Of a stretch of 50,057 nucleotides of DNA, positions 1-50,057 are shown one piece after another. Numbering within the stretch: position 1 is the stretch's first letter; each line of letters opens with the position of its first letter. Where the stretch lies: positions 1 to 50,057 of IMG/VR virus record IMGVR_UViG_3300042691_021864; one strand, 5' to 3'. The DNA is from a virus. The notes under the pieces were generated by a model, which searched no databases, had not been told where the DNA came from, and saw only the letters and a list, made by a program, of their open reading frames with translations. A program made the position numbers and the translations under genes.

Positions 1-40
1 CGCCCCCACAGAACGGACAAGGCAACAGTTTCTCGCTCAT
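1..40 (-). CDS. Lar-like zinc-finger protein, N-terminal part (continues at 50057)
   Basis: The ATG at 40-38 begins a leftward frame that encodes MSEKLLPCPFCGG and leaves the window at position 1. The first 13 codons and the ribosome-binding site are identical to those of the neighbouring gene at 244. An AAGGTGA Shine-Dalgarno lies just upstream. The frame continues into 50057..49864 if the molecule is circular. Confidence 0.7.
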   Translation of the reverse strand, partial: MSEKLLPCPFCGG

Positions 41-65
41 CGTTCATCACCTTTCTGGTTGAGGG
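3..65. repeat. 63-bp direct repeat, copy 1
   Basis: Positions 3-65 are identical to 207-269 (offset 204 bp). Each copy carries the last codons of the upstream leftward gene, the AAGGTGA ribosome-binding site and the first 13 codons of a Lar-like gene. The upstream proteins end in different frames through the same DNA (...PER and ...KGDER). This is the scar of a tandem duplication or of recombination at the gene boundary. Confidence 0.95.
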
Positions 66-244
66 TTGCGGCGGTTCCATGCGGCGATGGCGGCGCTTTT
101 GATGGCGGCAAGCACTTCCGGTTTGGCACAGCACTGTTCGTTGTCACAGCCCACAACCCAGTCGCCATAGTAATCGACCCTTACGCATTGTTCGGCGGAC
201 GCCTCACCCCCACAGAACGGACAAGGCAACAGTTTCTCGCTCAT
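47..244 (-). CDS. Lar-like restriction-alleviation / zinc-finger protein
   Basis: This 65-residue protein starts at ATG 244 with an AAGGTGA ribosome-binding site; its start overlaps the stop of the upstream gene (ATGA). CPFCGG at residues 8-13, a second cysteine set (CDNEQCC) near residues 33-39 and a C-terminal AAIAAWNRR are the hallmarks of the Lar family. Those proteins are short phage or prophage zinc-binding polypeptides named for alleviation of type I restriction. Whether this copy has that activity is unknown. It is the third gene of the leftward operon driven from the control region near 740 and lies directly beside a paralogue with an identical N-terminus. Confidence 0.8.
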   Translation of the reverse strand: MSEKLLPCPFCGGEASAEQCVRVDYYGDWVVGCDNEQCCAKPEVLAAIKSAAIAAWNRRNPQPER

Positions 245-269
245 CGTTCATCACCTTTCTGGTTGAGGG
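207..269. repeat. 63-bp direct repeat, copy 2
   Basis: This is the second copy of the perfect 63-bp repeat at 3-65. It includes the start of the 47-244 gene and its ribosome-binding site. Confidence 0.95.
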
Positions 270-507
270 CGGCTCGGGCGATGCGGCCAGCCCATGCGCA
301 GCCTTCGTCAAACCCGTCCGTGTATTTTGGGCGGGGCGGGCGGTTCGTGTCAGGGCCGCCCTTAGAGATTGTTTCCAAAGCCCGGCGCTGCTCTTGGTAT
401 GCTTTCAGGAGGTCGCGCATGTCGGGCCACGGAACAGGGTCGATTGCCGACATTTCAAGCCGCGCGACAACCGCCTCCATATCAGCGGGGAGTTCGTCGG
501 CCCTCAT
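241..507 (-). CDS. hypothetical protein, 88 aa
   Basis: I do not recognise this protein. The start at ATG 507-505 overlaps the upstream stop as TGATG. A GTG at 519 would add four residues but overlap the upstream gene by 13 nt, so I prefer 507. A charged N-terminal half (KAYQEQRRALETI) is followed by a short segment with FDEGCAWAGRIARAAL, which looks like one amphipathic helix. The 3' end of the gene lies inside the 63-bp repeat. It is translationally coupled on both sides. Confidence 0.65.
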   Translation of the reverse strand: MRADELPADMEAVVARLEMSAIDPVPWPDMRDLLKAYQEQRRALETISKGGPDTNRPPRPKYTDGFDEGCAWAGRIARAALNQKGDER

Positions 508-692
508 CACAGCCACCACAGGCTGATAACGCCAGCGAGGGCCAGCAGGATGATGATGTTACGCGGGCGCAGCACGTCGGCCACGGCTTTGAACCACAGT
601 GGCGGATCGTCGGAAGGGCGAAAGTCCCAGCCTCTGTCGCTTTGGCTGGTCTGCATGGCCGCAACGCGGCGGTGGTCACGGGGGTCTGTCAC
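507..692 (-). CDS. small membrane protein, 61 aa
   Basis: The start is GTG at 692-690, chosen because AAGGA (705-701) sits at the right distance. The ATG at 708 opens a frame that stops after ten codons. The first 45 residues are hydrophilic (DHRRV, SDRGWDF). The end is one hydrophobic helix, NIIILLALAGVISLWWL, with almost nothing after it, so this is a C-tail-anchored or single-span inner-membrane peptide. It is the first gene of the leftward operon, which makes it an early product. Its function is unknown. Confidence 0.65.
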   Translation of the reverse strand: MTDPRDHRRVAAMQTSQSDRGWDFRPSDDPPLWFKAVADVLRPRNIIILLALAGVISLWWL

Positions 693-711
693 TGGATTGA
701 TCCTTCATGGC

Positions 712-744
712 GGGGCAACGCCCCCGGGTCGGTCCTTATCTATG
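712..744 (-). promoter_or_regulatory. leftward promoter -10 and 5' leader hairpin
   Basis: Reading leftward, TTGACG (767-762), a 17-bp spacer and CATAGA (744-739) form a promoter. The predicted transcript start is near 732. The transcript then folds GGGGC-GTT-GCCCC (724-712) before the start region of the 507-692 gene. The arrangement matches the other promoter-hairpin units in this genome. Confidence 0.7.
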
Positions 745-796
745 CGCCCGGCGCAAAATGGCGTCAAGCGCAAAATACGGCTTGCGTCTGGCGCAC
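742..796. promoter_or_regulatory. divergent control region with three operator-like dyads
   Basis: Three 15-bp elements related to TTGCG-N5-CGCAA lie at 742-756 (ATGCG..CGCAA), 759-773 (TGGCG..CGCAA) and 782-796 (TTGCG..CGCAC), with centres 17 and 23 bp apart. The first two cover the -10 and -35 of the leftward promoter. The third starts at the -35 of a rightward promoter, TTGCGT (782-787), 17 bp, CATTTT (805-810). The layout resembles a triple-operator switch between divergent promoters, with the Cro-like gene immediately to the right. Confidence 0.7.
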
Positions 797-816
797 CATT
801 GCCGCATTTTCACGGG

Positions 817-1050
817 ATGACTGACACACCGAACACCGAACCCATGACCAAGCTGGAAAGCTGGATGAAGCCCAAGGGCTATGATGACGGCTGGCTGGCC
901 GAGCGCCTGAACGTGGACCGCACATCTGCGTGGCGCATCCGCCGAGGCAGGATGCGGCCGAACGCCGAACGGGCCTTCCTCATTGAGGACATGACCAAGA
1001 AGAAGGTCACAGCCCGTGAGCTCCTGCTAGGCCCGCTGGTAGGGTCGTGA
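817..1050 (+). CDS. Cro-like helix-turn-helix repressor
   Basis: This 77-residue protein is small, basic and of Cro/YdaS type. A helix-turn-helix lies at about residues 24-45 (WLAERLNVDRTSAWRIRRG), followed by a helix rich in Lys and Arg. There is no dimerisation or cleavage domain, so it resembles Cro rather than CI. No good Shine-Dalgarno precedes ATG 817, and the predicted transcript start falls at about 816-818. The mRNA may therefore be leaderless, as lambda cI is from PRM. An alternative start is ATG 844. It sits beside three operator-like dyads and is the natural candidate to bind the genome-wide TTGCG-N5-CGCAA sites. That link is inference. Confidence 0.75.
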   Translation: MTDTPNTEPMTKLESWMKPKGYDDGWLAERLNVDRTSAWRIRRGRMRPNAERAFLIEDMTKKKVTARELLLGPLVGS

Positions 1051-1454
1051 TCCTACAGAACCGCCTTGGCCTGTATATTGTCCGGGTGCCGGACCCCTTT
1101 GTGGGTCTCCCCGGGGGAGCCTCCTCGGCCCGCCGAACGTGCGGAGAGGCCGCGCGCCTGCTGGCTGAGGAGGTAGCCGCCAAGTACGACCTGTCGCTGG
1201 CGGACCTTCTGCCTGAAAACCGGGAGCGCCGGATCAGCTGGCCGAGGCATCACGTCATGGCGGCCCTCCGGGAGCGCGGCTATTCGACGGAGAGCATCGC
1301 CCAGCTACTCAAGCGGGACGCCTCTACCGTCTCTCACGGCTCTCGGCAGCACCTACAGCGGATGGAGTGGGCCAGCGTTGTGAAAAACGCAGGGGCCGGA
1401 GCCAAAGACCAACTAGAACTGTTCAAATCCTCAGCCGAGACGGCTGGACGGTGA
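1047..1454 (+). CDS. DnaA domain IV-like DNA-binding protein
   Basis: This 135-residue protein starts at GTG 1047, overlapping the stop of the Cro-like gene (GTGA). Residues about 64-110 read as a DnaA C-terminal domain: RRISWPRHHVMAALRERG, then SIAQLLKRDASTVSHG. This mirrors the family pattern of a basic loop plus helix-turn-helix ending in D-x-STV-x-H, which recognises DnaA boxes. The AAA+ ATPase domain is absent. Free-standing DnaA-C proteins occur in phages and may recruit or compete with host DnaA. The first 40 residues are unlike DnaA and the start could be further in. It lies directly before the replication initiator. Confidence 0.75.
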   Translation: MILQNRLGLYIVRVPDPFVGLPGGASSARRTCGEAARLLAEEVAAKYDLSLADLLPENRERRISWPRHHVMAALRERGYSTESIAQLLKRDASTVSHGSRQHLQRMEWASVVKNAGAGAKDQLELFKSSAETAGR

Positions 1455-1477
1455 TGCAGTCGCAGCGCATAAAAGAA

Positions 1478-1509
1478 GGGCCGGACGCTCCGCAAAAGCG
1501 ATCCGGCCC
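1478..1509. terminator. inverted repeat, possible leftward terminator
   Basis: GGGCCGGA (1478-1485) pairs with TCCGGCCC (1502-1509), with an inner CGCT/AGCG stem. A T-rich tail (TTCTTTT) follows only on the minus strand, so it could stop antisense transcripts entering the control region. On the plus strand it may shape the mRNA upstream of the coupled pair at 1537 and 1596. Confidence 0.5.
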
Positions 1510-1536
1510 AATCACAGGGCCGTAGGAGGGCCGCCG

Positions 1537-1599
1537 ATGACAGATAACAGCCTAATGCTGGCCGCCGCCCACCGCAAGTCTGTAGAGGCCCCAGCATGA
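1537..1599 (+). CDS. 20-aa upstream ORF coupled to the replication initiator
   Basis: ATG 1537 is preceded by a strong AGGAGG seven to eight bases upstream. The frame runs 20 codons (MTDNSLMLAAAHRKSVEAPA) and stops at TGA 1597-1599, overlapping ATG 1596 of the initiator gene (ATGA). The initiator itself has no comparable ribosome-binding site. This looks like a translational-coupling leader that sets initiator output rather than a functional protein. Confidence 0.55.
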   Translation: MTDNSLMLAAAHRKSVEAPA

Positions 1600-2372
1600 G
1601 CTTCTTCGCCCTTGCGTGGGCCGGTCAAACCCGGGTCCCCCGCGCCAGCGACAAGCTGATCCTGCTGGCCTACGCGCAATGCCACAACGAGGAGAGCGGC
1701 AACGCCTATCCGTCGGTGAACTGGCTGGCGGAGTGGAGCAGCTTGGACCGGAAAACCGTTATTGCCTCCGTCGCCCGGCTTGAGGAGGCAGGCCTTCTGG
1801 TAGACACCGGCCGCCGGGTCGGCGCGACCAAGCAGGTAAAAGTCTATCAGTTACAACTTACTGACCTAACAGTCCCGAAAACGGCACCCTTCAAACCGGC
1901 GAACAGTACCGTTTTTTCCTCCGAACAGTCCCAAAAACGGGACACGGAACCTGTAAGGGAACCTTTCTCTCCTAACGGAGAGATAGATATACGCGCGAGC
2001 ACGGACGGATTTGATGCTCTTTGGCCCGTCTTTCCCCTTCGCGTCGGCAAGCGGACCGCGCAAGCCGCCTACGCCCGGGCTGTGGTCCGCCTCCGGAAGG
2101 CGGGGGACACTGATCCGGCTGGAACTATCCTCGCCGGTCTGAACCGGCTCCTGCCCTACTGGACGGACCCTGAGTTCATCCCGCACCCATCCACATGGAT
2201 CAACCGCGACGGCTGGCATGATGAGCCCCGACGCCGCACCGAGAGAACGATCAATGACCAGCGCCCTGTCAACAATCGAGCCGCAAGCCGATCAGTCTGG
2301 AATGACATTGCTTCAGACGGCTCCGGCCCGGGTCCTGCTTCAACAGGCGAGCCCCGACGCCTTGAGGGCTGA
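1596..2372 (+). CDS. phage replication initiator (O-like, winged helix)
   Basis: This 258-residue protein has a winged-helix domain at about residues 15-90 (SDKLILLAYAQ, YPSVNWLAEW, DRKTVIASVARLEEAGLL). This is the fold used by lambda O-type and replisome-organiser proteins to bind origin iterons. A hydrophilic linker of about 50 residues follows. A conserved C-terminal block (FDALWPVFP, GKRTAQAAYARAV, IPHPSTWINRDGW) recurs in phage initiators and DnaT/DnaD-like proteins. The linker DNA carries repeats and a hairpin, like the lambda origin inside gene O. It is translationally coupled to the 20-codon ORF upstream. Confidence 0.85.
   Translation: MSFFALAWAGQTRVPRASDKLILLAYAQCHNEESGNAYPSVNWLAEWSSLDRKTVIASVARLEEAGLLVDTGRRVGATKQVKVYQLQLTDLTVPKTAPFKPANSTVFSSEQSQKRDTEPVREPFSPNGEIDIRASTDGFDALWPVFPLRVGKRTAQAAYARAVVRLRKAGDTDPAGTILAGLNRLLPYWTDPEFIPHPSTWINRDGWHDEPRRRTERTINDQRPVNNRAASRSVWNDIASDGSGPGPASTGEPRRLEG
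1868..1983. other. candidate replication origin (iterons and hairpin) inside the initiator gene
   Basis: AACAGTCCCRAAAACGGSAC occurs at 1868-1887 and 1924-1943. A partial third copy, AACAGTACCGTTTT, lies at 1902-1915. Downstream is a perfect hairpin, TCTCTCC-TAAC-GGAGAGA (1966-1983), and an AT-richer stretch (ATAGATATA). All of it falls in the low-complexity linker of the initiator, where lambdoid phages keep ori. That it is the origin is inference. Confidence 0.55.
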
Positions 2373-2700
2373 GTGCCAGACGCTTCTGGCGCGCTCCGAA
2401 GCCAACCAGATCGAGGCCTTCGCCGTGCAGTTTGAGCGGCTGGCGCTTCATTACCCTGAGGTCCGCTTGACGGAGGGGGAGGCCAAGGTGCTCAAGACGG
2501 ACTGGTGGCGGCTCCTTCAGGGCGTCCCGGCCGACCTGTTCGCCCTTGGCGTTGACCGATGCGTCCTGTCTACCCAGCGGTTCATGCCGACCCCGGGGCA
2601 GTTCCTTGCCCGGATCGAAACCGACCTGAAGCATCGAATGACCCTCCGCGCCCGGGCGGTTGAGGTCATGCAGGGGTTAAATGGCGATGCGGAAAAATAA
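2254..2700 (+). CDS. possible helicase loader (P-like) / replication accessory protein
   Basis: The open frame begins at 2218. I place the start at ATG 2254 (GAGAA upstream), which gives 148 residues; ATG 2302 is also possible, and every choice overlaps the initiator gene by at least 71 nt. The region WWRLLQGVPADLFALGVD followed by RFMPTPGQFL recalls the C-terminal segments of phage P-like or DnaC-loader-associated proteins, which deliver the host helicase to the O-type initiator. There is no Walker motif. Position directly after the initiator supports the role, but the family call is uncertain. Confidence 0.55.
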   Translation: MTSALSTIEPQADQSGMTLLQTAPARVLLQQASPDALRAECQTLLARSEANQIEAFAVQFERLALHYPEVRLTEGEAKVLKTDWWRLLQGVPADLFALGVDRCVLSTQRFMPTPGQFLARIETDLKHRMTLRARAVEVMQGLNGDAEK

Positions 2701-2704
2701 TCGC

Positions 2705-2758
2705 TTGCGCCCCGCGCAACAGTCGTGCATAGTTTGAAGGTGAACGGGGCAGCGCCCC
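2705..2758 (+). promoter_or_regulatory. regulon promoter P1 with operator and 5' hairpin
   Basis: TTGCGC (2705-2710), a 17-bp spacer and CATAGT (2728-2733). The dyad TTGCG-CCCCG-CGCAA covers 2705-2719. The leader hairpin GGGGC-AGC-GCCCC (2746-2758) sits just upstream of the GGAGA ribosome-binding site for the gene at 2771. Confidence 0.85.
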
Positions 2759-2770
2759 ACGGAGAGCGAC

Positions 2771-3010
2771 ATGAAACTGACCAAGCGGAACATTGAAGCG
2801 GCCCTGAAGACCGAGACCGGCGTGAGCGTCGAGTTGATCCGGGGTGAAGGCTACCACTACTTCAGCTACGAGCAGTTCTCGAACGGCCGGTGCATCCGGT
2901 ACGAGACCTACAGCGTCTATACGATGTACCTCAACGATCTGCCCTTGGACCGCTGGATGGCCGAGGGCCGCGAGTTCATCGACAGCCTGTGCCTTGAGGT
3001 GGCGGCATGA
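2771..3010 (+). CDS. hypothetical protein, 79 aa
   Basis: First gene after promoter P1; GGAGAGCGAC precedes ATG 2771. It begins with a basic helix (MKLTKRNIEAALKTETG) and has an aromatic middle (GYHYFSYEQF, YETYSVYTMYL) that suggests a small alpha/beta fold. It ends with a helix (WMAEGREFIDSL). I cannot assign a family. Its last codons overlap the next gene (ATGA), so it is co-translated with a run of five coupled genes. Confidence 0.7.
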   Translation: MKLTKRNIEAALKTETGVSVELIRGEGYHYFSYEQFSNGRCIRYETYSVYTMYLNDLPLDRWMAEGREFIDSLCLEVAA

Positions 3011-3243
3011 AGACCCTCCGCGACGTCCTGCCCCCGGAGGCGCTGGGCTACGGAGACGCCGCCCTCAACCGCCACCTTGACCGCCCGGTGGTTACCGAGT
3101 TCGGCGGGCCGGGAGAGCCCCGGAAGGCGTGGCTCGGCAAACACCGGAACGTGATGTGCTGGTGGCAGCTGGAAGGCGGCATCGCCGTCGGCTGGAACGA
3201 GAACCCCGGGCGCGGCTGGTCCTTCCCGGTGATCCGTGCCTGA
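3007..3243 (+). CDS. hypothetical protein, 78 aa
   Basis: Coupled to the previous gene by ATGA. The sequence is rich in Gly, Pro and Trp (MCWWQLEGGIAVGWNENPGRGW) with no recognisable motif or membrane segment. The W-x-GGIAVGWNENPGRGWSFPV end looks like two beta-strands. No function is assigned. Confidence 0.65.
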   Translation: MKTLRDVLPPEALGYGDAALNRHLDRPVVTEFGGPGEPRKAWLGKHRNVMCWWQLEGGIAVGWNENPGRGWSFPVIRA

Positions 3244-3254
3244 TCCTTCAACCC

Positions 3255-3267
3255 GGGGCGATGCCCC
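3255..3267 (+). promoter_or_regulatory. intercistronic GGGGC-GAT-GCCCC hairpin
   Basis: This is the same stem-loop as in the promoter leaders, but between cistrons and without a promoter. It ends just before the ACGGAGA ribosome-binding site of the gene at 3283. Confidence 0.75.
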
Positions 3268-3282
3268 ACGGAGACCCTGACT

Positions 3283-3522
3283 ATGTGCTACTACGACTAC
3301 GACGACCGGGGTGATGACGACCGCGACTTCGACGACGAGGACCGCATCCAGTTCGCGGACCCGGGTGGCCGCTCCGCCCTTCGCGCCGCCGGGCGGAATA
3401 ACCCACGCGACCGGCCGTGCCCGACGTGCGACACGCCGAACCGCCTCACCCGGGAGGACGTGCGCCTCGGGTATCAGTGCGACCGATGCGCCGACGCCGC
3501 CGAGCGGGGCTGGGGAGCATGA
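3283..3522 (+). CDS. acidic zinc-ribbon protein, 79 aa
   Basis: A very acidic N-terminus (DYDDRGDDDRDFDDEDR) is followed by a zinc-ribbon-like pair of knuckles: CPTC at about residues 46-49 and CDRC at about 67-70. The acidic half could mimic DNA or bind a basic host partner, while the ribbon could bind nucleic acid; both are inference. The ribosome-binding site follows a GGGGC hairpin. Confidence 0.65.
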   Translation: MCYYDYDDRGDDDRDFDDEDRIQFADPGGRSALRAAGRNNPRDRPCPTCDTPNRLTREDVRLGYQCDRCADAAERGWGA

Positions 3523-3713
3523 CCGTCCACCGCTTCCTCACCCGGGAAGAGCACCGGCAAGTCAGCGAGGCCGCCCGGAACGGGGCCAGCTTTGACCGGC
3601 CGGAGACCGCTTGCCGGACCGGCGACGGTCACGCCCGGGGCCACGAGAACTGGAACAACGTCAACTGCCCTGCCTGCCTCTCAGCGCGCGGCCAACGAGG
3701 GATGCCGAAATGA
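3519..3713 (+). CDS. hypothetical protein, 64 aa
   Basis: I chose ATG 3519 because GGGGAG sits six bases upstream and the start overlaps the preceding stop (ATGA). The open frame extends further upstream only through the previous gene. The protein has a LTREEHRQVSEAARNG helix and one CPAC knuckle near the end (NCPACLSARGQRG). A single Cx2C suggests metal binding as a dimer or with a partner. No family is recognised. Confidence 0.65.
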   Translation: MTVHRFLTREEHRQVSEAARNGASFDRPETACRTGDGHARGHENWNNVNCPACLSARGQRGMPK

Positions 3714-3901
3714 ACGGGGTGCCAATAGAGTTCCTGTCAATGGATTTGACCTTCGCGATCCTCAATGAGGGCCGCCGGGCGCGCGACCGCCAAGACGACA
3801 TTCTGTCGTGCCCATACGCCTTCTCGTCTGCCCGAGGTCGAATGTGGGTCCGGGGTTTTCAGTCCGACGACCCGGTAGGTCATCCGGTGGTGAAAGCATG
3901 A
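3710..3901 (+). CDS. ribosome modulation factor (Rmf)-like protein
   Basis: This 63-residue protein is coupled to its neighbours by ATGA at both ends. The core reads EGRRARDRQDDILSCPY, a short gap, then RGRMWVRGF. The same spacing of an N-terminal helix, CPY and W-x2-GW/F defines the Rmf family. Rmf in E. coli dimerises 70S ribosomes into inactive 100S particles in stationary phase. Phage copies are widespread but their role is unclear, with host translation modulation the simplest guess. The N-terminal extension (about 18 residues) is not part of the usual family core. Confidence 0.6.
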   Translation: MNGVPIEFLSMDLTFAILNEGRRARDRQDDILSCPYAFSSARGRMWVRGFQSDDPVGHPVVKA

Positions 3902-4185
3902 CGTTCGCTCTGGATGGCGCTGAGAAGGCCCTGTGCCGCGCTTCGTTCCTATGCACCCTGTACCCGGACGGTCCCCCGTCGCTCCCCCCGGGGCGGCTCT
4001 TCAACGGCTACAAGGTCGAAGCCTACGCCAACGCCTTCGGTGAGGGGCGGCCGGGCTTCGGAGTGAAGGTCATGCTTCGCCATGAGCCTACCGAAGATCG
4101 GCCGGACCTAGCCAAGCTCCGGACGGCTGGCGGCTTCATCCGCTGGGGCCCCGGGCCGAGCGTGGTTGATTGGAACGTAGGTTGA
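3898..4185 (+). CDS. hypothetical protein, 95 aa
   Basis: Start ATG 3898 overlaps the Rmf-like gene (ATGA) and is the last cistron of the P1 unit. The sequence has two central cysteines (LCRASFLCTLYPDG), a VEAYANAFGEGRPGFGVKVML strand region and a Gly/Pro-rich end (WGPGPSVVDW). No domain is recognised. The next promoter begins ten bases after its stop. Confidence 0.65.
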   Translation: MTFALDGAEKALCRASFLCTLYPDGPPSLPPGRLFNGYKVEAYANAFGEGRPGFGVKVMLRHEPTEDRPDLAKLRTAGGFIRWGPGPSVVDWNVG

Positions 4186-4194
4186 AATAACCGC

Positions 4195-4252
4195 TTGCGT
4201 CCCGCGCAAACCCCGGGCATAGTGCAGGGGTGAACAACGGGGCAGACGCCCC
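4195..4252 (+). promoter_or_regulatory. regulon promoter P2 with operator and 5' hairpin
   Basis: TTGCGT (4195-4200), a 17-bp spacer and CATAGT (4218-4223). The dyad TTGCG-TCCCG-CGCAA is at 4195-4209. The hairpin GGGGC-AGAC-GCCCC (4239-4252) precedes GGAGAA for the gene at 4266. Confidence 0.85.
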
Positions 4253-4265
4253 ACGGAGAACGAAC

Positions 4266-4835
4266 ATGAACGACACTGTGAAGAGCAAGCGCCCGCGCCG
4301 CCCGGCCGGATCGCGCAACTCGCCCCGCTCCGGCGAAATCAGCGGGTGCCTTGAAGGTGGCACGTCCGTCATTGAAGAGCTCAAGGACGAAATGTCAGAG
4401 TGGCAGTCCAGCCTTGAGAGCAACAGCATGGAGCACCTTCCGAAGTACGACGAGGTGACCGAGGCTGTGGATGCGCTGGAAGCGGCCGTCGATGCGCTTC
4501 AATCCATCGACTGCCCGGACTGGATCACCGATTTCCCGGTCTCCTACACGCAGGACACCCGGACCTCAGCCAACAGCCGCTCCGGCCGGATGGACAACGC
4601 CCGGCAGGAGCTCGACGCGGCGCTGGCCGGTGCCCAACAGTGGCTTGAGGAAAACGAAGAGCTCACCGCCAACGATCCGAACGACGAGGAAGATGGCGAC
4701 CCGGACGAGGACGAGGTGACCGAAGAGCAGGTCGATGAGCGCACCGAGCAGCGTGATGCAGTCGAGACGTTCGTCCAAGAGCTTGAAGACGCCATCGGTG
4801 AGCTCGACAACGTGTCGTTCCCCGGAATGTACTGA
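4266..4835 (+). CDS. acidic coiled-coil-like protein, 189 aa
   Basis: ATG 4266 has GGAGAACGAAC upstream of it; the longer frame from 4230 starts inside the leader and is not used. A basic N-terminus (KSKRPRRPAGSRN) precedes several predicted helices (VIEELKDEMSEWQSSL, TEAVDALEAAVDAL, ARQELDAALAGAQQWLEENEEL). A strongly acidic stretch follows (about residues 138-160, DEEDGDPDEDEVTEEQVDE), then a final helix. The charge pattern recalls DNA-mimic or anti-host proteins, but there is no family evidence. It is one of the longest early genes. Confidence 0.7.
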   Translation: MNDTVKSKRPRRPAGSRNSPRSGEISGCLEGGTSVIEELKDEMSEWQSSLESNSMEHLPKYDEVTEAVDALEAAVDALQSIDCPDWITDFPVSYTQDTRTSANSRSGRMDNARQELDAALAGAQQWLEENEELTANDPNDEEDGDPDEDEVTEEQVDERTEQRDAVETFVQELEDAIGELDNVSFPGMY

Positions 4836-4874
4836 CCCCTCGGCCGCTGCCCTCCCGGGGCGGCGGCCACCACC

Positions 4875-4887
4875 GGGGCGGTGCCCC
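4875..4887 (+). promoter_or_regulatory. intercistronic GGGGC-GGT-GCCCC hairpin
   Basis: Stem-loop two bases before the CGGAGA ribosome-binding site of the gene at 4900. No promoter is visible upstream, so it acts in a polycistronic message. Confidence 0.75.
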
Positions 4888-4899
4888 ACGGAGACGACG

Positions 4900-5130
4900 A
4901 TGATCGAATACTACATCAAAGGATCAGACCGCAGCCCCGGCGCTATCGGCGTCGGTGAGCGGTTTGGAATAACCGTTGTGGCCCCCGGAAACGCCAGCCG
5001 AGACGTGCTGGTCGGGCTTGCCATCAACGCCCGCTACGCCGCTGGCCGTGAGCACGTCACGGTTAGCATTATCGAACGCGGCCCCGCTGTCGCATCACCC
5101 GGGGCTACGCCCCAAGGAGACCAAGCATGA
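4900..5130 (+). CDS. hypothetical protein, 76 aa
   Basis: ATG 4900 with CGGAGACGACG upstream. An alternating hydrophobic pattern (IEYYIKGSD, FGITVVAPG, VLVGLAINARY, HVTVSIIERG) suggests a small beta-rich or alpha/beta domain. The last 15 codons read through the hairpin of the next gene, so this hairpin is translated. No function is assigned. Confidence 0.65.
   Translation: MIEYYIKGSDRSPGAIGVGERFGITVVAPGNASRDVLVGLAINARYAAGREHVTVSIIERGPAVASPGATPQGDQA
5101..5113 (+). promoter_or_regulatory. GGGGC-TAC-GCCCC hairpin inside the end of the upstream gene
   Basis: Same element as elsewhere, followed by AAGGAGA for the gene at 5127, but lying within the coding sequence of the 4900 gene. Ribosomes finishing that gene would open it. 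Confidence 0.7.
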
Positions 5131-5594
5131 CACCTACGGAAATCAGAGAGCGCTTGAACATTCTGGCCCAGCGCGTAGGCCCGAGGGCGGAAATCACCTG
5201 TCACATGACTGTCCGCTCGATCTATTCAGAAGGTGTTTCCTTCATGGTTTGGCCGGACGGCGTCGGCGGCAAGGGCAACACCGTTTCGGGGGGCAGCGCC
5301 TTAGAGTGGGCCGACGCGATGCTGAACGTCGAAACCAAGTGGGCTCAAGTGGAAGAGGCTCACAATGAGACCTTGATCCAGCGGATGGCCGAGAAAATCA
5401 TGCAGCTGACGTTCCAGCATGGGACGTGCACCGAGGGTGCCCTTCGCATTGACTTCGGCCAGCCAGAAATCGACCGCTTCGGAGAGGCCGCCGCCTCGCG
5501 GGCGAACGCCGTCGCTGACAAGGGCCCGTTCTCCATCGTGAAGGACGGCCCGGGCAACAGCCCCCCGGAAGACACTGAGGCGGAGGCAGATTGA
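5127..5594 (+). CDS. hypothetical protein, 155 aa
   Basis: AAGGAGACCAAGC precedes ATG 5127, and the start overlaps the upstream stop. The N-terminal half has a short alpha/beta pattern (TEIRERLNILAQRV, SFMVWPDGV, ALEWADAMLNVETKW). A middle helix (HNETLIQRMAEKIMQL) and an acidic tail (PPEDTEAEAD) follow. I do not recognise it. It is coupled to the 5594 gene by TGATG. Confidence 0.65.
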   Translation: MTPTEIRERLNILAQRVGPRAEITCHMTVRSIYSEGVSFMVWPDGVGGKGNTVSGGSALEWADAMLNVETKWAQVEEAHNETLIQRMAEKIMQLTFQHGTCTEGALRIDFGQPEIDRFGEAAASRANAVADKGPFSIVKDGPGNSPPEDTEAEAD

Positions 5595-6229
5595 TGACCT
5601 ACATCACCGAGCGTGAGAGCTTCGGCCGGATGATCCGGGAGCTCGACATTCACCGGCTGGCAACCGACGTGGCCCCGATGGTGGGCGGCGTTCCGCACCC
5701 CGGCAACACCGCCGAGCGGGACCGCCACTGGGGCGGCCGGGTTATCATGCCGTCGGGCGTGGTCCTGCTTTTCAGCGCCCTGCCCGGTTCCAAGTTCGGC
5801 CGGGCCGAGGTGCGGGCGACGTACCCCCATGAGATAACGATGAAGGTTCCCGCCTTCGGCACCGCCCCTGTCACCAGCATTGATGCGGAACGGTCGCTGA
5901 CTGACATAGCCCGGCAAATCGAAAGCCGGGTGCTGAAACCGGCGGCCGAAATGATGATGCTGCTGGAAGAGAAGGTGGCCACCTTTGATGCTCGCCGGGC
6001 GGAGGGAGAGCGGAACGCCGAAGCGATCCGGGTAGGCATTCCCGGGATGACCGTCGAGTTCAAAAAGGGGTCGGACCTTGAAGCCGTGCTGAATATGCCC
6101 GGGCCTCACTCTCGATACTTCATCGGCCGGATGAGCTACGATGGGTCGGTGTCCATCGACCGCATCGGCTCCATTCCCATGAGCCGGGCTATAGAGTTCC
6201 TGCCCGGCCTCCTCAAGAAGGACGCCTGA
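5594..6229 (+). CDS. hypothetical protein, 211 aa
   Basis: I use ATG 5594 (TGATG overlap) rather than the TTG one codon earlier. The N-terminal part (SFGRMIRELDIHRLATDVAP) is helical. The middle has strands around VVLLFSALPG and a long helix (LKPAAEMMMLLEEKVATFDARRAEG). It ends in LPGLLKKDA. It shows no catalytic motif. It sits between unknown genes and a small HTH protein in one coupled operon, and there is no evidence for a function. Confidence 0.65.
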   Translation: MTYITERESFGRMIRELDIHRLATDVAPMVGGVPHPGNTAERDRHWGGRVIMPSGVVLLFSALPGSKFGRAEVRATYPHEITMKVPAFGTAPVTSIDAERSLTDIARQIESRVLKPAAEMMMLLEEKVATFDARRAEGERNAEAIRVGIPGMTVEFKKGSDLEAVLNMPGPHSRYFIGRMSYDGSVSIDRIGSIPMSRAIEFLPGLLKKDA

Positions 6230-6516
6230 TGGCTGATCAAGAACGAGAGTTCAACCGCTTCATGGAAGGCCGAGACGTTCGGGCTGCCCGGGGCGCGTTA
6301 GGCGAGCTTTGGGGCCTCGGACGCCCTTTGACGATGCGCCAGATGGGTCGGGCCCTCCGCCTCACCGGCCGCAACATCGGAGCCAGCGTCCGGGACTACG
6401 AGCGCGGCCGAACTGAGGTCAGCGGCCCCCTGTCCGCCCTGATCGAACTGTACCTTCGCGGGGCTGCCCCCGTGGATGGCCTTGACGCGGTGCTGGAACC
6501 CGGAGAAGACGAATGA
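6229..6516 (+). CDS. XRE-type helix-turn-helix protein, 95 aa
   Basis: Residues about 35-72 form a Cro/XRE-like domain: LTMRQMGRALRLTGRNIGASVRDYERGR, then a helix LSALIELYLRG. The placement of the two HTH helices and the final helix matches antitoxin or small repressor proteins. No toxin partner is apparent; the next gene also carries a DNA-binding motif. It could be a second transcription regulator of the phage. It overlaps both neighbours by four bases. Confidence 0.65.
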   Translation: MADQEREFNRFMEGRDVRAARGALGELWGLGRPLTMRQMGRALRLTGRNIGASVRDYERGRTEVSGPLSALIELYLRGAAPVDGLDAVLEPGEDE

Positions 6517-6866
6517 GCCGTCGGACAATCCCCGAGATACGTCTGGCCCTGTACGCTCTCTCAGAGGCTATCAAGCGGGAGCCTATAGACCCGCCCATGA
6601 TCGAGATGGCCCGGCGCGAAGGCTGGGCCGCTGAAATCCGGAAGCTAGCCGACGAGACAAAGCGCGAGTATGGCACCCGGCCGCCTGCCCGGGCACGGGT
6701 CCGCATCACCGAGGCGATGGAAACCACGATCCGGGAGATAGCCCGACACAACCCGGGTTGGAGCCAGCAGCAGATCGCAAACCAAGTCGCGGTGATCCAC
6801 CGCCTGCCGACCTTCAGTGCCGGGCGGGTCTCAGAGACCTTGAACGGCAAGCGGGGTGAGCGGTGA
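6513..6866 (+). CDS. putative helix-turn-helix protein, 117 aa
   Basis: The N-terminal half is a helical region (EIRLALYALSEAIKREP, EMARREGWAAEIRKLADE). The C-terminal half (RITEAMETTIREIARHNPGWSQQQIANQV, then AGRVSETLNGKR) reads like a resolvase or HTH_38-type DNA-binding motif, with WSQQQIA and GRVSETL as the two helices. It follows another HTH gene with an ATGA overlap. Its role is probably regulatory, but the target is unknown. Confidence 0.6.
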   Translation: MSRRTIPEIRLALYALSEAIKREPIDPPMIEMARREGWAAEIRKLADETKREYGTRPPARARVRITEAMETTIREIARHNPGWSQQQIANQVAVIHRLPTFSAGRVSETLNGKRGER

Positions 6867-7051
6867 TTGAGGTCATAGTAACCGGCTCTCCGCCGGTCTG
6901 GATCAACACCGACTGGATCGAGGCGGTCATTGACCTCGGCGCGGCTGGCCGAAAGATCGTGATGCGCCAGCCTTGGAGCTCGTCGCCATACTACATCGTG
7001 GCGGAGCCTGCTCTGACGCTGATAAAGCGCATCCAGAACGCCGCCCGGTGA
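6863..7051 (+). CDS. hypothetical protein, 62 aa
   Basis: Starts at GTG 6863 overlapping the upstream stop (GTGA). Short strands (IEVIVTG, KIVMRQPW, YYIVAEP) and a terminal helix (LTLIKRIQNAAR) suggest a compact alpha/beta protein. It is the last gene before promoter P3. No family is recognised. Confidence 0.6.
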   Translation: MIEVIVTGSPPVWINTDWIEAVIDLGAAGRKIVMRQPWSSSPYYIVAEPALTLIKRIQNAAR

Positions 7052-7059
7052 AATAGCTC

Positions 7060-7115
7060 TTGCGTCCCGCGCAAACCTTGTGCATAGTGTGAGGACAGCA
7101 ACGGGGCACCGCCCC
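7060..7115 (+). promoter_or_regulatory. regulon promoter P3 with operator and 5' hairpin
   Basis: TTGCGT (7060-7065), a 17-bp spacer and CATAGT (7083-7088). The dyad TTGCG-TCCCG-CGCAA is at 7060-7074. The hairpin GGGGC-ACC-GCCCC (7103-7115) precedes AGGAGAG for the gene at 7131. Confidence 0.85.
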
Positions 7116-7130
7116 ACAGGAGAGACGAAA

Positions 7131-7388
7131 ATGGGAACCCAAGTCGAGACGCGCGACGGCAAGGCAATCTGCAAGCGGACCTGTAAAGCAGGGGTCGGCC
7201 GTTGTGTTGAGTTCTTCGTTCCCCGGGAGCGCTACATCGAAGTGGCCGACGTCCGGGTCCGCGAAGAGAGCGGTGGCGCTTGGATGACGGTTCACGGCTG
7301 GTGGCGGCGAGAGGTCCGCGCTGGCAACACCAAGGCGGTCTTCCCGTGCGGAACCGTCGTTGACGCCGCCCCGGCTTGGGCCGACTGA
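7131..7388 (+). CDS. hypothetical protein, 85 aa
   Basis: ATG 7131 has AGGAGAGACGAAA upstream. The upstream extension to 7080 lies in the promoter and is not used. Three cysteines lie in the first 35 residues (CKRTCKAGVGRC). The rest is strand-rich with a central GAWMTVHGWWRREV. Possible metal or disulfide site; function unknown. It is the only gene of its unit before the orphan hairpin at 7396. Confidence 0.65.
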   Translation: MGTQVETRDGKAICKRTCKAGVGRCVEFFVPRERYIEVADVRVREESGGAWMTVHGWWRREVRAGNTKAVFPCGTVVDAAPAWAD

Positions 7389-7395
7389 TCAACCC

Positions 7396-7408
7396 GGGGC
7401 GCTGCCCC
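7396..7408 (+). promoter_or_regulatory. orphan GGGGC-GCT-GCCCC hairpin with no gene after it
   Basis: This is a complete hairpin followed by ACGGAGA, but the only frame behind it is a 13-codon remnant (TTG at about 7438, stop near 7480). The stretch 7409-7551 shows no other coding signal and ends in a terminator, so a gene was probably lost here. Confidence 0.6.
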
Positions 7409-7551
7409 ACGGAGACACCGACCGGCGAGAAGCGATTGGTCCAGACCATGCACCCTCACGGCGATGTGTGCTTCTGACGCTTTTGGGTTGCCCGGCCGCC
7501 CGAGTTCCCATAGACCTATCCGGCCCTCTGGGCGTTTCCTCCCCCACTTCA

Positions 7552-7585
7552 CCGCCGCCACCTCCGGGTCGCGGCGGTTTTTTTT
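7552..7585 (+). terminator. Rho-independent terminator
   Basis: CCGCCGC, a 12-nt loop region, GCGGCGG and a run of nine T. It closes the P3 unit, about 25 bp upstream of promoter P4. The surrounding gene-free stretch (7389-7684) contains only the orphan hairpin, this terminator and P4. Confidence 0.85.
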
Positions 7586-7607
7586 TCGGCCAAGGTGAAA
7601 TAACCGC

Positions 7608-7660
7608 TTGCGTCCCGCGCAACGTATGGGCATAGTGTTTCTACACCGGGGCAACGCCCC
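7608..7660 (+). promoter_or_regulatory. regulon promoter P4 with operator and 5' hairpin
   Basis: TTGCGT (7608-7613), a 17-bp spacer and CATAGT (7631-7636). The dyad is at 7608-7622. The hairpin GGGGC-AAC-GCCCC is at 7648-7660. The ribosome-binding site CGGAGA follows ten bases later for the gene at 7685. Confidence 0.85.
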
Positions 7661-7684
7661 ACACCGCAGCCGGAGACCAAGACC

Positions 7685-7876
7685 ATGACCGCCCCGACCT
7701 TCCTGACCAGCAAATACGGCCCCTGCATCCACGGCGGCTTCACTCCTACGAGCCAAATCCGCCGTAACCGCGCCGGGGTCTACACGGTCATCGTTGACCG
7801 GGGCGGCGAGACCATCATCGCCAAGTCCTTCGAGTACCTTGAAGACGCGAAAGGCTGGCAGGCCCGGAACGCCTGA
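7685..7876 (+). CDS. hypothetical protein, 63 aa
   Basis: CGGAGACCAAGACC precedes ATG 7685. A pattern of short strands (GVYTVIVDRGGETIIAKSFEYLED) with a basic SQIRRNR segment recalls small phage beta-sheet proteins. No family is recognised. First gene of the P4 unit. Confidence 0.65.
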   Translation: MTAPTFLTSKYGPCIHGGFTPTSQIRRNRAGVYTVIVDRGGETIIAKSFEYLEDAKGWQARNA

Positions 7877-7896
7877 TCCGCCGCATCCCTCAACCC

Positions 7897-7909
7897 GGGG
7901 CATCGCCCC
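7897..7909 (+). promoter_or_regulatory. intercistronic GGGGC-ATC-GCCCC hairpin
   Basis: Followed at once by ACGGAGA for the gene at 7923; no promoter of its own is visible. Confidence 0.75.
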
Positions 7910-7922
7910 ACGGAGACCCGTC

Positions 7923-8117
7923 ATGAACGTCTATTGCCACCGCATCACCATCCAGCCTGAGGGTCGCCGCACCCGGTTCAGCTACGAGATTTACCGCAAC
8001 GGCCGGGTGTTCGGCGTGATGACCGGCTTTGCCACCCACGCCCTCGCCCACGCCGCCGCTTCTGCCCGCATCGACCAGCTGGCCCGTGCCGAAGACGCTC
8101 AACAGGACGCCGCGTGA
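7923..8117 (+). CDS. hypothetical protein, 64 aa
   Basis: ATG 7923 with CGGAGACCCGTC; the longer frame from 7794 overlaps the previous gene and is rejected. Strands (YCHRITIQPEG, RFSYEIYRNGRVFGVMTG) are followed by an Ala-rich helix (HALAHAAASARIDQLARAED). This strand-strand-helix plan is shared with several neighbours, but no domain is recognised. It overlaps the next start as TGATG. Confidence 0.65.
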   Translation: MNVYCHRITIQPEGRRTRFSYEIYRNGRVFGVMTGFATHALAHAAASARIDQLARAEDAQQDAA

Positions 8118-8638
8118 TGGAACTGATCGTCACCTACAGCAGCGTCGATGGCTACCGGTCCCGCCGGACCTTCAAGACCCACCCGGCGGCCAAGCGGTTC
8201 GCTGTCCGCTACGTCGGCCAGACCCCGGAGTTCGGACCCGGCTACGCCGTCGCTGATGACGGCATCGGCAAGGTCACCGTGAGCGGCTGCACACTGGCCC
8301 AACTGTTTGGGGACGGCCCTCCGCCCCCGGCCGCCTCGGCCGCGCCTGTAGCCCCCTCTCAGGCCGCTTCTGGCCCCATTGCCGGGGACTACGGCTGGCG
8401 GAAGAGCACGATCATCTACAGCTGGATCAATGACGCGGCGGTTGGTGTCGAGTACGAGCCAGTTCGCCGCTGCCCGGACGTTGCCACGGCTCAAGCCGAG
8501 GTCGAAGCTGAGTGGAAGCGCCTGTACGACGGCGGCTCAGAAGACGAGCGCATCGGCATTGAGGTGGTTCAGTTCAACGGCCGCTACTGGAACCGGGTGG
8601 CCGTCCTGAACGACTGCCCGGACGAAATCCCGTTCTGA
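8117..8638 (+). CDS. two-domain protein with an SSB-like acidic tail, 173 aa
   Basis: I use ATG 8117 (TGATG overlap) rather than GTG 8114. An N-terminal strand-rich domain (about residues 1-65) is joined by a Pro/Ala linker (PPPPAASAAPVAPSQAAS) to a second domain. The protein ends in PDEIPF. The phage SSB encoded at 47965 ends in NDDIPF, the tail by which SSB recruits partners. A shared acidic-IPF end suggests this protein could dock on the same SSB-interacting host enzymes. That is inference from six residues; the rest is unknown. Confidence 0.65.
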   Translation: MELIVTYSSVDGYRSRRTFKTHPAAKRFAVRYVGQTPEFGPGYAVADDGIGKVTVSGCTLAQLFGDGPPPPAASAAPVAPSQAASGPIAGDYGWRKSTIIYSWINDAAVGVEYEPVRRCPDVATAQAEVEAEWKRLYDGGSEDERIGIEVVQFNGRYWNRVAVLNDCPDEIPF

Positions 8639-8728
8639 TCCCCGCCGGGCTTCGGCCCTGATGCAGCACCCGCTGAGAGACCGCATAGGAGGCTATCATG
8701 AGACCGGGGGCGGGAAAGCCGCCCGAAA

Positions 8729-8776
8729 CCGCCGGAGCCCGTCCCCCCCGACCTTGGCTCCCGGCGGTTTTTCTTC
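8729..8776 (+). terminator. Rho-independent terminator
   Basis: ACCGCCGG-AGCC pairs with GGCT-C-CCGGCGGT (one bulged C) and is followed by TTTTTCTT. It closes the P4 unit and lies about 20 bp before promoter P5. Confidence 0.8.
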
Positions 8777-8795
8777 GCTCAGGTGAAAAAAGCTC

Positions 8796-8849
8796 TTGCG
8801 TCCCGCGCAAGCCTTCGGCATAGTACGAGGACTGAAGGGGATGATCCCC
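8796..8849 (+). promoter_or_regulatory. regulon promoter P5 with operator and 5' hairpin
   Basis: TTGCGT (8796-8801), a 17-bp spacer and CATAGT (8819-8824). The dyad is at 8796-8810. The hairpin is the variant GGGGAT-G-ATCCCC (8837-8849), so the stem is kept although the sequence changes; this supports a structural role. Confidence 0.85.
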
Positions 8850-8862
8850 ACGGAGAACGAAA

Positions 8863-9171
8863 ATGGCTACCATCGAACTGTCCGCCGAAGAGCGCACCGC
8901 CCGCCAGCTGATTGAGGCGGACCGCACCGCCGACTACGCCGCCAACGGCCACAACGCATGGGGGCAGATGCTCCGGTCCGCGATCCTAGCCTGCTGGGCC
9001 AGCGCCATGACGGCTGACCGCCTCGCCATCATCGGCGCGGCAATCCATTGTCAGCCGATCCCCTCCGAAGCACCGGAGGCCGTCAAGAAAGAGCTCACCC
9101 GGATGGTCCGGGCCAAGGTGCTCCGCTCCTATCTCAAGTGCGGCCGCCGCCTGTACGAGGTGAACTTCTGA
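8863..9171 (+). CDS. hypothetical protein, 102 aa
   Basis: CGGAGAACGAAA precedes ATG 8863. The sequence is mostly helical (SAEERTARQLIEADRTADY, WGQMLRSAILACWASAMTADRLAIIGAAI, EAVKKELTRMVRAKVLRSYL). One moderately hydrophobic helix is interrupted by polar residues, so it is probably soluble. No family is recognised. It overlaps the next gene as TGATG. Confidence 0.65.
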   Translation: MATIELSAEERTARQLIEADRTADYAANGHNAWGQMLRSAILACWASAMTADRLAIIGAAIHCQPIPSEAPEAVKKELTRMVRAKVLRSYLKCGRRLYEVNF

Positions 9172-9386
9172 TGGCCGCCAAGACCCCCGAAGAGCGCGCT
9201 CAGGACACCGCCCGGCGCTCCGACCTGTCCCGGCTGGAAACCGCATGGATCAACTATCACAACGCCTGCAAGGCGCTCTGGCGGACTACGCCGGGCACTG
9301 TCGGCTACAGGTCGGTGGAAGGCCGGGTCGCCCGGTACGAAGACGCCCTCAATGAGGTCCGTCGAGAGCTCGGTGCGATTTGCTGA
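9171..9386 (+). CDS. hypothetical helical protein, 71 aa
   Basis: ATG 9171 is coupled by TGATG to the upstream stop; the longer frame from 9048 reads through the upstream gene. Two charged helices (PEERAQDTARRSDLSRLETAWINYHNACKAL in part, and EGRVARYEDALNEVRRELG) look like a helical hairpin. Second and last gene of the P5 unit. Function unknown. Confidence 0.65.
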   Translation: MAAKTPEERAQDTARRSDLSRLETAWINYHNACKALWRTTPGTVGYRSVEGRVARYEDALNEVRRELGAIC

Positions 9387-9405
9387 AAAAAGTTCGCCCC
9401 GGGAC

Positions 9406-9459
9406 TTGCGCCAGACGCAACAACCGTGCATAGTCTGAGGGTGAACGGGGATGATCCCC
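9406..9459 (+). promoter_or_regulatory. regulon promoter P6 with operator and 5' hairpin
   Basis: TTGCGC (9406-9411), a 17-bp spacer and CATAGT (9429-9434). The dyad TTGCG-CCAGA-CGCAA is at 9406-9420. The hairpin GGGGAT-G-ATCCCC is at 9447-9459. Confidence 0.85.
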
Positions 9460-9472
9460 ACGGAGACACAAG

Positions 9473-9748
9473 ATGACCGTCCAGAACAACGCCGCTTCCG
9501 ACATTCTGATGCTGCAATACGGCGTTGTCGCCGGGCACGAAGCAGCCACGGAAGGCTTTGATGCCGCTATTTCGGCCTACCACACGGCCGGGGGAAGCGG
9601 CTGCGCCTTTCAACATGAGGACACCGCCGAGCAGAAGGAACTGCTTTGCGTTGCCATTGACGCGCTGAACGGCACGATCATTGACGGTGAGACCCACGAA
9701 GAAATGACCAAGGACGAAGCCAAGGCTTACGTCCGGGGTCAAAGCTGA
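9473..9748 (+). CDS. hypothetical protein, 91 aa
   Basis: CGGAGACACAAG precedes ATG 9473. The protein has two Cys (CAFQHEDTAEQKELLC) around an acidic helix and a charged C-terminal helix (THEEMTKDEAKAYVRG). No family is recognised. First gene of the P6 unit. Confidence 0.65.
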   Translation: MTVQNNAASDILMLQYGVVAGHEAATEGFDAAISAYHTAGGSGCAFQHEDTAEQKELLCVAIDALNGTIIDGETHEEMTKDEAKAYVRGQS

Positions 9749-9754
9749 AACCCC

Positions 9755-9767
9755 GGGGCACCGCCCC
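9755..9767 (+). promoter_or_regulatory. intercistronic GGGGC-ACC-GCCCC hairpin
   Basis: Followed by ATTGGAGACGAAGACC and ATG 9784; no promoter of its own. Confidence 0.75.
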
Positions 9768-9783
9768 ATTGGAGACGAAGACC

Positions 9784-10131
9784 ATGATCGGCCCAGACCT
9801 GAAAATCCTGCCCCTCCACCCGCCTATCTCGCACGACCTCAACGCCGACATTGCCAAGGCCCTCAAGCCCGGCATGACGGCCGAGGCCGCCGCCCGGGCC
9901 GTCCACAAGGTGCTCTGCGCCTATGCGGCGGCGGAGGGCCAGAAGCCCGAAATCGAGTGCATGGTGAAGGGCCCGGCGGATCACCATTACGCCGGGAACT
10001 GCTGGATCGCCTGTTGGGAGGCTGGCCCGTACCAGTGGGGCATCCCGGCCAGCTTCGTTGCGATGGACGCGGGCAAGCGGCTGGTCGAGCCGTACTACAG
10101 CTTCGACCTGTGCTTCTACGAGGGAGAGTGA
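9784..10131 (+). CDS. hypothetical protein, 115 aa
   Basis: I prefer ATG 9784 (GGAGA eleven bases upstream) to the ATG at 9769 that lies next to the hairpin. An N-terminal helix pair (LNADIAKALKPGMTAEAAARAVHKVLCAYA) precedes a Trp/Tyr-rich C-terminal region (YAGNCWIACWEAGPYQWG, EPYYSFDLCFYEGE). It shows four cysteines without obvious metal spacing. Function unknown. Confidence 0.65.
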   Translation: MIGPDLKILPLHPPISHDLNADIAKALKPGMTAEAAARAVHKVLCAYAAAEGQKPEIECMVKGPADHHYAGNCWIACWEAGPYQWGIPASFVAMDAGKRLVEPYYSFDLCFYEGE

Positions 10132-10133
10132 GC

Positions 10134-10364
10134 ATGGCCGCTCTCGTCATCCACGAGGTCCAGAACCTTCGCGGGCCCCGGGCGGTCTATGACACCGCCC
10201 GGGAGGCAGCGGAGGCCATTATGGCCTATGACCCATGCGCGGCCCTCGGCACTCAGTATGAGCTCCGGCTGTCTCAATCCAGAAACGCGCCGCTGGCCTA
10301 CAACGTGCTGGTGAAGGACCGTGAAGGCGACGGTCTCGGCTGGCTTTCCCCGGTGGCCCTGTGA
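10134..10364 (+). CDS. hypothetical protein, 76 aa
   Basis: ATG 10134 follows the previous stop by two bases, with GGGAGAG upstream. A helix (VYDTAREAAEAIMAY) sits between strands (LVIHEVQN, YELRLSQ, YNVLVKDREGDGLGWL). The pattern suggests a small single domain. No family is recognised. Confidence 0.65.
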   Translation: MAALVIHEVQNLRGPRAVYDTAREAAEAIMAYDPCAALGTQYELRLSQSRNAPLAYNVLVKDREGDGLGWLSPVAL

Positions 10365-10534
10365 GCCCGGCCCGCTACATCATCCGCCCCGGGGCGCATC
10401 CGTACGACGGTCAGACCTTAGAAGCTGAGACCGAGACGCCCGGGTCAGTGACCGGCCGGATCGTGATGACCGCCGACGGCCGCCTGTCGCTATACCGGGT
10501 GACGTTCCTTAGGTCGGAGCTCGACCCGGCATGA
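10361..10534 (+). CDS. hypothetical protein, 57 aa
   Basis: GTG 10361 overlaps the previous stop (GTGA), and its own stop overlaps the next start (ATGA at 10531). The frame (MSPARYIIRPGAHPYDG...) fills an otherwise empty gap between two coupled genes, which supports it as real. It is strand-rich, ending TADGRLSLYRVTFLRSELDPA. Function unknown. Confidence 0.6.
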   Translation: MSPARYIIRPGAHPYDGQTLEAETETPGSVTGRIVMTADGRLSLYRVTFLRSELDPA

Positions 10535-10731
10535 GTGACATTATCGCGTGGTCCGGTGGTCAGAACCCTGCGCCGGGGAAGAGGGTCCGGGTCAAGCTCT
10601 ATGGTATGGCCGAGTTTCATCCGATGCCGGTGTTGAGCAACCGAATGGATTGGCGCTGGGTGTGGAACCCAGACAGAACCGGTCCGACCAGAGGCGACAT
10701 CATCGCCTATGTTGAGGTTGGCCCGGCGTGA
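10531..10731 (+). CDS. hypothetical protein, 66 aa
   Basis: Coupled by ATGA to the 57-residue gene. A Trp-rich middle (RMDWRWVWNPDR) lies between strands (KRVRVKLYGMAEF, GDIIAYVEVG); this looks like a small SH3-like or beta-barrel fold, which is a guess from the pattern. Last gene before a degenerate promoter region. Confidence 0.6.
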   Translation: MSDIIAWSGGQNPAPGKRVRVKLYGMAEFHPMPVLSNRMDWRWVWNPDRTGPTRGDIIAYVEVGPA

Positions 10732-10754
10732 GGAAAGTCAAAAAGCTCTTGCCG

Positions 10755-10779
10755 TTGCGTCCGGCGTATGAGCAAATAG
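10755..10779 (+). promoter_or_regulatory. degenerate regulon promoter/operator
   Basis: TTGCGT (10755-10760) opens a half-dyad TTGCG-TCCGG-CGTAT, followed by AAATAG near 10774 with poor spacing. There is no GGGGC hairpin downstream. It looks like a decayed copy of the P1-P6 promoters within the gap 10732-10852. Confidence 0.4.
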
Positions 10780-10852
10780 CGGTGTCGCGTTGCACCGCAT
10801 CGCGTGAGGCAGGCTCAGACCACCGGGCCGTCACCAGTAGCAGGAGCGCCCT

Positions 10853-11080
10853 TTGGGCCAACGAGACGTCACCGAATATGGAGCGGTCCGCGTCCACCTC
10901 GTCTACCTCGGAGGCGAGGGCGAGACCATTGAGCGCATCCTGACGGTTGAGGAGGCGATCCGGTTCTGGAAAGACGAGAACGGCGTCGAGACCGAGACCT
11001 ACGCGCTGCTCAACGACCTGTTGAGGGTGGAGCATCAGAATGGCCCGCCGTTCCATGCCCCGCTGGTGAGGCTTCATTGA
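10853..11080 (+). CDS. hypothetical protein, 75 aa (TTG start)
   Basis: The start is TTG 10853, supported by CAGGAG at 10841-10846 and by the absence of any ATG or GTG near the N-terminus. The protein (VRVHLVYLGGEGETIERILTVEEAIRFWKDENG) has a strand then a helix rich in charged residues. It is coupled by TGATG to the next gene. Function unknown. Confidence 0.55.
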   Translation: MGQRDVTEYGAVRVHLVYLGGEGETIERILTVEEAIRFWKDENGVETETYALLNDLLRVEHQNGPPFHAPLVRLH

Positions 11081-11346
11081 TGCCGCCGCCTACGGATGGA
11101 CAGGACGCGCTCTACCGCTTGAAGGACCGGGTTCGTGACACCCGGGTCTGGACCGGGACGGCCAACGTCATCGTTGCCCCCTCGCGCCGCCACCGCCGCC
11201 GGGAGCGTCTAGGCCTCTTCATGACGGCCGTGATGTTCTACATCCTCTCAGGCATGATCCCCGGCCGCTACACCCGGACCCTCAAGGCGTTCAGCAAGAT
11301 GATCGACGCTTACCGGGACGACCTTGACGCGGACGGCCTGTCATGA
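11080..11346 (+). CDS. hypothetical protein with one hydrophobic helix, 88 aa
   Basis: ATG 11080 (TGATG) is used rather than TTG 11077. A basic stretch (PSRRHRRRERLG) directly precedes a hydrophobic segment (LFMTAVMFYILSGMI), then a charged C-terminal helix (LKAFSKMIDAYRDDLDADG). It is either a monotopic membrane protein or a small helical DNA-associated protein next to the HNH nuclease. Confidence 0.6.
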   Translation: MPPPTDGQDALYRLKDRVRDTRVWTGTANVIVAPSRRHRRRERLGLFMTAVMFYILSGMIPGRYTRTLKAFSKMIDAYRDDLDADGLS

Positions 11347-11633
11347 GCCGGGCCAGAAAGCCCCTGCCCCCCGGGGAGCGCCTACGCGGCCGTGCTGGCG
11401 TTGAGCAGCGCGCCCGGCGGCTGAAGGCTGAACCCTTGTGCCGGGACTGCGCAGACAAGGGCCTCATAGAGCCCTCAACGGTCCCAGACCACATTCTCCC
11501 GCTGGCCCGGGGAGGAACCGACACCGACGCCAACATTCGGTGCCTATGCGAGCCGTGCCACGCTGCCCGGACCCGCGAACAGTTTGGCCAGCGCCGGATC
11601 GTAGCCTGTGGAGAAGACGGATGGCCGATATGA
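11343..11633 (+). CDS. HNH endonuclease, 96 aa
   Basis: The protein carries a compact HNH/beta-beta-alpha-metal module: CRDC at about residues 33-36, PDHILPLARGG near 48-58, then DANIRCLCEPCHAARTRE, with the pattern D-H..N..C-x2-CH. These enzymes nick or cut double-stranded DNA with a metal ion held by the His and Asn/His residues. In HK97-like phages an HNH protein assists terminase cutting. This one lies 6 kb upstream of terminase, so it might instead be a homing or accessory nuclease. ATGA overlap on both sides. Confidence 0.85.
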   Translation: MSRARKPLPPGERLRGRAGVEQRARRLKAEPLCRDCADKGLIEPSTVPDHILPLARGGTDTDANIRCLCEPCHAARTREQFGQRRIVACGEDGWPI

Positions 11634-11866
11634 GCGAGAACCGCCTGTTCGTGCTGGTGGGCATTGTCCCGACCGGCGAGAAGACCACGCAAGCCGTCGC
11701 GGGCTTCACCACCGCCGCGACCGTAGATGAAGCCCGGGATGCCGCCCAAGACCGCTGGCACGTCCCCCGGGAGTGTGTGAACGCCGAAGACGTCACCGAC
11801 CGGGTGCGGGAATGGGTGGCCGAGAACCCGCCGCCCTGCACCGCCCCAGCAGGAGGTGGCCTGTGA
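11621..11866 (+). CDS. hypothetical protein, 81 aa
   Basis: I choose ATG 11621 because GGAG lies seven bases upstream; ATG 11630 (ATGA overlap with the HNH gene) is the alternative. Strands (RLFVLVGIVPTGEKTTQAVAGFTTAAT) are followed by a helix (VDEARDAAQDRWHV) and an acidic helix ending in a Pro/Gly tail. No family is recognised. Confidence 0.6.
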   Translation: MADMSENRLFVLVGIVPTGEKTTQAVAGFTTAATVDEARDAAQDRWHVPRECVNAEDVTDRVREWVAENPPPCTAPAGGGL

Positions 11867-12219
11867 GAGAGGTAGCCAGCACCAGAACCGTCCCGGCCGA
11901 CGTCCCTACCGCCCGGGCCTTTGTTTACCAGACGGCCAGCGCCATGCTCCGCCAGTCTCACCGGGAAGGTGGAACCCCTGTCCGCTGGACAATGAGCCCG
12001 GACCTGTTGGCCCGGATCATGGCTGACCGGGACTTTGACGGCCAGTATCTCGGCTCCCCCGATGCCGACGGCCGGTTCCGGACCTTCATGACCGTCCCGT
12101 TTGAGACTGACCGAATGATGGAAGGCTATGACCTCCGCCTGACGTCCAACGCTCCCGCCCCGGGCTGGACGCCCTACCGGGCCCCGGCTCTCTACACCGC
12201 AACCAAGGGACGTCGCTGA
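11863..12219 (+). CDS. hypothetical protein, 118 aa
   Basis: GTG 11863 overlaps the upstream stop and has a strong AGGAGG at 11851-11856. The frame is open further upstream only through the previous gene. The helix RAFVYQTASAMLRQSHREGG is followed by a Pro/Gly-rich region with TMSPDLLARIMADRDFDGQYLG. No motif is recognised. Confidence 0.6.
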   Translation: MREVASTRTVPADVPTARAFVYQTASAMLRQSHREGGTPVRWTMSPDLLARIMADRDFDGQYLGSPDADGRFRTFMTVPFETDRMMEGYDLRLTSNAPAPGWTPYRAPALYTATKGRR

Positions 12220-12223
12220 AGGC

Positions 12224-12331
12224 ATGAAGCGCAACCGCCCCCTCACCACCCGTCTCACCAGCGTGATCCTGTTAGCGGTCGCCGCCTTGGGCAGCACCGC
12301 CTTCGCCCTGTTCACCCGAACCCTCGGCTGA
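12224..12331 (+). CDS. 35-aa single-span membrane peptide
   Basis: ATG 12224 follows GAAGG closely. The product (MKRNRPLTTRLTS, then VILLAVAALGSTAFALF) is a basic N-terminus plus one membrane helix, with a short TRTLG end. It fits neatly in the gap between two genes. Tiny membrane peptides are common in phage early regions, and the function is unknown. Confidence 0.5.
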   Translation: MKRNRPLTTRLTSVILLAVAALGSTAFALFTRTLG

Positions 12332-12338
12332 TCCCGCC

Positions 12339-12812
12339 ATGCCCCAGCAGACCTTCATTGACATAGACGTCGCTCGTCTCGGGCTGATCCTGCCCCGCCT
12401 CGGTGAGACCGCCCGGGTGACAGGCTCCGCCGCATCCCCCACGCCGGGCACCGTGCGGCTGATGCTGGCCCCCCTGTACCCCGGGCAGACCCTGCCAGAG
12501 GGCCCGGTGGAAGTCGTGGTGCATGAGCCTACCCTGCGCCCCGTCATCCGCACCGCCTCACGTCCTCGGTGCGCCTGCCCATCCTGCGCCCCGGGTGGAC
12601 CGGACCCAGACCCGGCAATCACCAGCCCCGGTGTAGCGGTGACCGTGAACGACGCCAGCCCGTTGGCCACGGAAGCGCCCCGCCCTGCCCCGCCACCGCC
12701 CCCTACCCTGCCCGTCCCTGTTACCGGGAAGTGGGGAGACGGAGACGAGGTTGTGATCAACAGCGTCCGATACCGCTATGACCGTGGATCGTGGAGGGTC
12801 AAACCAGCATGA
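12339..12812 (+). CDS. hypothetical Pro-rich protein with a Cx3C-type knuckle, 157 aa
   Basis: An N-terminal strand-rich domain contains RLGLILPRLGETARVTG and GPVEVVVHEP. A cysteine cluster (RCACPSCAPGG) follows, then a long Pro/Ala linker (PRPAPPPPPTLPVPV). It ends in a short KWGDGDEVVINSVRYRYDRGSW domain, which looks like a two-stranded binding motif. The modular layout suggests a scaffold or adaptor; there is no family evidence. It overlaps the next gene by ATGA. Confidence 0.6.
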   Translation: MPQQTFIDIDVARLGLILPRLGETARVTGSAASPTPGTVRLMLAPLYPGQTLPEGPVEVVVHEPTLRPVIRTASRPRCACPSCAPGGPDPDPAITSPGVAVTVNDASPLATEAPRPAPPPPPTLPVPVTGKWGDGDEVVINSVRYRYDRGSWRVKPA

Positions 12813-13279
12813 CCCGCCCTGTGGTATGCGTGAACGCTCATGACCGCTGCTACGAAGGCGGACCCTGCCCACTGTGTGAGCCAGCCAACGGGCAACACCC
12901 TCGCGCCACGGATGCCTTCAGCCGGTTCATCCAGTCCGTAGCTGAGGCCACCAGCATGAGCCTAGAGCCGTGGCATGAACGCTTCAGTGAGGCATTGTCT
13001 CGGGCGCTCGGCCTCTACACCTCATGCACCTTCCATCCCTGCCCCGACCTCGACCCAGCCAGCCAGCCCCGCGAGGCAAGCCATGCCCAAGAGACCGGGT
13101 CGGATCGGACACCGAAACAGGATGCCGAGACAATCGCCCTGAAGGGGTGCTACAGCCCCGCCTCCTCAACGGGGACCGCCTGCGCCGCCTCACCTGACAA
13201 CCCCGCTGTGGCCCTGCTTCAGGCCCCAAGGGGACGGCATGGACCGGGGACAGGCCCCGGGGGGGCGTCCGAGGATTGA
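12809..13279 (+). CDS. hypothetical protein with zinc knuckle, 156 aa
   Basis: ATG 12809 is coupled by ATGA. The first 60 residues look real: a CxnCxnCPLC cluster (CVNAHDRCYEGGPCPLC) then a helix (FSRFIQSVAEATSMSLEPWHERFSEALSRAL). The final 90 residues are low-complexity and compositionally odd (Ser, Thr, Pro, Gly rich), so the true protein may be shorter in an ancestor or the frame may have drifted. Function unknown. Confidence 0.5.
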   Translation: MTRPVVCVNAHDRCYEGGPCPLCEPANGQHPRATDAFSRFIQSVAEATSMSLEPWHERFSEALSRALGLYTSCTFHPCPDLDPASQPREASHAQETGSDRTPKQDAETIALKGCYSPASSTGTACAASPDNPAVALLQAPRGRHGPGTGPGGASED

Positions 13280-13350
13280 GGCCGTTCCGCCCGGAAACCG
13301 GGGGCGACGGAAACTGCACACGACCGCGAATAAGCAACAGGGGGTCAAAA

Positions 13351-14013
13351 ATGACCAAAAAGGCTATCAATCAGGTGAAAAATACCGCAAACCCGGTCTC
13401 CCAGCGGTGGGCGAGTGAGACTTCATTGCTCACTCCGCTCTCAAAGCTCCGGCCGTCCCCCGTGAACGCCCGCCAGCATTCACAAGAGCAAATCGACCAG
13501 ATCGCCGGAGCGATTGAGGAGTGGGGCTGGACGGTGCCCATTCTGGCCGACGAAACGGGAATGATCCTCGCTGGTCACGGCCGGTTCGCGGCGGCCTCAT
13601 ACATGGGTCTGGCCGAGGTCCCGGTCATCACGGTCACCGGGTGGAGCGACGACCAAAAGCGCGCCTACGTCCTCGCGGACAACCAGATCGCCCTGAACGC
13701 AACGTGGGACGACAAGCTGTTCTCGATGGAAATGGCCGACCTTCAGATGATCGACCCGGGCTGGGCCGACGTCATCGGCTTCCAGATCACCGAGCTCCCG
13801 ACCTTCGGCGGCGGCCCCGGGCAGGCCGACGAGAACTATCGGCCGACCTACCAGCCGCAGACCGCGACCGGGCAGGGCGTGACGGATGCTCAGGTGAACT
13901 CGGCCGCCAGCCAGCTGGGCGGCGCGTTCCAAGAGCGCGCCAAGCAGACGCTCATCGAAATCGCCTGCCCGCATTGTGCGGAAATGATCACCCTGAACCG
14001 AGACGCCCTGTGA
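13351..14013 (+). CDS. ParB/sulfiredoxin-fold nuclease-like protein
   Basis: This 220-residue protein starts at ATG 13351 with GGGGGT upstream; the open frame from 13276 lacks a ribosome-binding site. Residues about 29-125 match the ParB N-terminal domain: LSKLRPSPVNARQHS, IDQIAGAIEEWGWTVPILADE, ILAGHGR (GHGR at 75-78), then a LADNQIALNATWDD block. This is the form found in phage ParB/DNA-modification proteins. A CPHC knuckle lies near the end. It opens a five-gene cassette with two methyltransferases, a PAPS-reductase-like enzyme and a second ParB. It may bind or nick DNA or act as an NTP switch; the precise activity is not deducible. Confidence 0.8.
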   Translation: MTKKAINQVKNTANPVSQRWASETSLLTPLSKLRPSPVNARQHSQEQIDQIAGAIEEWGWTVPILADETGMILAGHGRFAAASYMGLAEVPVITVTGWSDDQKRAYVLADNQIALNATWDDKLFSMEMADLQMIDPGWADVIGFQITELPTFGGGPGQADENYRPTYQPQTATGQGVTDAQVNSAASQLGGAFQERAKQTLIEIACPHCAEMITLNRDAL

Positions 14014-14912
14014 CACGCTGCTCAACCGGCCACCACGACACCCGCCCGATCAACGACGAGACGGATGGGTGTCGTCTATGCCCGGCGACGTGGCCCGCCC
14101 CTAAGCGCGCCGGGTGGACGTTCAATGACGTAGCCAAGGCGCTGCTAGACAATGCGTGGGTCTTCGCCAAGACCATGCCTCACGCCCCGCACTGGTACAC
14201 CCTCCGAAATCGCTGGAAGGGCCCGGTCCCGTTTGAGGCCGTCGTCCAGTTCATCCGGGACCACGGCTACAAGGAGCGCTACGGTCGCAGCTGGTACGAC
14301 CGTCTTGACGTCAACGACATGAAATACTGGTCGATGGGCGCGCCCCTGTCCGAGACGACCTTGATCAACCGGGCGGTCCGGGATGTGGCGGAGCCCTATG
14401 ACGGCATCGCCGCGACCTATGACGCCCTGTGGTCCGGCCCGGCCGCGCTGGCGGAGAACGAGGCGGCCGCCCGGGCGCTCAACTACACGGGCGGCGACAT
14501 TCTCGACGTCGGGTGTGGGACCGGCCTCCTGTTGGACCTCATTCGCCCGGCCGGTCACTACATGGGCATCGACCCTTCTCAAGGGATGCTGACGAAGCTG
14601 CTGCAAAATCATCCGGGTTCGGACGTTGTGGCGTCCAAGTTCGAGCGGTTTTACACCGACCGCAAGTTTGACGTGGTGGTCTCGCTCTTCGGTTCCCCGT
14701 CCTACGCCCCCCCGAAGGCTTGGGAGCGCCTACCGGACCTTCTCGCCCCGGGCGGCCGCTACTTCCTCATGTTCTTCAGCCCTGACTACGTCCCGGTGAC
14801 GCATCTGCACATGGCGGACGTGCCGGATCACGCCGGGGCCGACGCGCTGGCCTTCCTGCCCGGAGCCAAGGTCTCGACCCTCGGCAACTTCACCATCGCG
14901 CAAAGCGCCTGA
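14010..14912 (+). CDS. class I SAM-dependent methyltransferase
   Basis: This 300-residue protein starts at GTG 14010 (GTGA overlap). The C-terminal half is a Rossmann methyltransferase: motif I ILDVGCGTG at about 164-172, an acidic GIDPSQGML loop as motif II, and FDVVVSLFGSPSY as motif IV region. The NPPY/DPPY signature of DNA amino-methyltransferases is absent, so the substrate could be a small molecule, a protein or a modified base. The N-terminal part has cysteines (CSTGHH, CRLC) and an Arg/Trp-rich region (HWYTLRNRW) that may bind the substrate. Its position between ParB and a DNA methyltransferase suggests a role in DNA modification. Confidence 0.75.
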   Translation: MTRCSTGHHDTRPINDETDGCRLCPATWPAPKRAGWTFNDVAKALLDNAWVFAKTMPHAPHWYTLRNRWKGPVPFEAVVQFIRDHGYKERYGRSWYDRLDVNDMKYWSMGAPLSETTLINRAVRDVAEPYDGIAATYDALWSGPAALAENEAAARALNYTGGDILDVGCGTGLLLDLIRPAGHYMGIDPSQGMLTKLLQNHPGSDVVASKFERFYTDRKFDVVVSLFGSPSYAPPKAWERLPDLLAPGGRYFLMFFSPDYVPVTHLHMADVPDHAGADALAFLPGAKVSTLGNFTIAQSA

Positions 14913-14934
14913 TCAAACACCAAGGAAACCTATT

Positions 14935-15555
14935 ATGACCATCCGCTCCTTCGGCCCTCACATCGTCTCAAACGCCAGCGTCGATCACCCGCAAGTGGAC
15001 GACCTGTTCGCTGACGGCCGGAAGGCCAAAATCTATTACAGCGACCCGCCTTGGGGTGAGGGCAACACGAAGTATTGGGCCACGATGGCGACCAAGAACA
15101 CCGGCCAGAACATCCCATCCATCGGGTACGAGACGCTGATCAACCGGATCATGAACCTGATCAAAACCCACGTCAGCGGCCAAGTCTTCATTGAAACCGG
15201 CCTGCGCTGGGAAGAGGACACGATCCAGCGCATGAAGGCCATTGGCCTCTCTAACATCGAAACCGCCCGGCTGCTGTACAACGGCGGCGGGAAGAAGCTC
15301 GAAAACGTCATCATCTTCGGCTCCTTTGACGGCTCCGTGGGTGACTTGAAGCGGGTTGCCGGGATGACCGGGCAGAAGGTGGCCGAGCTCGCTGTCGCCC
15401 CCTTTGCGGAGCCCGGGGCCATTCTCTTCGACGGGTGTTGCGGCATGGGCTATTCGGCCGCCGCCGCTATAGCCCATGGGATGCAGTTCCGGGGCAACGA
15501 GCTCAACGCGGTCCGCCTTGAGAAGACAATCGCCCGGTTGGAGAAGGCTCTGTGA
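14935..15555 (+). CDS. DNA N6-adenine/N4-cytosine methyltransferase-like protein
   Basis: This 206-residue protein has the catalytic motif IV SDPPWGEG (DPPW at 37-40) near the N-terminus. A SAM-binding motif I, LFDGCCGMGYSA (about 164-175), lies near the C-terminus, followed by GNEL. The IV-before-I order is that of beta-type DNA amino-methyltransferases. It is short and lacks a clear target-recognition region, so specificity may come from a partner such as the adjacent ParB-like proteins. AAGGAAACC precedes the start. It overlaps the next gene (GTGA). Confidence 0.75.
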   Translation: MTIRSFGPHIVSNASVDHPQVDDLFADGRKAKIYYSDPPWGEGNTKYWATMATKNTGQNIPSIGYETLINRIMNLIKTHVSGQVFIETGLRWEEDTIQRMKAIGLSNIETARLLYNGGGKKLENVIIFGSFDGSVGDLKRVAGMTGQKVAELAVAPFAEPGAILFDGCCGMGYSAAAAIAHGMQFRGNELNAVRLEKTIARLEKAL

Positions 15556-16688
15556 AGTTCTATCAGCAGGACAACGTATGGGACGCCGCCCTGAAGCGCA
15601 TCCACTGGCTTTTCGATGAGTTCGAGAACGTCTGTGTCGGCTTCAGCGGCGGCAAGGACAGCACCATCTGTTTGAACCTCGCGTTGAAGGTCGCGGAAGA
15701 GCGCGGCCGCCTGCCCCTAACGGTCATTTTCATTGACCAAGAGGCCGAGTGGCAATGCGTCATTGACTATATGCGCGTCGTCATGAACGACCCCCGGGTG
15801 GACCCGGTGTGGCTTCAGGTCCCGATCAAGCTGTTCAACGCGACCAGCACCACCGACCCGTGGCTGATGTGCTGGGAGCCCGGGAAGGAGTGGATAAGGC
15901 CCAAGGAGCCTAACTCGGTTCACGATAACGTCTTCGGAACGGACCGCTTCGGGGAGCTCTTCGACGCCTATCAGAAATGGCGCTGGCCGGGCCAGAAGGT
16001 TGTCCAGATCGCGGGCGTCCGGGCCGAGGAAAGCCCGGCCCGGTTCAAGGGTCTCACGACCTATGAGACCTACGGCGGGGAGACGTGGGGCCGGATCAAT
16101 GACAAGAAGATCGGCCACTTCACAATGTACCCCCTCTACGACTGGTCCTATACGGACGTCTGGAAGGCCATCCACGACAACGGCTGGGACTATTGCGCCC
16201 TCTACGACTATATGTACCAGCACGGCGTCCCGGTAGCGAATATGCGGGTGAGCAACGTCCACCACGAAAGCGCGGTGAAACAGCTATTTTTCCTTCAGGA
16301 GATTGAAGGAGACACATGGAACCGCATCGTGAACCGCCTGTCCGGCATCAACACCGCCGGGCAGCTTCAGGACAAGTTCATGACGCCCAAAAAGCTCCCG
16401 CCCATGTTCAAGGACTGGACGGAGTACCGGGACCATCTGCTGAAGCATATGATCAGCGATCCGGAGCACCAAAGGTACTTCCGGGAGACCTTCGCCGCGT
16501 ACGACGGCCGTTACTTCGGAAAGGCGGTCCCTGTCCTGCTAAAGACCCAAATCGCCTGTATTCTCGCCAACGATTTTCACGGGACCAAGCTGTCAGTCTT
16601 CGCCGCCTCTCACGGGGCCTACAGCATCAATCGTGGCAAAAAGGGCGGCCTCGCCATCAACTCAAGGACCGTCGATGACCCAGCCTGA
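15552..16688 (+). CDS. PAPS-reductase-like PP-loop enzyme (DUF3440/IbrA-like)
   Basis: This 378-residue protein has the PP-loop SGGKDST at 32-38, which binds ATP or PAPS in sulfurtransfer and reductase enzymes. VQIAGVRAEESPARF (about 150-164) and YPLYDWSYTDVWKAI follow, as in the PAPS-reductase superfamily. The C-terminal region (about 210-330) matches the DUF3440/IbrA layout as far as can be judged by eye. Relatives include IbrA and, more distantly, DndC of DNA phosphorothioation. The next gene is an IbrB-like ParB protein, reproducing the ibrA-ibrB pairing. It could activate a sulfur or base substrate for DNA modification; that is inference. Confidence 0.75.
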   Translation: MKFYQQDNVWDAALKRIHWLFDEFENVCVGFSGGKDSTICLNLALKVAEERGRLPLTVIFIDQEAEWQCVIDYMRVVMNDPRVDPVWLQVPIKLFNATSTTDPWLMCWEPGKEWIRPKEPNSVHDNVFGTDRFGELFDAYQKWRWPGQKVVQIAGVRAEESPARFKGLTTYETYGGETWGRINDKKIGHFTMYPLYDWSYTDVWKAIHDNGWDYCALYDYMYQHGVPVANMRVSNVHHESAVKQLFFLQEIEGDTWNRIVNRLSGINTAGQLQDKFMTPKKLPPMFKDWTEYRDHLLKHMISDPEHQRYFRETFAAYDGRYFGKAVPVLLKTQIACILANDFHGTKLSVFAASHGAYSINRGKKGGLAINSRTVDDPA

Positions 16689-17346
16689 CACCCACGCCAC
16701 CCTCCGGGCCGCCATAGCGGCCGCTGATGACCCATTGGCGCTGATCCTGTCCCTCCGGGAGACCCTGCACGAACTTTCGCCCCTGAAAGCCCAGCCGGTC
16801 GATCATATCCGGTGGGTGCCCATCGAGAAGGTCAAGCCGAACGACTACAACCCGAACGCCGTCGCCAAGGTGGAAATGGGGCTGCTCTATACGTCAATCC
16901 AGCATGACGGCTACACCCAGCCGGTGGTGACCATCTATGACGCCGCCCGGGACGAATACGTCATTGTGGACGGCTTCCACCGGTACTTCACCTGTCTGAA
17001 CAACGCCGACATTCGGGAGCGGAACCACGGGCTCCTGCCCGTCGTCGTCATCGACAAGCCGATCAACGACCGCATGGCCTCGACTGTCCGGCACAACCGC
17101 GCCCGGGGGAAGCACTCCGTGGCCGGGATGGCGAGCATGGTGTTTCAGATGCTCGACAACGGCTGGACCGACGCCGAAATCTGCAACGAGCTCGGCATGG
17201 AGCCGGAAGAAATCCTGCGCCTGAAGCATATCACCGGCTTCTCCAAGCTGTTTGAGGACACCGAATACAAGCGGTCATGGATGACCCGGCGTCAGCTTGA
17301 GATACGTCGCCGGGCGGCCGAGGAACGTGCTACGGTGCCCGAATGA
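16675..17346 (+). CDS. ParB-like protein (IbrB-like)
   Basis: ATG 16675 has AAGGA upstream and overlaps the end of the PP-loop gene by 14 bases. This 223-residue protein has a ParB domain: VPIEKVKPNDYNPNAV, a substrate loop with VDGFHR (98-103) and VVVIDKPINDRMASTVRHNRARGKH. A helix-turn-helix-like region follows (GWTDAEICNELGMEPEEILRL). IbrB proteins have this plan and pair with IbrA. It ends four bases into the terminase small-subunit gene, tying the cassette to the packaging operon. Confidence 0.75.
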   Translation: MTQPDTHATLRAAIAAADDPLALILSLRETLHELSPLKAQPVDHIRWVPIEKVKPNDYNPNAVAKVEMGLLYTSIQHDGYTQPVVTIYDAARDEYVIVDGFHRYFTCLNNADIRERNHGLLPVVVIDKPINDRMASTVRHNRARGKHSVAGMASMVFQMLDNGWTDAEICNELGMEPEEILRLKHITGFSKLFEDTEYKRSWMTRRQLEIRRRAAEERATVPE

Positions 17347-17831
17347 GCATACCCAGAGGACGCAAACCAAAGCCCACTCATTTGAAGCTGGTCGGAGGGA
17401 ACGCCGGGAAGCGGAAGCTCAACGAGAACGAGGCCAAGTTTGAGCCTAATCTCCCGCCTCCGCCGCCGTTCCTGTCCAAGCCCGCTATGGTGGAATGGGG
17501 CCGGGTCTCTCAAGACCTTTACGTCGCCGGGCTCCTATCCAAGGTGGACCGGGCGGCGCTGGCCGCCTACTGCCAAGCCTACGGGCGGTGGGAGCAAGCT
17601 GAAGAGACGCTGGCGAAGATGGCGGCCCGCGACGAGCTCACCAACGGTCTGATGATCAAGACGACCGGCGGGAACGCCATCCAGAACCCCATCGTCGGGA
17701 TCGCCAACAAGGCGGCGCTCGACATGGTCCGATATGCCGAACAGTTTGGGATGACCCCGAGTGCCCGCTCCCGCATCGAAGCCACGCCGCCAGCGAAGCA
17801 AGGTGACGCCGCCGACAAGTTCTTCGGCTGA
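17343..17831 (+). CDS. terS: terminase small subunit (P27 family)
   Basis: This 162-residue protein recognises phage DNA for packaging. The N-terminus has the family signature RGRKPKPTHLKLVGGNAGKR. It is followed by LSKPAMVEWGRVSQDLYVAGLLSKVDRAALAAYCQAYGRW in the usual helical order and a NPIVGIANKA... helix. Length and position directly before the large subunit are typical. It overlaps the upstream ParB-like gene by ATGA. Confidence 0.9.
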   Translation: MSIPRGRKPKPTHLKLVGGNAGKRKLNENEAKFEPNLPPPPPFLSKPAMVEWGRVSQDLYVAGLLSKVDRAALAAYCQAYGRWEQAEETLAKMAARDELTNGLMIKTTGGNAIQNPIVGIANKAALDMVRYAEQFGMTPSARSRIEATPPAKQGDAADKFFG

Positions 17832-19587
17832 TCGCACAACCGCCTACGCCCTGTCAGTCGTCTCCGGCGAGACCGTAGCCGGGCCGCACGTCCGAAACGC
17901 CTGCCAGCGCCATCTAGACGACCTCAAGCGGACCGACGGCATCTATTTTGATGTGGACGCGGCCGACTACGTTTTCGAGTTTTTCGAGAAGGTGCTTCGC
18001 CTGTCCGAGGGACAGTTTGAGGGCCGGGCGTTCAACCTTCACCCGTCCCAATGCTTCATCATTGGAAGCCTCTTCGGCTGGAAGCGCGAGGACGGCCGCC
18101 GTCGGTTCCGCCGGGCCTACATTGAGCAGGGCAAGGGCAACGGCAAATCGCCGCTGGCCGGAGGCATCGGCCTGTTCGGGCTGGCCGCCGCGAAGGAGGC
18201 GGGCGCGCAAATCTACGCCGCCGCCGCCCACCGGGATCAAGCGGGCATCCTATTCCGAGACGCCATTTCGATGGTGAAGCAATCCCCGGCGCTGGCGTCC
18301 CGGCTTGAGACGTCCGGCGGCCCGGGGCGAGAGTTCAACCTCGCCTACCACGCCAACGGCTCGTTTTTCCGCCCGGTCTCCCGCGACACCGGGAAGACCG
18401 GCTCGGGCCCGCGTCCATATTTCGTGCTGGCAGACGAGGTCCATGAGCTCCCGGACCGGAAAATCATTGAGGTGCTGGAACGCGGCTTCAAGTTCCGCCG
18501 CGAGCCGCTGCTGTTCATGATCACCAACTCGGGATCAGACCGGAACTCGGTGGCGTGGGAAGAGCACGTTCACGCCGTGAAGGTGGCGTCCGGCAACATC
18601 GACGCGGTGACCGACCCGTCCTACGTCGGCGCTGTTCTGGACGACACGACCTTCGCTTACGTCTGCGCCCTTGACGCCGGGGATGACCCGCTTGAGGACC
18701 CGACGTGCTGGGTCAAGGCCAACCCGCTGCTAGGTGTCACCATCACCGACGAGTATCTGGAAGAGACGGTGAAGCAGGCCAAGGCTATCCCCGGCCAGCT
18801 GAACGGCATCCTCCGGCTGCACTTTTGCGTCTGGACGGATGCGGAGACGGCATGGATGACCCGGTCAACGCTGGACCCGGCGCTGGCCGAGTTTTCGCCC
18901 GAGGAGCATCACGGGTCAGAGATTTTCCTCGGCCTTGATCTTTCTCAGAACCGGGACATTACCGCCCTCGGCGCGGTGGTTCGCACCGGGACCGACGCCA
19001 ATAACAAGCCGACCTATGACGCATGGATCGAGGCTTGGACCCCGGGCGACACCCTTCAGGCCCGAGAGCTCAAAGACCAACTGCCCTACACCGTGTGGGC
19101 GCGCGAGGGTCACATTCACGCCCCGGCCGGGGAAAGCGTGAGCTACCGCCATGTGGCCCAAACGGTCGCGGAATATGACCAAGACTTCAACGTCAAGCTC
19201 ATCGCCTACGACCGGTTCGCGTTCCGCCGGTTTGAGGAGGACATTGAAGACCTAGGCCTGAACCTTCCGTTCGCAGAACACCCCCAAGGGGGCCTGAAAA
19301 AGGGCCGCCCACTGGTAAAGGGCGGCGAGGGGCTGTGGATGCCCGGGTCTATCCGGCTGCTAGAAGACGCCCTACTGGAAAAGCGGATCAGACTGCGCTA
19401 CAACCCGGTCTTGGTCTCCGCCATCATGTCTTCGGTCATTGAAGAGGACAAGTGGGGGAACCACTGGCTAGCCAAGACGCGGTCGGTGAACAAGATTGAC
19501 GCGGCAATCGCTCTGGCGATGGCGTTGGGAGCGGCGGAACTGGCAGATCGTGAGCCGGAAAAGACGTTCCAGATGATTTTCCTGTAG
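17803..19587 (+). CDS. terL: terminase large subunit
   Basis: This ATPase-nuclease drives DNA into the prohead and cuts it. I place the start at GTG 17803; GTG 17761 is also open but lies deep in the small-subunit gene, and family members start close to DRTTAYA. The Walker A-like loop is QGKGNGKS (109-116) and Walker B is FVLADE (207-212). The nuclease region begins with GLDLSQNRDI near 382 and ends in a KIDAAIALAMALG helix. At 594 residues it is normal for HK97-type terminases, usually associated with cos cleavage. No cos site could be identified. Confidence 0.92.
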   Translation: MTPPTSSSADRTTAYALSVVSGETVAGPHVRNACQRHLDDLKRTDGIYFDVDAADYVFEFFEKVLRLSEGQFEGRAFNLHPSQCFIIGSLFGWKREDGRRRFRRAYIEQGKGNGKSPLAGGIGLFGLAAAKEAGAQIYAAAAHRDQAGILFRDAISMVKQSPALASRLETSGGPGREFNLAYHANGSFFRPVSRDTGKTGSGPRPYFVLADEVHELPDRKIIEVLERGFKFRREPLLFMITNSGSDRNSVAWEEHVHAVKVASGNIDAVTDPSYVGAVLDDTTFAYVCALDAGDDPLEDPTCWVKANPLLGVTITDEYLEETVKQAKAIPGQLNGILRLHFCVWTDAETAWMTRSTLDPALAEFSPEEHHGSEIFLGLDLSQNRDITALGAVVRTGTDANNKPTYDAWIEAWTPGDTLQARELKDQLPYTVWAREGHIHAPAGESVSYRHVAQTVAEYDQDFNVKLIAYDRFAFRRFEEDIEDLGLNLPFAEHPQGGLKKGRPLVKGGEGLWMPGSIRLLEDALLEKRIRLRYNPVLVSAIMSSVIEEDKWGNHWLAKTRSVNKIDAAIALAMALGAAELADREPEKTFQMIFL

Positions 19588-19596
19588 GGGCTCTTC

Positions 19597-21528
19597 ATGA
19601 ACCGCGCGTTTTCGACCCTCTCGATCACCAAGGCCGTCGAAGGTGACGACGGCGAACGCATCATCGAAGGCATCGCCAGCACCCCGTCAACGGACCGCAT
19701 GGGCGACATTGTGGAGCCAATGGGCGCGAAGTTCGCCCTGCCCCTCCCGCTGCTGTGGCAGCACAACCATGACCAGCCGGTAGGCACGGTCACCTTTGCG
19801 GAGCCAAACGCCAAGGGCATCCCGTTCCGCGCGACCATCGCCCGGGTGGCGGAGCCCGGCAAGCTGAAGGATCGCGTCGATGAGGCGTGGCAGTCCATCA
19901 AGGCCGGACTGATCCGGGCGGTCTCCATCGGCTTCTCCACCTTGAAGCATGAGATTATGAAGGAGGGGGGCTATCGCTTTACGGAGTGGGAGTGGCTAGA
20001 ACTGTCGCTCGTCACTGTCCCGGCCCAGCGAGAGGCCACCATCAACACCATTCGTTCTATCGTCCAGCAGGAACGGGCCGCGCTTGGCCTTCCGGAAGAT
20101 GAGAACGTGTCGCCCGGCGCTACGGGCTCTACCCCGACGACGAGCATCCTGCCTGTCGTGAATATCAAAGCGCCCAAGGAGGGCAACACCGTGAAGACCA
20201 TCGCTGAACAACGCGCCGCTTTCGTTGCGACCCGCGAGCAGAAATCCGCTCGCATGACCGACATCATGAACACCGCCGCCGAAAGCGGCGAGACGCTGGA
20301 TGCCGCCGCTTCCGAGGAGTACGACACCCTCGAAAACGAGGTGAAGGCTATCGACGCGCACATCAAGCGCCTCGCTACGCTGGAAGCCAGCCAAGCCGCC
20401 GCCGCTACCCCGGTCGCCGCCGGAGGCACCACCGTCGCCTCGGAAGCCCGTTCGGGCTCTGTCGCTGTCGTCAAGGGGACCAATCTGCCCAAGGGCACGG
20501 CCTTCACCCGCTACGCCATCGCGCTCGCCCGGTCTAAGGGCAACCTGATGCAGGCGGTTGAAATCTCCAAGGGCTGGGACGACACCCCTGAGGTCGAAAC
20601 CGTCCTCCGGGCCGCCGTCGCGGCTGGCACCACGACTGATGCGACGTGGGCCGCCCCGCTGGTTCCCTACAACCAGATGGCCTCGGAGTTCATCGAGCTC
20701 CTGCGACCGCAAACCATCATCGGCCGCATGGACAACCTTCGCCGGGTGCCCTTCAATATCTCCATGCCCGGGCAGACCGCCGGTTCTTCGGTCGGCTGGG
20801 TTGGCGAGGGCAAGCCGAAGCCGGTTGGGCATCTGGCCTTCAACACCACGACCCTGCGCTTCACGAAATGCGCTGGCATCGTGGTCCTGACCGATGAACT
20901 GGTCCGGTTCTCGAACCCGTCGGCGGAAGCCGTCGTCCGTCAAGACCTGACCGCCGCCATCGCTCAGTTTCTGGACTACGACTTTGTCAACCCGGCCAAG
21001 GCCGCCGTCGCGGACACGTCCCCGGCGTCGATCACCAACGGTGCTGCGACCCTCGCTGCATCGGGCACCACCGCCGCCGCCTTCCGGACCGACATCAAGG
21101 CCCTGTTCGCCAACTTCATCAACGCGAACATCGGCGTGGCCGGCTGCGCTTGGATCATGGAAGAAACCCAAGCGCTGTCGATTTCGCTCATGCTGAACGC
21201 GCTCGGCACGGCTCAGGAGTTCCCGGGCATCACCATGTCTGGCGGCACTCTGCTCGGCCTGCCGGTGATCGTTTCGGAGAACATCCCGAGCGGCCTGATC
21301 GTTCTCGCCAAGCCCAGCGAAATCCTGCTGGCTGACGACAACGGCGTGACGCTGGACGCCTCCCGTGAAGCCTCGCTTCAGATGGATAGCGCTCCGGCCA
21401 ACGGCGCTGCCGAGCTTGTCTCGCTGTGGCAGAACAACATGGTCGGTCTCCGGGCCGAGCGCTACATCAACTGGAAGCGTCGCCGGACCGGTGCCGTGGC
21501 CTACATCACGGCCGCTGCCTACGCATAG
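19597..21528 (+). CDS. prohead protease fused to HK97-fold major capsid protein
   Basis: One 643-residue frame carries two head proteins. Residues 1-160 are an S78-type prohead protease: GIASTPSTDRMGD, WQHNHDQPVG (His 58 probable catalytic), LIRAVSIGFS (Ser 110) and LELSLVTVPA. Residues about 199-285 are a helical delta or scaffold-like region. From about residue 300 the HK97 capsid fold follows (SKGWDDTPEVETVLRAAV, ATWAAPL, GSSVGWVGEGKPKP, ...NMVGLRAERYINWKR). Separate genes are more usual, and fused versions occur in some phages. A strong internal ribosome-binding site before GTG 20191 suggests that free capsid precursor is also made. Confidence 0.92.
   Translation: MNRAFSTLSITKAVEGDDGERIIEGIASTPSTDRMGDIVEPMGAKFALPLPLLWQHNHDQPVGTVTFAEPNAKGIPFRATIARVAEPGKLKDRVDEAWQSIKAGLIRAVSIGFSTLKHEIMKEGGYRFTEWEWLELSLVTVPAQREATINTIRSIVQQERAALGLPEDENVSPGATGSTPTTSILPVVNIKAPKEGNTVKTIAEQRAAFVATREQKSARMTDIMNTAAESGETLDAAASEEYDTLENEVKAIDAHIKRLATLEASQAAAATPVAAGGTTVASEARSGSVAVVKGTNLPKGTAFTRYAIALARSKGNLMQAVEISKGWDDTPEVETVLRAAVAAGTTTDATWAAPLVPYNQMASEFIELLRPQTIIGRMDNLRRVPFNISMPGQTAGSSVGWVGEGKPKPVGHLAFNTTTLRFTKCAGIVVLTDELVRFSNPSAEAVVRQDLTAAIAQFLDYDFVNPAKAAVADTSPASITNGAATLAASGTTAAAFRTDIKALFANFINANIGVAGCAWIMEETQALSISLMLNALGTAQEFPGITMSGGTLLGLPVIVSENIPSGLIVLAKPSEILLADDNGVTLDASREASLQMDSAPANGAAELVSLWQNNMVGLRAERYINWKRRRTGAVAYITAAAYA
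20176..21528 (+). promoter_or_regulatory. internal ribosome-binding site and in-frame start for free capsid precursor
   Basis: AAGGAGG (20176-20182) stands eight bases before an in-frame GTG at 20191 (residue 199 of the fusion). Translation from there would give a 445-residue capsid precursor without the protease. The linker before it is low-complexity (SPGATGSTPTTS), and the new N-terminus (VKTIAEQRAAFVATREQ) looks like a typical delta-domain start. Visible in sequence; use of the start is inference. Confidence 0.65.
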
Positions 21529-21564
21529 GCCTTCAAGCCTGTGACGACTGCCTGAAGATGGGGG

Positions 21565-21596
21565 GGGAGGGTTTTCGCCCTTCCCCCTTTTCTTAT
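21565..21596 (+). terminator. Rho-independent terminator after the capsid gene
   Basis: GGGGGAGGG-TTTTCG-CCCTTCCCCC followed by TTTTCTT. It lies between the capsid gene and the 21624 gene and would limit read-through so that capsid mRNA exceeds downstream messages. Confidence 0.75.
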
Positions 21597-21623
21597 CCAC
21601 ATGATCCCTGAAGGAATGAACCC

Positions 21624-21902
21624 ATGAAGATGATCGCCCTTGTGAACTTTTGCTACGCCAGCCAGTCGTTTCAAGCTGGCGATGAGGTGGACGTCGCGCC
21701 CGGGGACGTGCGCGTTCTGGAAGCCATCGGCCGCGTTGGCCCGCTGGGTGATCCTGCACCGGCTCCGGCCGCCCGGGCCGCCCCGGCTCCGGCTGATGCC
21801 GAGGCAGATGAGACGCCGCTGGTGGATGCAGACGGCCTGCCAATCCCTGCAAAGTCTCCCCGGGGCCGCTACAGCCGCCGGGACCTGAAGCCTACCGAGT
21901 AA
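21624..21902 (+). CDS. small head-region protein, 92 aa
   Basis: Starts at ATG 21624 with GAAGGAA upstream. A short N-terminal domain (MIALVNFCYASQSFQAGDEVDVAPGDVRVLEAIGRV) is followed by an Ala/Pro-rich linker and the C-terminal peptide SPRGRYSRRDLKPTE. The gene at 24615 has the same plan (short strand domain, acidic-Pro tail), and both sit among head genes. The R-x-YSRRDL end is typical of small phage proteins located beside the portal. The exact role is unknown. Confidence 0.65.
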   Translation: MKMIALVNFCYASQSFQAGDEVDVAPGDVRVLEAIGRVGPLGDPAPAPAARAAPAPADAEADETPLVDADGLPIPAKSPRGRYSRRDLKPTE

Positions 21903-21980
21903 ACCGGTCGGGCCGGGCCGCCTTGATTGTTTCTGCGACCGGCCCGAAAGTGGGTCCCAACAACGACTGCGAGAACTGAC

Positions 21981-23411
21981 GTGCGCCTGTTCGGATATGA
22001 AATCAGCCGCCAACCCCCCGCCGCCGGGAGCGAGCGAAAGGCGCTGATCACTACGTCAGCCAGCCAAGCCTATTCGCCCATTGACGGCCGGGGCGGCTGG
22101 TGGGGCATCGTCCGGGAGGCCTTCGCCGGGGCGTGGCAGCAAAACATAGAGGTCAAGCTCGACACCGCGCTCACGAACAGCACGGTCTATCGCTGCATCG
22201 GCCTCATCGCGTCTGACATTGCGAAGATGAACCTTCGGCTGGTTGCTCTAAATCAGGACGGCATCTGGACCGAGGTTGAGCAGCCCGCCTTTTCCAGCAC
22301 TCTCCGGCGGCCCAACCGGTATCAAAACCGCATCCAGTTCATTGAGAACTGGCTGGTCAGCAAGCTCGTCCACGGCAACACCTACGTCCTCAAAATGCGG
22401 GACAATCGCAACGTCGTCGCCGCCCTGTATATCCTCGACCCGACACGCGTGAAGGTGCTGGTGAGCCCGGACGGCGCGGTTTTCTATGAGCTCATGCGAG
22501 ACAACCTCGCCGGGCTGGAAAATGACAGCGTGACGGTGCCCGCGTCAGAAATCATTCATGACCGGATGAACTGTCTGTATCACCCGCTAGTGGGCACCTC
22601 TCCGATCTATGCTAACGGGCTGGCCGCCATGCAGGCGATCCGCATTCAATCCAACTCGGCGCAGTTTTTCGGCAACGGTTCAAATCCGGGCGGCATCCTG
22701 ACCGCCCCGGGCCATATCTCGGATGATACGGCTGTGCGTCTGAAGGAGCATTGGGACGCCAACTACACCGGGGCCAATGTCGGCAAGGTTGCGGTTCTTG
22801 GTGACGGCCTTGAATACAGGGCCATGTCGGTCAACGCGGTGGATGCCCAGCTGATCGACCAGCTGAAGTGGACGGGCGAGACCATTTGCTCGACCTTCGG
22901 CGTCCCGGCCTACAAGGTCGGCATCGGCCCGCTCCCGCCCTATACGAATATCGAAGCCCTAAACCAGCAGTATTACTCGGACTGCCTGCAAATCCTGATC
23001 GAGGCCCTTGAGCTATCGCTGGACGAGGGGATGGAGCTTCCGTCCCCCTACGGCACCGAGTTCGATCTGGACGGCCTGATCCGGATGGACACCGCCACTC
23101 AGGTCAAAACCTACGGGGAGGCGGTGAAGAGCGGCCTGTTTCGTCCGAACGAAGGCCGACGGAAGCTCAACATGGGCCCCGTCCCGGGCGGGGACGCGGT
23201 TTATCTTCAACAGCAGAACTACTCGCTGGAAGCACTCGCCAAGCGGGATGCGAGCGACGACCCGTTCGGCACCGCTAAACCGGCGGCTCCCGCTCCGACC
23301 GAGCCGGACGCCGAGCCCGTTGACGAGCCGGACGAGACGCCCGAAGAAGAACTGGAACGCTTCGCGGCCCTGTTGAACACGAAGCTGTTGGAGGCCCCGA
23401 GCCATGCGTGA
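21981..23411 (+). CDS. portal protein (HK97 family)
   Basis: I place the start at GTG 21981 (MRLFGYEISR), which matches how related portals begin; the frame is open from 21927 but only with TTG. This 476-residue protein forms the dodecameric portal. Typical stretches are TALTNSTVYRCIGLIASDIAKM, NPYQ-like RPNRYQNRIQFIENWLVSKLVHGNTYV, LYHPLVGTSPIYANGLAAM and GETICSTFGVPAYKVG. A Pro/Glu-rich C-terminus follows. Capsid precedes portal here, the reverse of many HK97-like genomes. Confidence 0.92.
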   Translation: MRLFGYEISRQPPAAGSERKALITTSASQAYSPIDGRGGWWGIVREAFAGAWQQNIEVKLDTALTNSTVYRCIGLIASDIAKMNLRLVALNQDGIWTEVEQPAFSSTLRRPNRYQNRIQFIENWLVSKLVHGNTYVLKMRDNRNVVAALYILDPTRVKVLVSPDGAVFYELMRDNLAGLENDSVTVPASEIIHDRMNCLYHPLVGTSPIYANGLAAMQAIRIQSNSAQFFGNGSNPGGILTAPGHISDDTAVRLKEHWDANYTGANVGKVAVLGDGLEYRAMSVNAVDAQLIDQLKWTGETICSTFGVPAYKVGIGPLPPYTNIEALNQQYYSDCLQILIEALELSLDEGMELPSPYGTEFDLDGLIRMDTATQVKTYGEAVKSGLFRPNEGRRKLNMGPVPGGDAVYLQQQNYSLEALAKRDASDDPFGTAKPAAPAPTEPDAEPVDEPDETPEEELERFAALLNTKLLEAPSHA

Positions 23412-24318
23412 CCTCGAAAAACTGGCCGGTGTGGTTACCCGTTCGGTCCAAGAGTTTGTTTCCCGGGCCGTGGAGCCGCTTCTGGCGCGCCTGAAGGCGC
23501 TTGAGGAGCGTCCGCTGCCCTCAGACGGCCGGGACGGTGTGGATGGCCTTCCCGGGGAAAATGGGCGGGATGGCGTTGACGGTCTTCCCGGCGCGGATGG
23601 CCGGGATGGCGTAGATGGCCTGCCCGGCGCGGACGGTAAAGACGGCGCAGACGGCCTGCCCGGCAAAGACGGAGAGCCGGGAGCCCCGGGTGAGCCCGGC
23701 CGGGACGGCATTGACGGGGCCCCGGGCGAGCGCGGCCTTGATGGCTCCCCGGGTGCTGACGGCGTGGGTCTGGCTGGTGCGGTTCTTGGCCGGGACGGCC
23801 AGCTGGTTGTGACGCTCACCAACGGGGAGACCCGGGAGCTTGGCGTAGTCGTCGGCAAAGACGGCATCAACGGCCGGGACGGCATCGACGGGAAAGCGGG
23901 CGTAGATGGCGAGCGCGGCGCGCCCGGCTTCTCGCTGGCCAGCTTTGACGTCGTGCTGAAGGACGACGGCCGGACCATCGAGTTCGTGTTTGAGGACGGC
24001 GAGACCCGCTATGTCCGGGAACTGGCTATGCCGACCATGATCTATCGCGGCGTCTTCAAGGACGGCAACGAGTACGAGCGCGGCGACACCGTGACGTTCG
24101 GCGGTTCCCTGTGGCATTGCAACGGCGGGGAGGCTCAAGGTGAGAGGGCTGGCCCCACAAAGGACAAGCCCGGTGAGGCATCAAAGCACTGGACGCTGGC
24201 CGCCAAGCGGGGCCGGGACGGCGCGCCCGGCCGGGACGGAAAGCCCGGAGAAAAGGGAGCGCCCGGGCCGCGCGGCAAAGACCTCACTCAGATTGGACCG
24301 GATGGATCGAAATGGTAG
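23404..24318 (+). CDS. collagen-like triple-helix protein
   Basis: This 304-residue protein starts at ATG 23404 with GGAGG upstream. An N-terminal helix (LEKLAGVVTRSVQEFVSRAVEPLLARLKALEE) is probably a trimerising coiled coil. Gly-X-Y repeats occupy about residues 40-120 (many GRDGVDGLPG units), then 158-180, and again near the C-terminus (GRDGAPGRDGKPGEKGAPG). A small beta domain (about 210-270, MIYRGVFKDGNEYERGDTVTFGGSLWHCN) resembles carbohydrate-binding modules of the CBM5/12 type. Placed between portal and connector, it is probably a virion fibre or head decoration. The sugar-binding role is inference. Confidence 0.8.
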   Translation: MRDLEKLAGVVTRSVQEFVSRAVEPLLARLKALEERPLPSDGRDGVDGLPGENGRDGVDGLPGADGRDGVDGLPGADGKDGADGLPGKDGEPGAPGEPGRDGIDGAPGERGLDGSPGADGVGLAGAVLGRDGQLVVTLTNGETRELGVVVGKDGINGRDGIDGKAGVDGERGAPGFSLASFDVVLKDDGRTIEFVFEDGETRYVRELAMPTMIYRGVFKDGNEYERGDTVTFGGSLWHCNGGEAQGERAGPTKDKPGEASKHWTLAAKRGRDGAPGRDGKPGEKGAPGPRGKDLTQIGPDGSKW

Positions 24319-24602
24319 CTCTGATCACGGTTGCCGGTGCCAAGCGCCGTCTAAGGCTGGACTTCGCTGACGACGACGTTTTGGCAAGCGAGCTTGTCAA
24401 CGAGGCGACAGCCATAGTCCTGAACTATTTGAAGGGCCGGGCCAACCCGGCGTGGACGGAGGCCAATGTGCCTTTTGATGTGAAGGCGGCAATCTATCTG
24501 GCGTTTGGCCGCCTTTATGGAAACCGGGACGGCACCGAAGAAATCCTGTCTGATCCAGTGAAGGCCCTTTTGCATAGCTACCGCGATCCCGCGCTGGCTT
24601 AA
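24312..24602 (+). CDS. head-tail connector (gp6-like)
   Basis: This 96-residue helical protein starts with MVALITVAGAKRRLRLDFADDDVL and contains LVNEATAIVLNYLKG and DVKAAIYLAFGRLYGNRDG. This is the pattern of the HK97 gp6/Phage_gp6 connector family, which forms the ring under the portal. Order after portal and before the joining protein is as expected. The start overlaps the collagen gene stop. Confidence 0.82.
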   Translation: MVALITVAGAKRRLRLDFADDDVLASELVNEATAIVLNYLKGRANPAWTEANVPFDVKAAIYLAFGRLYGNRDGTEEILSDPVKALLHSYRDPALA

Positions 24603-24614
24603 CGGAGACCGATC

Positions 24615-24869
24615 ATGCGTATCAAAGTTCTCAAGGCCTTCGACTACACCCCCTCCGCCGAGCGCCGCGTAACAATGGCGTACCTTCCGGACGGCCCGAC
24701 GCAAGGTATTTTCACCGTCACCCGGGAGGCCGGTGAGCAGGCTATTGCCGCCGGGTGTGCAGAGCTCGTCTCGGAAGACGAAGCGCCCCCTGCCCGGGCC
24801 CCACGCCAGCCCAAGCCACAACCGCCCGAGGCGCAACCCCCCGAGACCGCTGATGGCCCGGAAGCCTAG
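24615..24869 (+). CDS. small head-region protein, 84 aa
   Basis: CGGAGACCGATC precedes ATG 24615. The N-terminal 50 residues (IKVLKAFDYTPSAERRVTMAYLPDG, FTVTREAGEQAIAAGCAELV) form a short alpha/beta unit like the one in the 21624 protein. The C-terminus is Pro/Glu-rich and probably unstructured (PPARAPRQPKPQ). A duplicated accessory head protein is possible. It overlaps the next gene by 17 bases. Confidence 0.65.
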   Translation: MRIKVLKAFDYTPSAERRVTMAYLPDGPTQGIFTVTREAGEQAIAAGCAELVSEDEAPPARAPRQPKPQPPEAQPPETADGPEA

Positions 24870-25212
24870 TGTAAATCGCCTCAGTGACCGCGTTCGGTTT
24901 GATCGCAGGGCTCTGGATGCAAACGGGGATCGGCTGGGCGCTTGGACCCCAGCCTTTTCCTGTTGGGCCGAGGTCATCTTCCTCCGTGGCTCCGAGGCCG
25001 TCGTCTCGCTGCGCCTTGAAGGGAAAAAGCCCGCCGCCTTCGTTATTCGGGCCTCGGCGGCGGCGCGGGCTATCGACCCGTCCTACCGCGTCGTAATGCT
25101 CAACGGCGACGGGACAGACGGCCAGCGTTACAATGTCACGTCGGCCGCTGAGAACAACGAGGACGACGCCTTCATTGATGTGCTGGCGGTCTCCGGCACG
25201 GCGGAGGGGTGA
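24853..25212 (+). CDS. head-tail joining protein
   Basis: This 119-residue protein starts at ATG 24853. The pattern RLSDRVRFDRRALDANGDRLGAW, then FSCWAEVIFLRGSEAVVSLRLEGKKPAAFVIRAS and a YRVVMLNGDGTDGQRYNVTSAAE end matches the phage head-tail joining family (SPP1 gp16/HK97 gp9-like stoppers). It has strong beta content. Its position between connector and HK97 gp10-like protein fits. Confidence 0.82.
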   Translation: MARKPSVNRLSDRVRFDRRALDANGDRLGAWTPAFSCWAEVIFLRGSEAVVSLRLEGKKPAAFVIRASAAARAIDPSYRVVMLNGDGTDGQRYNVTSAAENNEDDAFIDVLAVSGTAEG

Positions 25213-25213
25213 C

Positions 25214-25588
25214 GTGGCGAAGTTCACGCGCCGTGACAAGCTCCGGGCCCGGATGAAGGCAATCCCGGTCAATGTCCGGAAGGCGCTCCGGGCGCAGAAC
25301 AAGACGAACGCCGCTGAAATGGTCGCCACCGCCCGCCGGTTTGTCCGAAAGGATGACTATGATCTGCACAATAGCATCCGGCACCAAGACGTTTCCGACA
25401 GCACCCGGATCAGCCAGCGGGTCGCGGCCGGTGGGCGCAAGGCGGTTCACGGCTGGTGGGTGGAGGTTGGCACGTCGAAGATGGCGGCTTATCCATACTT
25501 CTGGCCGACGTGGCGGATGCTGCGCCGCCGCTTCAAGGCCCGGATGACCCGGGCGGCCAAGAAAGCGATCAGGGATAGCCTGCCATGA
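25214..25588 (+). CDS. HK97 gp10-like tail terminator-region protein
   Basis: This 124-residue protein starts at GTG 25214 with GGAGGGG upstream. A helix (RMKAIPVNVRKALRAQNKTNAAEMVATARRFV) is followed by DLHNSIRHQDVS and the signature VHGWWVEVGTSKMAAYPYFWPTWRMLRRRF, characteristic of the HK97 gp10 family. These proteins act at the head-tail interface or tail end. It is strongly basic. Confidence 0.85.
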   Translation: MAKFTRRDKLRARMKAIPVNVRKALRAQNKTNAAEMVATARRFVRKDDYDLHNSIRHQDVSDSTRISQRVAAGGRKAVHGWWVEVGTSKMAAYPYFWPTWRMLRRRFKARMTRAAKKAIRDSLP

Positions 25589-26010
25589 GCGATCCAGCCC
25601 TCCCGGTGTCTGAAGCGGCCGAGGCCGCCTTCCGCGCCAGCGTTGCGCTCGCCGCTGCGATGGGCGGCAACGTCCGCTTGTATGACGGGGCGGCTCCTAC
25701 GAACGCGCCTTTTCCGTATCTCGTTCTGGGCGAGGTTGAGGTCAACGACGATGCCACGGAGTGCTGTGACAGCACCGAAGTCTATGTCCCCGTCCACATT
25801 TTCGCCCGGGTCGCCGCCGACCGCAAGGAGACCGGAAAGCAGGCCAAGCGGATTGCCGCGCTGGTCCGCTCACTGATGCGAGACATTGACACCATTCCGG
25901 GGTATGACGTGGTGATCAGTGAGTTTGAGAGTGCCCGCCATTTCTTTGACACAGACGGCCTGACCGCCCACTCGATCAACACCCATCGGTTCCTTCTGGA
26001 CCCGATCTAA
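25585..26010 (+). CDS. tail completion / terminator protein (DUF3168-like)
   Basis: This 141-residue protein has VRLYDGAAPTNAPFPYLVLGEVEVNDD, then VYVPVHIFAR, an RIAALVRSLMRDI helix and a final FLLDPI. This is the DUF3168 pattern seen in proteins that cap the tail tube. It follows the gp10-like gene with an ATGA overlap, and the tail tube gene comes next. Confidence 0.85.
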   Translation: MSDPALPVSEAAEAAFRASVALAAAMGGNVRLYDGAAPTNAPFPYLVLGEVEVNDDATECCDSTEVYVPVHIFARVAADRKETGKQAKRIAALVRSLMRDIDTIPGYDVVISEFESARHFFDTDGLTAHSINTHRFLLDPI

Positions 26011-26042
26011 CCGCGCCCAACAGGGCACAGAAGGAGACCACT

Positions 26043-26495
26043 ATGCCTATCAAACACGCCAAGGGCGTAAAGCTGCTCATCAAGGTGGGCGACGGTGCCA
26101 CCCCAACGGAAGTCTTCGCGGTCAATTGCTCGATCAATGCGGAGCGCGGCATCACGCTTTCGGCCGGGACGAGCGACACGGACATTCCGAACTGCGAAGA
26201 CCCGGAAGCTATCGCGTGGGTCCTCCGGGAGAAGACCAACCTCTCGGCTACCATCACCGGCTCCGGGCTGCTCGACACCGAGGACGTGCCCCTCTTCGCC
26301 GCGTGGCTGGTCAGCCCGAACAGCAAAAACGTCAAGGTCATCGTTGACGTTCCCGGGGCGGACGGCGGAACCATTTTCACCGGCAAGTTCCACCTGACTG
26401 AGTTCCCGATCACAGGCGACCGGGGCGGCAAGATGCAAACCAGCATCACGCTCGTCTCGGACGGCGCGGTCACGGTCACCGCGAACGCCGGATGA
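26043..26495 (+). CDS. major tail tube protein
   Basis: AAGGAGACCACT precedes ATG 26043. This 150-residue protein is beta-rich. It has MPIKHAKGVKLLIKVGDGATP, an RGITLSAGTSDTDIPNC loop, a central AWLVSPNSKNVKVIVDVPGADGGTIFTGKFHLTEFPITGDRGG and a terminal TITLVSDGAV-like strand. This is the layout of phage tail-tube monomers. The position before the frameshifted chaperone and tape measure confirms it. Confidence 0.88.
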   Translation: MPIKHAKGVKLLIKVGDGATPTEVFAVNCSINAERGITLSAGTSDTDIPNCEDPEAIAWVLREKTNLSATITGSGLLDTEDVPLFAAWLVSPNSKNVKVIVDVPGADGGTIFTGKFHLTEFPITGDRGGKMQTSITLVSDGAVTVTANAG

Positions 26496-26935
26496 CGCGG
26501 CGGGCGGAGATTGAACTGGCGTTCGGTGGTGAAGACCGGTTGTTCCGGCTTCCCATCGGACGCCTTCGGGCTCTTCAGGAAAAGTGTGATGCTGGTCCTG
26601 AAGAGCTTTTGATGAGGATGCAGGCGCGGACCTACCGCGTCGATGACCTCCGGGAGACCCTGTACCAAGGCCTGCTGGGCGGTGAAATGCCGACCCATGA
26701 GGCCACTACTCTCATGAAGAACGCCTTTGACGGCGAGCCTCTGATCCAGTTCATCCCGCTTGTTCAGGCGATCCTGATGGTCGTTTTGACTGGCGCGCCG
26801 GACGAGGACGAAGAGGCTCCCCCGGGGGGAGCGACGGGGGAGGCTCAAACGAACCGCCCCTCCCCCGAGGAAAGCTCCGGTTCGGAAGTTTCTACGGGAC
26901 CGGCGCAGCCCTCGGATGGACCGCCCGCCAAGTAG
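26492..26935 (+). CDS. tail assembly chaperone, zero-frame product (G-like)
   Basis: This 147-residue protein is made without frameshifting. The N-terminal domain (IELAFGGEDRLFRLPIGRLRALQEKCDAGPEELLMRM, TLYQGLLGGEMPTHEATTLMKNAF) matches tail tube chaperones of the GTA gp11-like kind. The last 35 residues (SPEESSGSEVSTGPAQPSDGPPAK) are low-complexity, as expected for a dispensable tail. It binds the tape measure during tail assembly by analogy with lambda gpG. Confidence 0.85.
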   Translation: MTRRAEIELAFGGEDRLFRLPIGRLRALQEKCDAGPEELLMRMQARTYRVDDLRETLYQGLLGGEMPTHEATTLMKNAFDGEPLIQFIPLVQAILMVVLTGAPDEDEEAPPGGATGEAQTNRPSPEESSGSEVSTGPAQPSDGPPAK

Positions 26936-27066
26936 ACGAGCTCTCTCTGTGGGAGTTCGCTCAAGCGGTTAACGGTTATGTCCGGGCCAACGGCGGCGGC
27001 GAGAAGATGAGCGCCCTGTCTGAGGAAGAGCATGACGCGCTGGTAGAAAAGTACGCCCACATCTAA
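26492..27066 (+). CDS. tail assembly chaperone, -1 frameshift product (GT-like)
   Basis: A slippery run C CCG GGG GGA (26821-26830) lies in the zero frame. Shifting back one base there opens a frame with no stop until TAA 27064-27066. The product is about 191 residues and ends in a folded-looking domain: GAALGWTARQVDELSLWEFAQAVNGYV, then GEKMSALSEEEHDALVEKYAHI. The GW-(S/T)-x-V-x-x-L-S-x-W-E-F pattern is the usual chaperone C-domain. Without the shift, 26936-27066 would be non-coding yet keeps codon structure and no start codon. The site matches lambda G/GT logic; frameshift efficiency is unknown. Confidence 0.8.
26821..26830 (+). other. programmed -1 frameshift slippery site
   Basis: The heptamers C CCG GGG and G GGG GGA overlap in the zero frame and allow both tRNAs to re-pair after a -1 slip. 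The site is located about 100 bases before the zero-frame stop of the tail chaperone gene. Confidence 0.75.
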
Positions 27067-27075
27067 GGTAGCCTC

Positions 27076-29850
27076 ATGGCCCGCGACGTTGAAAGCCTTG
27101 TTCTGACGATGAGCGCCGACCTTCGGCGGTTTGAGAAGTCGATGCAGTCGATGAGCGCGACCGCTGACAAGCGGTTGACCCAAGTAGAGGCCCGCGCCCG
27201 CGCATCCCAGCGGAACCTTGAAGCCACGATGGCAAAGACGGGGGAGGGCATGAGCGCCGCCCTGTCGGCCGGTCTGGCAAGGCTGGCCCCGACGCTGGCC
27301 GGGGCGTTGGGTGCAGGGGCCATTCTAGCCTACGCTGACAGCTGGAACCGGGCTTCAAACCAGCTGGCTTCCGCTGGTGTCGCCGCCGGGGACCTCGCTG
27401 GTCGCCAGAGCGAACTGGTCGATCTTGCCAACCGATCGCTTGCCTCAACCGAGGCCACGGTCACTCTGTACGCCCGCCTCACCCGGGCGACGGAAGAGCT
27501 CGGCACCTCGTCCGAGACCGTCCTTCGCGTGACGGAGCTCGTGAACAAGTCCTTCGCCGCCTCCGGGGCTACGACCATTGAGGCCGCCGCCGGGGTCCTT
27601 CAGCTGTCGCAGGCCATCGCGTCCGGCGTCCTTCAGGGTGACGAACTGCGCTCGCTCCGGGAAACGTCCCCGGAAATCATCCGGGCTATCGCCCAAGAAA
27701 TGGGCGTTGGCATTGGCGCGCTGAAGAAGCTGGGCGCGGAAGGCAAGATCACTTCCGAAATCATCCTGTCCGCGATCCAGAACGCCGGGGACGGGATTGA
27801 GGGCCGCTTCAATGCCATGACCCCGACGGTCATGCAGTCCATGACGATCCTGAATAACGAGTTCGGCCGCTTCGTCGGGGAGGCGGACAAGAGCTTGGGC
27901 GTCACTAAGGCCTTGAGCGAAGGCATCATTGCCCTGTCCAAAAACCTTGATGACATGGCCAACATCGTCACCATCGCTGCCATTGTGATCGGTTCCACCC
28001 TCGTTGGGCGCGCCGTCGCGGGCGCGGTCACGGGCTTTGTGACCATGAACGCGCAAATCGCCCTCACGAACCTTCAGATGACGGCTATGGAAATGCGCGC
28101 CGGGCTGGCTGCTGGCGCGCTCGGCCGCATGAGTGTTGGCGGTCTGGCGGCGAGCGGGTCGATGACCAAGCTGTCAGCGAGCATGGCGTTCTTCGGCGGC
28201 CCTATCGGGCTGGCCGTGACCGGTCTGGCGGCCGGTATCGGCATCCTCGCCATGACCGTCAATGAAGCCCAAACCCGGACCAAGGAGTTCAATGAGGTCG
28301 GGAAAGAATACAACGACATTCTCAGGGACGCGGCGGCCTTGGCGGAGGAGGCAGCGAGGAGGTCGGGGGACTTTGGAGATGGGAACGCGGCGGCCGTCAC
28401 CGGGACGGATGCGCTTTGCGATGCGACGACCAAGCTGGCCGATGAGACCTTCCGTCTGGCGGACGCTCAACAGGAGGCGATGCGGTCCCGGATCGCCAAC
28501 GCCTATGACGAGACCAGAGCACTCTTGGAGAAAGAGCAGAACCCCAACGTGCTTCAGAGGGGGATGGAAGCGATCCTGCCAGTTGGCGGCATCATTGGCG
28601 GCATGGCTGTCGGGCGACAAAACCGGATTGCCGCGCTCGAAAATCAGCTGGCCGACTTGCGAGGGCGGTCCATTCAGCTTGAACTGAATGGGGAGCGAGC
28701 GACTGACCGCCCCACCCGAAGGAATGCTGGCGGTAGTGACGGCGGCGGCCGGAACGGCAAAACCGAGGCGGAGCGCCAGGCGGAGCTCCGAGCTACGATT
28801 GCCCTTGAAGAACAGCTGGCCTTCGTCCGGGCCACCGGAAGCGAAGCGCAAATCAAGGCCGAGGAAGAGCGTCAGGCGCTGATCGCGTTGACTGCCCGGT
28901 ACGAGGCGGCGGGCATCGAAAACGCGGCTGTAGCGGCCACTGAGCAGCTTGCCCGCTTGAACCAAATCGCGGCCGCCGCCGAGCAGCGCGAGGAGCAAGA
29001 AAAGGCGATCAAGCAAGCATTTGAAGACATAGCGTCGAATATTGAAAAGGGGGAGGAGGCGCAGGAGCGTTCAAGGGACATAGAAGCTGATCGCCTGTCT
29101 ATGGCTCTTCAGCTTGCCTATCTGTCCGGGAACGTGGAACTGATCCAGAGGCTTGAGCGTGAGCAATGGATCAACGAGCGCATCAACGAACTGATCCGGA
29201 TGCGCCCCGAGCTCAACGCGGCCGCCGCCCGGGCGCAGGCTAACGGTGAGGCCGACTTCATCACCGCCGCCGGGGCGGAAGGCGACATGAGGGAGACGTT
29301 CCGCCGGACCTTCAGTGACGGCATCCGCGCCGCTCTAGAAGGCGACCTCCCCGGGTTTTTTGAGAGCATGGCCGACCGGTTCACCGACCGCCTGCTGGAC
29401 AATCTGGCGGATGACCTGTTCGACCTTCTCTCAGAGGCGGGCAAGGGCCTCATATCCGGGCAGGGCCGTGGCGGCGGCGGGGGCTGGCTGGGCGCGATCC
29501 TGAGTGCTGTGACGGGCAGCTTCGGTGGGATGCCTGCCCGGGCGTCCGGCGGGTCCGTCACCCCTCACCACCCGTTCATCGTCGGGGAGCGCCGTCCCGA
29601 GGTCTTCGTGCCTACGACGGCCGGGACCATCATTCCCTCGGTCAACGCGGCCATGAACCGAATGAGCTCCGCTCAAGGCGTCACCCGGGTGGATGCGAAA
29701 ATCAGCATCGACCTTTCGGGGGCTAACGGCGAGGAAGCGATCAATCGCTCGGCTATGGAAGCGGCGGCTCAAGGTGCTATGTTCGCTGTAGCCCGGGCGC
29801 GGTCTGAAAACCGAGCCGCTGCCCGCCGTGCCGGAAAACGGTTCGTATGA
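27076..29850 (+). CDS. tape measure protein
   Basis: This 924-residue protein sets tail length. The N-terminus is a long helix (SLVLTMSADLRRFEKSMQSMSATADKR). A tape measure domain follows at about 75-290 (LASAGVAAGDLAGRQSELVDLANRS, ATTIEAAAGVLQLSQAIASGVLQGDELRSLRETSPEI). Hydrophobic Gly/Ala segments lie near 300-395 (IAAIVIGSTLVGRAVAGAVTG, GLAVTGLAAGIGILAM), and a long coiled region follows at about 560-720. The C-terminus contains GGSVTPHHPFIVGERRPEVFVP, typical of tape measures. It follows the chaperone frameshift pair as in most siphophages. Confidence 0.93.
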   Translation: MARDVESLVLTMSADLRRFEKSMQSMSATADKRLTQVEARARASQRNLEATMAKTGEGMSAALSAGLARLAPTLAGALGAGAILAYADSWNRASNQLASAGVAAGDLAGRQSELVDLANRSLASTEATVTLYARLTRATEELGTSSETVLRVTELVNKSFAASGATTIEAAAGVLQLSQAIASGVLQGDELRSLRETSPEIIRAIAQEMGVGIGALKKLGAEGKITSEIILSAIQNAGDGIEGRFNAMTPTVMQSMTILNNEFGRFVGEADKSLGVTKALSEGIIALSKNLDDMANIVTIAAIVIGSTLVGRAVAGAVTGFVTMNAQIALTNLQMTAMEMRAGLAAGALGRMSVGGLAASGSMTKLSASMAFFGGPIGLAVTGLAAGIGILAMTVNEAQTRTKEFNEVGKEYNDILRDAAALAEEAARRSGDFGDGNAAAVTGTDALCDATTKLADETFRLADAQQEAMRSRIANAYDETRALLEKEQNPNVLQRGMEAILPVGGIIGGMAVGRQNRIAALENQLADLRGRSIQLELNGERATDRPTRRNAGGSDGGGRNGKTEAERQAELRATIALEEQLAFVRATGSEAQIKAEEERQALIALTARYEAAGIENAAVAATEQLARLNQIAAAAEQREEQEKAIKQAFEDIASNIEKGEEAQERSRDIEADRLSMALQLAYLSGNVELIQRLEREQWINERINELIRMRPELNAAAARAQANGEADFITAAGAEGDMRETFRRTFSDGIRAALEGDLPGFFESMADRFTDRLLDNLADDLFDLLSEAGKGLISGQGRGGGGGWLGAILSAVTGSFGGMPARASGGSVTPHHPFIVGERRPEVFVPTTAGTIIPSVNAAMNRMSSAQGVTRVDAKISIDLSGANGEEAINRSAMEAAAQGAMFAVARARSENRAAARRAGKRFV

Positions 29851-30437
29851 CCCAAGTTCTCCCCGCCCTGCCCCGGAATGTCGAATACGACATCAGTGAG
29901 GTCTCAAACACCCGTGGCATGACCCCGCCGCTGGGTGGCCCAACAACGCAGATTGACCGCCCCGGGACGCGCCATGCCATCCGGGTCTCGGTCCCGGCGA
30001 TTGCCGCGAAGGGCTGTGGCCCGGCGCTGCTGGCGCAGCTGGCCCAAGGCCGGACCGAGCACACGACCATCGCCATCCCAGAGCCAACCGTTCCGGTGTT
30101 GAGCTATGGCTCGGTGGTGGTTTCCGGGGCCGGGCAGACCGGCCGGACCTTGAACGTGAGCGGCTTGACGCCGGGCGTCACGGTCCCGGCCGGGAAGTGG
30201 CTCTCGTTTGAGATTGGGGGGCAGACGTTCGCCTACTTCACCCGGGCGGCGGTAACGGGGGCCGGAGGCGTCACCGGCCTACCTGTATATCCGACCATCC
30301 GGCGGTCGCCAGCCAGCGGCGCAACCGTGGCGCTGGCCGCTCCCCGGATGGGAGGCTTTGTCACAGGCGCGCTTGAGCGTACCGTGCGGAGGATTGGAGC
30401 CCTCGGCTTCAGCTTCACCATCACCGAACGCGAGTAG
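29847..30437 (+). CDS. minor (distal) tail protein
   Basis: This 196-residue protein overlaps the tape measure stop by ATGA. It starts MTQVLPALPRNVEYDISEVSNTRGMTPPLGGPT and is beta-rich throughout, with YGSVVVSGAGQTGRTLNVSGLTPG and AGKWLSFEIGGQTFAYF. The position is that of the distal tail / baseplate ring proteins. I infer a structural tail-tip role from synteny, and the family is not certain. Confidence 0.7.
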   Translation: MTQVLPALPRNVEYDISEVSNTRGMTPPLGGPTTQIDRPGTRHAIRVSVPAIAAKGCGPALLAQLAQGRTEHTTIAIPEPTVPVLSYGSVVVSGAGQTGRTLNVSGLTPGVTVPAGKWLSFEIGGQTFAYFTRAAVTGAGGVTGLPVYPTIRRSPASGATVALAAPRMGGFVTGALERTVRRIGALGFSFTITERE

Positions 30438-30440
30438 GCC

Positions 30441-31130
30441 ATGCCTCTGGACAATGCGTTGGACACCGCCCTTCGCGGCGCGTCCGTCACCGTCGCCGCC
30501 CTCGTCGAAATCACGCTCCCGGCGCGCACGATCCGCGTGGTTGACGGCGCGGCGCAGCTTCTCTTCAACGGCAACACCTTCACGGGTGAGGACGCCGTTT
30601 ACGGAACCCTCGGCGGCATAGATCCTATAACCGAACAGGTGGGGACTGAGGCCCCGGCCACGCGGTTCACATTCCTGCCGTCGGACGTGTCCGCGCTGGC
30701 CGCTTTGACCAACCCGGCCAACCAAGGCTCGCCGGTCAATATATGGCTTTGCGCCATCAATCCCGAGACGGGCCTTATCATCGGCGCGCCGGAGCTTCTT
30801 TTCGTCGGAGAGATTGACACGGCCGACGTTGAGGTCAGCGGGGAGGCAACGCTGATCACCTTTGATGTGTCGTCCGCATGGGACCGCCTGTTTGAGGCGG
30901 GGGAGGGTTACCGCTGGAACGACAAGTTCTGGCAGAGCATCTACCCGGGCGAGCTCGGTTTCCAGTACGTCACCGAAATCCAGCGCGACCTCCCGTGGGG
31001 CTATGATGCTCCCCGGCCGCAAGTCGTCACTGACACCGTAGGCGGCTCAACCGGCCCCGGAAGCTCGCCCGGCGGCTATGGCGGCGGCGGTGGCGGTGGT
31101 GGCGCTGGCGGCATGGGCGATGTAGTGTGA
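30441..31130 (+). CDS. minor tail protein (DUF2163-like)
   Basis: This 229-residue protein has ALVEITLPARTIRVVDGAAQLLFNGNTFTG and TRFTFLPSDVSALAALTNPANQGSPVNIWL. VFVGEIDTADVEVSG-type and FDVSSAWDRLFEAGEGYRWND segments follow, as in tail proteins that precede the hydrolase and central fibre. The last 35 residues are a Gly-rich tail (GGYGGGGGGGGAGGMGD), probably flexible. It lies three bases after the previous gene. Confidence 0.75.
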   Translation: MPLDNALDTALRGASVTVAALVEITLPARTIRVVDGAAQLLFNGNTFTGEDAVYGTLGGIDPITEQVGTEAPATRFTFLPSDVSALAALTNPANQGSPVNIWLCAINPETGLIIGAPELLFVGEIDTADVEVSGEATLITFDVSSAWDRLFEAGEGYRWNDKFWQSIYPGELGFQYVTEIQRDLPWGYDAPRPQVVTDTVGGSTGPGSSPGGYGGGGGGGGAGGMGDVV

Positions 31131-31134
31131 GGGG

Positions 31135-31572
31135 GTGACCCACTCTAATCTCATGATCCGCCGGATGAGCGCCGTTGAAGCCACCATCCAGAAGTATGAC
31201 CGCCGCCCGCTAGTGCTAGGCCGGGACGACTGCATTCGGATGACGGCTTTTTGTCTCCGAAAGCTGGGCGTAAAGACGCCGCTGCTCAAGGCGGGGACCT
31301 ACTCATCGGAGACCGGCGCGCGGCGCGCCTTGACCCGCATGGGCTACAAAACCATCCCGGATGCGGTGGACGCGCTCGGCCTGCCCCGGATCGCTCCCGC
31401 AACCGCCCTGCCCGGCGACATTCTTGGCTTGAGAGCGGAGGGCGGCTTAGACGGCGACGTGGCGCTGGCTATTGCTGTCGGCAACGGCCGGGCGCTGGGT
31501 TTTTGGGCTCAAGCGGGGGCCTGCACGGTGTTTCAGCCGATGGAATACGATCTGGCATGGAGGGCCATCTGA
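31135..31572 (+). CDS. tail tip NlpC/P60-like protein (DUF6950-like)
   Basis: This 145-residue protein starts at GTG 31135; ATG 31153 or 31165 are alternatives. The segment YDRRPLVLGRDDCIRMTAFCLRKLG places a Cys after DD, as in the NlpC/P60-related DUF6950 proteins. ATALPGDILGLRAEGGLDGDVALAIAVGNG and LGFWAQAG follow. The classical catalytic His is not obvious, so peptidoglycan cleavage is uncertain. In this slot such proteins help the tail tip cross the cell wall. Confidence 0.75.
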   Translation: MTHSNLMIRRMSAVEATIQKYDRRPLVLGRDDCIRMTAFCLRKLGVKTPLLKAGTYSSETGARRALTRMGYKTIPDAVDALGLPRIAPATALPGDILGLRAEGGLDGDVALAIAVGNGRALGFWAQAGACTVFQPMEYDLAWRAI

Positions 31573-34500
31573 ATGTTCGTCGCCGCCGCTATCGGAACCG
31601 CTGTGACATGGGTTGGCGCTACGGCCGCGTCCGCCGGGGCCCTGATGATCAGTTCGCTTTCCGTGGCTGGTTTCTCGACCTTCACGGCGGCGGCCATCAC
31701 GAACACCCTCGGAACGCTGGCGCTTAATGCTGCCCTCGCCGTTGGCGTCTCGCTGATCATGCAGCCGAAGACCGGCGCTGGCGGCTCCCCGACGGCGTTC
31801 AAGGCGGACCCGGCCGCGCCTATCTCGGGCGTCATGGGCCGCTTCGGCGTAGGCGGCCGCCAGCAACACGCCAACGTGTGGGGCAAGGGGAACCTGTACC
31901 TGTCGTTTGCCACCGCTCTCAGCCTCGGCCCGATTGAAGGCATTGCCGAGTTCAAGGCGAACGACACGGTGGTCACCTTCCCCGGGCCGCAGGGCCTCGC
32001 GGCGGCCGTAGAGCCGTACAAAGACAAGATGTGGATGACCTACAAGACGGGTCTCTTGTCCGATGGGTCGCTGATGCCGCCTACGGGTGTGCCGGACCCC
32101 AGCCCGGCGATGAGCGAGTGGACAACGAACCATAAGAGCTCTGGTGTCGCCGCGAGCTTCTGGACGCTCCGGAACAACTCCAAGAAGGCCTCATACGAGG
32201 GTGGTGTCCCGCGCCCGATGTGGACCCTGCTGGGGATGAAGGTCTGGCAGCCGCGCTTTGACAGCACCTACCCGGGCGGTTCCGGGGCGCAGCGCCGCGA
32301 TGACTGGCGGACGTGGGGCTATTCCGAGAACCCCTACGACCATGCGCTTGCGTGGGTCCGGGGGCACTTCAAGCTCAACGCTGACGGGACCATTGACCGG
32401 ACGAAGAAGCTGGCCGGGATCGGCGCGCCGGACGTGGCTGTGGACATTGCCGCGTTCGTTGACGGGGCCAACGTGGCCAGCGCCAACAGCTGGACGGTCT
32501 CCGGTGAATGGACGACCTCGGACGACAAGTGGCAAGTCCTCAGCGCCATGCTTCAGGCGGGCGGCGGTGTGCCTCTTAGCCGGGGTGCTCAAATCAGCTG
32601 CATGATCAACACGCCCCGGGCGTCGATCATGACCCTCACGCAGGCCGACTTGGTGGGCACCGTGAACATCAGGGTCATGGCCTCGCGGAAAGATCGCCCA
32701 AACACGATCATCCCCCGCTACCGTTCAGAGCCCCACAAGTTTGAGGAGGTCCCGGCCGGGGCGGTGACGTCGTCTGTCTATGTCACCGAGGATCGCGGCG
32801 AGGAGCGGTCCCGGGAGGTGAGCTACCGCTACGTCCGGGCCGCCAAGCAGGCCGCCGAGCTCGCCGCCTATGATCTGGCAAACGTCCGAGAGACGCTTCG
32901 GCCCACGATCCCGGGCAAAATACACCTTCTAAACCTTCGGTCAGGGGATGCTTTCACCGTCGATATGCCGGAAACCGGCATGAACGGGCAGAAAGTTGTC
33001 CTCATCCGGCGCAGTTTTGATGTGGCGACCGGCGCGGTGACGCTTGAGTGCCGGTCCGAGACGGACGCGAAACACGCTTGGGCTCTGGGGCAGACTGCCA
33101 GCCCCGCGCCGTCGCCCACATTGACGGCTCCGAGCGTGGCCCCTCCGGCTCCGCTGGCCGGGGACTGGACGGTCACCGTCCGGCCGCCGGAAGCTGACGG
33201 CTCTCAACAGCCCGGCCTGATAGTCACTCAGAACCCCGGCGTGACGGTGACTGACAACGTGCGCTCGATCCTCATTGAGGTGAGCAACGAACTGGTGGGC
33301 CCGTGGGAGCAAGTCTACGACGGCCCGTCGATCAGTAGCGCGGTCCCGGTCAACAACCTTCGCTCCGGCGAGGACTACTACGTCGCCATCACCTACTATT
33401 CGCTCCGTGGCGTCCCGTCCGCCCAGACCGTTTTCGGGCCCTATGTGGCCCCCGACTTCGTAGCGGGGGACACCATCCCGGTCACCCCGGGAACGGTCTC
33501 TGGCACCCCCTCCCTGTCCATTACAACGGCTATCGCGGCGGACGGCACTCAAGTCAGCCGAATGTATGGCTCTTGGACGGCCCCGGCGGATGCTCTCAGC
33601 TACCTTGTCGAGTTCGATAACGGCACGATCACATGGATCGAACCGGCCGCTGAGAACGCCATTGATGACCGCATCGTCGTCACCGGCCCGAGCTACCGTT
33701 ACCGGGTGAAGGCTGTGAGCCGCACCGGGACGCTCTCGGCCGCGTGGTCTTCGTGGTCCGCGTTGACAGCCGCCCCCGGCGACACCACAGCCCCCGGCGT
33801 CGTGACAGCGGTTTCGTGCACGGCCGGTCCGCGCAACGTCGCGCTGGGCTGGGCGAACCCCGGTGACGACGATCTGGCCTTCGTCCGCATCTATCGCCAC
33901 ACCGCCAACGTGTCGGGCTCGGCCAGCCTGTTGCGTGAAGTGAACGGCACGTCTCTGATCGACACATCGGGCACGGTCGGCGTCCAGTATTGGTATTGGG
34001 CCGCCACGGTTGACCGCAGCGGAAACGAGGGAACGAGGACCGCTCTCGGAAACGCCACTTTCCGCTTCATCAGCACTGGTGGCGGGGACGTCAGCGCGAC
34101 GGACCCCACGCTTGTCACCTCGCAAGGCACCGCTGCTGGCATCACCGGCCAGACCTTGTGGGCGACTTATGGCACCTACACGCCAGCCCAAGTGCAGGCG
34201 CCGCTACAGACCTACCTGTTTTCTCGCACCCAGTCGCAGATAGCCGTTGGCGCAGGGGGGCAACGGTGGTTCCGGGTTGCTCGGGTTATCTCTTCGGCGG
34301 GGCGCGGTTCCGCTCGCATTACCCTCGGCTTTGACGGCGGTGGCGCGGTCCCCTCGGCAATCGTTCTGGACGTTTCCTCCGACTGGAACACTAACGGCGG
34401 CTCTATTGCCATCGTCTCCAACGGGGTCGGGGGCCCTATCGTTCAGGCCCGCCTGTCCAAGAATGGGTCCGGTGAAGCCTATCTCGACGTGCAGGCCAGT

Positions 34501-37305
34501 CTGTCTTCTACAAACATGATGATTGACGTTGAGCCCCTGCCCGGCACGGCCGGGGTCTGGGCGGTTCATTACGTCGATGGGCCTACGGTCGGTGCGAACC
34601 TCGTAGGGGCCATTCCCACTGTAGGCGTCACGGGCGTCATGACGAACGGCACCTATACGCTGATCAGCGCGGCGGGTGGTGTGAACACCAACGGCGTAGC
34701 TGCCGTGAACTCATCTGGCGTCAGCTTCGATGTGAGCCACGGTGCCGACCGGGCCGTTTTGGAGCGCGGCGCGAACATCACCGAGACCCGTGTAGCTTCG
34801 TCGGTCACCGGCCAAACTGGTTGGGCGACTTATGGAACCCTGACGCCTGCCACCGTTCAAGCCCGTGTCAACAATCTGGACGGCTCGGGCAACCTGACTA
34901 GCCTGTCAAACATCAACACCCGTAGCCTGTCTCTCTTGACCGGCCGAACAGCTGACCAGCTGACTTATGTGTCCGGGGGCGCGACCGTTGAAAGCCTCCG
35001 CCCCGGGGAGGCGGGGGCCAATGTGACGGAGAGCCGGACGGCCGCCGCCATCGCCGGGCAGTCCGTTCTGGCCACCAACTCCGACTTCGCGGGCGTGACC
35101 GGCGCCACGCGGCCCTCTGACAATGCGGGAACCAGCGGCACCTTGACTGCCCTTGGATCGCACTCGACGGTTCGCGGTAACTTCGTCCAGAAGAGCAACG
35201 TCACCGGCACTCATGGAGCGTGGCAGGGCGGCGCTGCTGGGCCCCCGCAACGCGGAAGCTGCTTTATCTCCGGTAGCGTCATCAGCGCAGGCATGGGACA
35301 CGGCTGGCTGACTTGCTACGCCCTTGGTGAAGACGCTACCAGCTTCGTTGATACGAGCCAGCGCTACCGGATGATCGTCTCCGACAGTGCTGTAGGGGCG
35401 GGGAGCATTTACCTTCAGCACCCCGGAGGTCAGACCTCTACGGTCTCTGTCCCCAGTCTCTCCCCGGCTTCAAGGGCAATGCTGGCCTACGACGGCTCAA
35501 CCGTGAAAGCTATCGTTGACGGCATCGTTTATCACAGCGTGGACGCCCCTCCGGGTCTTCGCCTGTGGCCAAAGATGCTGGATTACTACCAGTCTCAATC
35601 CTCCGTCTTCCCGTCCGGCGTCGTGGATATTCAGCACGGGACTTGGACCGAGAACACCGTCTCGACTGTCACGCTGATCCCCTACAACACTGAGACCACT
35701 GTGTCGGGTAGCACGGCCACCAAGACGGGCGGCTCGAACGGTTCTTGGGGTGCGGGCGTTACTTCGCGTGAGAAGTATGCCGGGGCCGCCTACTGCTCCT
35801 TCCGCTTCGGCACTAGCGCTCAGCCCTATGCCATGGCTGGTCTGGCGAATGCCGCTTTCGGAGGCAACTATGTGACGCTGAACTACGCTCTGTTTGTGGA
35901 GAGTGCGTCTTCCAATGTGGCCGTCTATGAAAATGGCAGCTTCGTTGCCACTGTTGTCGGCGGCGGTTCGTGGGCGCTCACTGACGTGTGGTCGGTCGTC
36001 TACGATGGCGTCCGCGTCCAGTATCTCCAGAACGGCGTCGTCCGCCATACCAGTCAGGCGGCGGCTGGGCAAATCTTGGGCTTCGGCGCTTCGCAAGTCT
36101 ACATCGGCAACAACATCACTGACATTCAGGTCGGCCCAGCCAACCAAGTCGCCCGCGTCGGCCAGAACACCTACGACGACAGCGGCGGCGCTCTGGTGTC
36201 GCGCGGCGGCCTAATCACTAGCCTCGGAACCGCTGCCTCAATTAGCGGGCAGGGCCCGGGGGCCACGGCCGCCGCTAACCGCGTCCTGAACGACCGCTTT
36301 GAGAATGGCGTCCGCACGATTGCCCAGCCGGACGGAGCGACCTTCAACGGCGGCTCAAGCAACATGGCTGGTCAAATCCAGATAGTGATGCCGTTCGGCG
36401 CTACGAATACGATGATGCGGTTCAAGGTCTCGATCTATGACTACGACGCCGGGAGGACCTATGAGTACATCATCGGAGGATACAACTACACGCTGACCTC
36501 TTGGATCAACGTCAGCGCCACATTCAACGGCCCGAGAAGCGCCGCCAAGCCTGTGAAGTTCGGCTATTACGCAGGGCTCGTTTACATCTGGATCGGGAAC
36601 GTAGGCGACCTGTGGCAGTACCCCGTCGTCTCCGTTACCGAGTTCCAAGCGGGCTACAACAACCAGAGCTTGGCGTGGGAAAGCGGCTGGAACATCAGCC
36701 TCAACAACACCGACATCAGCGCGATCACCTACAATACCGTCTCGGTCCCTCGGAACGGCGATCAGGTCTTCGGTGAAGGCCTGCTTGAGCAGGCTGGCGG
36801 TGCGGTCGCTACCCGTGCCAACTTCCGGACCGATCAGGGCGTAGCCGCGTCCTACGCGGGGCAAACCCCTCTGGCCACGCAGACGTTCCCGACCCACGCT
36901 GGCGTAGCGGCGGCAAAGGCGGCGGGCTTGACGGACGGTCGCCAGTTCTACGACAGCACCAACAGCAACCTGTTGACGGCGGTGACGAGTGCCGCTGGGG
37001 GCTTCGGTGCAACTGCCAACGCTACCGGCCGCAGTGGGTCCCGGTCCGGCGCAGGGTCCGTAACGACTAACACTGTGACTATCACTCCGACAGGCGCGAG
37101 CGGGGCGGTGACCTACAGCTGGTACCGGATCGGCGGCGACACCGCTGTAAATGTGACCTCTGCCTCCGCCGCATCCACCACGTTCAACGGCTCGGTCGGT
37201 GTGGGCGAGACAAAGAACGCCACGTTCGCTTGCGCGGTTACCGATGCCGGTTCCGGTAAGACTGTTACCCTTCTCTGCACTGCCACCCTCGTTGAAGTCT
37301 CGTAA
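31573..37305 (+). CDS. central tail / host-specificity protein (J-like), 1910 aa
   Basis: This very large protein has a hydrophobic N-terminus (residues 1-65, several Gly/Ala helices) and a J-like core (GNLYLSFATALSLGPIEGIAEFKAND, LPRYRSEPH-type loops). Three fibronectin-III-like domains lie at about 515-610, 636-730 and 736-830 (WANPGDDDLAFVRIYRH, YWYWAATVDRSGNEG). After residue 830 comes a long fibre region with five copies of the motif A-x-I/V-x-GQ-x4-AT near 852, 1074, 1156, 1552 and 1754, separated by beta-rich inserts. It ends in an Ig-like domain (about 1820-1910). By synteny it forms the tail tip and contacts the receptor. Confidence 0.88.
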   Translation: MFVAAAIGTAVTWVGATAASAGALMISSLSVAGFSTFTAAAITNTLGTLALNAALAVGVSLIMQPKTGAGGSPTAFKADPAAPISGVMGRFGVGGRQQHANVWGKGNLYLSFATALSLGPIEGIAEFKANDTVVTFPGPQGLAAAVEPYKDKMWMTYKTGLLSDGSLMPPTGVPDPSPAMSEWTTNHKSSGVAASFWTLRNNSKKASYEGGVPRPMWTLLGMKVWQPRFDSTYPGGSGAQRRDDWRTWGYSENPYDHALAWVRGHFKLNADGTIDRTKKLAGIGAPDVAVDIAAFVDGANVASANSWTVSGEWTTSDDKWQVLSAMLQAGGGVPLSRGAQISCMINTPRASIMTLTQADLVGTVNIRVMASRKDRPNTIIPRYRSEPHKFEEVPAGAVTSSVYVTEDRGEERSREVSYRYVRAAKQAAELAAYDLANVRETLRPTIPGKIHLLNLRSGDAFTVDMPETGMNGQKVVLIRRSFDVATGAVTLECRSETDAKHAWALGQTASPAPSPTLTAPSVAPPAPLAGDWTVTVRPPEADGSQQPGLIVTQNPGVTVTDNVRSILIEVSNELVGPWEQVYDGPSISSAVPVNNLRSGEDYYVAITYYSLRGVPSAQTVFGPYVAPDFVAGDTIPVTPGTVSGTPSLSITTAIAADGTQVSRMYGSWTAPADALSYLVEFDNGTITWIEPAAENAIDDRIVVTGPSYRYRVKAVSRTGTLSAAWSSWSALTAAPGDTTAPGVVTAVSCTAGPRNVALGWANPGDDDLAFVRIYRHTANVSGSASLLREVNGTSLIDTSGTVGVQYWYWAATVDRSGNEGTRTALGNATFRFISTGGGDVSATDPTLVTSQGTAAGITGQTLWATYGTYTPAQVQAPLQTYLFSRTQSQIAVGAGGQRWFRVARVISSAGRGSARITLGFDGGGAVPSAIVLDVSSDWNTNGGSIAIVSNGVGGPIVQARLSKNGSGEAYLDVQASLSSTNMMIDVEPLPGTAGVWAVHYVDGPTVGANLVGAIPTVGVTGVMTNGTYTLISAAGGVNTNGVAAVNSSGVSFDVSHGADRAVLERGANITETRVASSVTGQTGWATYGTLTPATVQARVNNLDGSGNLTSLSNINTRSLSLLTGRTADQLTYVSGGATVESLRPGEAGANVTESRTAAAIAGQSVLATNSDFAGVTGATRPSDNAGTSGTLTALGSHSTVRGNFVQKSNVTGTHGAWQGGAAGPPQRGSCFISGSVISAGMGHGWLTCYALGEDATSFVDTSQRYRMIVSDSAVGAGSIYLQHPGGQTSTVSVPSLSPASRAMLAYDGSTVKAIVDGIVYHSVDAPPGLRLWPKMLDYYQSQSSVFPSGVVDIQHGTWTENTVSTVTLIPYNTETTVSGSTATKTGGSNGSWGAGVTSREKYAGAAYCSFRFGTSAQPYAMAGLANAAFGGNYVTLNYALFVESASSNVAVYENGSFVATVVGGGSWALTDVWSVVYDGVRVQYLQNGVVRHTSQAAAGQILGFGASQVYIGNNITDIQVGPANQVARVGQNTYDDSGGALVSRGGLITSLGTAASISGQGPGATAAANRVLNDRFENGVRTIAQPDGATFNGGSSNMAGQIQIVMPFGATNTMMRFKVSIYDYDAGRTYEYIIGGYNYTLTSWINVSATFNGPRSAAKPVKFGYYAGLVYIWIGNVGDLWQYPVVSVTEFQAGYNNQSLAWESGWNISLNNTDISAITYNTVSVPRNGDQVFGEGLLEQAGGAVATRANFRTDQGVAASYAGQTPLATQTFPTHAGVAAAKAAGLTDGRQFYDSTNSNLLTAVTSAAGGFGATANATGRSGSRSGAGSVTTNTVTITPTGASGAVTYSWYRIGGDTAVNVTSASAASTTFNGSVGVGETKNATFACAVTDAGSGKTVTLLCTATLVEVS

Positions 37306-37438
37306 GGAGACGACCAACGCGCTTTTTGAAACGCCTCTGGGCCCGCCTGTTTGGTCGCCCAAGTTCCACTTCGCCCACTGAGGGTGTATAAGGCTCCAAG
37401 CCTGTACGCCGCACCAACCGCCGCTAAGGAGAGAGACT

Positions 37439-37888
37439 ATGTTTGCAGACAACGGGCCTGTCGCCGCCGTCAACGTGATGCGCGACTTCATGGAAGACTA
37501 CGCCAGCAAGATTTTCGCTGACGTGAAGGAGAAGCTGCGCGAGAAACTGCGCGAAATCTCCCCTGTCCCGGCCCTGCTCGGCGGCATGGAGGCGCTGTAC
37601 GTCCTCGCCATTGAGAAGCCGCTCAACACCGCCCCGGGGAGGGAGGCTACGCTTCAGGCCTTGGGTGTCGCCGCTACGGCTGTGGGTGTCGGCCAGTATG
37701 GCGGAGCGGAGACCCGGGACCGGGCGTGGGCTATCGCAGCGTGGGCGGCTCATCAGGTTGCTCCGAACGGACCCGCCCCGGTAGCGCCGCCCGTCGATCC
37801 AGCTTATACAACGACTGCGCCGCAAGCTGTGGGGCCTGCCCCGGGGCCCGCGCCGGAGCCGACCCCGGAGCCCAACCCGGCCACCTAG
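37439..37888 (+). CDS. hypothetical protein, 149 aa
   Basis: AAGGAGAGAGACT precedes ATG 37439. The N-terminal half is helical (VMRDFMEDYASKIFADVKEKLREKLREISPVP, then PALLGGMEALYVLAIEKPL). The C-terminal third is a Pro/Ala/Glu tail (PAPGPAPEPTPEPNPAT), probably flexible. It starts the late module after the tail fibre and precedes three small membrane proteins; a lysis-accessory or virion role is possible. Function unknown. Confidence 0.6.
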   Translation: MFADNGPVAAVNVMRDFMEDYASKIFADVKEKLREKLREISPVPALLGGMEALYVLAIEKPLNTAPGREATLQALGVAATAVGVGQYGGAETRDRAWAIAAWAAHQVAPNGPAPVAPPVDPAYTTTAPQAVGPAPGPAPEPTPEPNPAT

Positions 37889-37890
37889 CT

Positions 37891-37949
37891 CTCAGGCGCT
37901 GAGAAGGCGTCGGCGGCTACAAGGGTTAAACGAGGGGGCCTGAGCCGCC
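37891..37949 (+). other. complex inverted repeats in an intergenic gap
   Basis: CTCAGGC (37891-37897) pairs with GCCTGAG (37938-37944), and GGCGGCT (37912-37918) pairs with AGCCGCC (37943-37949). The two pairings are mutually exclusive at 37943-37944. There is no T-run, so this is not a classical terminator. It sits just before the holin-region genes and could form alternative mRNA structures. Confidence 0.45.
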
Positions 37950-37975
37950 GAACCTCACAGAGAAAGTGACGGTCA

Positions 37976-38323
37976 ATGCTTTTTGTGTGGGGCATGGCAG
38001 GGGCCTTCATCTACGCGACCAACACCCTGATCCTCCGGCTTTGGAATGAAGGTGGAACGGAGAGCTCTCGTCAAAAGGCGCTGGCAGAGTGGGCGCTGGC
38101 TCTTGTGACGGGTGGTCTCTTTTCGTTGGCGTTGACGGAAGGCCTTCAAGGCCTGATAAGGGCCGGAGTAGAGATTAACGGCTTCAAGGTGCGCGCGGAC
38201 CTCAACATCGTGCCAGTGGCGCTTACAACGGGCTGGGCCGCCAACTACCTCTGGCCCAAGATTTTGCGGAAGTTTGGTGAAGCGGTAGAGCGTTCCGCTG
38301 CAACGAAGGTGGTAGACGAATGA
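37976..38323 (+). CDS. small membrane protein, possible holin-module protein, 115 aa
   Basis: ATG 37976. Hydrophobic segments lie at about residues 3-20 (FVWGMAGAFIYATNTLILRL), 40-60 (ALALVTGGLFSLALTEGLQ) and weakly near 80 (IVPVALTTGWAANYLWP). A charged C-terminus follows. The length and two to three spans fit a holin or antiholin. It is coupled to the next membrane protein by ATGA, close to the endolysin. Confidence 0.6.
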   Translation: MLFVWGMAGAFIYATNTLILRLWNEGGTESSRQKALAEWALALVTGGLFSLALTEGLQGLIRAGVEINGFKVRADLNIVPVALTTGWAANYLWPKILRKFGEAVERSAATKVVDE

Positions 38324-38772
38324 TCCTGTCAGTGATCACCGGGGCCCTTATCCTTCTGGCCGCCACAGCCTTGGCCGCGATGGAAATTGCGCTCAACCCT
38401 CGGCAGGATCGTTTCCCGTGCGTCAATGAGCTCACCCTTTGGGTCCTCCGGCTTCACACGCTTGCGCTTGTGGCGGTCGCGTTTGATCGCTTCGGCATGG
38501 CCTACGCCGGGACGTCGCCCCCGGTGACGCTCTGGCAGATTTGCTCGGCCGCCTCTATGGCGCTGATGTACCTCGTCCTCTTCGTTCAAGTTCTCCGGCT
38601 TCGTATGCGGCCCGGCATTTGGCCCCGCCTGATGGCTCACGGCCGCAGGGTCCGTAGGATCAGCAACTCGGGCGGACCGGCCGCCGCCGCGCTTGCCAAG
38701 CAGGCCGCTGACAGCGACGTTCCCCCTCCCCCTTCCACGGTCATCAAGGCCAACTTCGCCCGGGTGGGTTGA
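38320..38772 (+). CDS. membrane protein with three predicted spans, 150 aa
   Basis: Predicted spans are ILSVITGALILLAATALAAMEI, LWVLRLHTLALVAVAFDRF and ASMALMYLVLFVQVL. A basic cytoplasmic tail follows (RLMAHGRRVRRISN). It lies in the lysis region between two other small membrane proteins. I do not recognise a family, and it could be a holin component. Confidence 0.6.
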   Translation: MILSVITGALILLAATALAAMEIALNPRQDRFPCVNELTLWVLRLHTLALVAVAFDRFGMAYAGTSPPVTLWQICSAASMALMYLVLFVQVLRLRMRPGIWPRLMAHGRRVRRISNSGGPAAAALAKQAADSDVPPPPSTVIKANFARVG

Positions 38773-38773
38773 C

Positions 38774-39079
38774 ATGGCTCGCGCGCCCATCACTCCGCCT
38801 CCGGCCACGTCCCGCGTCATGAAGGCTCCGCCCGGGGCGGGTGTCGCTTCGATCCTGTCCCCAGACGCTGAAGTCCGGAAGAACCCATTCTGGCAGTTCA
38901 TTGACCGTATGTGGCGGCCGGGCGGCGGCTGGGCGCTGGTGTCTGGCATGGTCTATGCCTTCGTTGCTGGCCCGGCGATTGACAAGCCGATGGACCCTCT
39001 AACCCTCGGCATCCTGTTGACCCTCGTAATCGCCATGTGGGGTTTGAAGACCGCTGAGAAAATCACTGGTGTCGCCTAA
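38774..39079 (+). CDS. putative holin (GTA-holin-like), 101 aa
   Basis: ATG 38774. A hydrophilic N-terminus with NPFWQFIDRMWRPGGGWALVSGMVYAF leads into the first span, and LTLGILLTLVIAMWGLKTAEKITG is the second. The WRPG...W start and the G-L-K/R-x-x-EK end resemble the small holins found with gene transfer agents and related alphaproteobacterial phages. Holins form the membrane lesion that releases the endolysin. This is the best holin candidate of the three membrane proteins here. Confidence 0.65.
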   Translation: MARAPITPPPATSRVMKAPPGAGVASILSPDAEVRKNPFWQFIDRMWRPGGGWALVSGMVYAFVAGPAIDKPMDPLTLGILLTLVIAMWGLKTAEKITGVA

Positions 39080-39131
39080 CTGATAGCGCCATCCTCCCGC
39101 CGCCACCACTCGTCGCCAAAAGGACTGACAC

Positions 39132-39551
39132 ATGGCTTCCCTGATCTACAACTCTTTCATCCGTGACGCTCTTGTCGGCAACATCGACATGGACACCGAC
39201 ACCTTCAAGGTGATGCTGACCACGTCGGCCTACACCGAGAACAAGGACACACACACCAAGCGTTCCGATGTGACCAACGAAGTCACCGGCACCGGCTACA
39301 CGGCGGGCGGGGCTTCAACGACCGTCACGGTCGCGGCGGTGGACACGGCCAACGATGATGTGGAAATCACCATCGGCGCGGCGTCATGGGCCACCTCGAC
39401 CATCACCGCCCGCAAGGCCGTGATCTACAAGTCGCGCGGCGGCGCGGCCTCGGCGGACGAACTGGTATGCGTGATCGACTTCGGCTCGGACGTGGTTTCG
39501 ACCGCTGGCACGTTCACGCTGACGGCCTCGACCATCAAGTTCCAGAACTGA
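39132..39551 (+). CDS. small phage structural protein, 139 aa
   Basis: ATG 39132 (AAAAGGACTGACAC upstream). The N-terminus IYNSFIRDALVGNIDMDTDTFKVMLTTSAYTENKD, then GTGYTAGG and a run of strands (DVEITIGAASWATSTITARKAVIYKS), is a layout I associate with small virion-associated proteins in tail-fibre regions. Its function is not established. Thr/Ala-rich composition suits an exposed beta structure. Confidence 0.6.
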   Translation: MASLIYNSFIRDALVGNIDMDTDTFKVMLTTSAYTENKDTHTKRSDVTNEVTGTGYTAGGASTTVTVAAVDTANDDVEITIGAASWATSTITARKAVIYKSRGGAASADELVCVIDFGSDVVSTAGTFTLTASTIKFQN

Positions 39552-39560
39552 GCCTGATCG

Positions 39561-39668
39561 ATGACCGACCCAATCGCGGAGCGCGAGGCGGAGGTCACGG
39601 CGGCGCTGGCGGCACGGGATGCGCTCCCTGCCGACCAGCGCGCGACCGTGGCGTTCCGCGACCAGTAA
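39561..39668 (+). CDS. 35-aa ORF, probably the 5' part of a broken gene
   Basis: ATG 39561 opens a frame for MTDPIAEREAEVTAALAARD, then ALPADQRATVAFRDQ and TAA. A -1 shift near 39655-39665 would join it to the open frame that runs to 39760 (VIPTGAAGTTITVETTASASRSVGTLWVDTN in pieces) and whose stop overlaps the next start as TGATG. That overlap suggests an originally continuous gene of about 67 codons. Confidence 0.45.
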   Translation: MTDPIAEREAEVTAALAARDALPADQRATVAFRDQ

Positions 39669-39760
39669 TCCCAACAGGCGCAGCTGGGACTACGATCACT
39701 GTCGAAACAACCGCCTCCGCTTCTCGTAGCGTCGGCACTTTGTGGGTAGATACAAACTGA
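39661..39760 (+). pseudogene. 3' remnant of a small gene after an apparent frameshift
   Basis: The frame ending at TGA 39758-39760 has no start codon of its own within the gap. It reads like protein (TGAAGTTITVETTASASRSVG, LWVDTN) and is coupled by TGATG to the 39760 gene. Base composition here and in the next gene is noticeably less GC-rich than the surroundings, which suggests recent mosaic exchange. Confidence 0.45.
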
Positions 39761-39963
39761 TGGCACAGCACTTGTCAGTAGAGGTGCTAAACAGCATCCC
39801 GGTCGTTCTCTACCCAGACACTCTTTACGTTGTAATCGAGGATGGTTTTTACGCGGTTTATACGACTGACAGCCAAGGCAGATACGCGAATAAATTAGGT
39901 ATGCTTGGGGGGCTTTCGGAAAACCCTCACTTGACGATAACCACAACCGAAGAAGGTGCCTAG
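39760..39963 (+). CDS. hypothetical protein, 67 aa
   Basis: ATG 39760 overlaps the preceding stop. It has strands (LSVEVLNSIPVVLYPDTLYVVIEDGFYAVYTTDSQ) and an end with LTITTTEEG. Codon use is less GC-rich than the neighbours, with many A/T third bases. It probably belongs to the tail-fibre accessory group, and it was probably acquired together with the broken gene upstream. Confidence 0.6.
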   Translation: MAQHLSVEVLNSIPVVLYPDTLYVVIEDGFYAVYTTDSQGRYANKLGMLGGLSENPHLTITTTEEGA

Positions 39964-39965
39964 TC

Positions 39966-40805
39966 ATGGCGATTGCAACCAGAGACCAACTCATCAACGC
40001 GATGGCAAACAACTCGTCGCGGGTTGTGATTGACAAGGCCAGCATTGCTAACGCCGTCGCCGGGCAGTTCCATTCGCTGTGGCGCGCGACCGGCCAACCG
40101 GGACAGGCCGCGATCCCGGCGGCGGCGGCGGTTCTCGACGACGATACGGTGGGGGCTATCAAATTCACTCAGCAGACGGCTCCGGCGACGAGCTATCTGG
40201 GGATTTTTGAGGCGTTCTGCGCCAACGCCGGAACGACGCTTGAAGTCCACGACCGGCTGATGGCAATGGGCGGCCTGAACGGTACGCTTACGACGGCGCA
40301 GACGGTCGGGATCGACCTCGAAAGCAATCTCGCCACGGCCAATCTGGACGTGCGAAAGGGCGACGCAAACTACAGTGACGTCCAGTGGTGGCTTGAGTGG
40401 TATTCGGACACGGGGGCGACTGTTGCGACGGCAACGGCGAACGTCACTTACAACGACGGCACAACGGGCAACCTGACCGGCATTTCGCTGGCAGCAACGC
40501 GCCGTGCTTCGTTCATGCAGCCTCTGAACACTTTGATCCCAGCCGCCGCCGCCGGGAAATACATTCGAGGCGTCAACAGCGTCACGCTATCGGCCACAAC
40601 CGGCACGGCTGGCAACTTCGGCGTGACGGCTACACGCTACCGCGCTGCGGTCTATCAGCCGGTTGCTAATGCCCGCTTTACGGCGGATTGGGCCGCGCTT
40701 GGTCTCCCCGAGATAGCCAACGACAGCGCGCTGTTCTTCGTCCAAGTGGCGGGCACAACCTCGACCGGCATCGTTCGAGCGACGGGCAAGATAATTCATG
40801 GCTGA
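39966..40805 (+). CDS. putative tail/virion protein, 279 aa
   Basis: ATG 39966. The N-terminus (TRDQLINAMANNSSRVVIDKASIANAVAGQFHSLWRATGQPG) is helical. The rest is strand-rich and Thr/Ala-rich (YLGIFEAFCANAGTTLEVHDRLMAMGGLNG, VQWWLEWYSDTGATVATATANVTYNDGTTGN). This is typical of phage fibre or virion surface proteins. Synteny near the fibre and lysis genes supports a virion role, but no family is certain. Confidence 0.6.
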   Translation: MAIATRDQLINAMANNSSRVVIDKASIANAVAGQFHSLWRATGQPGQAAIPAAAAVLDDDTVGAIKFTQQTAPATSYLGIFEAFCANAGTTLEVHDRLMAMGGLNGTLTTAQTVGIDLESNLATANLDVRKGDANYSDVQWWLEWYSDTGATVATATANVTYNDGTTGNLTGISLAATRRASFMQPLNTLIPAAAAGKYIRGVNSVTLSATTGTAGNFGVTATRYRAAVYQPVANARFTADWAALGLPEIANDSALFFVQVAGTTSTGIVRATGKIIHG

Positions 40806-41949
40806 TCTGTCTGGCCAGTTTGACAACCGGATCAGCGGCGGCAGCGATCAGTGGGATGATGGCCTAGTCGGTCAAATCCGGCTGCAAGATTATTTCAGAC
40901 AATCCTCGACCGCCTCTGGCGTTACACTCACGTTGACGGCCAGCCTTGTTGCTGGTTTGGCCTCGACCGGAGGGGCTGTAGACGGCAACGCCAGCGGGGC
41001 GAACCTCACTACCACATCAAGCCTGACAGCCGGTTCGGCGTCGGCGGGGCAGTCGGGAGCCGCGACCGGCGCGAGCCTGACAGCAACGGCGTCACTGACG
41101 ACTGGCACAGCCTCCGCCGTTCGCTCGCCCACTGTCTCCGGCGCGGTCCTCACGGCTACGGCCAGTTTGGCTACAGGCGCGGCCTCTGGGGCGGCAACCG
41201 CCAGCGGGGTGACCCACACGGTCGCGTCGTCCTTGACGCCCGGTGGTGCCATCGGCGGGGTGAGCGCGACGGCTACTGGCGCGGCGCTCACCGCGACGGT
41301 CGCGTTCAGCACCGGCAACGCCAGCGCCAACGGAAACCCGGTGGCCACGGGTGAAAACTACTCGGTGTCGGTCACGCTTGCTGGTGGTTCTGCATCCGGC
41401 CAACGCAACGCCACGGCGGCCGGGGCGGCCCTTTCCACCGTGGCGACTGTCTCTGCTGGTGCGGCTTCCGGCCAGCGCAACGCGACCGTAGCGGGCGTAT
41501 CTCTTCTGAGCGGCGTGACGTTCGCCGCCGGGTCCGCCGCCGGGCAGCAGCAACCGACGGTCGCCGGGCAAAGCTACTCGCTGTTCGGCACGATAGCGCC
41601 CGGGGCTGCATCCGGCGGAACTGGCGCAATCACGGCCGGTGCCAATCTGAGCGTCTTGGCCAGTTTCACGCCGGGGGCGGCCGGTGTGTCAGTCACCGCG
41701 TCTGGCGCGTCTCTGGCTTCTGCACTGGCTCTGACTTCGGGCACCCCCCGGACAAGCGTTGCCCCCGCCGGGGCGGTTTACGAGGTCTCTGCGAGCTTCA
41801 CGACCGGCCTTGCCTATTCGCTCATTGAGGTTAATGTTCCGGGCGTTAGGCGAGTATCTGTTCAGCCTGAGGACCGTTCTGTTATCGTCCCGCCTGAGGA
41901 CCGTTCTGTTATCGTCCCGCCGCAGACGCGAAGAGTGAGCTTCACATGA
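40798..41949 (+). CDS. repeat-rich fibre-like protein, 383 aa
   Basis: About ten degenerate repeats of some 30 residues, each like ATGASLTATASLTTGTASA, form residues 35-350. The pattern is Ala, Thr, Gly and Ser alternating with hydrophobic residues, which suggests a beta-solenoid or beta-stacked stalk. The C-terminus has PEDRSVIVP twice in tandem, then PQTRRVSF. A similar V-x-PE-x-R-x3-V series occurs in other phage structural proteins. The start overlaps the upstream gene by eight bases. Confidence 0.7.
   Translation: MADLSGQFDNRISGGSDQWDDGLVGQIRLQDYFRQSSTASGVTLTLTASLVAGLASTGGAVDGNASGANLTTTSSLTAGSASAGQSGAATGASLTATASLTTGTASAVRSPTVSGAVLTATASLATGAASGAATASGVTHTVASSLTPGGAIGGVSATATGAALTATVAFSTGNASANGNPVATGENYSVSVTLAGGSASGQRNATAAGAALSTVATVSAGAASGQRNATVAGVSLLSGVTFAAGSAAGQQQPTVAGQSYSLFGTIAPGAASGGTGAITAGANLSVLASFTPGAAGVSVTASGASLASALALTSGTPRTSVAPAGAVYEVSASFTTGLAYSLIEVNVPGVRRVSVQPEDRSVIVPPEDRSVIVPPQTRRVSFT
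41866..41919 (+). repeat. 27-bp perfect tandem repeat
   Basis: CCTGAGGACCGTTCTGTTAT... (27 bp) occurs at 41866-41892 and 41893-41919 and encodes PEDRSVIVP twice. Identity at the DNA level implies a recent duplication within the reading frame. Confidence 0.95.
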
Positions 41950-42239
41950 CCTTGATATGGCCAGCAAAGTTCGGGGACGAAGTTCTAGACTATGAGATTG
42001 ACTGGACCGTCGCACTTGATGGTGGCGACGAGCTATCCCCTAACGGGGTCACGGCCGTCATCAGTGGAAACGACGACCTTGAAATAGACAGCATCGTCAC
42101 AACCGGATCGGTGACCAAGGTTTGGATCAGCGGAGGCGGCGCAGATAACAACGCCTCCGGACAGGTAGAGTTTTTGGCGCTCACCGAAAGCGGGCGGCAC
42201 ATTGGTGCGAGCGTGATTATCCCCGTCTTCGCTCGCTAA
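41946..42239 (+). CDS. fibre-tail adaptor-like protein, 97 aa
   Basis: ATGA overlap with the repeat protein. The sequence (YEIDWTVALDGGDELSPNGVTAVISGND, VTKVWISGGGADNNASGQVEFLALTESGRHIG) has the D-W-T..L..GD.L, VW-x-SGG and T-x-SGR pattern common in small phage proteins described as fibre-tail adaptors. Its role is probably structural, next to the fibre protein. Confidence 0.65.
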   Translation: MTLIWPAKFGDEVLDYEIDWTVALDGGDELSPNGVTAVISGNDDLEIDSIVTTGSVTKVWISGGGADNNASGQVEFLALTESGRHIGASVIIPVFAR

Positions 42240-42243
42240 AGGA

Positions 42244-42987
42244 ATGGCGATGACAACCAATGCTCCGGGTTTCAACACCTACGTCCAGCAGGCTCAACAG
42301 CTGCTAACCGGCCACGGTTTCGATTGCGGTGTGGCAGACGGTCTTGCCGGTCCGAAGTTCCTCGCCTGCATCACAGCCGCCATAGAGGGCAAGCCCGGCG
42401 GCGGCCAGAGCGGCTTGATGCATCTGCACACTCCGGACGCTTTCTTCTCGGTGGTCCGGGAGAAGTTCGGGAAGCTCAACCTCACCCAAGTCGCCGGGTT
42501 TGAGGTTCTGCTCAAGGCGATGACCGGGTGGAGGGCGGAGTGGGTGGCCTACGGTCTGGCGACGTCGTGGCACGAGACCGGCGCGACGATGCAGCCGATC
42601 AAGGAGTACGGCGGCCCGAGCTATTTCCACAAGATGTACGACATCAATGGATCTCGCCCGGCCAAGGCGCGGGAGCTCGGAAACCTCACCCCGGGAGACG
42701 GCGCGCTGTTCGCCGGGCGCGGGTATGTCCAGATCACCGGCCGCATCAACTATCGGAAGTTCGGGATCGAGAGCTCGCCGGACGATGCCATGAAGACGGA
42801 CGTGGCCGCCCGCATCCTTATCGTCGGCATGGAGCGTGGGAGCTTTACCGGCCGGGCGTTGAAGGATTACGCCCCGGAAGATTTCAAGGGGATGCGGAAG
42901 ATCATCAACGGCACCGACAAGGATGACGAAATCGCGGCCTACGCGGTCAAGTTCCTTTCGGCGCTCCGGGCTGGAATGTGGCAATGA
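42244..42987 (+). CDS. endolysin (GH19 chitinase/lysozyme-like)
   Basis: This 247-residue protein has a peptidoglycan-binding-like N-terminus (FNTYVQQAQQLLTGHGFDCGVADGLAGPKFLACITAA). It is followed by a lysozyme domain with the two expected acidic motifs: YGLATSWHETGATMQPIKEYGG (catalytic Glu in WHETG, second Glu in IKEYGG) and FAGRGYVQITGRINYRKFG. There is no signal peptide, so holin is needed for release. Position between the fibre genes and the spanins fits the lysis cassette. Confidence 0.88.
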   Translation: MAMTTNAPGFNTYVQQAQQLLTGHGFDCGVADGLAGPKFLACITAAIEGKPGGGQSGLMHLHTPDAFFSVVREKFGKLNLTQVAGFEVLLKAMTGWRAEWVAYGLATSWHETGATMQPIKEYGGPSYFHKMYDINGSRPAKARELGNLTPGDGALFAGRGYVQITGRINYRKFGIESSPDDAMKTDVAARILIVGMERGSFTGRALKDYAPEDFKGMRKIINGTDKDDEIAAYAVKFLSALRAGMWQ

Positions 42988-43322
42988 CCCGCCTTCTGTC
43001 GAAGACCGGCTGGGCCATCGTCGCCGCGTTCGTGGTGGTCCTGTTGACCTTCGCCGGGTGCATGGCTCTTCAAAATGCCCGGGAAGCCGCCGGAAAGGCC
43101 CGTGGAGCCCAAGTCTTTGGTGAGGGGCGTACAGCGGCCGCCGGAGACGCATCGGCTGTCAGGGACGATCTGGACGGAAAAAACGCCGCGACCCGTGAAA
43201 CCGTGAATGGAGGCGTCAATGACGTCCGGAATGCTGAGACCCCTGCTCGTCGGAATGATGCTGCTCTGCGCGGCTTGTGCGCCGTCGATCCAAGTTCAAG
43301 CCCCGACTGTCGGTTGCTCTGA
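42984..43322 (+). CDS. inner-membrane spanin (Rz-like)
   Basis: This 112-residue protein uses ATG 42984 (ATGA overlap). One N-terminal transmembrane segment (GWAIVAAFVVVLLTFAGCMAL) is followed by a charged periplasmic stretch (QNAREAAGKARGAQ, RETVNGGVNDVRNAE) as in i-spanins. Spanins disrupt the outer membrane after endolysin action. The outer-membrane partner starts inside this gene in another frame. Confidence 0.75.
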   Translation: MTRLLSKTGWAIVAAFVVVLLTFAGCMALQNAREAAGKARGAQVFGEGRTAAAGDASAVRDDLDGKNAATRETVNGGVNDVRNAETPARRNDAALRGLCAVDPSSSPDCRLL

Positions 43323-43623
43323 ACTGATCCCTGACAGCTGGTCCGCGCCGGTTCCGTCGGCGGTCCTCGGATCACTTGAGGTAGGTGCGGTCGTCGTAGC
43401 CACCCCGGGAGCGGATGCCCGGGCCGCCGCCGCCGCGACCGCGCTGGCTACGGCGGAGGCGGAGGCTGAACGCTGGCAAGTCTTCGGCATCCAGCAGACC
43501 GGCCAGCTTCGTGTCGCCAACGACCGGGATCAGGCCAAGGCTGAGATTTACACCAAGTGCGCGGCCCGGGACGCTACCGCCGCCCGGTCACTCCGGCCGT
43601 GGTACCAACGCCTGTTCAACTAG
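43219..43623 (+). CDS. outer-membrane spanin-like lipoprotein (Rz1-like), 134 aa
   Basis: ATG 43219 has GGAGGCGTC directly upstream inside the Rz-like gene; the first 104 bases overlap it in another frame. LLVGMMLLCAACAPS has a hydrophobic core and a lipobox-like CAAC. The mature part is longer than usual Rz1 proteins and Ala/Glu-rich (ATALATAEAEAERW), ending in RPWYQRLFN. The Rz/Rz1 overlap organisation is typical. The stop overlaps the stop of the convergent gene (CTAG). Confidence 0.7.
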   Translation: MTSGMLRPLLVGMMLLCAACAPSIQVQAPTVGCSELIPDSWSAPVPSAVLGSLEVGAVVVATPGADARAAAAATALATAEAEAERWQVFGIQQTGQLRVANDRDQAKAEIYTKCAARDATAARSLRPWYQRLFN

Positions 43624-43883
43624 TCGAAGTAGATGCCTCGGGCGGGCGGCGAGAAAATCCGGCGCTGGCCCGCTCTTTGCGGCGGCTTCAGCATCAGGCG
43701 CTGGCCGTTGTTGAGCTCTAGCTGAAGGTGCCAGCCGTCTTCCCCGATAGCTTTTCGCATCGTCGCGTCGTTGGGCAGCGCCTTGAGGGTTTTCCCGTGC
43801 CACCACTTGATGTTGGTTATAGGCCAGCGCGCCGCCTCTTCCGGCAACAGCCAGCGGAAGGCCTTGACGTCAGACGGTCTCAT
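43620..43883 (-). CDS. hypothetical protein, 87 aa
   Basis: Leftward, ATG 43883 (a GTG one codon earlier is also open). It contains SDVKAFRWLLPEEAARWPITNIKWWHGKTLKALPND, and the basic end has KPPQRAGQRRIFSPPARGIYFD. It is the last gene of the leftward operon before the convergent Rz1-like gene. It overlaps the upstream gene by 14 bases. Function unknown. Confidence 0.6.
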   Translation of the reverse strand: MRPSDVKAFRWLLPEEAARWPITNIKWWHGKTLKALPNDATMRKAIGEDGWHLQLELNNGQRLMLKPPQRAGQRRIFSPPARGIYFD

Positions 43884-44310
43884 CACTGATCCGGCTCCAC
43901 TGTTGAAGGGCTTGGCGGTAGGTCTCCCGGATCATGTCCGAGCAGTCTTGAAGGCTCCGGTAGCCCCACCCCTCTCTCAGGCCCGTCCGGAAGTTCCTAC
44001 GCAGCGCCTTCACGCTGTCGGAGTATCCGGGCCGCCCGGAGACGCGGAAGGCTTCCACGGCCCGGATTTCGGCATCAGTGCCGACATAGAGCGGGGGACT
44101 GTCGGTGAGCAGCGGACGTTCCTCCGGCCGGGGCCAGCGCAGGCGGGCTGACCGGTAGCCCTCATAGGCCTTTGTCACCGCGCCTCTGGTGTGAACGGCT
44201 CCATAGACCATGTCCGCGCCCCGGGAGAAGTCGGAGACGATCAGTTCGGCCCGCTCGCCTATGATCCGGAGCCGGTCGCCAGCGCCGATGGGCTTGTCGA
44301 GGATTTTCAT
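43870..44310 (-). CDS. hypothetical protein, 146 aa
   Basis: Starts at ATG 44310 (ATGA overlap). It has ILDKPIGAGDRLRIIGERAELIVSDFSRGADMVYGAVHTRG, then an EAFRVSGRPGYSDSVKALRRNFRTGLREGWGYRSLQDC helix region. The first part resembles a small beta-barrel, with GDRLRIIGERAELIV as strands. No catalytic motif is evident and no family is recognised. Confidence 0.6.
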   Translation of the reverse strand: MKILDKPIGAGDRLRIIGERAELIVSDFSRGADMVYGAVHTRGAVTKAYEGYRSARLRWPRPEERPLLTDSPPLYVGTDAEIRAVEAFRVSGRPGYSDSVKALRRNFRTGLREGWGYRSLQDCSDMIRETYRQALQQWSRISDETV

Positions 44311-44618
44311 GTGGTCGGTTCTTTCCAGCTGGCGAGGAAGCCTGCCCACGCCTTTTCAACGTATGGCCCGCGCCCCTCAAGGGTCACGTCGCGGCCGTCC
44401 AATGTCCGGAACGTGGCCGGGCCGGTCCGGGTGCTGATGGCCCAATAGGTCCGGTCGGTGCCACGTCTCTGCCAGTTGATCGCGCTTTGAGCGGCGGCCT
44501 CGCTCTCGTATCCGTCAAGGCGCATGACCCATTGAGTGTAGTTCTCCGGGTAGTCCGGATCAGCCAGCGCCAGCAGATAGAAGGGGGCTGGGGTGTAGGT
44601 GAAGGGGGTATAGGTCAT
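44307..44618 (-). CDS. hypothetical protein, 103 aa
   Basis: Starts at ATG 44618 (ATGA overlap). It has FYLLALADPDYPENYTQWVMRLDGYES and WQRRGTDRTYWAISTRTGPATFR. The AAAQSAINWQRRG helix and YVEKAWAGFLASWK end are the only regular patterns. Function unknown. Confidence 0.6.
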   Translation of the reverse strand: MTYTPFTYTPAPFYLLALADPDYPENYTQWVMRLDGYESEAAAQSAINWQRRGTDRTYWAISTRTGPATFRTLDGRDVTLEGRGPYVEKAWAGFLASWKEPTT

Positions 44619-45079
44619 GCGGCGGCTCCGGCGGCGAGGGCGGCGGCGGCGGCTTCAGCCTCGGCCTCAGTTACCGCCTTCAGGCCAAGGTTCCAGTTGC
44701 TCTCGGCGGTGATCAGGAAGTAGCGGCCCTCAAAGTAGACCGGCTCACCGATCCGGACGCCGATGTAGGATTTGCGGGCTGGCCGATGGTCGCTGATGAC
44801 GGTTGCCAGAGCGAAGATGAAGTGCAGGGCGTGGCCGCGCTCCTTGGCCCGATTGTAGGCCTCGACCGGGCACTCGTTGTATTCGAGGGCGTAGGAGGCG
44901 ACGGAGGAAATCATGAAGGTGTTGCGGCGATCCTCGCGGGTGGTCATTGCCAGTTCGTTGCCTGCCCGAAGGGACAGGATGCCGCGACGGTCGCGGCGGC
45001 CGTCGATCACGTCGTAGGCGGGGCACGTCCAGTGGATGACCGGGGTGGCGGGAGCGGGGGCCGGAATGAAGCGGGTCAT
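44615..45079 (-). CDS. hypothetical protein, 154 aa
   Basis: AAGGACTTGCCAC precedes ATG 45079, the first gene after leftward promoter M2. It has a Pro/Ala N-terminus (PAPAPATPVIHWTCPAYDVIDG). A core RAGNELAMTTREDRRNTFMISSVASYALEYNECPVEAYNRAKERGHALHF follows, and then an Ala/Glu-rich C-terminal helix. No family is recognised. Confidence 0.6.
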   Translation of the reverse strand: MTRFIPAPAPATPVIHWTCPAYDVIDGRRDRRGILSLRAGNELAMTTREDRRNTFMISSVASYALEYNECPVEAYNRAKERGHALHFIFALATVISDHRPARKSYIGVRIGEPVYFEGRYFLITAESNWNLGLKAVTEAEAEAAAAALAAGAAA

Positions 45080-45099
45080 GTGGCAAGTCCTTCAAGGGT

Positions 45100-45156
45100 G
45101 GGGCATCGCCCCGTGGTTGGTAGGATCACTATGCCCGGGGTTTGCGCCGGACGCAA
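45100..45156 (-). promoter_or_regulatory. leftward regulon promoter M2 with operator and 5' hairpin
   Basis: Reading leftward, TTGCGT (45156-45151), a 17-bp spacer and CATAGT (45133-45128). The dyad TTGCG-CCGGA-CGCAA spans 45142-45156. The hairpin GGGGC-GAT-GCCCC is at 45112-45100, and the 44615 gene follows. Confidence 0.85.
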
Positions 45157-45158
45157 GA

Positions 45159-45184
45159 GGGGCTGGCGATTATTTTCCAGCCCC
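45159..45184 (-). terminator. hairpin between 45196 gene and promoter M2
   Basis: GGGGCTGG (45159-45166) pairs with CCAGCCCC (45177-45184) around an AT-rich loop. On the minus strand it directly follows the 45196 gene stop and is followed by TCTTGCG, a weak U tract. Probably a terminator that isolates the two units. Confidence 0.55.
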
Positions 45185-45195
45185 TTCCCGGTCAG

Positions 45196-45483
45196 TTATC
45201 CGGCCGTCATCGCGGTGACCCGCGACCGCAGTTCCCGGGCGCGGCTGTGATAGCGGTCGGCCCGGTTGTGGCCGATGCTGGCACTTGCCCCGAACTCAAG
45301 GGCGTCGGCGGCGAGGGACAGCAGCATCGCCGCCCGGCCGTGATTGTATTTGCGGGAGCCGGGAGCGGTGAACTCGTCCGTCCGGGACAAGAGGGCGTTG
45401 GCGGCGAAGATCAAGTCCTCCGCCAGCTGCTCTCCCTCGTTGGGAACAATGCTGCGCTCACGGTTCAGTTTGAAGGGGATCAT
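45196..45483 (-). CDS. hypothetical protein, 95 aa
   Basis: ATG 45483 with GGAGACCGG upstream (the longer open frame runs into the leader). It is helical: LAEDLIFAANALLSRTDEF, RAAMLLSLAADALEFGASASIG, RADRYHSRARELRSRVTAM. Several HTH-like or helical-bundle arrangements are possible, but no family is recognised. Only gene after promoter M3. Confidence 0.65.
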   Translation of the reverse strand: MIPFKLNRERSIVPNEGEQLAEDLIFAANALLSRTDEFTAPGSRKYNHGRAAMLLSLAADALEFGASASIGHNRADRYHSRARELRSRVTAMTAG

Positions 45484-45502
45484 GTCCGGTCTCCGTAAAG
45501 GT

Positions 45503-45557
45503 GGGGCGGGATGCCCCGGGACCCTCAGACTATGCCCCATTGTTGCGCGGGGCGCAA
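45503..45557 (-). promoter_or_regulatory. leftward regulon promoter M3 with operator and 5' hairpin
   Basis: Reading leftward, TTGCGC (45557-45552), a 17-bp spacer and CATAGT (45534-45529). The dyad is at 45543-45557. The hairpin GGGGC-ATCCC-GCCCC is at 45517-45503, a five-base loop variant. Confidence 0.85.
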
Positions 45558-45583
45558 GAGGAAATCGTGACGTGGTTCAGGCG

Positions 45584-45829
45584 TCAGCGATCCATCCTCC
45601 GGGCGAAGAACGAGACCGTCTCGGCTTCCTCGGCTGTCGCCGGGAGCCACGGCCCACCGTCCTCGACCGGCATCACCTTCCACTGGCCGATCCAAGCGCC
45701 GGTCCGGTCGGTCCTCATGAAGTAGCTCCGGGCAGGCTGGCCTCCGCTGATGCGGCGAATGATGATCCCCTTGGCCGTGACCTTGGACAGGAACCGGGCT
45801 TGGGCGTGAACGCTGTGGGGGTCCCTCAT
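45584..45829 (-). CDS. hypothetical protein, 81 aa
   Basis: ATG 45829, ATGA overlap with the gene at 45826. A basic N-terminal half (HSVHAQARFLSKVTAKGIIIRRISGGQPARSYF) is followed by strands (GAWIGQWKVMPVEDGGPW). It may bind nucleic acid, judging only by charge. Function unknown. Confidence 0.6.
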   Translation of the reverse strand: MRDPHSVHAQARFLSKVTAKGIIIRRISGGQPARSYFMRTDRTGAWIGQWKVMPVEDGGPWLPATAEEAETVSFFARRMDR

Positions 45830-46092
45830 TGGTCCGCCTCCGGCTCGTAGTAGAGCCCTTCCAGCCCGGCCAGCGCCTCCTCAAGCGTCTCGGTCTGGCG
45901 GATGACCGGAGCCTCGTCCCCGAACACCGGAGCCCGAGCAGCGTCCCAAACGAACCACTCAATCCGGTCAAACCGGGTGTGGATCGGCTGAACCCGGTAG
46001 CGGAAGTCAAAGCTGAACTGCGACGTGGCAGCGCCTTGACCCTTACGAGCCGGGTCGTTGGCCTCAACGGAGGGGAAGGTGAAAGGCGTCAT
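45826..46092 (-). CDS. hypothetical protein, 88 aa
   Basis: GGGAGAACGAAC precedes ATG 46092. A small strand-rich protein (FSFDFRYRVQPIHTRFDRIEWFVWDAA), ending in an acidic helix (TETLEEALAGLEGLYYEPEAD). No family is recognised. Second gene after the 46112 hairpin. Confidence 0.6.
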   Translation of the reverse strand: MTPFTFPSVEANDPARKGQGAATSQFSFDFRYRVQPIHTRFDRIEWFVWDAARAPVFGDEAPVIRQTETLEEALAGLEGLYYEPEADQ

Positions 46093-46111
46093 GTTCGTTC
46101 TCCCGAACGGT

Positions 46112-46124
46112 GGGGCAGCGCCCC
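46112..46124 (-). promoter_or_regulatory. intercistronic leftward GGGGC-GCT-GCCCC hairpin
   Basis: Leader-type stem-loop upstream of the 46092 start (GGGAGAA follows about ten bases later). No TTGCG/CATAGT promoter accompanies it. Confidence 0.7.
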
Positions 46125-46133
46125 GGTTAAAGG

Positions 46134-46349
46134 TCAGTCAGCGAGGCCGAGGTAGTATTTTCCGCACCACCCCTCGGTGATGGACACGGTGTAGACGTTG
46201 CCGTCCTCTTGCTTGATTTCCACCTTCATATCGGGCGAGCCCATCAGGTCGTAGTAGTCGGCGGCCGCCGTGGTGGCCTCCCGGAACGTCTTGAACTTTG
46301 CGGTCTCGCACCAAGCGCGGGTGGAGATGTAAACGGCGGTGGTGTTCAT
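46134..46349 (-). CDS. hypothetical protein, 71 aa
   Basis: GGAGACCGACA precedes ATG 46349, the first gene after promoter M4. Strands (TAVYISTRAWCETAKFKTF, DMKVEIKQEDGNVYTVSITEGWCGKYYLG) surround a helix (REATTAAADYYDLM). This looks like a small alpha/beta fold. Function unknown. Confidence 0.65.
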   Translation of the reverse strand: MNTTAVYISTRAWCETAKFKTFREATTAAADYYDLMGSPDMKVEIKQEDGNVYTVSITEGWCGKYYLGLAD

Positions 46350-46362
46350 TGTCGGTCTCCGT

Positions 46363-46415
46363 GGGGATCATCCCCTGTATGGAAACACTATGCCCGCCTG
46401 TTGCGCGGAACGCAA
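46363..46415 (-). promoter_or_regulatory. leftward regulon promoter M4 with operator and 5' hairpin
   Basis: Reading leftward, TTGCGT (46415-46410), a 17-bp spacer and CATAGT (46392-46387). The dyad TTGCG-CGGAA-CGCAA is at 46401-46415. The hairpin GGGGAT-G-ATCCCC is at 46375-46363, the same variant as in P5 and P6. Confidence 0.85.
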
Positions 46416-46425
46416 GAGGGTGGCG

Positions 46426-46878
46426 CTACTTTTTTCGCTTCGGCTTCCGGGGCCCTACCGTCCCGTCCATCCGGCGCGACACGTCCTTGGGGAAGCCGCG
46501 CGACTGAATGGGCGCTTTGCCACCTTTCCCGGCCGCCCAGCCGCGTCCTGAGAGCTTCCCGGTCGGCGGAGCGTCCGGGGCGACTTTGCGCTGTAGGGCC
46601 TTCTCTCGGGCTTTGACGGCCGCCTTCTCAATCCTGCCGACCTTCGCCCGGAGCGCGGCCTCTGACCGGGTTTTCATCTTGTGGCAGTCGTCACACAAGG
46701 CCTCAAGGTTCGGATCGTCGTTCGTTCCGCCCTGCCAGAGGGGCCTTATGTGATCGACCGCGATAGCCGGGGCGGAGCACCACGACCGGACGCAGATGCC
46801 AGCCGCCGCGTCGATGATCTTCTGGCGGCGCTTGGCGGAGACGTTCCGGCGGTGAAGCTCAACGGGCTCACGGTTCAT
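46426..46878 (-). CDS. HNH endonuclease, 150 aa
   Basis: The protein has the HNH module CVRSWC (about 29-34), VDHIRPLWQGGTNDDPNLEALC and DDCHKMKTRSE (about 42-73), i.e. C-x4-C, DHI, N and C-x2-CH. A basic C-terminal half follows (AVKAREKALQRKVAP... PRKPKRKK), probably for DNA binding. In this operon, next to recombination and single-strand binding genes, it may process recombination substrates, though HNH proteins also act as homing enzymes. ATGA overlap with the upstream gene. Confidence 0.85.
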   Translation of the reverse strand: MNREPVELHRRNVSAKRRQKIIDAAAGICVRSWCSAPAIAVDHIRPLWQGGTNDDPNLEALCDDCHKMKTRSEAALRAKVGRIEKAAVKAREKALQRKVAPDAPPTGKLSGRGWAAGKGGKAPIQSRGFPKDVSRRMDGTVGPRKPKRKK

Positions 46879-47378
46879 GAGTGGTCTCCTTGTTTGTTGA
46901 GGGCTTCCGGCGTCACGCCGATCATGCCCGCGATGTGTTCAAGGATCGCCTGTTTGCTGGCCTGAAACTCGGCCTTGTCCATCGTCCGGCGGCTCTGGCT
47001 CTTGGCCTTCCGGATGACGACCAGCGGACCGCGCGTCACCACGGCCGCCAGCTGTTCTTCGCTTCGGGCCCACGCCGCCACCCGAAGCGCGGCCGACTTG
47101 CTCCCGGCGTCGATCAGGGTCTCATGGTAGAAGCCGGTCTGGATCAGCGCCCACTTCCGAAGGTGCTCTTCATCCATGAACTCGTCGGCTATGTTTTGGG
47201 GCAGGGACGCGAAGGCCTGTCGAAGCCACGCGAACTCGTGCCGGAGCGACTTGCCGGAGTAGTGCTCAACGTCGATGAGCAGATAGGTCTCGCCCGGCTC
47301 GAAACGCTCGGCGGCCAGCCGGGGCCATTTCGGCTCCATGCTGGCCCCGTTCCACACGAATGCGGTCGCGTGTTTCAC
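46875..47378 (-). CDS. DUF1367-like recombination-module protein, 167 aa
   Basis: GTG 47378 overlaps the upstream stop. The pattern includes KSLRHEFAWLRQAFASLPQNIADEF, HLRKWALIQTGFYHETL, a KSAALRVAAWARSEEQLAAVV helix and IRKAKSQSRRTMDKAEFQ. This resembles the DUF1367 family, a phage protein of unknown biochemical role often found beside SSB and annealase genes. The family identification is by eye and moderate. Confidence 0.55.
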   Translation of the reverse strand: MKHATAFVWNGASMEPKWPRLAAERFEPGETYLLIDVEHYSGKSLRHEFAWLRQAFASLPQNIADEFMDEEHLRKWALIQTGFYHETLIDAGSKSAALRVAAWARSEEQLAAVVTRGPLVVIRKAKSQSRRTMDKAEFQASKQAILEHIAGMIGVTPEALNKQGDHS

Positions 47379-47956
47379 CGGACGCGGACGTTCAATGACG
47401 GCGCGCCGTTGGTGAGCTTGGCCCCGTCCACCTCGCGGTTGGCGTCCAGCGCCTCCTTGATGGCCGTTTTGTTCGGTGCCCGGGTGATGGTCACGAACTC
47501 GTCGGGCAGCTTGTCAACGTCCAGCGTAGGCATGAGCTCAACACCGACCTTGCCCGCCCGGATCGAAAGGGTCGCTTCCGGCCGGACCAGCGTTTTCTGC
47601 CCGGTCAAGTCCATGAACCGGAAGAGCGCCAGACGGGCGCTGTTCGTCCGCTCGGTGTACCGCTTCGCCCGGGCTGACAGGTCATCGACTTGAGCCTTCA
47701 CGGCCACGGCCATTGCCGCCTGCTCGTTCATCCAGCGGATGACCTTGGAAACCGCTTCCAGCGCGTCGGTCTCCCCCTCGATCATGTCGAGGATCAGGTC
47801 GTCGTCATCCAGATGCCCCGCGCTCTTCAAGGCGTCCAGCAGCAGGCGCGCCTTCGTGGTTTCCTCGGCCAGCGCGAAGGTCGGTTGGTTGCGGTCCCCG
47901 GCGGTGTAGTCGGGAGAGGCCGTAGCCTCCCCCGGGGTGATGCTTTCTTCGGTCAT
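47375..47956 (-). CDS. siphovirus Gp157-like protein
   Basis: This 193-residue protein starts at ATG 47956 with AAGGA upstream. The core KVIRWMNEQAAMAVAVKAQVDDLSARAKRYTERTNSARLALFRFMDLTG, then KTLVRPEATLSIRAGK and LPDEFVTITRAPNKTAIKEALDANREVDGAKL, matches the Gp157 family described from Streptococcus thermophilus phage. It is a common partner of phage SSB and annealase modules; its mechanism is unknown. The helical middle (about residues 65-115) may be a coiled coil. Confidence 0.85.
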   Translation of the reverse strand: MTEESITPGEATASPDYTAGDRNQPTFALAEETTKARLLLDALKSAGHLDDDDLILDMIEGETDALEAVSKVIRWMNEQAAMAVAVKAQVDDLSARAKRYTERTNSARLALFRFMDLTGQKTLVRPEATLSIRAGKVGVELMPTLDVDKLPDEFVTITRAPNKTAIKEALDANREVDGAKLTNGAPSLNVRVR

Positions 47957-47964
47957 AGCGGTCC

Positions 47965-48444
47965 TTAAAACGGAATGTCGTCGTTGAGGTCGTAGCTCTC
48001 CTTCGTGCCGGAGCTCCGGCCGGTGCTGAAGCCGGACGAATAGTCTTCGTCCTGCCCGCCGCCTCCGCCGCCCCGGGACGCGCCGTCACCGGAGCCGCCG
48101 CCGAGCATCGTAAGCTCGCCCTTGAAGTTCTGGACGACAATCTCGGTCGAGTATTTGTCGACGCCCTGATTGTCGGTCCACTTCCGGGTCGCCAGCTGGC
48201 CTTCGATGTAGACCGTGCTGCCCTTCTTCAGATAGTTTTCGCAGACCTTCACGATGTTCTGGTTGAACACCACGACCCGGTGCCACTCGGTCTTCTCCTT
48301 GCGCTCCCCGGAGGCCTTGTCACGCCACGTCTCGGACGTTGCCACGGTCATGTTGGCGATCCGGTCGCCGCTGTTCAGGGTCCGGATTTCGGGGTCCTTG
48401 CCGAGGTTGCCGACGAGGATGACCTTGTTGACGGAGCCCGCCAT
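47965..48444 (-). CDS. ssb: single-stranded DNA-binding protein
   Basis: This 159-residue protein starts at ATG 48444, coupled as TGATG to the GapR gene. The OB fold is clear: [60 protein letters not shown] and a [17 protein letters not shown] strand. A Gly-rich linker and the acidic end LNDDIPF follow; this tail recruits partner enzymes. It protects single-stranded DNA in replication and recombination and is the obvious partner of the Rad52-like annealase encoded in the same operon. Confidence 0.93.
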
Positions 48445-48716
48445 CAAAGCTCTCCCAGCGCGGACAGGTAGAGGTCGGTGATGGCGTCCTCTTCCTGCCG
48501 TTTGGCCTTGTCCATCTTTCGGAGGCGGACGATCTTGCGGAGGATTTTGACGTCGTAGCCCTCCCCCTTGGCTTCCGCGAAGACCTCCTTCACGTCGCCA
48601 GCGATGGCGGCCTTGTCTTCTTCAAGGCGTTCGATCCGCTCAACGATAGAGCGGAGGCGGCCTTGGGCGGCGGACGTGAGCACGTCCGGTCTGGCGTCGA
48701 AAGCGGCGTCGGTCAT
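48444..48716 (-). CDS. GapR-like nucleoid protein (DUF2312)
   Basis: This 90-residue protein starts at ATG 48716 (ATGA overlap with the annealase gene). The pattern [59 protein letters not shown] is the DUF2312/UPF0335 signature. The founder GapR, from Caulobacter, binds overtwisted DNA and is conserved in Alphaproteobacteria. A phage copy could manage supercoiling of replicating phage DNA or displace host GapR. It is the strongest pointer to an alphaproteobacterial host. Confidence 0.9.
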
Positions 48717-49411
48717 TGGGTCTTCGTACCTTCCTCGGTGGTTGATTTTTCAGGTGGTAGTAGGGCGGCCGAACGCTCATCGAACAGGCCGGTGATAGCT
48801 CTGTGGCGCTCCGGGTTCTCAGCCTTGAGCTCCGCCAGCAGTTCGCGGCCCTTGTTCCAAGCCCTGCCCAACAGGGCACGGTCGCTGACGGCGTTAAGGG
48901 CGGTGACGAAAATGTCTACCCGCTGCTCAAGGGTGAGGGGCGGCGCGTTCTCCCGGGCATACTGGAAGAGCAAGTTCTTCAGGAGCCCGTGCTGATCATC
49001 GTTGATGGACGACGACTTGCCTTTCGCCGTGATAGCAACCCACGGGGACGGCACGTCGTACAGGTAGCGGCCAATCCCCCAGCGGACGGCGGTGCGCTTG
49101 AAGGCGTCGGACAGTCCGCCCTTGATGGCTTCATGCTGGCTGTCGCCCGCGCCGTCTGACTTCCATACCCACTCGCCGTTGAGCCGGATGCCGATTTCAC
49201 AAACCGTCTTGGTCCCGGCGTGGGGGTAACGGTTCTGCCAGTTCTCCGGGCCCACCGTGTCGTCTAGCCGCTGCATCACGTCCCGGGCGTCGATGTAAGC
49301 CAGCGCCATGCCCCGGTCCCCGTTGGTCGCGCCTACCCGCCACGACACGCGCTCCGGCGGGAAGGGCAGGGCCAGCGCCCTGAATACGGCTTCTGGATCG
49401 AGAATGTTCAT
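48713..49411 (-). CDS. Rad52/Rad22-like single-strand annealing protein
   Basis: AAAGGACCTC precedes ATG 49411. This 232-residue protein has SWRVGATNGDRGMALAYIDARDVMQRLDDTVGPENWQ, then SDGAGDSQHEAIKGGLSDAFKRTAVRWGIGRYLYD. These are the Rad52-family core motifs (GDSQ..EA.KG..SDA.KRAA...G.G.YLY). These annealases pair complementary single strands in phage recombination. First gene of the leftward recombination operon that also carries GapR, SSB, Gp157 and a DUF1367-like protein. Confidence 0.9.
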   Translation of the reverse strand: MNILDPEAVFRALALPFPPERVSWRVGATNGDRGMALAYIDARDVMQRLDDTVGPENWQNRYPHAGTKTVCEIGIRLNGEWVWKSDGAGDSQHEAIKGGLSDAFKRTAVRWGIGRYLYDVPSPWVAITAKGKSSSINDDQHGLLKNLLFQYARENAPPLTLEQRVDIFVTALNAVSDRALLGRAWNKGRELLAELKAENPERHRAITGLFDERSAALLPPEKSTTEEGTKTQ

Positions 49412-49439
49412 GAGGTCCTTTCGGCGGTGCGGTCCAGCG

Positions 49440-49514
49440 TCATGAGAGACGCATACCCCGGCGGGTTTTTAGCCACGCCGGGGCCCTTGCGGTGGACAGG
49501 AAGGGGAAGGTCAA
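49440..49514 (-). CDS. 24-aa leader ORF upstream of the annealase gene
   Basis: A TTG start at 49514, preceded by CGGAG, opens 24 codons (MTFPFLSTARAPAWLKTRRGMRLS) ending at TGA near 49440. It spans a second hairpin, CCCCGGCG/CGCCGGGG (about 49457-49484), in the annealase leader. Possible translated leader; weak evidence. Confidence 0.3.
   Translation of the reverse strand: MTFPFLSTARAPAWLKTRRGMRLS
49457..49484 (-). other. stem-loop in the annealase leader
   Basis: CCCCGGCG, a 12-base loop and CGCCGGGG. There is no T-run on the minus strand, so it is not an intrinsic terminator there. It lies about 50 bases before the annealase start and could delay or modulate translation. Confidence 0.5.
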
Positions 49515-49529
49515 GGGCGGCTCCGGGAT

Positions 49530-49612
49530 GGGGCCTCGCCCCGTTTCTGTAGAGTGGTCAGTATGCGCGCGGCGCAGTTATGACGCAAGGGGTTATTTTG
49601 CGTCGTCCGCAA
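49530..49612 (-). promoter_or_regulatory. leftward regulon promoter M5 with displaced operator
   Basis: Reading leftward, TTGCGT (49588-49583), a 17-bp spacer and CATACT (49565-49560). A dyad TTGCG-TCGTC-CGCAA lies at 49598-49612, about ten bases upstream of the -35 rather than over it. The hairpin GGGGC-GAG-GCCCC is at 49542-49530. It drives the recombination operon. Confidence 0.75.
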
Positions 49613-49630
49613 ATCTTTGATGGTCCCCTT

Positions 49631-49864
49631 TCAAGCGGGTAGCCTTCCGGAGCCGTCGCAGTCGTCACAATCAGACTGACACGCGCTGTGCTGATTTGGT
49701 CCTGTAGTGGTCGCGGCCTCGATAATCTTTCCAGAGCCTTCGCACGTCTCGCAGTCCCGCAGCCTCTCGCACAGACCGGCTATGTCAGGGGTGGTCCCCG
49801 TCTCGTTGCAGATGCCGCAGCCTTCGGGGCCATCGCCCCGGCGAACACAGATGCAATCGCCCAT
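49631..49864 (-). CDS. DnaJ-type zinc-knuckle protein, 77 aa
   Basis: ATG 49864 overlaps the stop of the Lar-like gene (TGATG); a GTG one codon earlier is also open. The protein carries CETCEGSG and CDDCDGSG, the CxxCxGxG zinc-knuckle repeats of DnaJ, plus cysteines in CICVRRGDGPEGCGICNETG. Without a J domain this is a stand-alone cysteine-rich adaptor, common in phages. It probably binds two zinc ions; its partner is unknown. Confidence 0.7.
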   Translation of the reverse strand: MGDCICVRRGDGPEGCGICNETGTTPDIAGLCERLRDCETCEGSGKIIEAATTTGPNQHSACQSDCDDCDGSGRLPA

Positions 49865-50057
49865 CACTCCCTCCCTGTATCAGTAGGGCGAAGGGCTGCG
49901 TAGAGGCGATGCTCACCGACGGGCATCTTGTTCCAGCTTATGAACTCCGGCTCCCTGCGGCCTTCACGGAAGGCAATCACGCAGGCCGCCTCCCCCTCTG
50001 GTGCAGGGGTGCGGCGGTTCCACATAGCGACAGGGGCCACAACGTCGGTTCCCGCGC
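49864..50057 (-). CDS. Lar-like zinc-finger protein, C-terminal part (continues at 40..1)
   Basis: This is a leftward open frame that enters from the right edge and ends at TGA 49866-49864. Joined across the window ends to the frame at 40..1, it gives a 77-residue protein. It has an N-terminal CPFCGG knuckle, then a MWNRR motif near residue 25, then about 50 residues ending in TGRE. Lar-family restriction-alleviation proteins typically pair CPFCGG with a C-terminal AWNRR, and here the usual middle is deleted and a new C-terminus added. The stop overlaps the next start (TGATG). The join is inferred from the continuous frame. Confidence 0.7.
   Translation of the reverse strand, partial: AGTDVVAPVAMWNRRTPAPEGEAACVIAFREGRREPEFISWNKMPVGEHRLYAALRPTDTGRE

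Follow-up and report, generated by a model that had tools for sequence, protein, structure and literature searches.

A 15-bp dyad repeated over the -35 elements of predicted early promoters of a phage, with a Cro/YdaS-like protein as the candidate binder

When examining the predicted promoters of the virus record IMGVR_UViG_3300042691_021864 (50,057 nucleotides, the whole of which is called the window below), we observed that one symmetric dyad, TTGCG-N5-CGCAA, covers the -35 element of nine promoters in an unchanged register and that a tenth exact copy flanks another promoter. These dyads probably are operators of a dimeric helix-turn-helix (HTH) repressor of the phage that would block recognition of the -35 element, and the best candidate for this repressor is the Cro/YdaS-like protein encoded at 817-1050. 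As judged from the sequence, the operator set is real and strongly supported, and it is larger than the six sites listed in an earlier, sequence-only reading of this DNA. From the same source, we infer the activity of the promoters, the identity of the binder, repression as the sign of the regulation, and its timing.

The earlier reading described six rightward promoters of the form TTGCGY-N17-CATAGT, each with a perfect dyad starting at the -35, and all six were recovered exactly where they had been placed, with the N17 spacing followed by CATAGT. The enrichment of the dyad over shuffled sequence that this reading implied also holds: the 50-kb record contains 10 exact copies, compared with 0.10 expected, and none of 100 shuffles yielded more than one, and Markov simulation (300 runs) gave a mean of 0.12 exact dyads, with at most 2 in any run. 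When all 5-base arms with spacers of 0-12 were enumerated without bias, TTGCG with N5 ranked first in the window. Apart from the exact copies, there are three one-mismatch dyads (742, 759 and 782), all clustered beside the 817 gene; such a cluster, three dyads within 45 bp, did not appear in any of the 300 simulations, against the one observed at 742-796. An operator matrix was built from the nine canonical sites and run over the window; its top 13 hits were these nine sites followed directly by 742, 782, 49598 and 759, with a clear drop in score just below the canonical set. The three minus-strand cassettes (dyads at 45142, 45543 and 46401) and the tenth dyad, at 49598, had been missed by the sequence-only reading.

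All nine canonical sites, on both strands, share a common layout that consists of the dyad, starting at the -35, seven variable bases and GCATAGT; the latter sequence occurs ten times in the window, nine of them exactly 7 bases after a dyad. GCATAGT is followed by some 25-40 bases of leader and by a start codon located 66-77 bases from the start of the dyad. With the nine cassettes aligned on the dyad, the mean information content per column is 1.71 bits in the dyad and 2.12 bits in GCATAGT but 0.62 bits in the 7-base linker between them, and the positions flanking the cassettes up- and downstream reach 0.3-0.8 bits. The right arm of the dyad, CGCAA, lies outside every promoter hexamer but is the same in each of the ten exact sites, which argues for a DNA-binding protein at the dyad. 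The original argument for such a protein had been that the five spacer bases vary while the arms do not. The arms are indeed invariant, but the spacer varies less than claimed: it is TCCCG in four of the six rightward sites, so this argument is weaker than it appeared, and its first base is a pyrimidine in all nine canonical sites. The variable linker between the conserved dyad and GCATAGT is the stronger evidence of constraint.

The exact dyads are confined to two arms of the genome, at 2.7-9.5 kb and 45.1-49.6 kb. The former consists of rightward small genes that follow the replication genes, and the latter of leftward recombination genes and small genes, with Rad52-like, SSB-like (by sequence), Gp157-like and HNH proteins among the products; the predicted promoter at 49588-49560 belongs to the leftward segment containing the gene for the Rad52-like protein (49411-48713). 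The 35.7-kb region from 9435 to 45141, which includes the terminase, capsid and tail genes, is free of exact dyads. The notion of a phage-wide regulon is therefore not supported: because none of the ten exact dyads falls in the structural, late region, the sites appear to define a regulon of early genes.

Table. Coordinates of the dyads, predicted promoter cassettes and candidate repressor gene in the window
Feature	Position	Strand	Composition	Context
cassette 1	2705..2733	+	dyad TTGCGCCCCGCGCAA over -35, N7, GCATAGT (-10)	downstream gene 2771-3010
cassette 2	4195..4223	+	TTGCGTCCCGCGCAA, N7, GCATAGT	downstream gene ATG 4266
cassette 3	7060..7088	+	TTGCGTCCCGCGCAA, N7, GCATAGT	downstream ATG 7131
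cassette 4	7608..7636	+	TTGCGTCCCGCGCAA, N7, GCATAGT	downstream ATG 7685
cassette 5	8796..8824	+	TTGCGTCCCGCGCAA, N7, GCATAGT	downstream ATG 8863
cassette 6	9406..9434	+	TTGCGCCAGACGCAA, N7, GCATAGT	downstream ATG 9473
cassette 7, leftward (dyad 45142)	45128..45156	-	TTGCGTCCGGCGCAA, N7, GCATAGT	downstream gene 45079-44615 (-)
cassette 8, leftward (dyad 45543)	45529..45557	-	TTGCGCCCCGCGCAA, N7, GCATAGT	downstream gene probably ATG 45483 to 45196 (-)
cassette 9, leftward (dyad 46401)	46387..46415	-	TTGCGTTCCGCGCAA, N7, GCATAGT	downstream gene 46349-46134 (-)
tenth exact dyad	49598..49612			just upstream of leftward promoter TTGCGT-N17-CATACT (49588-49560)
two-mismatch dyad	49563..49577			overlaps -10 of promoter 49588-49560; weak score, may be chance
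one-mismatch dyad	742..756			over -10 side of leftward promoter TTGACG-N17-CATAGA (768-740, -)
one-mismatch dyad	759..773			over -35 of leftward promoter TTGACG-N17-CATAGA (768-740, -)
one-mismatch dyad	782..796			over -35 of rightward promoter TTGCGT-N17-CATTTT
candidate repressor P0001	817..1050	+	77 aa, Cro/YdaS-like HTH	first gene of the rightward replication segment

The 817-1050 protein, for which the sequence-only reading had suggested a test of binding to the dyad, is the prime candidate for the binder, and the present observations favor this choice: it appears to contain an HTH of the Cro/YdaS type, three degenerate operators are located around its own promoter, and its gene heads the replication operon. 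The similarity to the Pfam family YdaS (PF15943) is below the threshold, with 22.4 bits (E 1.1e-4) against a curated cut-off of 30, and the protein also matches an HTH family of PHROG. The AlphaFold model (pLDDT 75) is a Cro-like fold of five helices (residues 12-20, 24-31, 35-42, 50-59 and 66-71), with Xfaso-1 Cro and CP-933P YdaS as the top PDB neighbours in Foldseek; the E-values are weak (0.04-0.06), as is expected for so small a protein. The gene is followed by 1047-1454, which encodes a DnaA-domain-IV-like protein, and by the gene for an O-like initiator (1596-2372). The three one-mismatch dyads sit between two divergent promoters, TTGACG-N17-CATAGA and TTGCGT-N17-CATTTT, of which the second reads rightward into 817-1050; its predicted start is about at the ATG at 817, suggesting a leaderless transcript.

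The sequence-only reading had taken the dyad for a protein-binding site over the -35, with repression as the natural interpretation, and both the coverage of the -35 and the invariant right arm are consistent with this view. At the canonical promoters, the hexamers have the normal N17 spacing and the dyad, which spans about -36 to -22, is centred near -29, a position that would be typical of a repressor. The left half-site would double as the -35 hexamer, and a dimer bound on one face of the helix (the half-site centres are 10 bp, that is, one turn, apart) would cover the -35 along with the upstream part of the spacer, keeping the sigma-70 polymerase from binding. The nine near-identical promoters, which are spread over the two early arms, and the Rad52-side promoter would be shut off in unison, and the weaker, one-mismatch copies would cover the repressor's own promoter together with the divergent leftward one. 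Because the operators at its own promoter are degenerate, the nine targets are predicted to be shut before the gene of the repressor itself. The result would be an autoregulated single-input module in which the early genes are turned off as the repressor builds up.

It is conceivable, if rather unlikely, that the operators are real but are bound by a protein other than the 817-1050 product, namely, another HTH protein of the phage, a CI-type repressor encoded in an unsequenced gap, or a regulator of the host. Several further small HTH proteins are, indeed, encoded in the record (1047-1454, 6229-6516 and 6513-6866), and in relatives that have a few operators of a similar kind, a Cro-like HTH gene is accompanied by a CI-like one. 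Furthermore, both ends of the contig fall in a duplicated CPFCGG/AWNRR-type gene, with a CPFCGG-type start at 40..1 on the minus strand and an AWNRR-type end near 50057, as read from the sequence; the record probably is a circular permutation broken in this gene and not closed, so a gap is possible and a stretch may be missing. However, the 817 gene is alone in having clustered operator variants at its own promoter. Because a single CI and a Cro normally share operators, any CI that is missing would act in addition to the 817-1050 protein rather than in its place, and a host regulator would leave unexplained both the confinement of the sites to two arms of the phage genome and the 742-796 cluster.

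The remaining alternatives, all of which we consider less probable, concern the function of the dyad rather than the identity of its binder. TTGCG is a poor match to the TTGACA consensus, and a promoter scan scored no match at the cassette sites, as would befit an activator that binds the dyad and aids the polymerase at a weak -35. The usual binding sites of activators are at the -35 or farther upstream, and activators of the MerR type require a longer spacer, whereas the dyad is centred between the -35 and the -10, covers the -35 itself and leaves the 17-bp spacing normal, so that activation appears improbable. Even less credible is a recent duplication of one promoter cassette in which the dyad has no binding function: although TCCCG recurs among the rightward spacers with similar flanks (GAAATAACCGC) and the leaders are repeated too, the linker between the conserved blocks is variable, CGCAA is the same in every exact site, and the left-arm copies differ in their flanks while keeping the dyad and the -10. 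The least probable reading of all, in our estimate, is that the dyad acts not as a DNA site but as an RNA hairpin or an antisense intrinsic terminator. Four sites were flagged by a terminator scan of the antisense strand, which is explained by the upstream A-rich block reading as a T-run, but the stems are short (-4.5 to -7.6 kcal/mol) and the dyad precedes the predicted start and thus is absent from its own transcript. Of the 9 canonical sites, only 5 have 4 or more T in an 8-base stretch within 3 nt of the stem, the others having 1, 1, 1 and 2, so the antisense terminator was rejected.

That one operator occurs at many promoters of a phage is known from P1 C1 and L5; what makes the present case an unusual variant is the symmetric, -35-embedded form of the operator, the Cro/YdaS type of the candidate repressor and the fact that no CI was found. 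The repeated control sites of mycobacteriophages, to which the sequence-only reading likened the dyads, share with them the many copies of one site and the single repressor but otherwise fit poorly. In L5 and other Cluster A phages, these sites (stoperators) are asymmetric 13-mers that number more than 20, are orientation-dependent and monomer-bound and, in many cases, lie outside promoters, where they stop elongation (PMC9283540). By contrast, the exact sites described here are symmetric 15-bp dyads, nine of ten at a -35 in fixed register and the tenth flanking a promoter. The closer functional precedent appears to be P1 C1, a phage repressor that reads one operator repeated over the phage genome, with 22 sites per genome and an asymmetric 17-bp operator, ATTGCTCTAATAAATTT (PMC8546580); the differences are that the dyad described here is symmetric, 15 bp long and merged with the -35 in fixed register, and that the candidate is a Cro/YdaS-like HTH protein of 77 aa. 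The arrangement around the 817 gene is reminiscent of lambda-type OR/OL regions with Cro, and of CP-933P YdaS, an experimentally supported Cro analogue encoded between a CI-like gene and o (PMC8630535), in that a small HTH gene heads the replication operon, with an O-like gene downstream, and three operator variants lie between divergent promoters. The differences are that this contig lacks a divergent CI gene and has operators at nine further promoters, whereas in lambda the action of Cro is limited to OR and OL. As a lead, the early intergenic regions of the actinophage phiC31 carry copies of a symmetric inverted repeat to which the phage repressor binds; this repressor is not known to be related in kind to the Cro/YdaS-type candidate.

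No S24 match, such as might indicate CI, and no match to PF00589 or PF00239 (tyrosine and serine integrases, respectively) was detected in the record, which may have a gap and may be incomplete, and the leftward genes next to 742 encode small proteins without an evident HTH, as read by eye. A tentative scenario, which we consider somewhat less likely than its negation, is that this phage lacks CI and integrase and relies on a Cro/YdaS-type repressor alone for the control of about twelve early promoters, with a half-site doubling as the -35. Such a lytic early-shut-off regulon would have arisen from a lambda-type switch, or taken its place, by copying the operator to every early promoter. The arrangement suggests a route from a two-operator, lambda-type switch to an early regulon on the scale of the genome, and the question of whether such a regulon can be run by a Cro-type protein alone is directly testable here. 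With nine near-identical promoters, one operator and one register, the system also represents a natural, ready-made single-input module.

Scans of IMG/VR and of the GTDB species genomes detected no contig with the repeated cassette. The dyad-N7-GCATAGT pattern had one match in each of four IMG/VR contigs, with no other exact dyad in the respective record, which is chance level; the single match to a stricter pattern in GTDB, in a bacterial contig and upstream of an infA-like gene, at a locus without repeats, likewise was attributed to chance. No other contig carrying the repeated leader hairpin was found by the corresponding scan, no relatives of P0001 were found by direct search of IMG/VR and INPHARED, and no comparable dyads are present in the 40.8 kb examined of Caulobacter phage Sansa, which was identified via the replication initiator. 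Relatives identified by capsid (G005-G012 and others, with capsids up to about 60% identical) lack the dyad, with one exact copy in 17 records. One of these relatives, G012, encodes a P0001 homologue (36-38% identity); its gene is divergent from a CI-like gene of the LexA type that has different dyads of its own. In another relative, G026, a Cro-like HTH gene adjoins 15-bp TTGC-N7-GCAA operators, with the same length and outer arms as in this phage. Both have 3-4 short-dyad sites near the switch, with a small HTH gene alongside, compared to which the site apparently has spread to nine more promoters in the phage described here. The closest matches of its terminase, at 62-63%, are to a human-fecal phage record and Stenotrophomonas phage SOVA965.

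The leaders of the phage carry a repeated hairpin, with the stem GGGGC-N3/4-GCCCC (or GGGGATGATCCCC), that is present in at least 15 copies in the window, at promoters and internal genes alike, and is followed in these leaders by ACGGAGA and then by the start codon. A scan of IMG/VR found no match to the exact hairpin pattern in any other contig. Mycobacteriophages of Cluster K have start-associated sequences (PMC3203893) that are similarly placed but differ from the hairpin in sequence.

At four of the rightward promoters (2705, 4195, 7060 and 8796), an A/T-rich block (GAAATAACCGC, GAAAAAAGCTC) abuts the -35 on its upstream side, and because of this block, the TTGCG-N5-CGCAA dyad over the -35 looks terminator-like on the antisense strand. 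The block is also UP-element-like. Immediately ahead of promoters 7608 and 8796, a GC-rich stem followed by a T-run was read by eye (at 7553-7587 and 8731-8776, respectively), in both cases with a loop exceeding what the terminator scan accepts; this arrangement suggests that the units are separately terminated.

In two relatives reached via the replication initiator, L104 and L096, compact clusters of TTGC-type operators, of the 15-bp TTGC-N7-GCAA and 13-bp TTGCATAATGCAA types, surround CI/Cro-like genes.

Features of the window and of the two relatives (own coordinates)
Feature	Sequence	Position	Strand	Match
DnaA domain-IV HTH protein, 135 aa	window	1047-1454		PF08299, E 6e-11
PAPS-reductase-like phage gene	window	15552-16688		PHROG 2302, E 9e-87
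Leader hairpin copies	window	2746, 3255, 4239, 4875, 5101, 7103, 7648, 7897, 8837, 9447, 9755	+	
Leader hairpin copies	window	49542, 46375, 46124, 45517	-	
TTGC-type operators	L104	10007, 10041, 10762, 10821		
TTGC-type operators	L096	11873-13164		

The 135-aa protein contains the DnaA domain-IV HTH without the ATPase part, and its gene follows that of the candidate repressor and precedes the gene for the O-like initiator. A CPFCGG/AWNRR-type gene is duplicated at the left end of the record (1-66 and 207-270), and the right end (50040-49864) encodes an AWNRR-type tail; judging from the sequence, the record is likely to be circularly permuted, with the break at this repeat.
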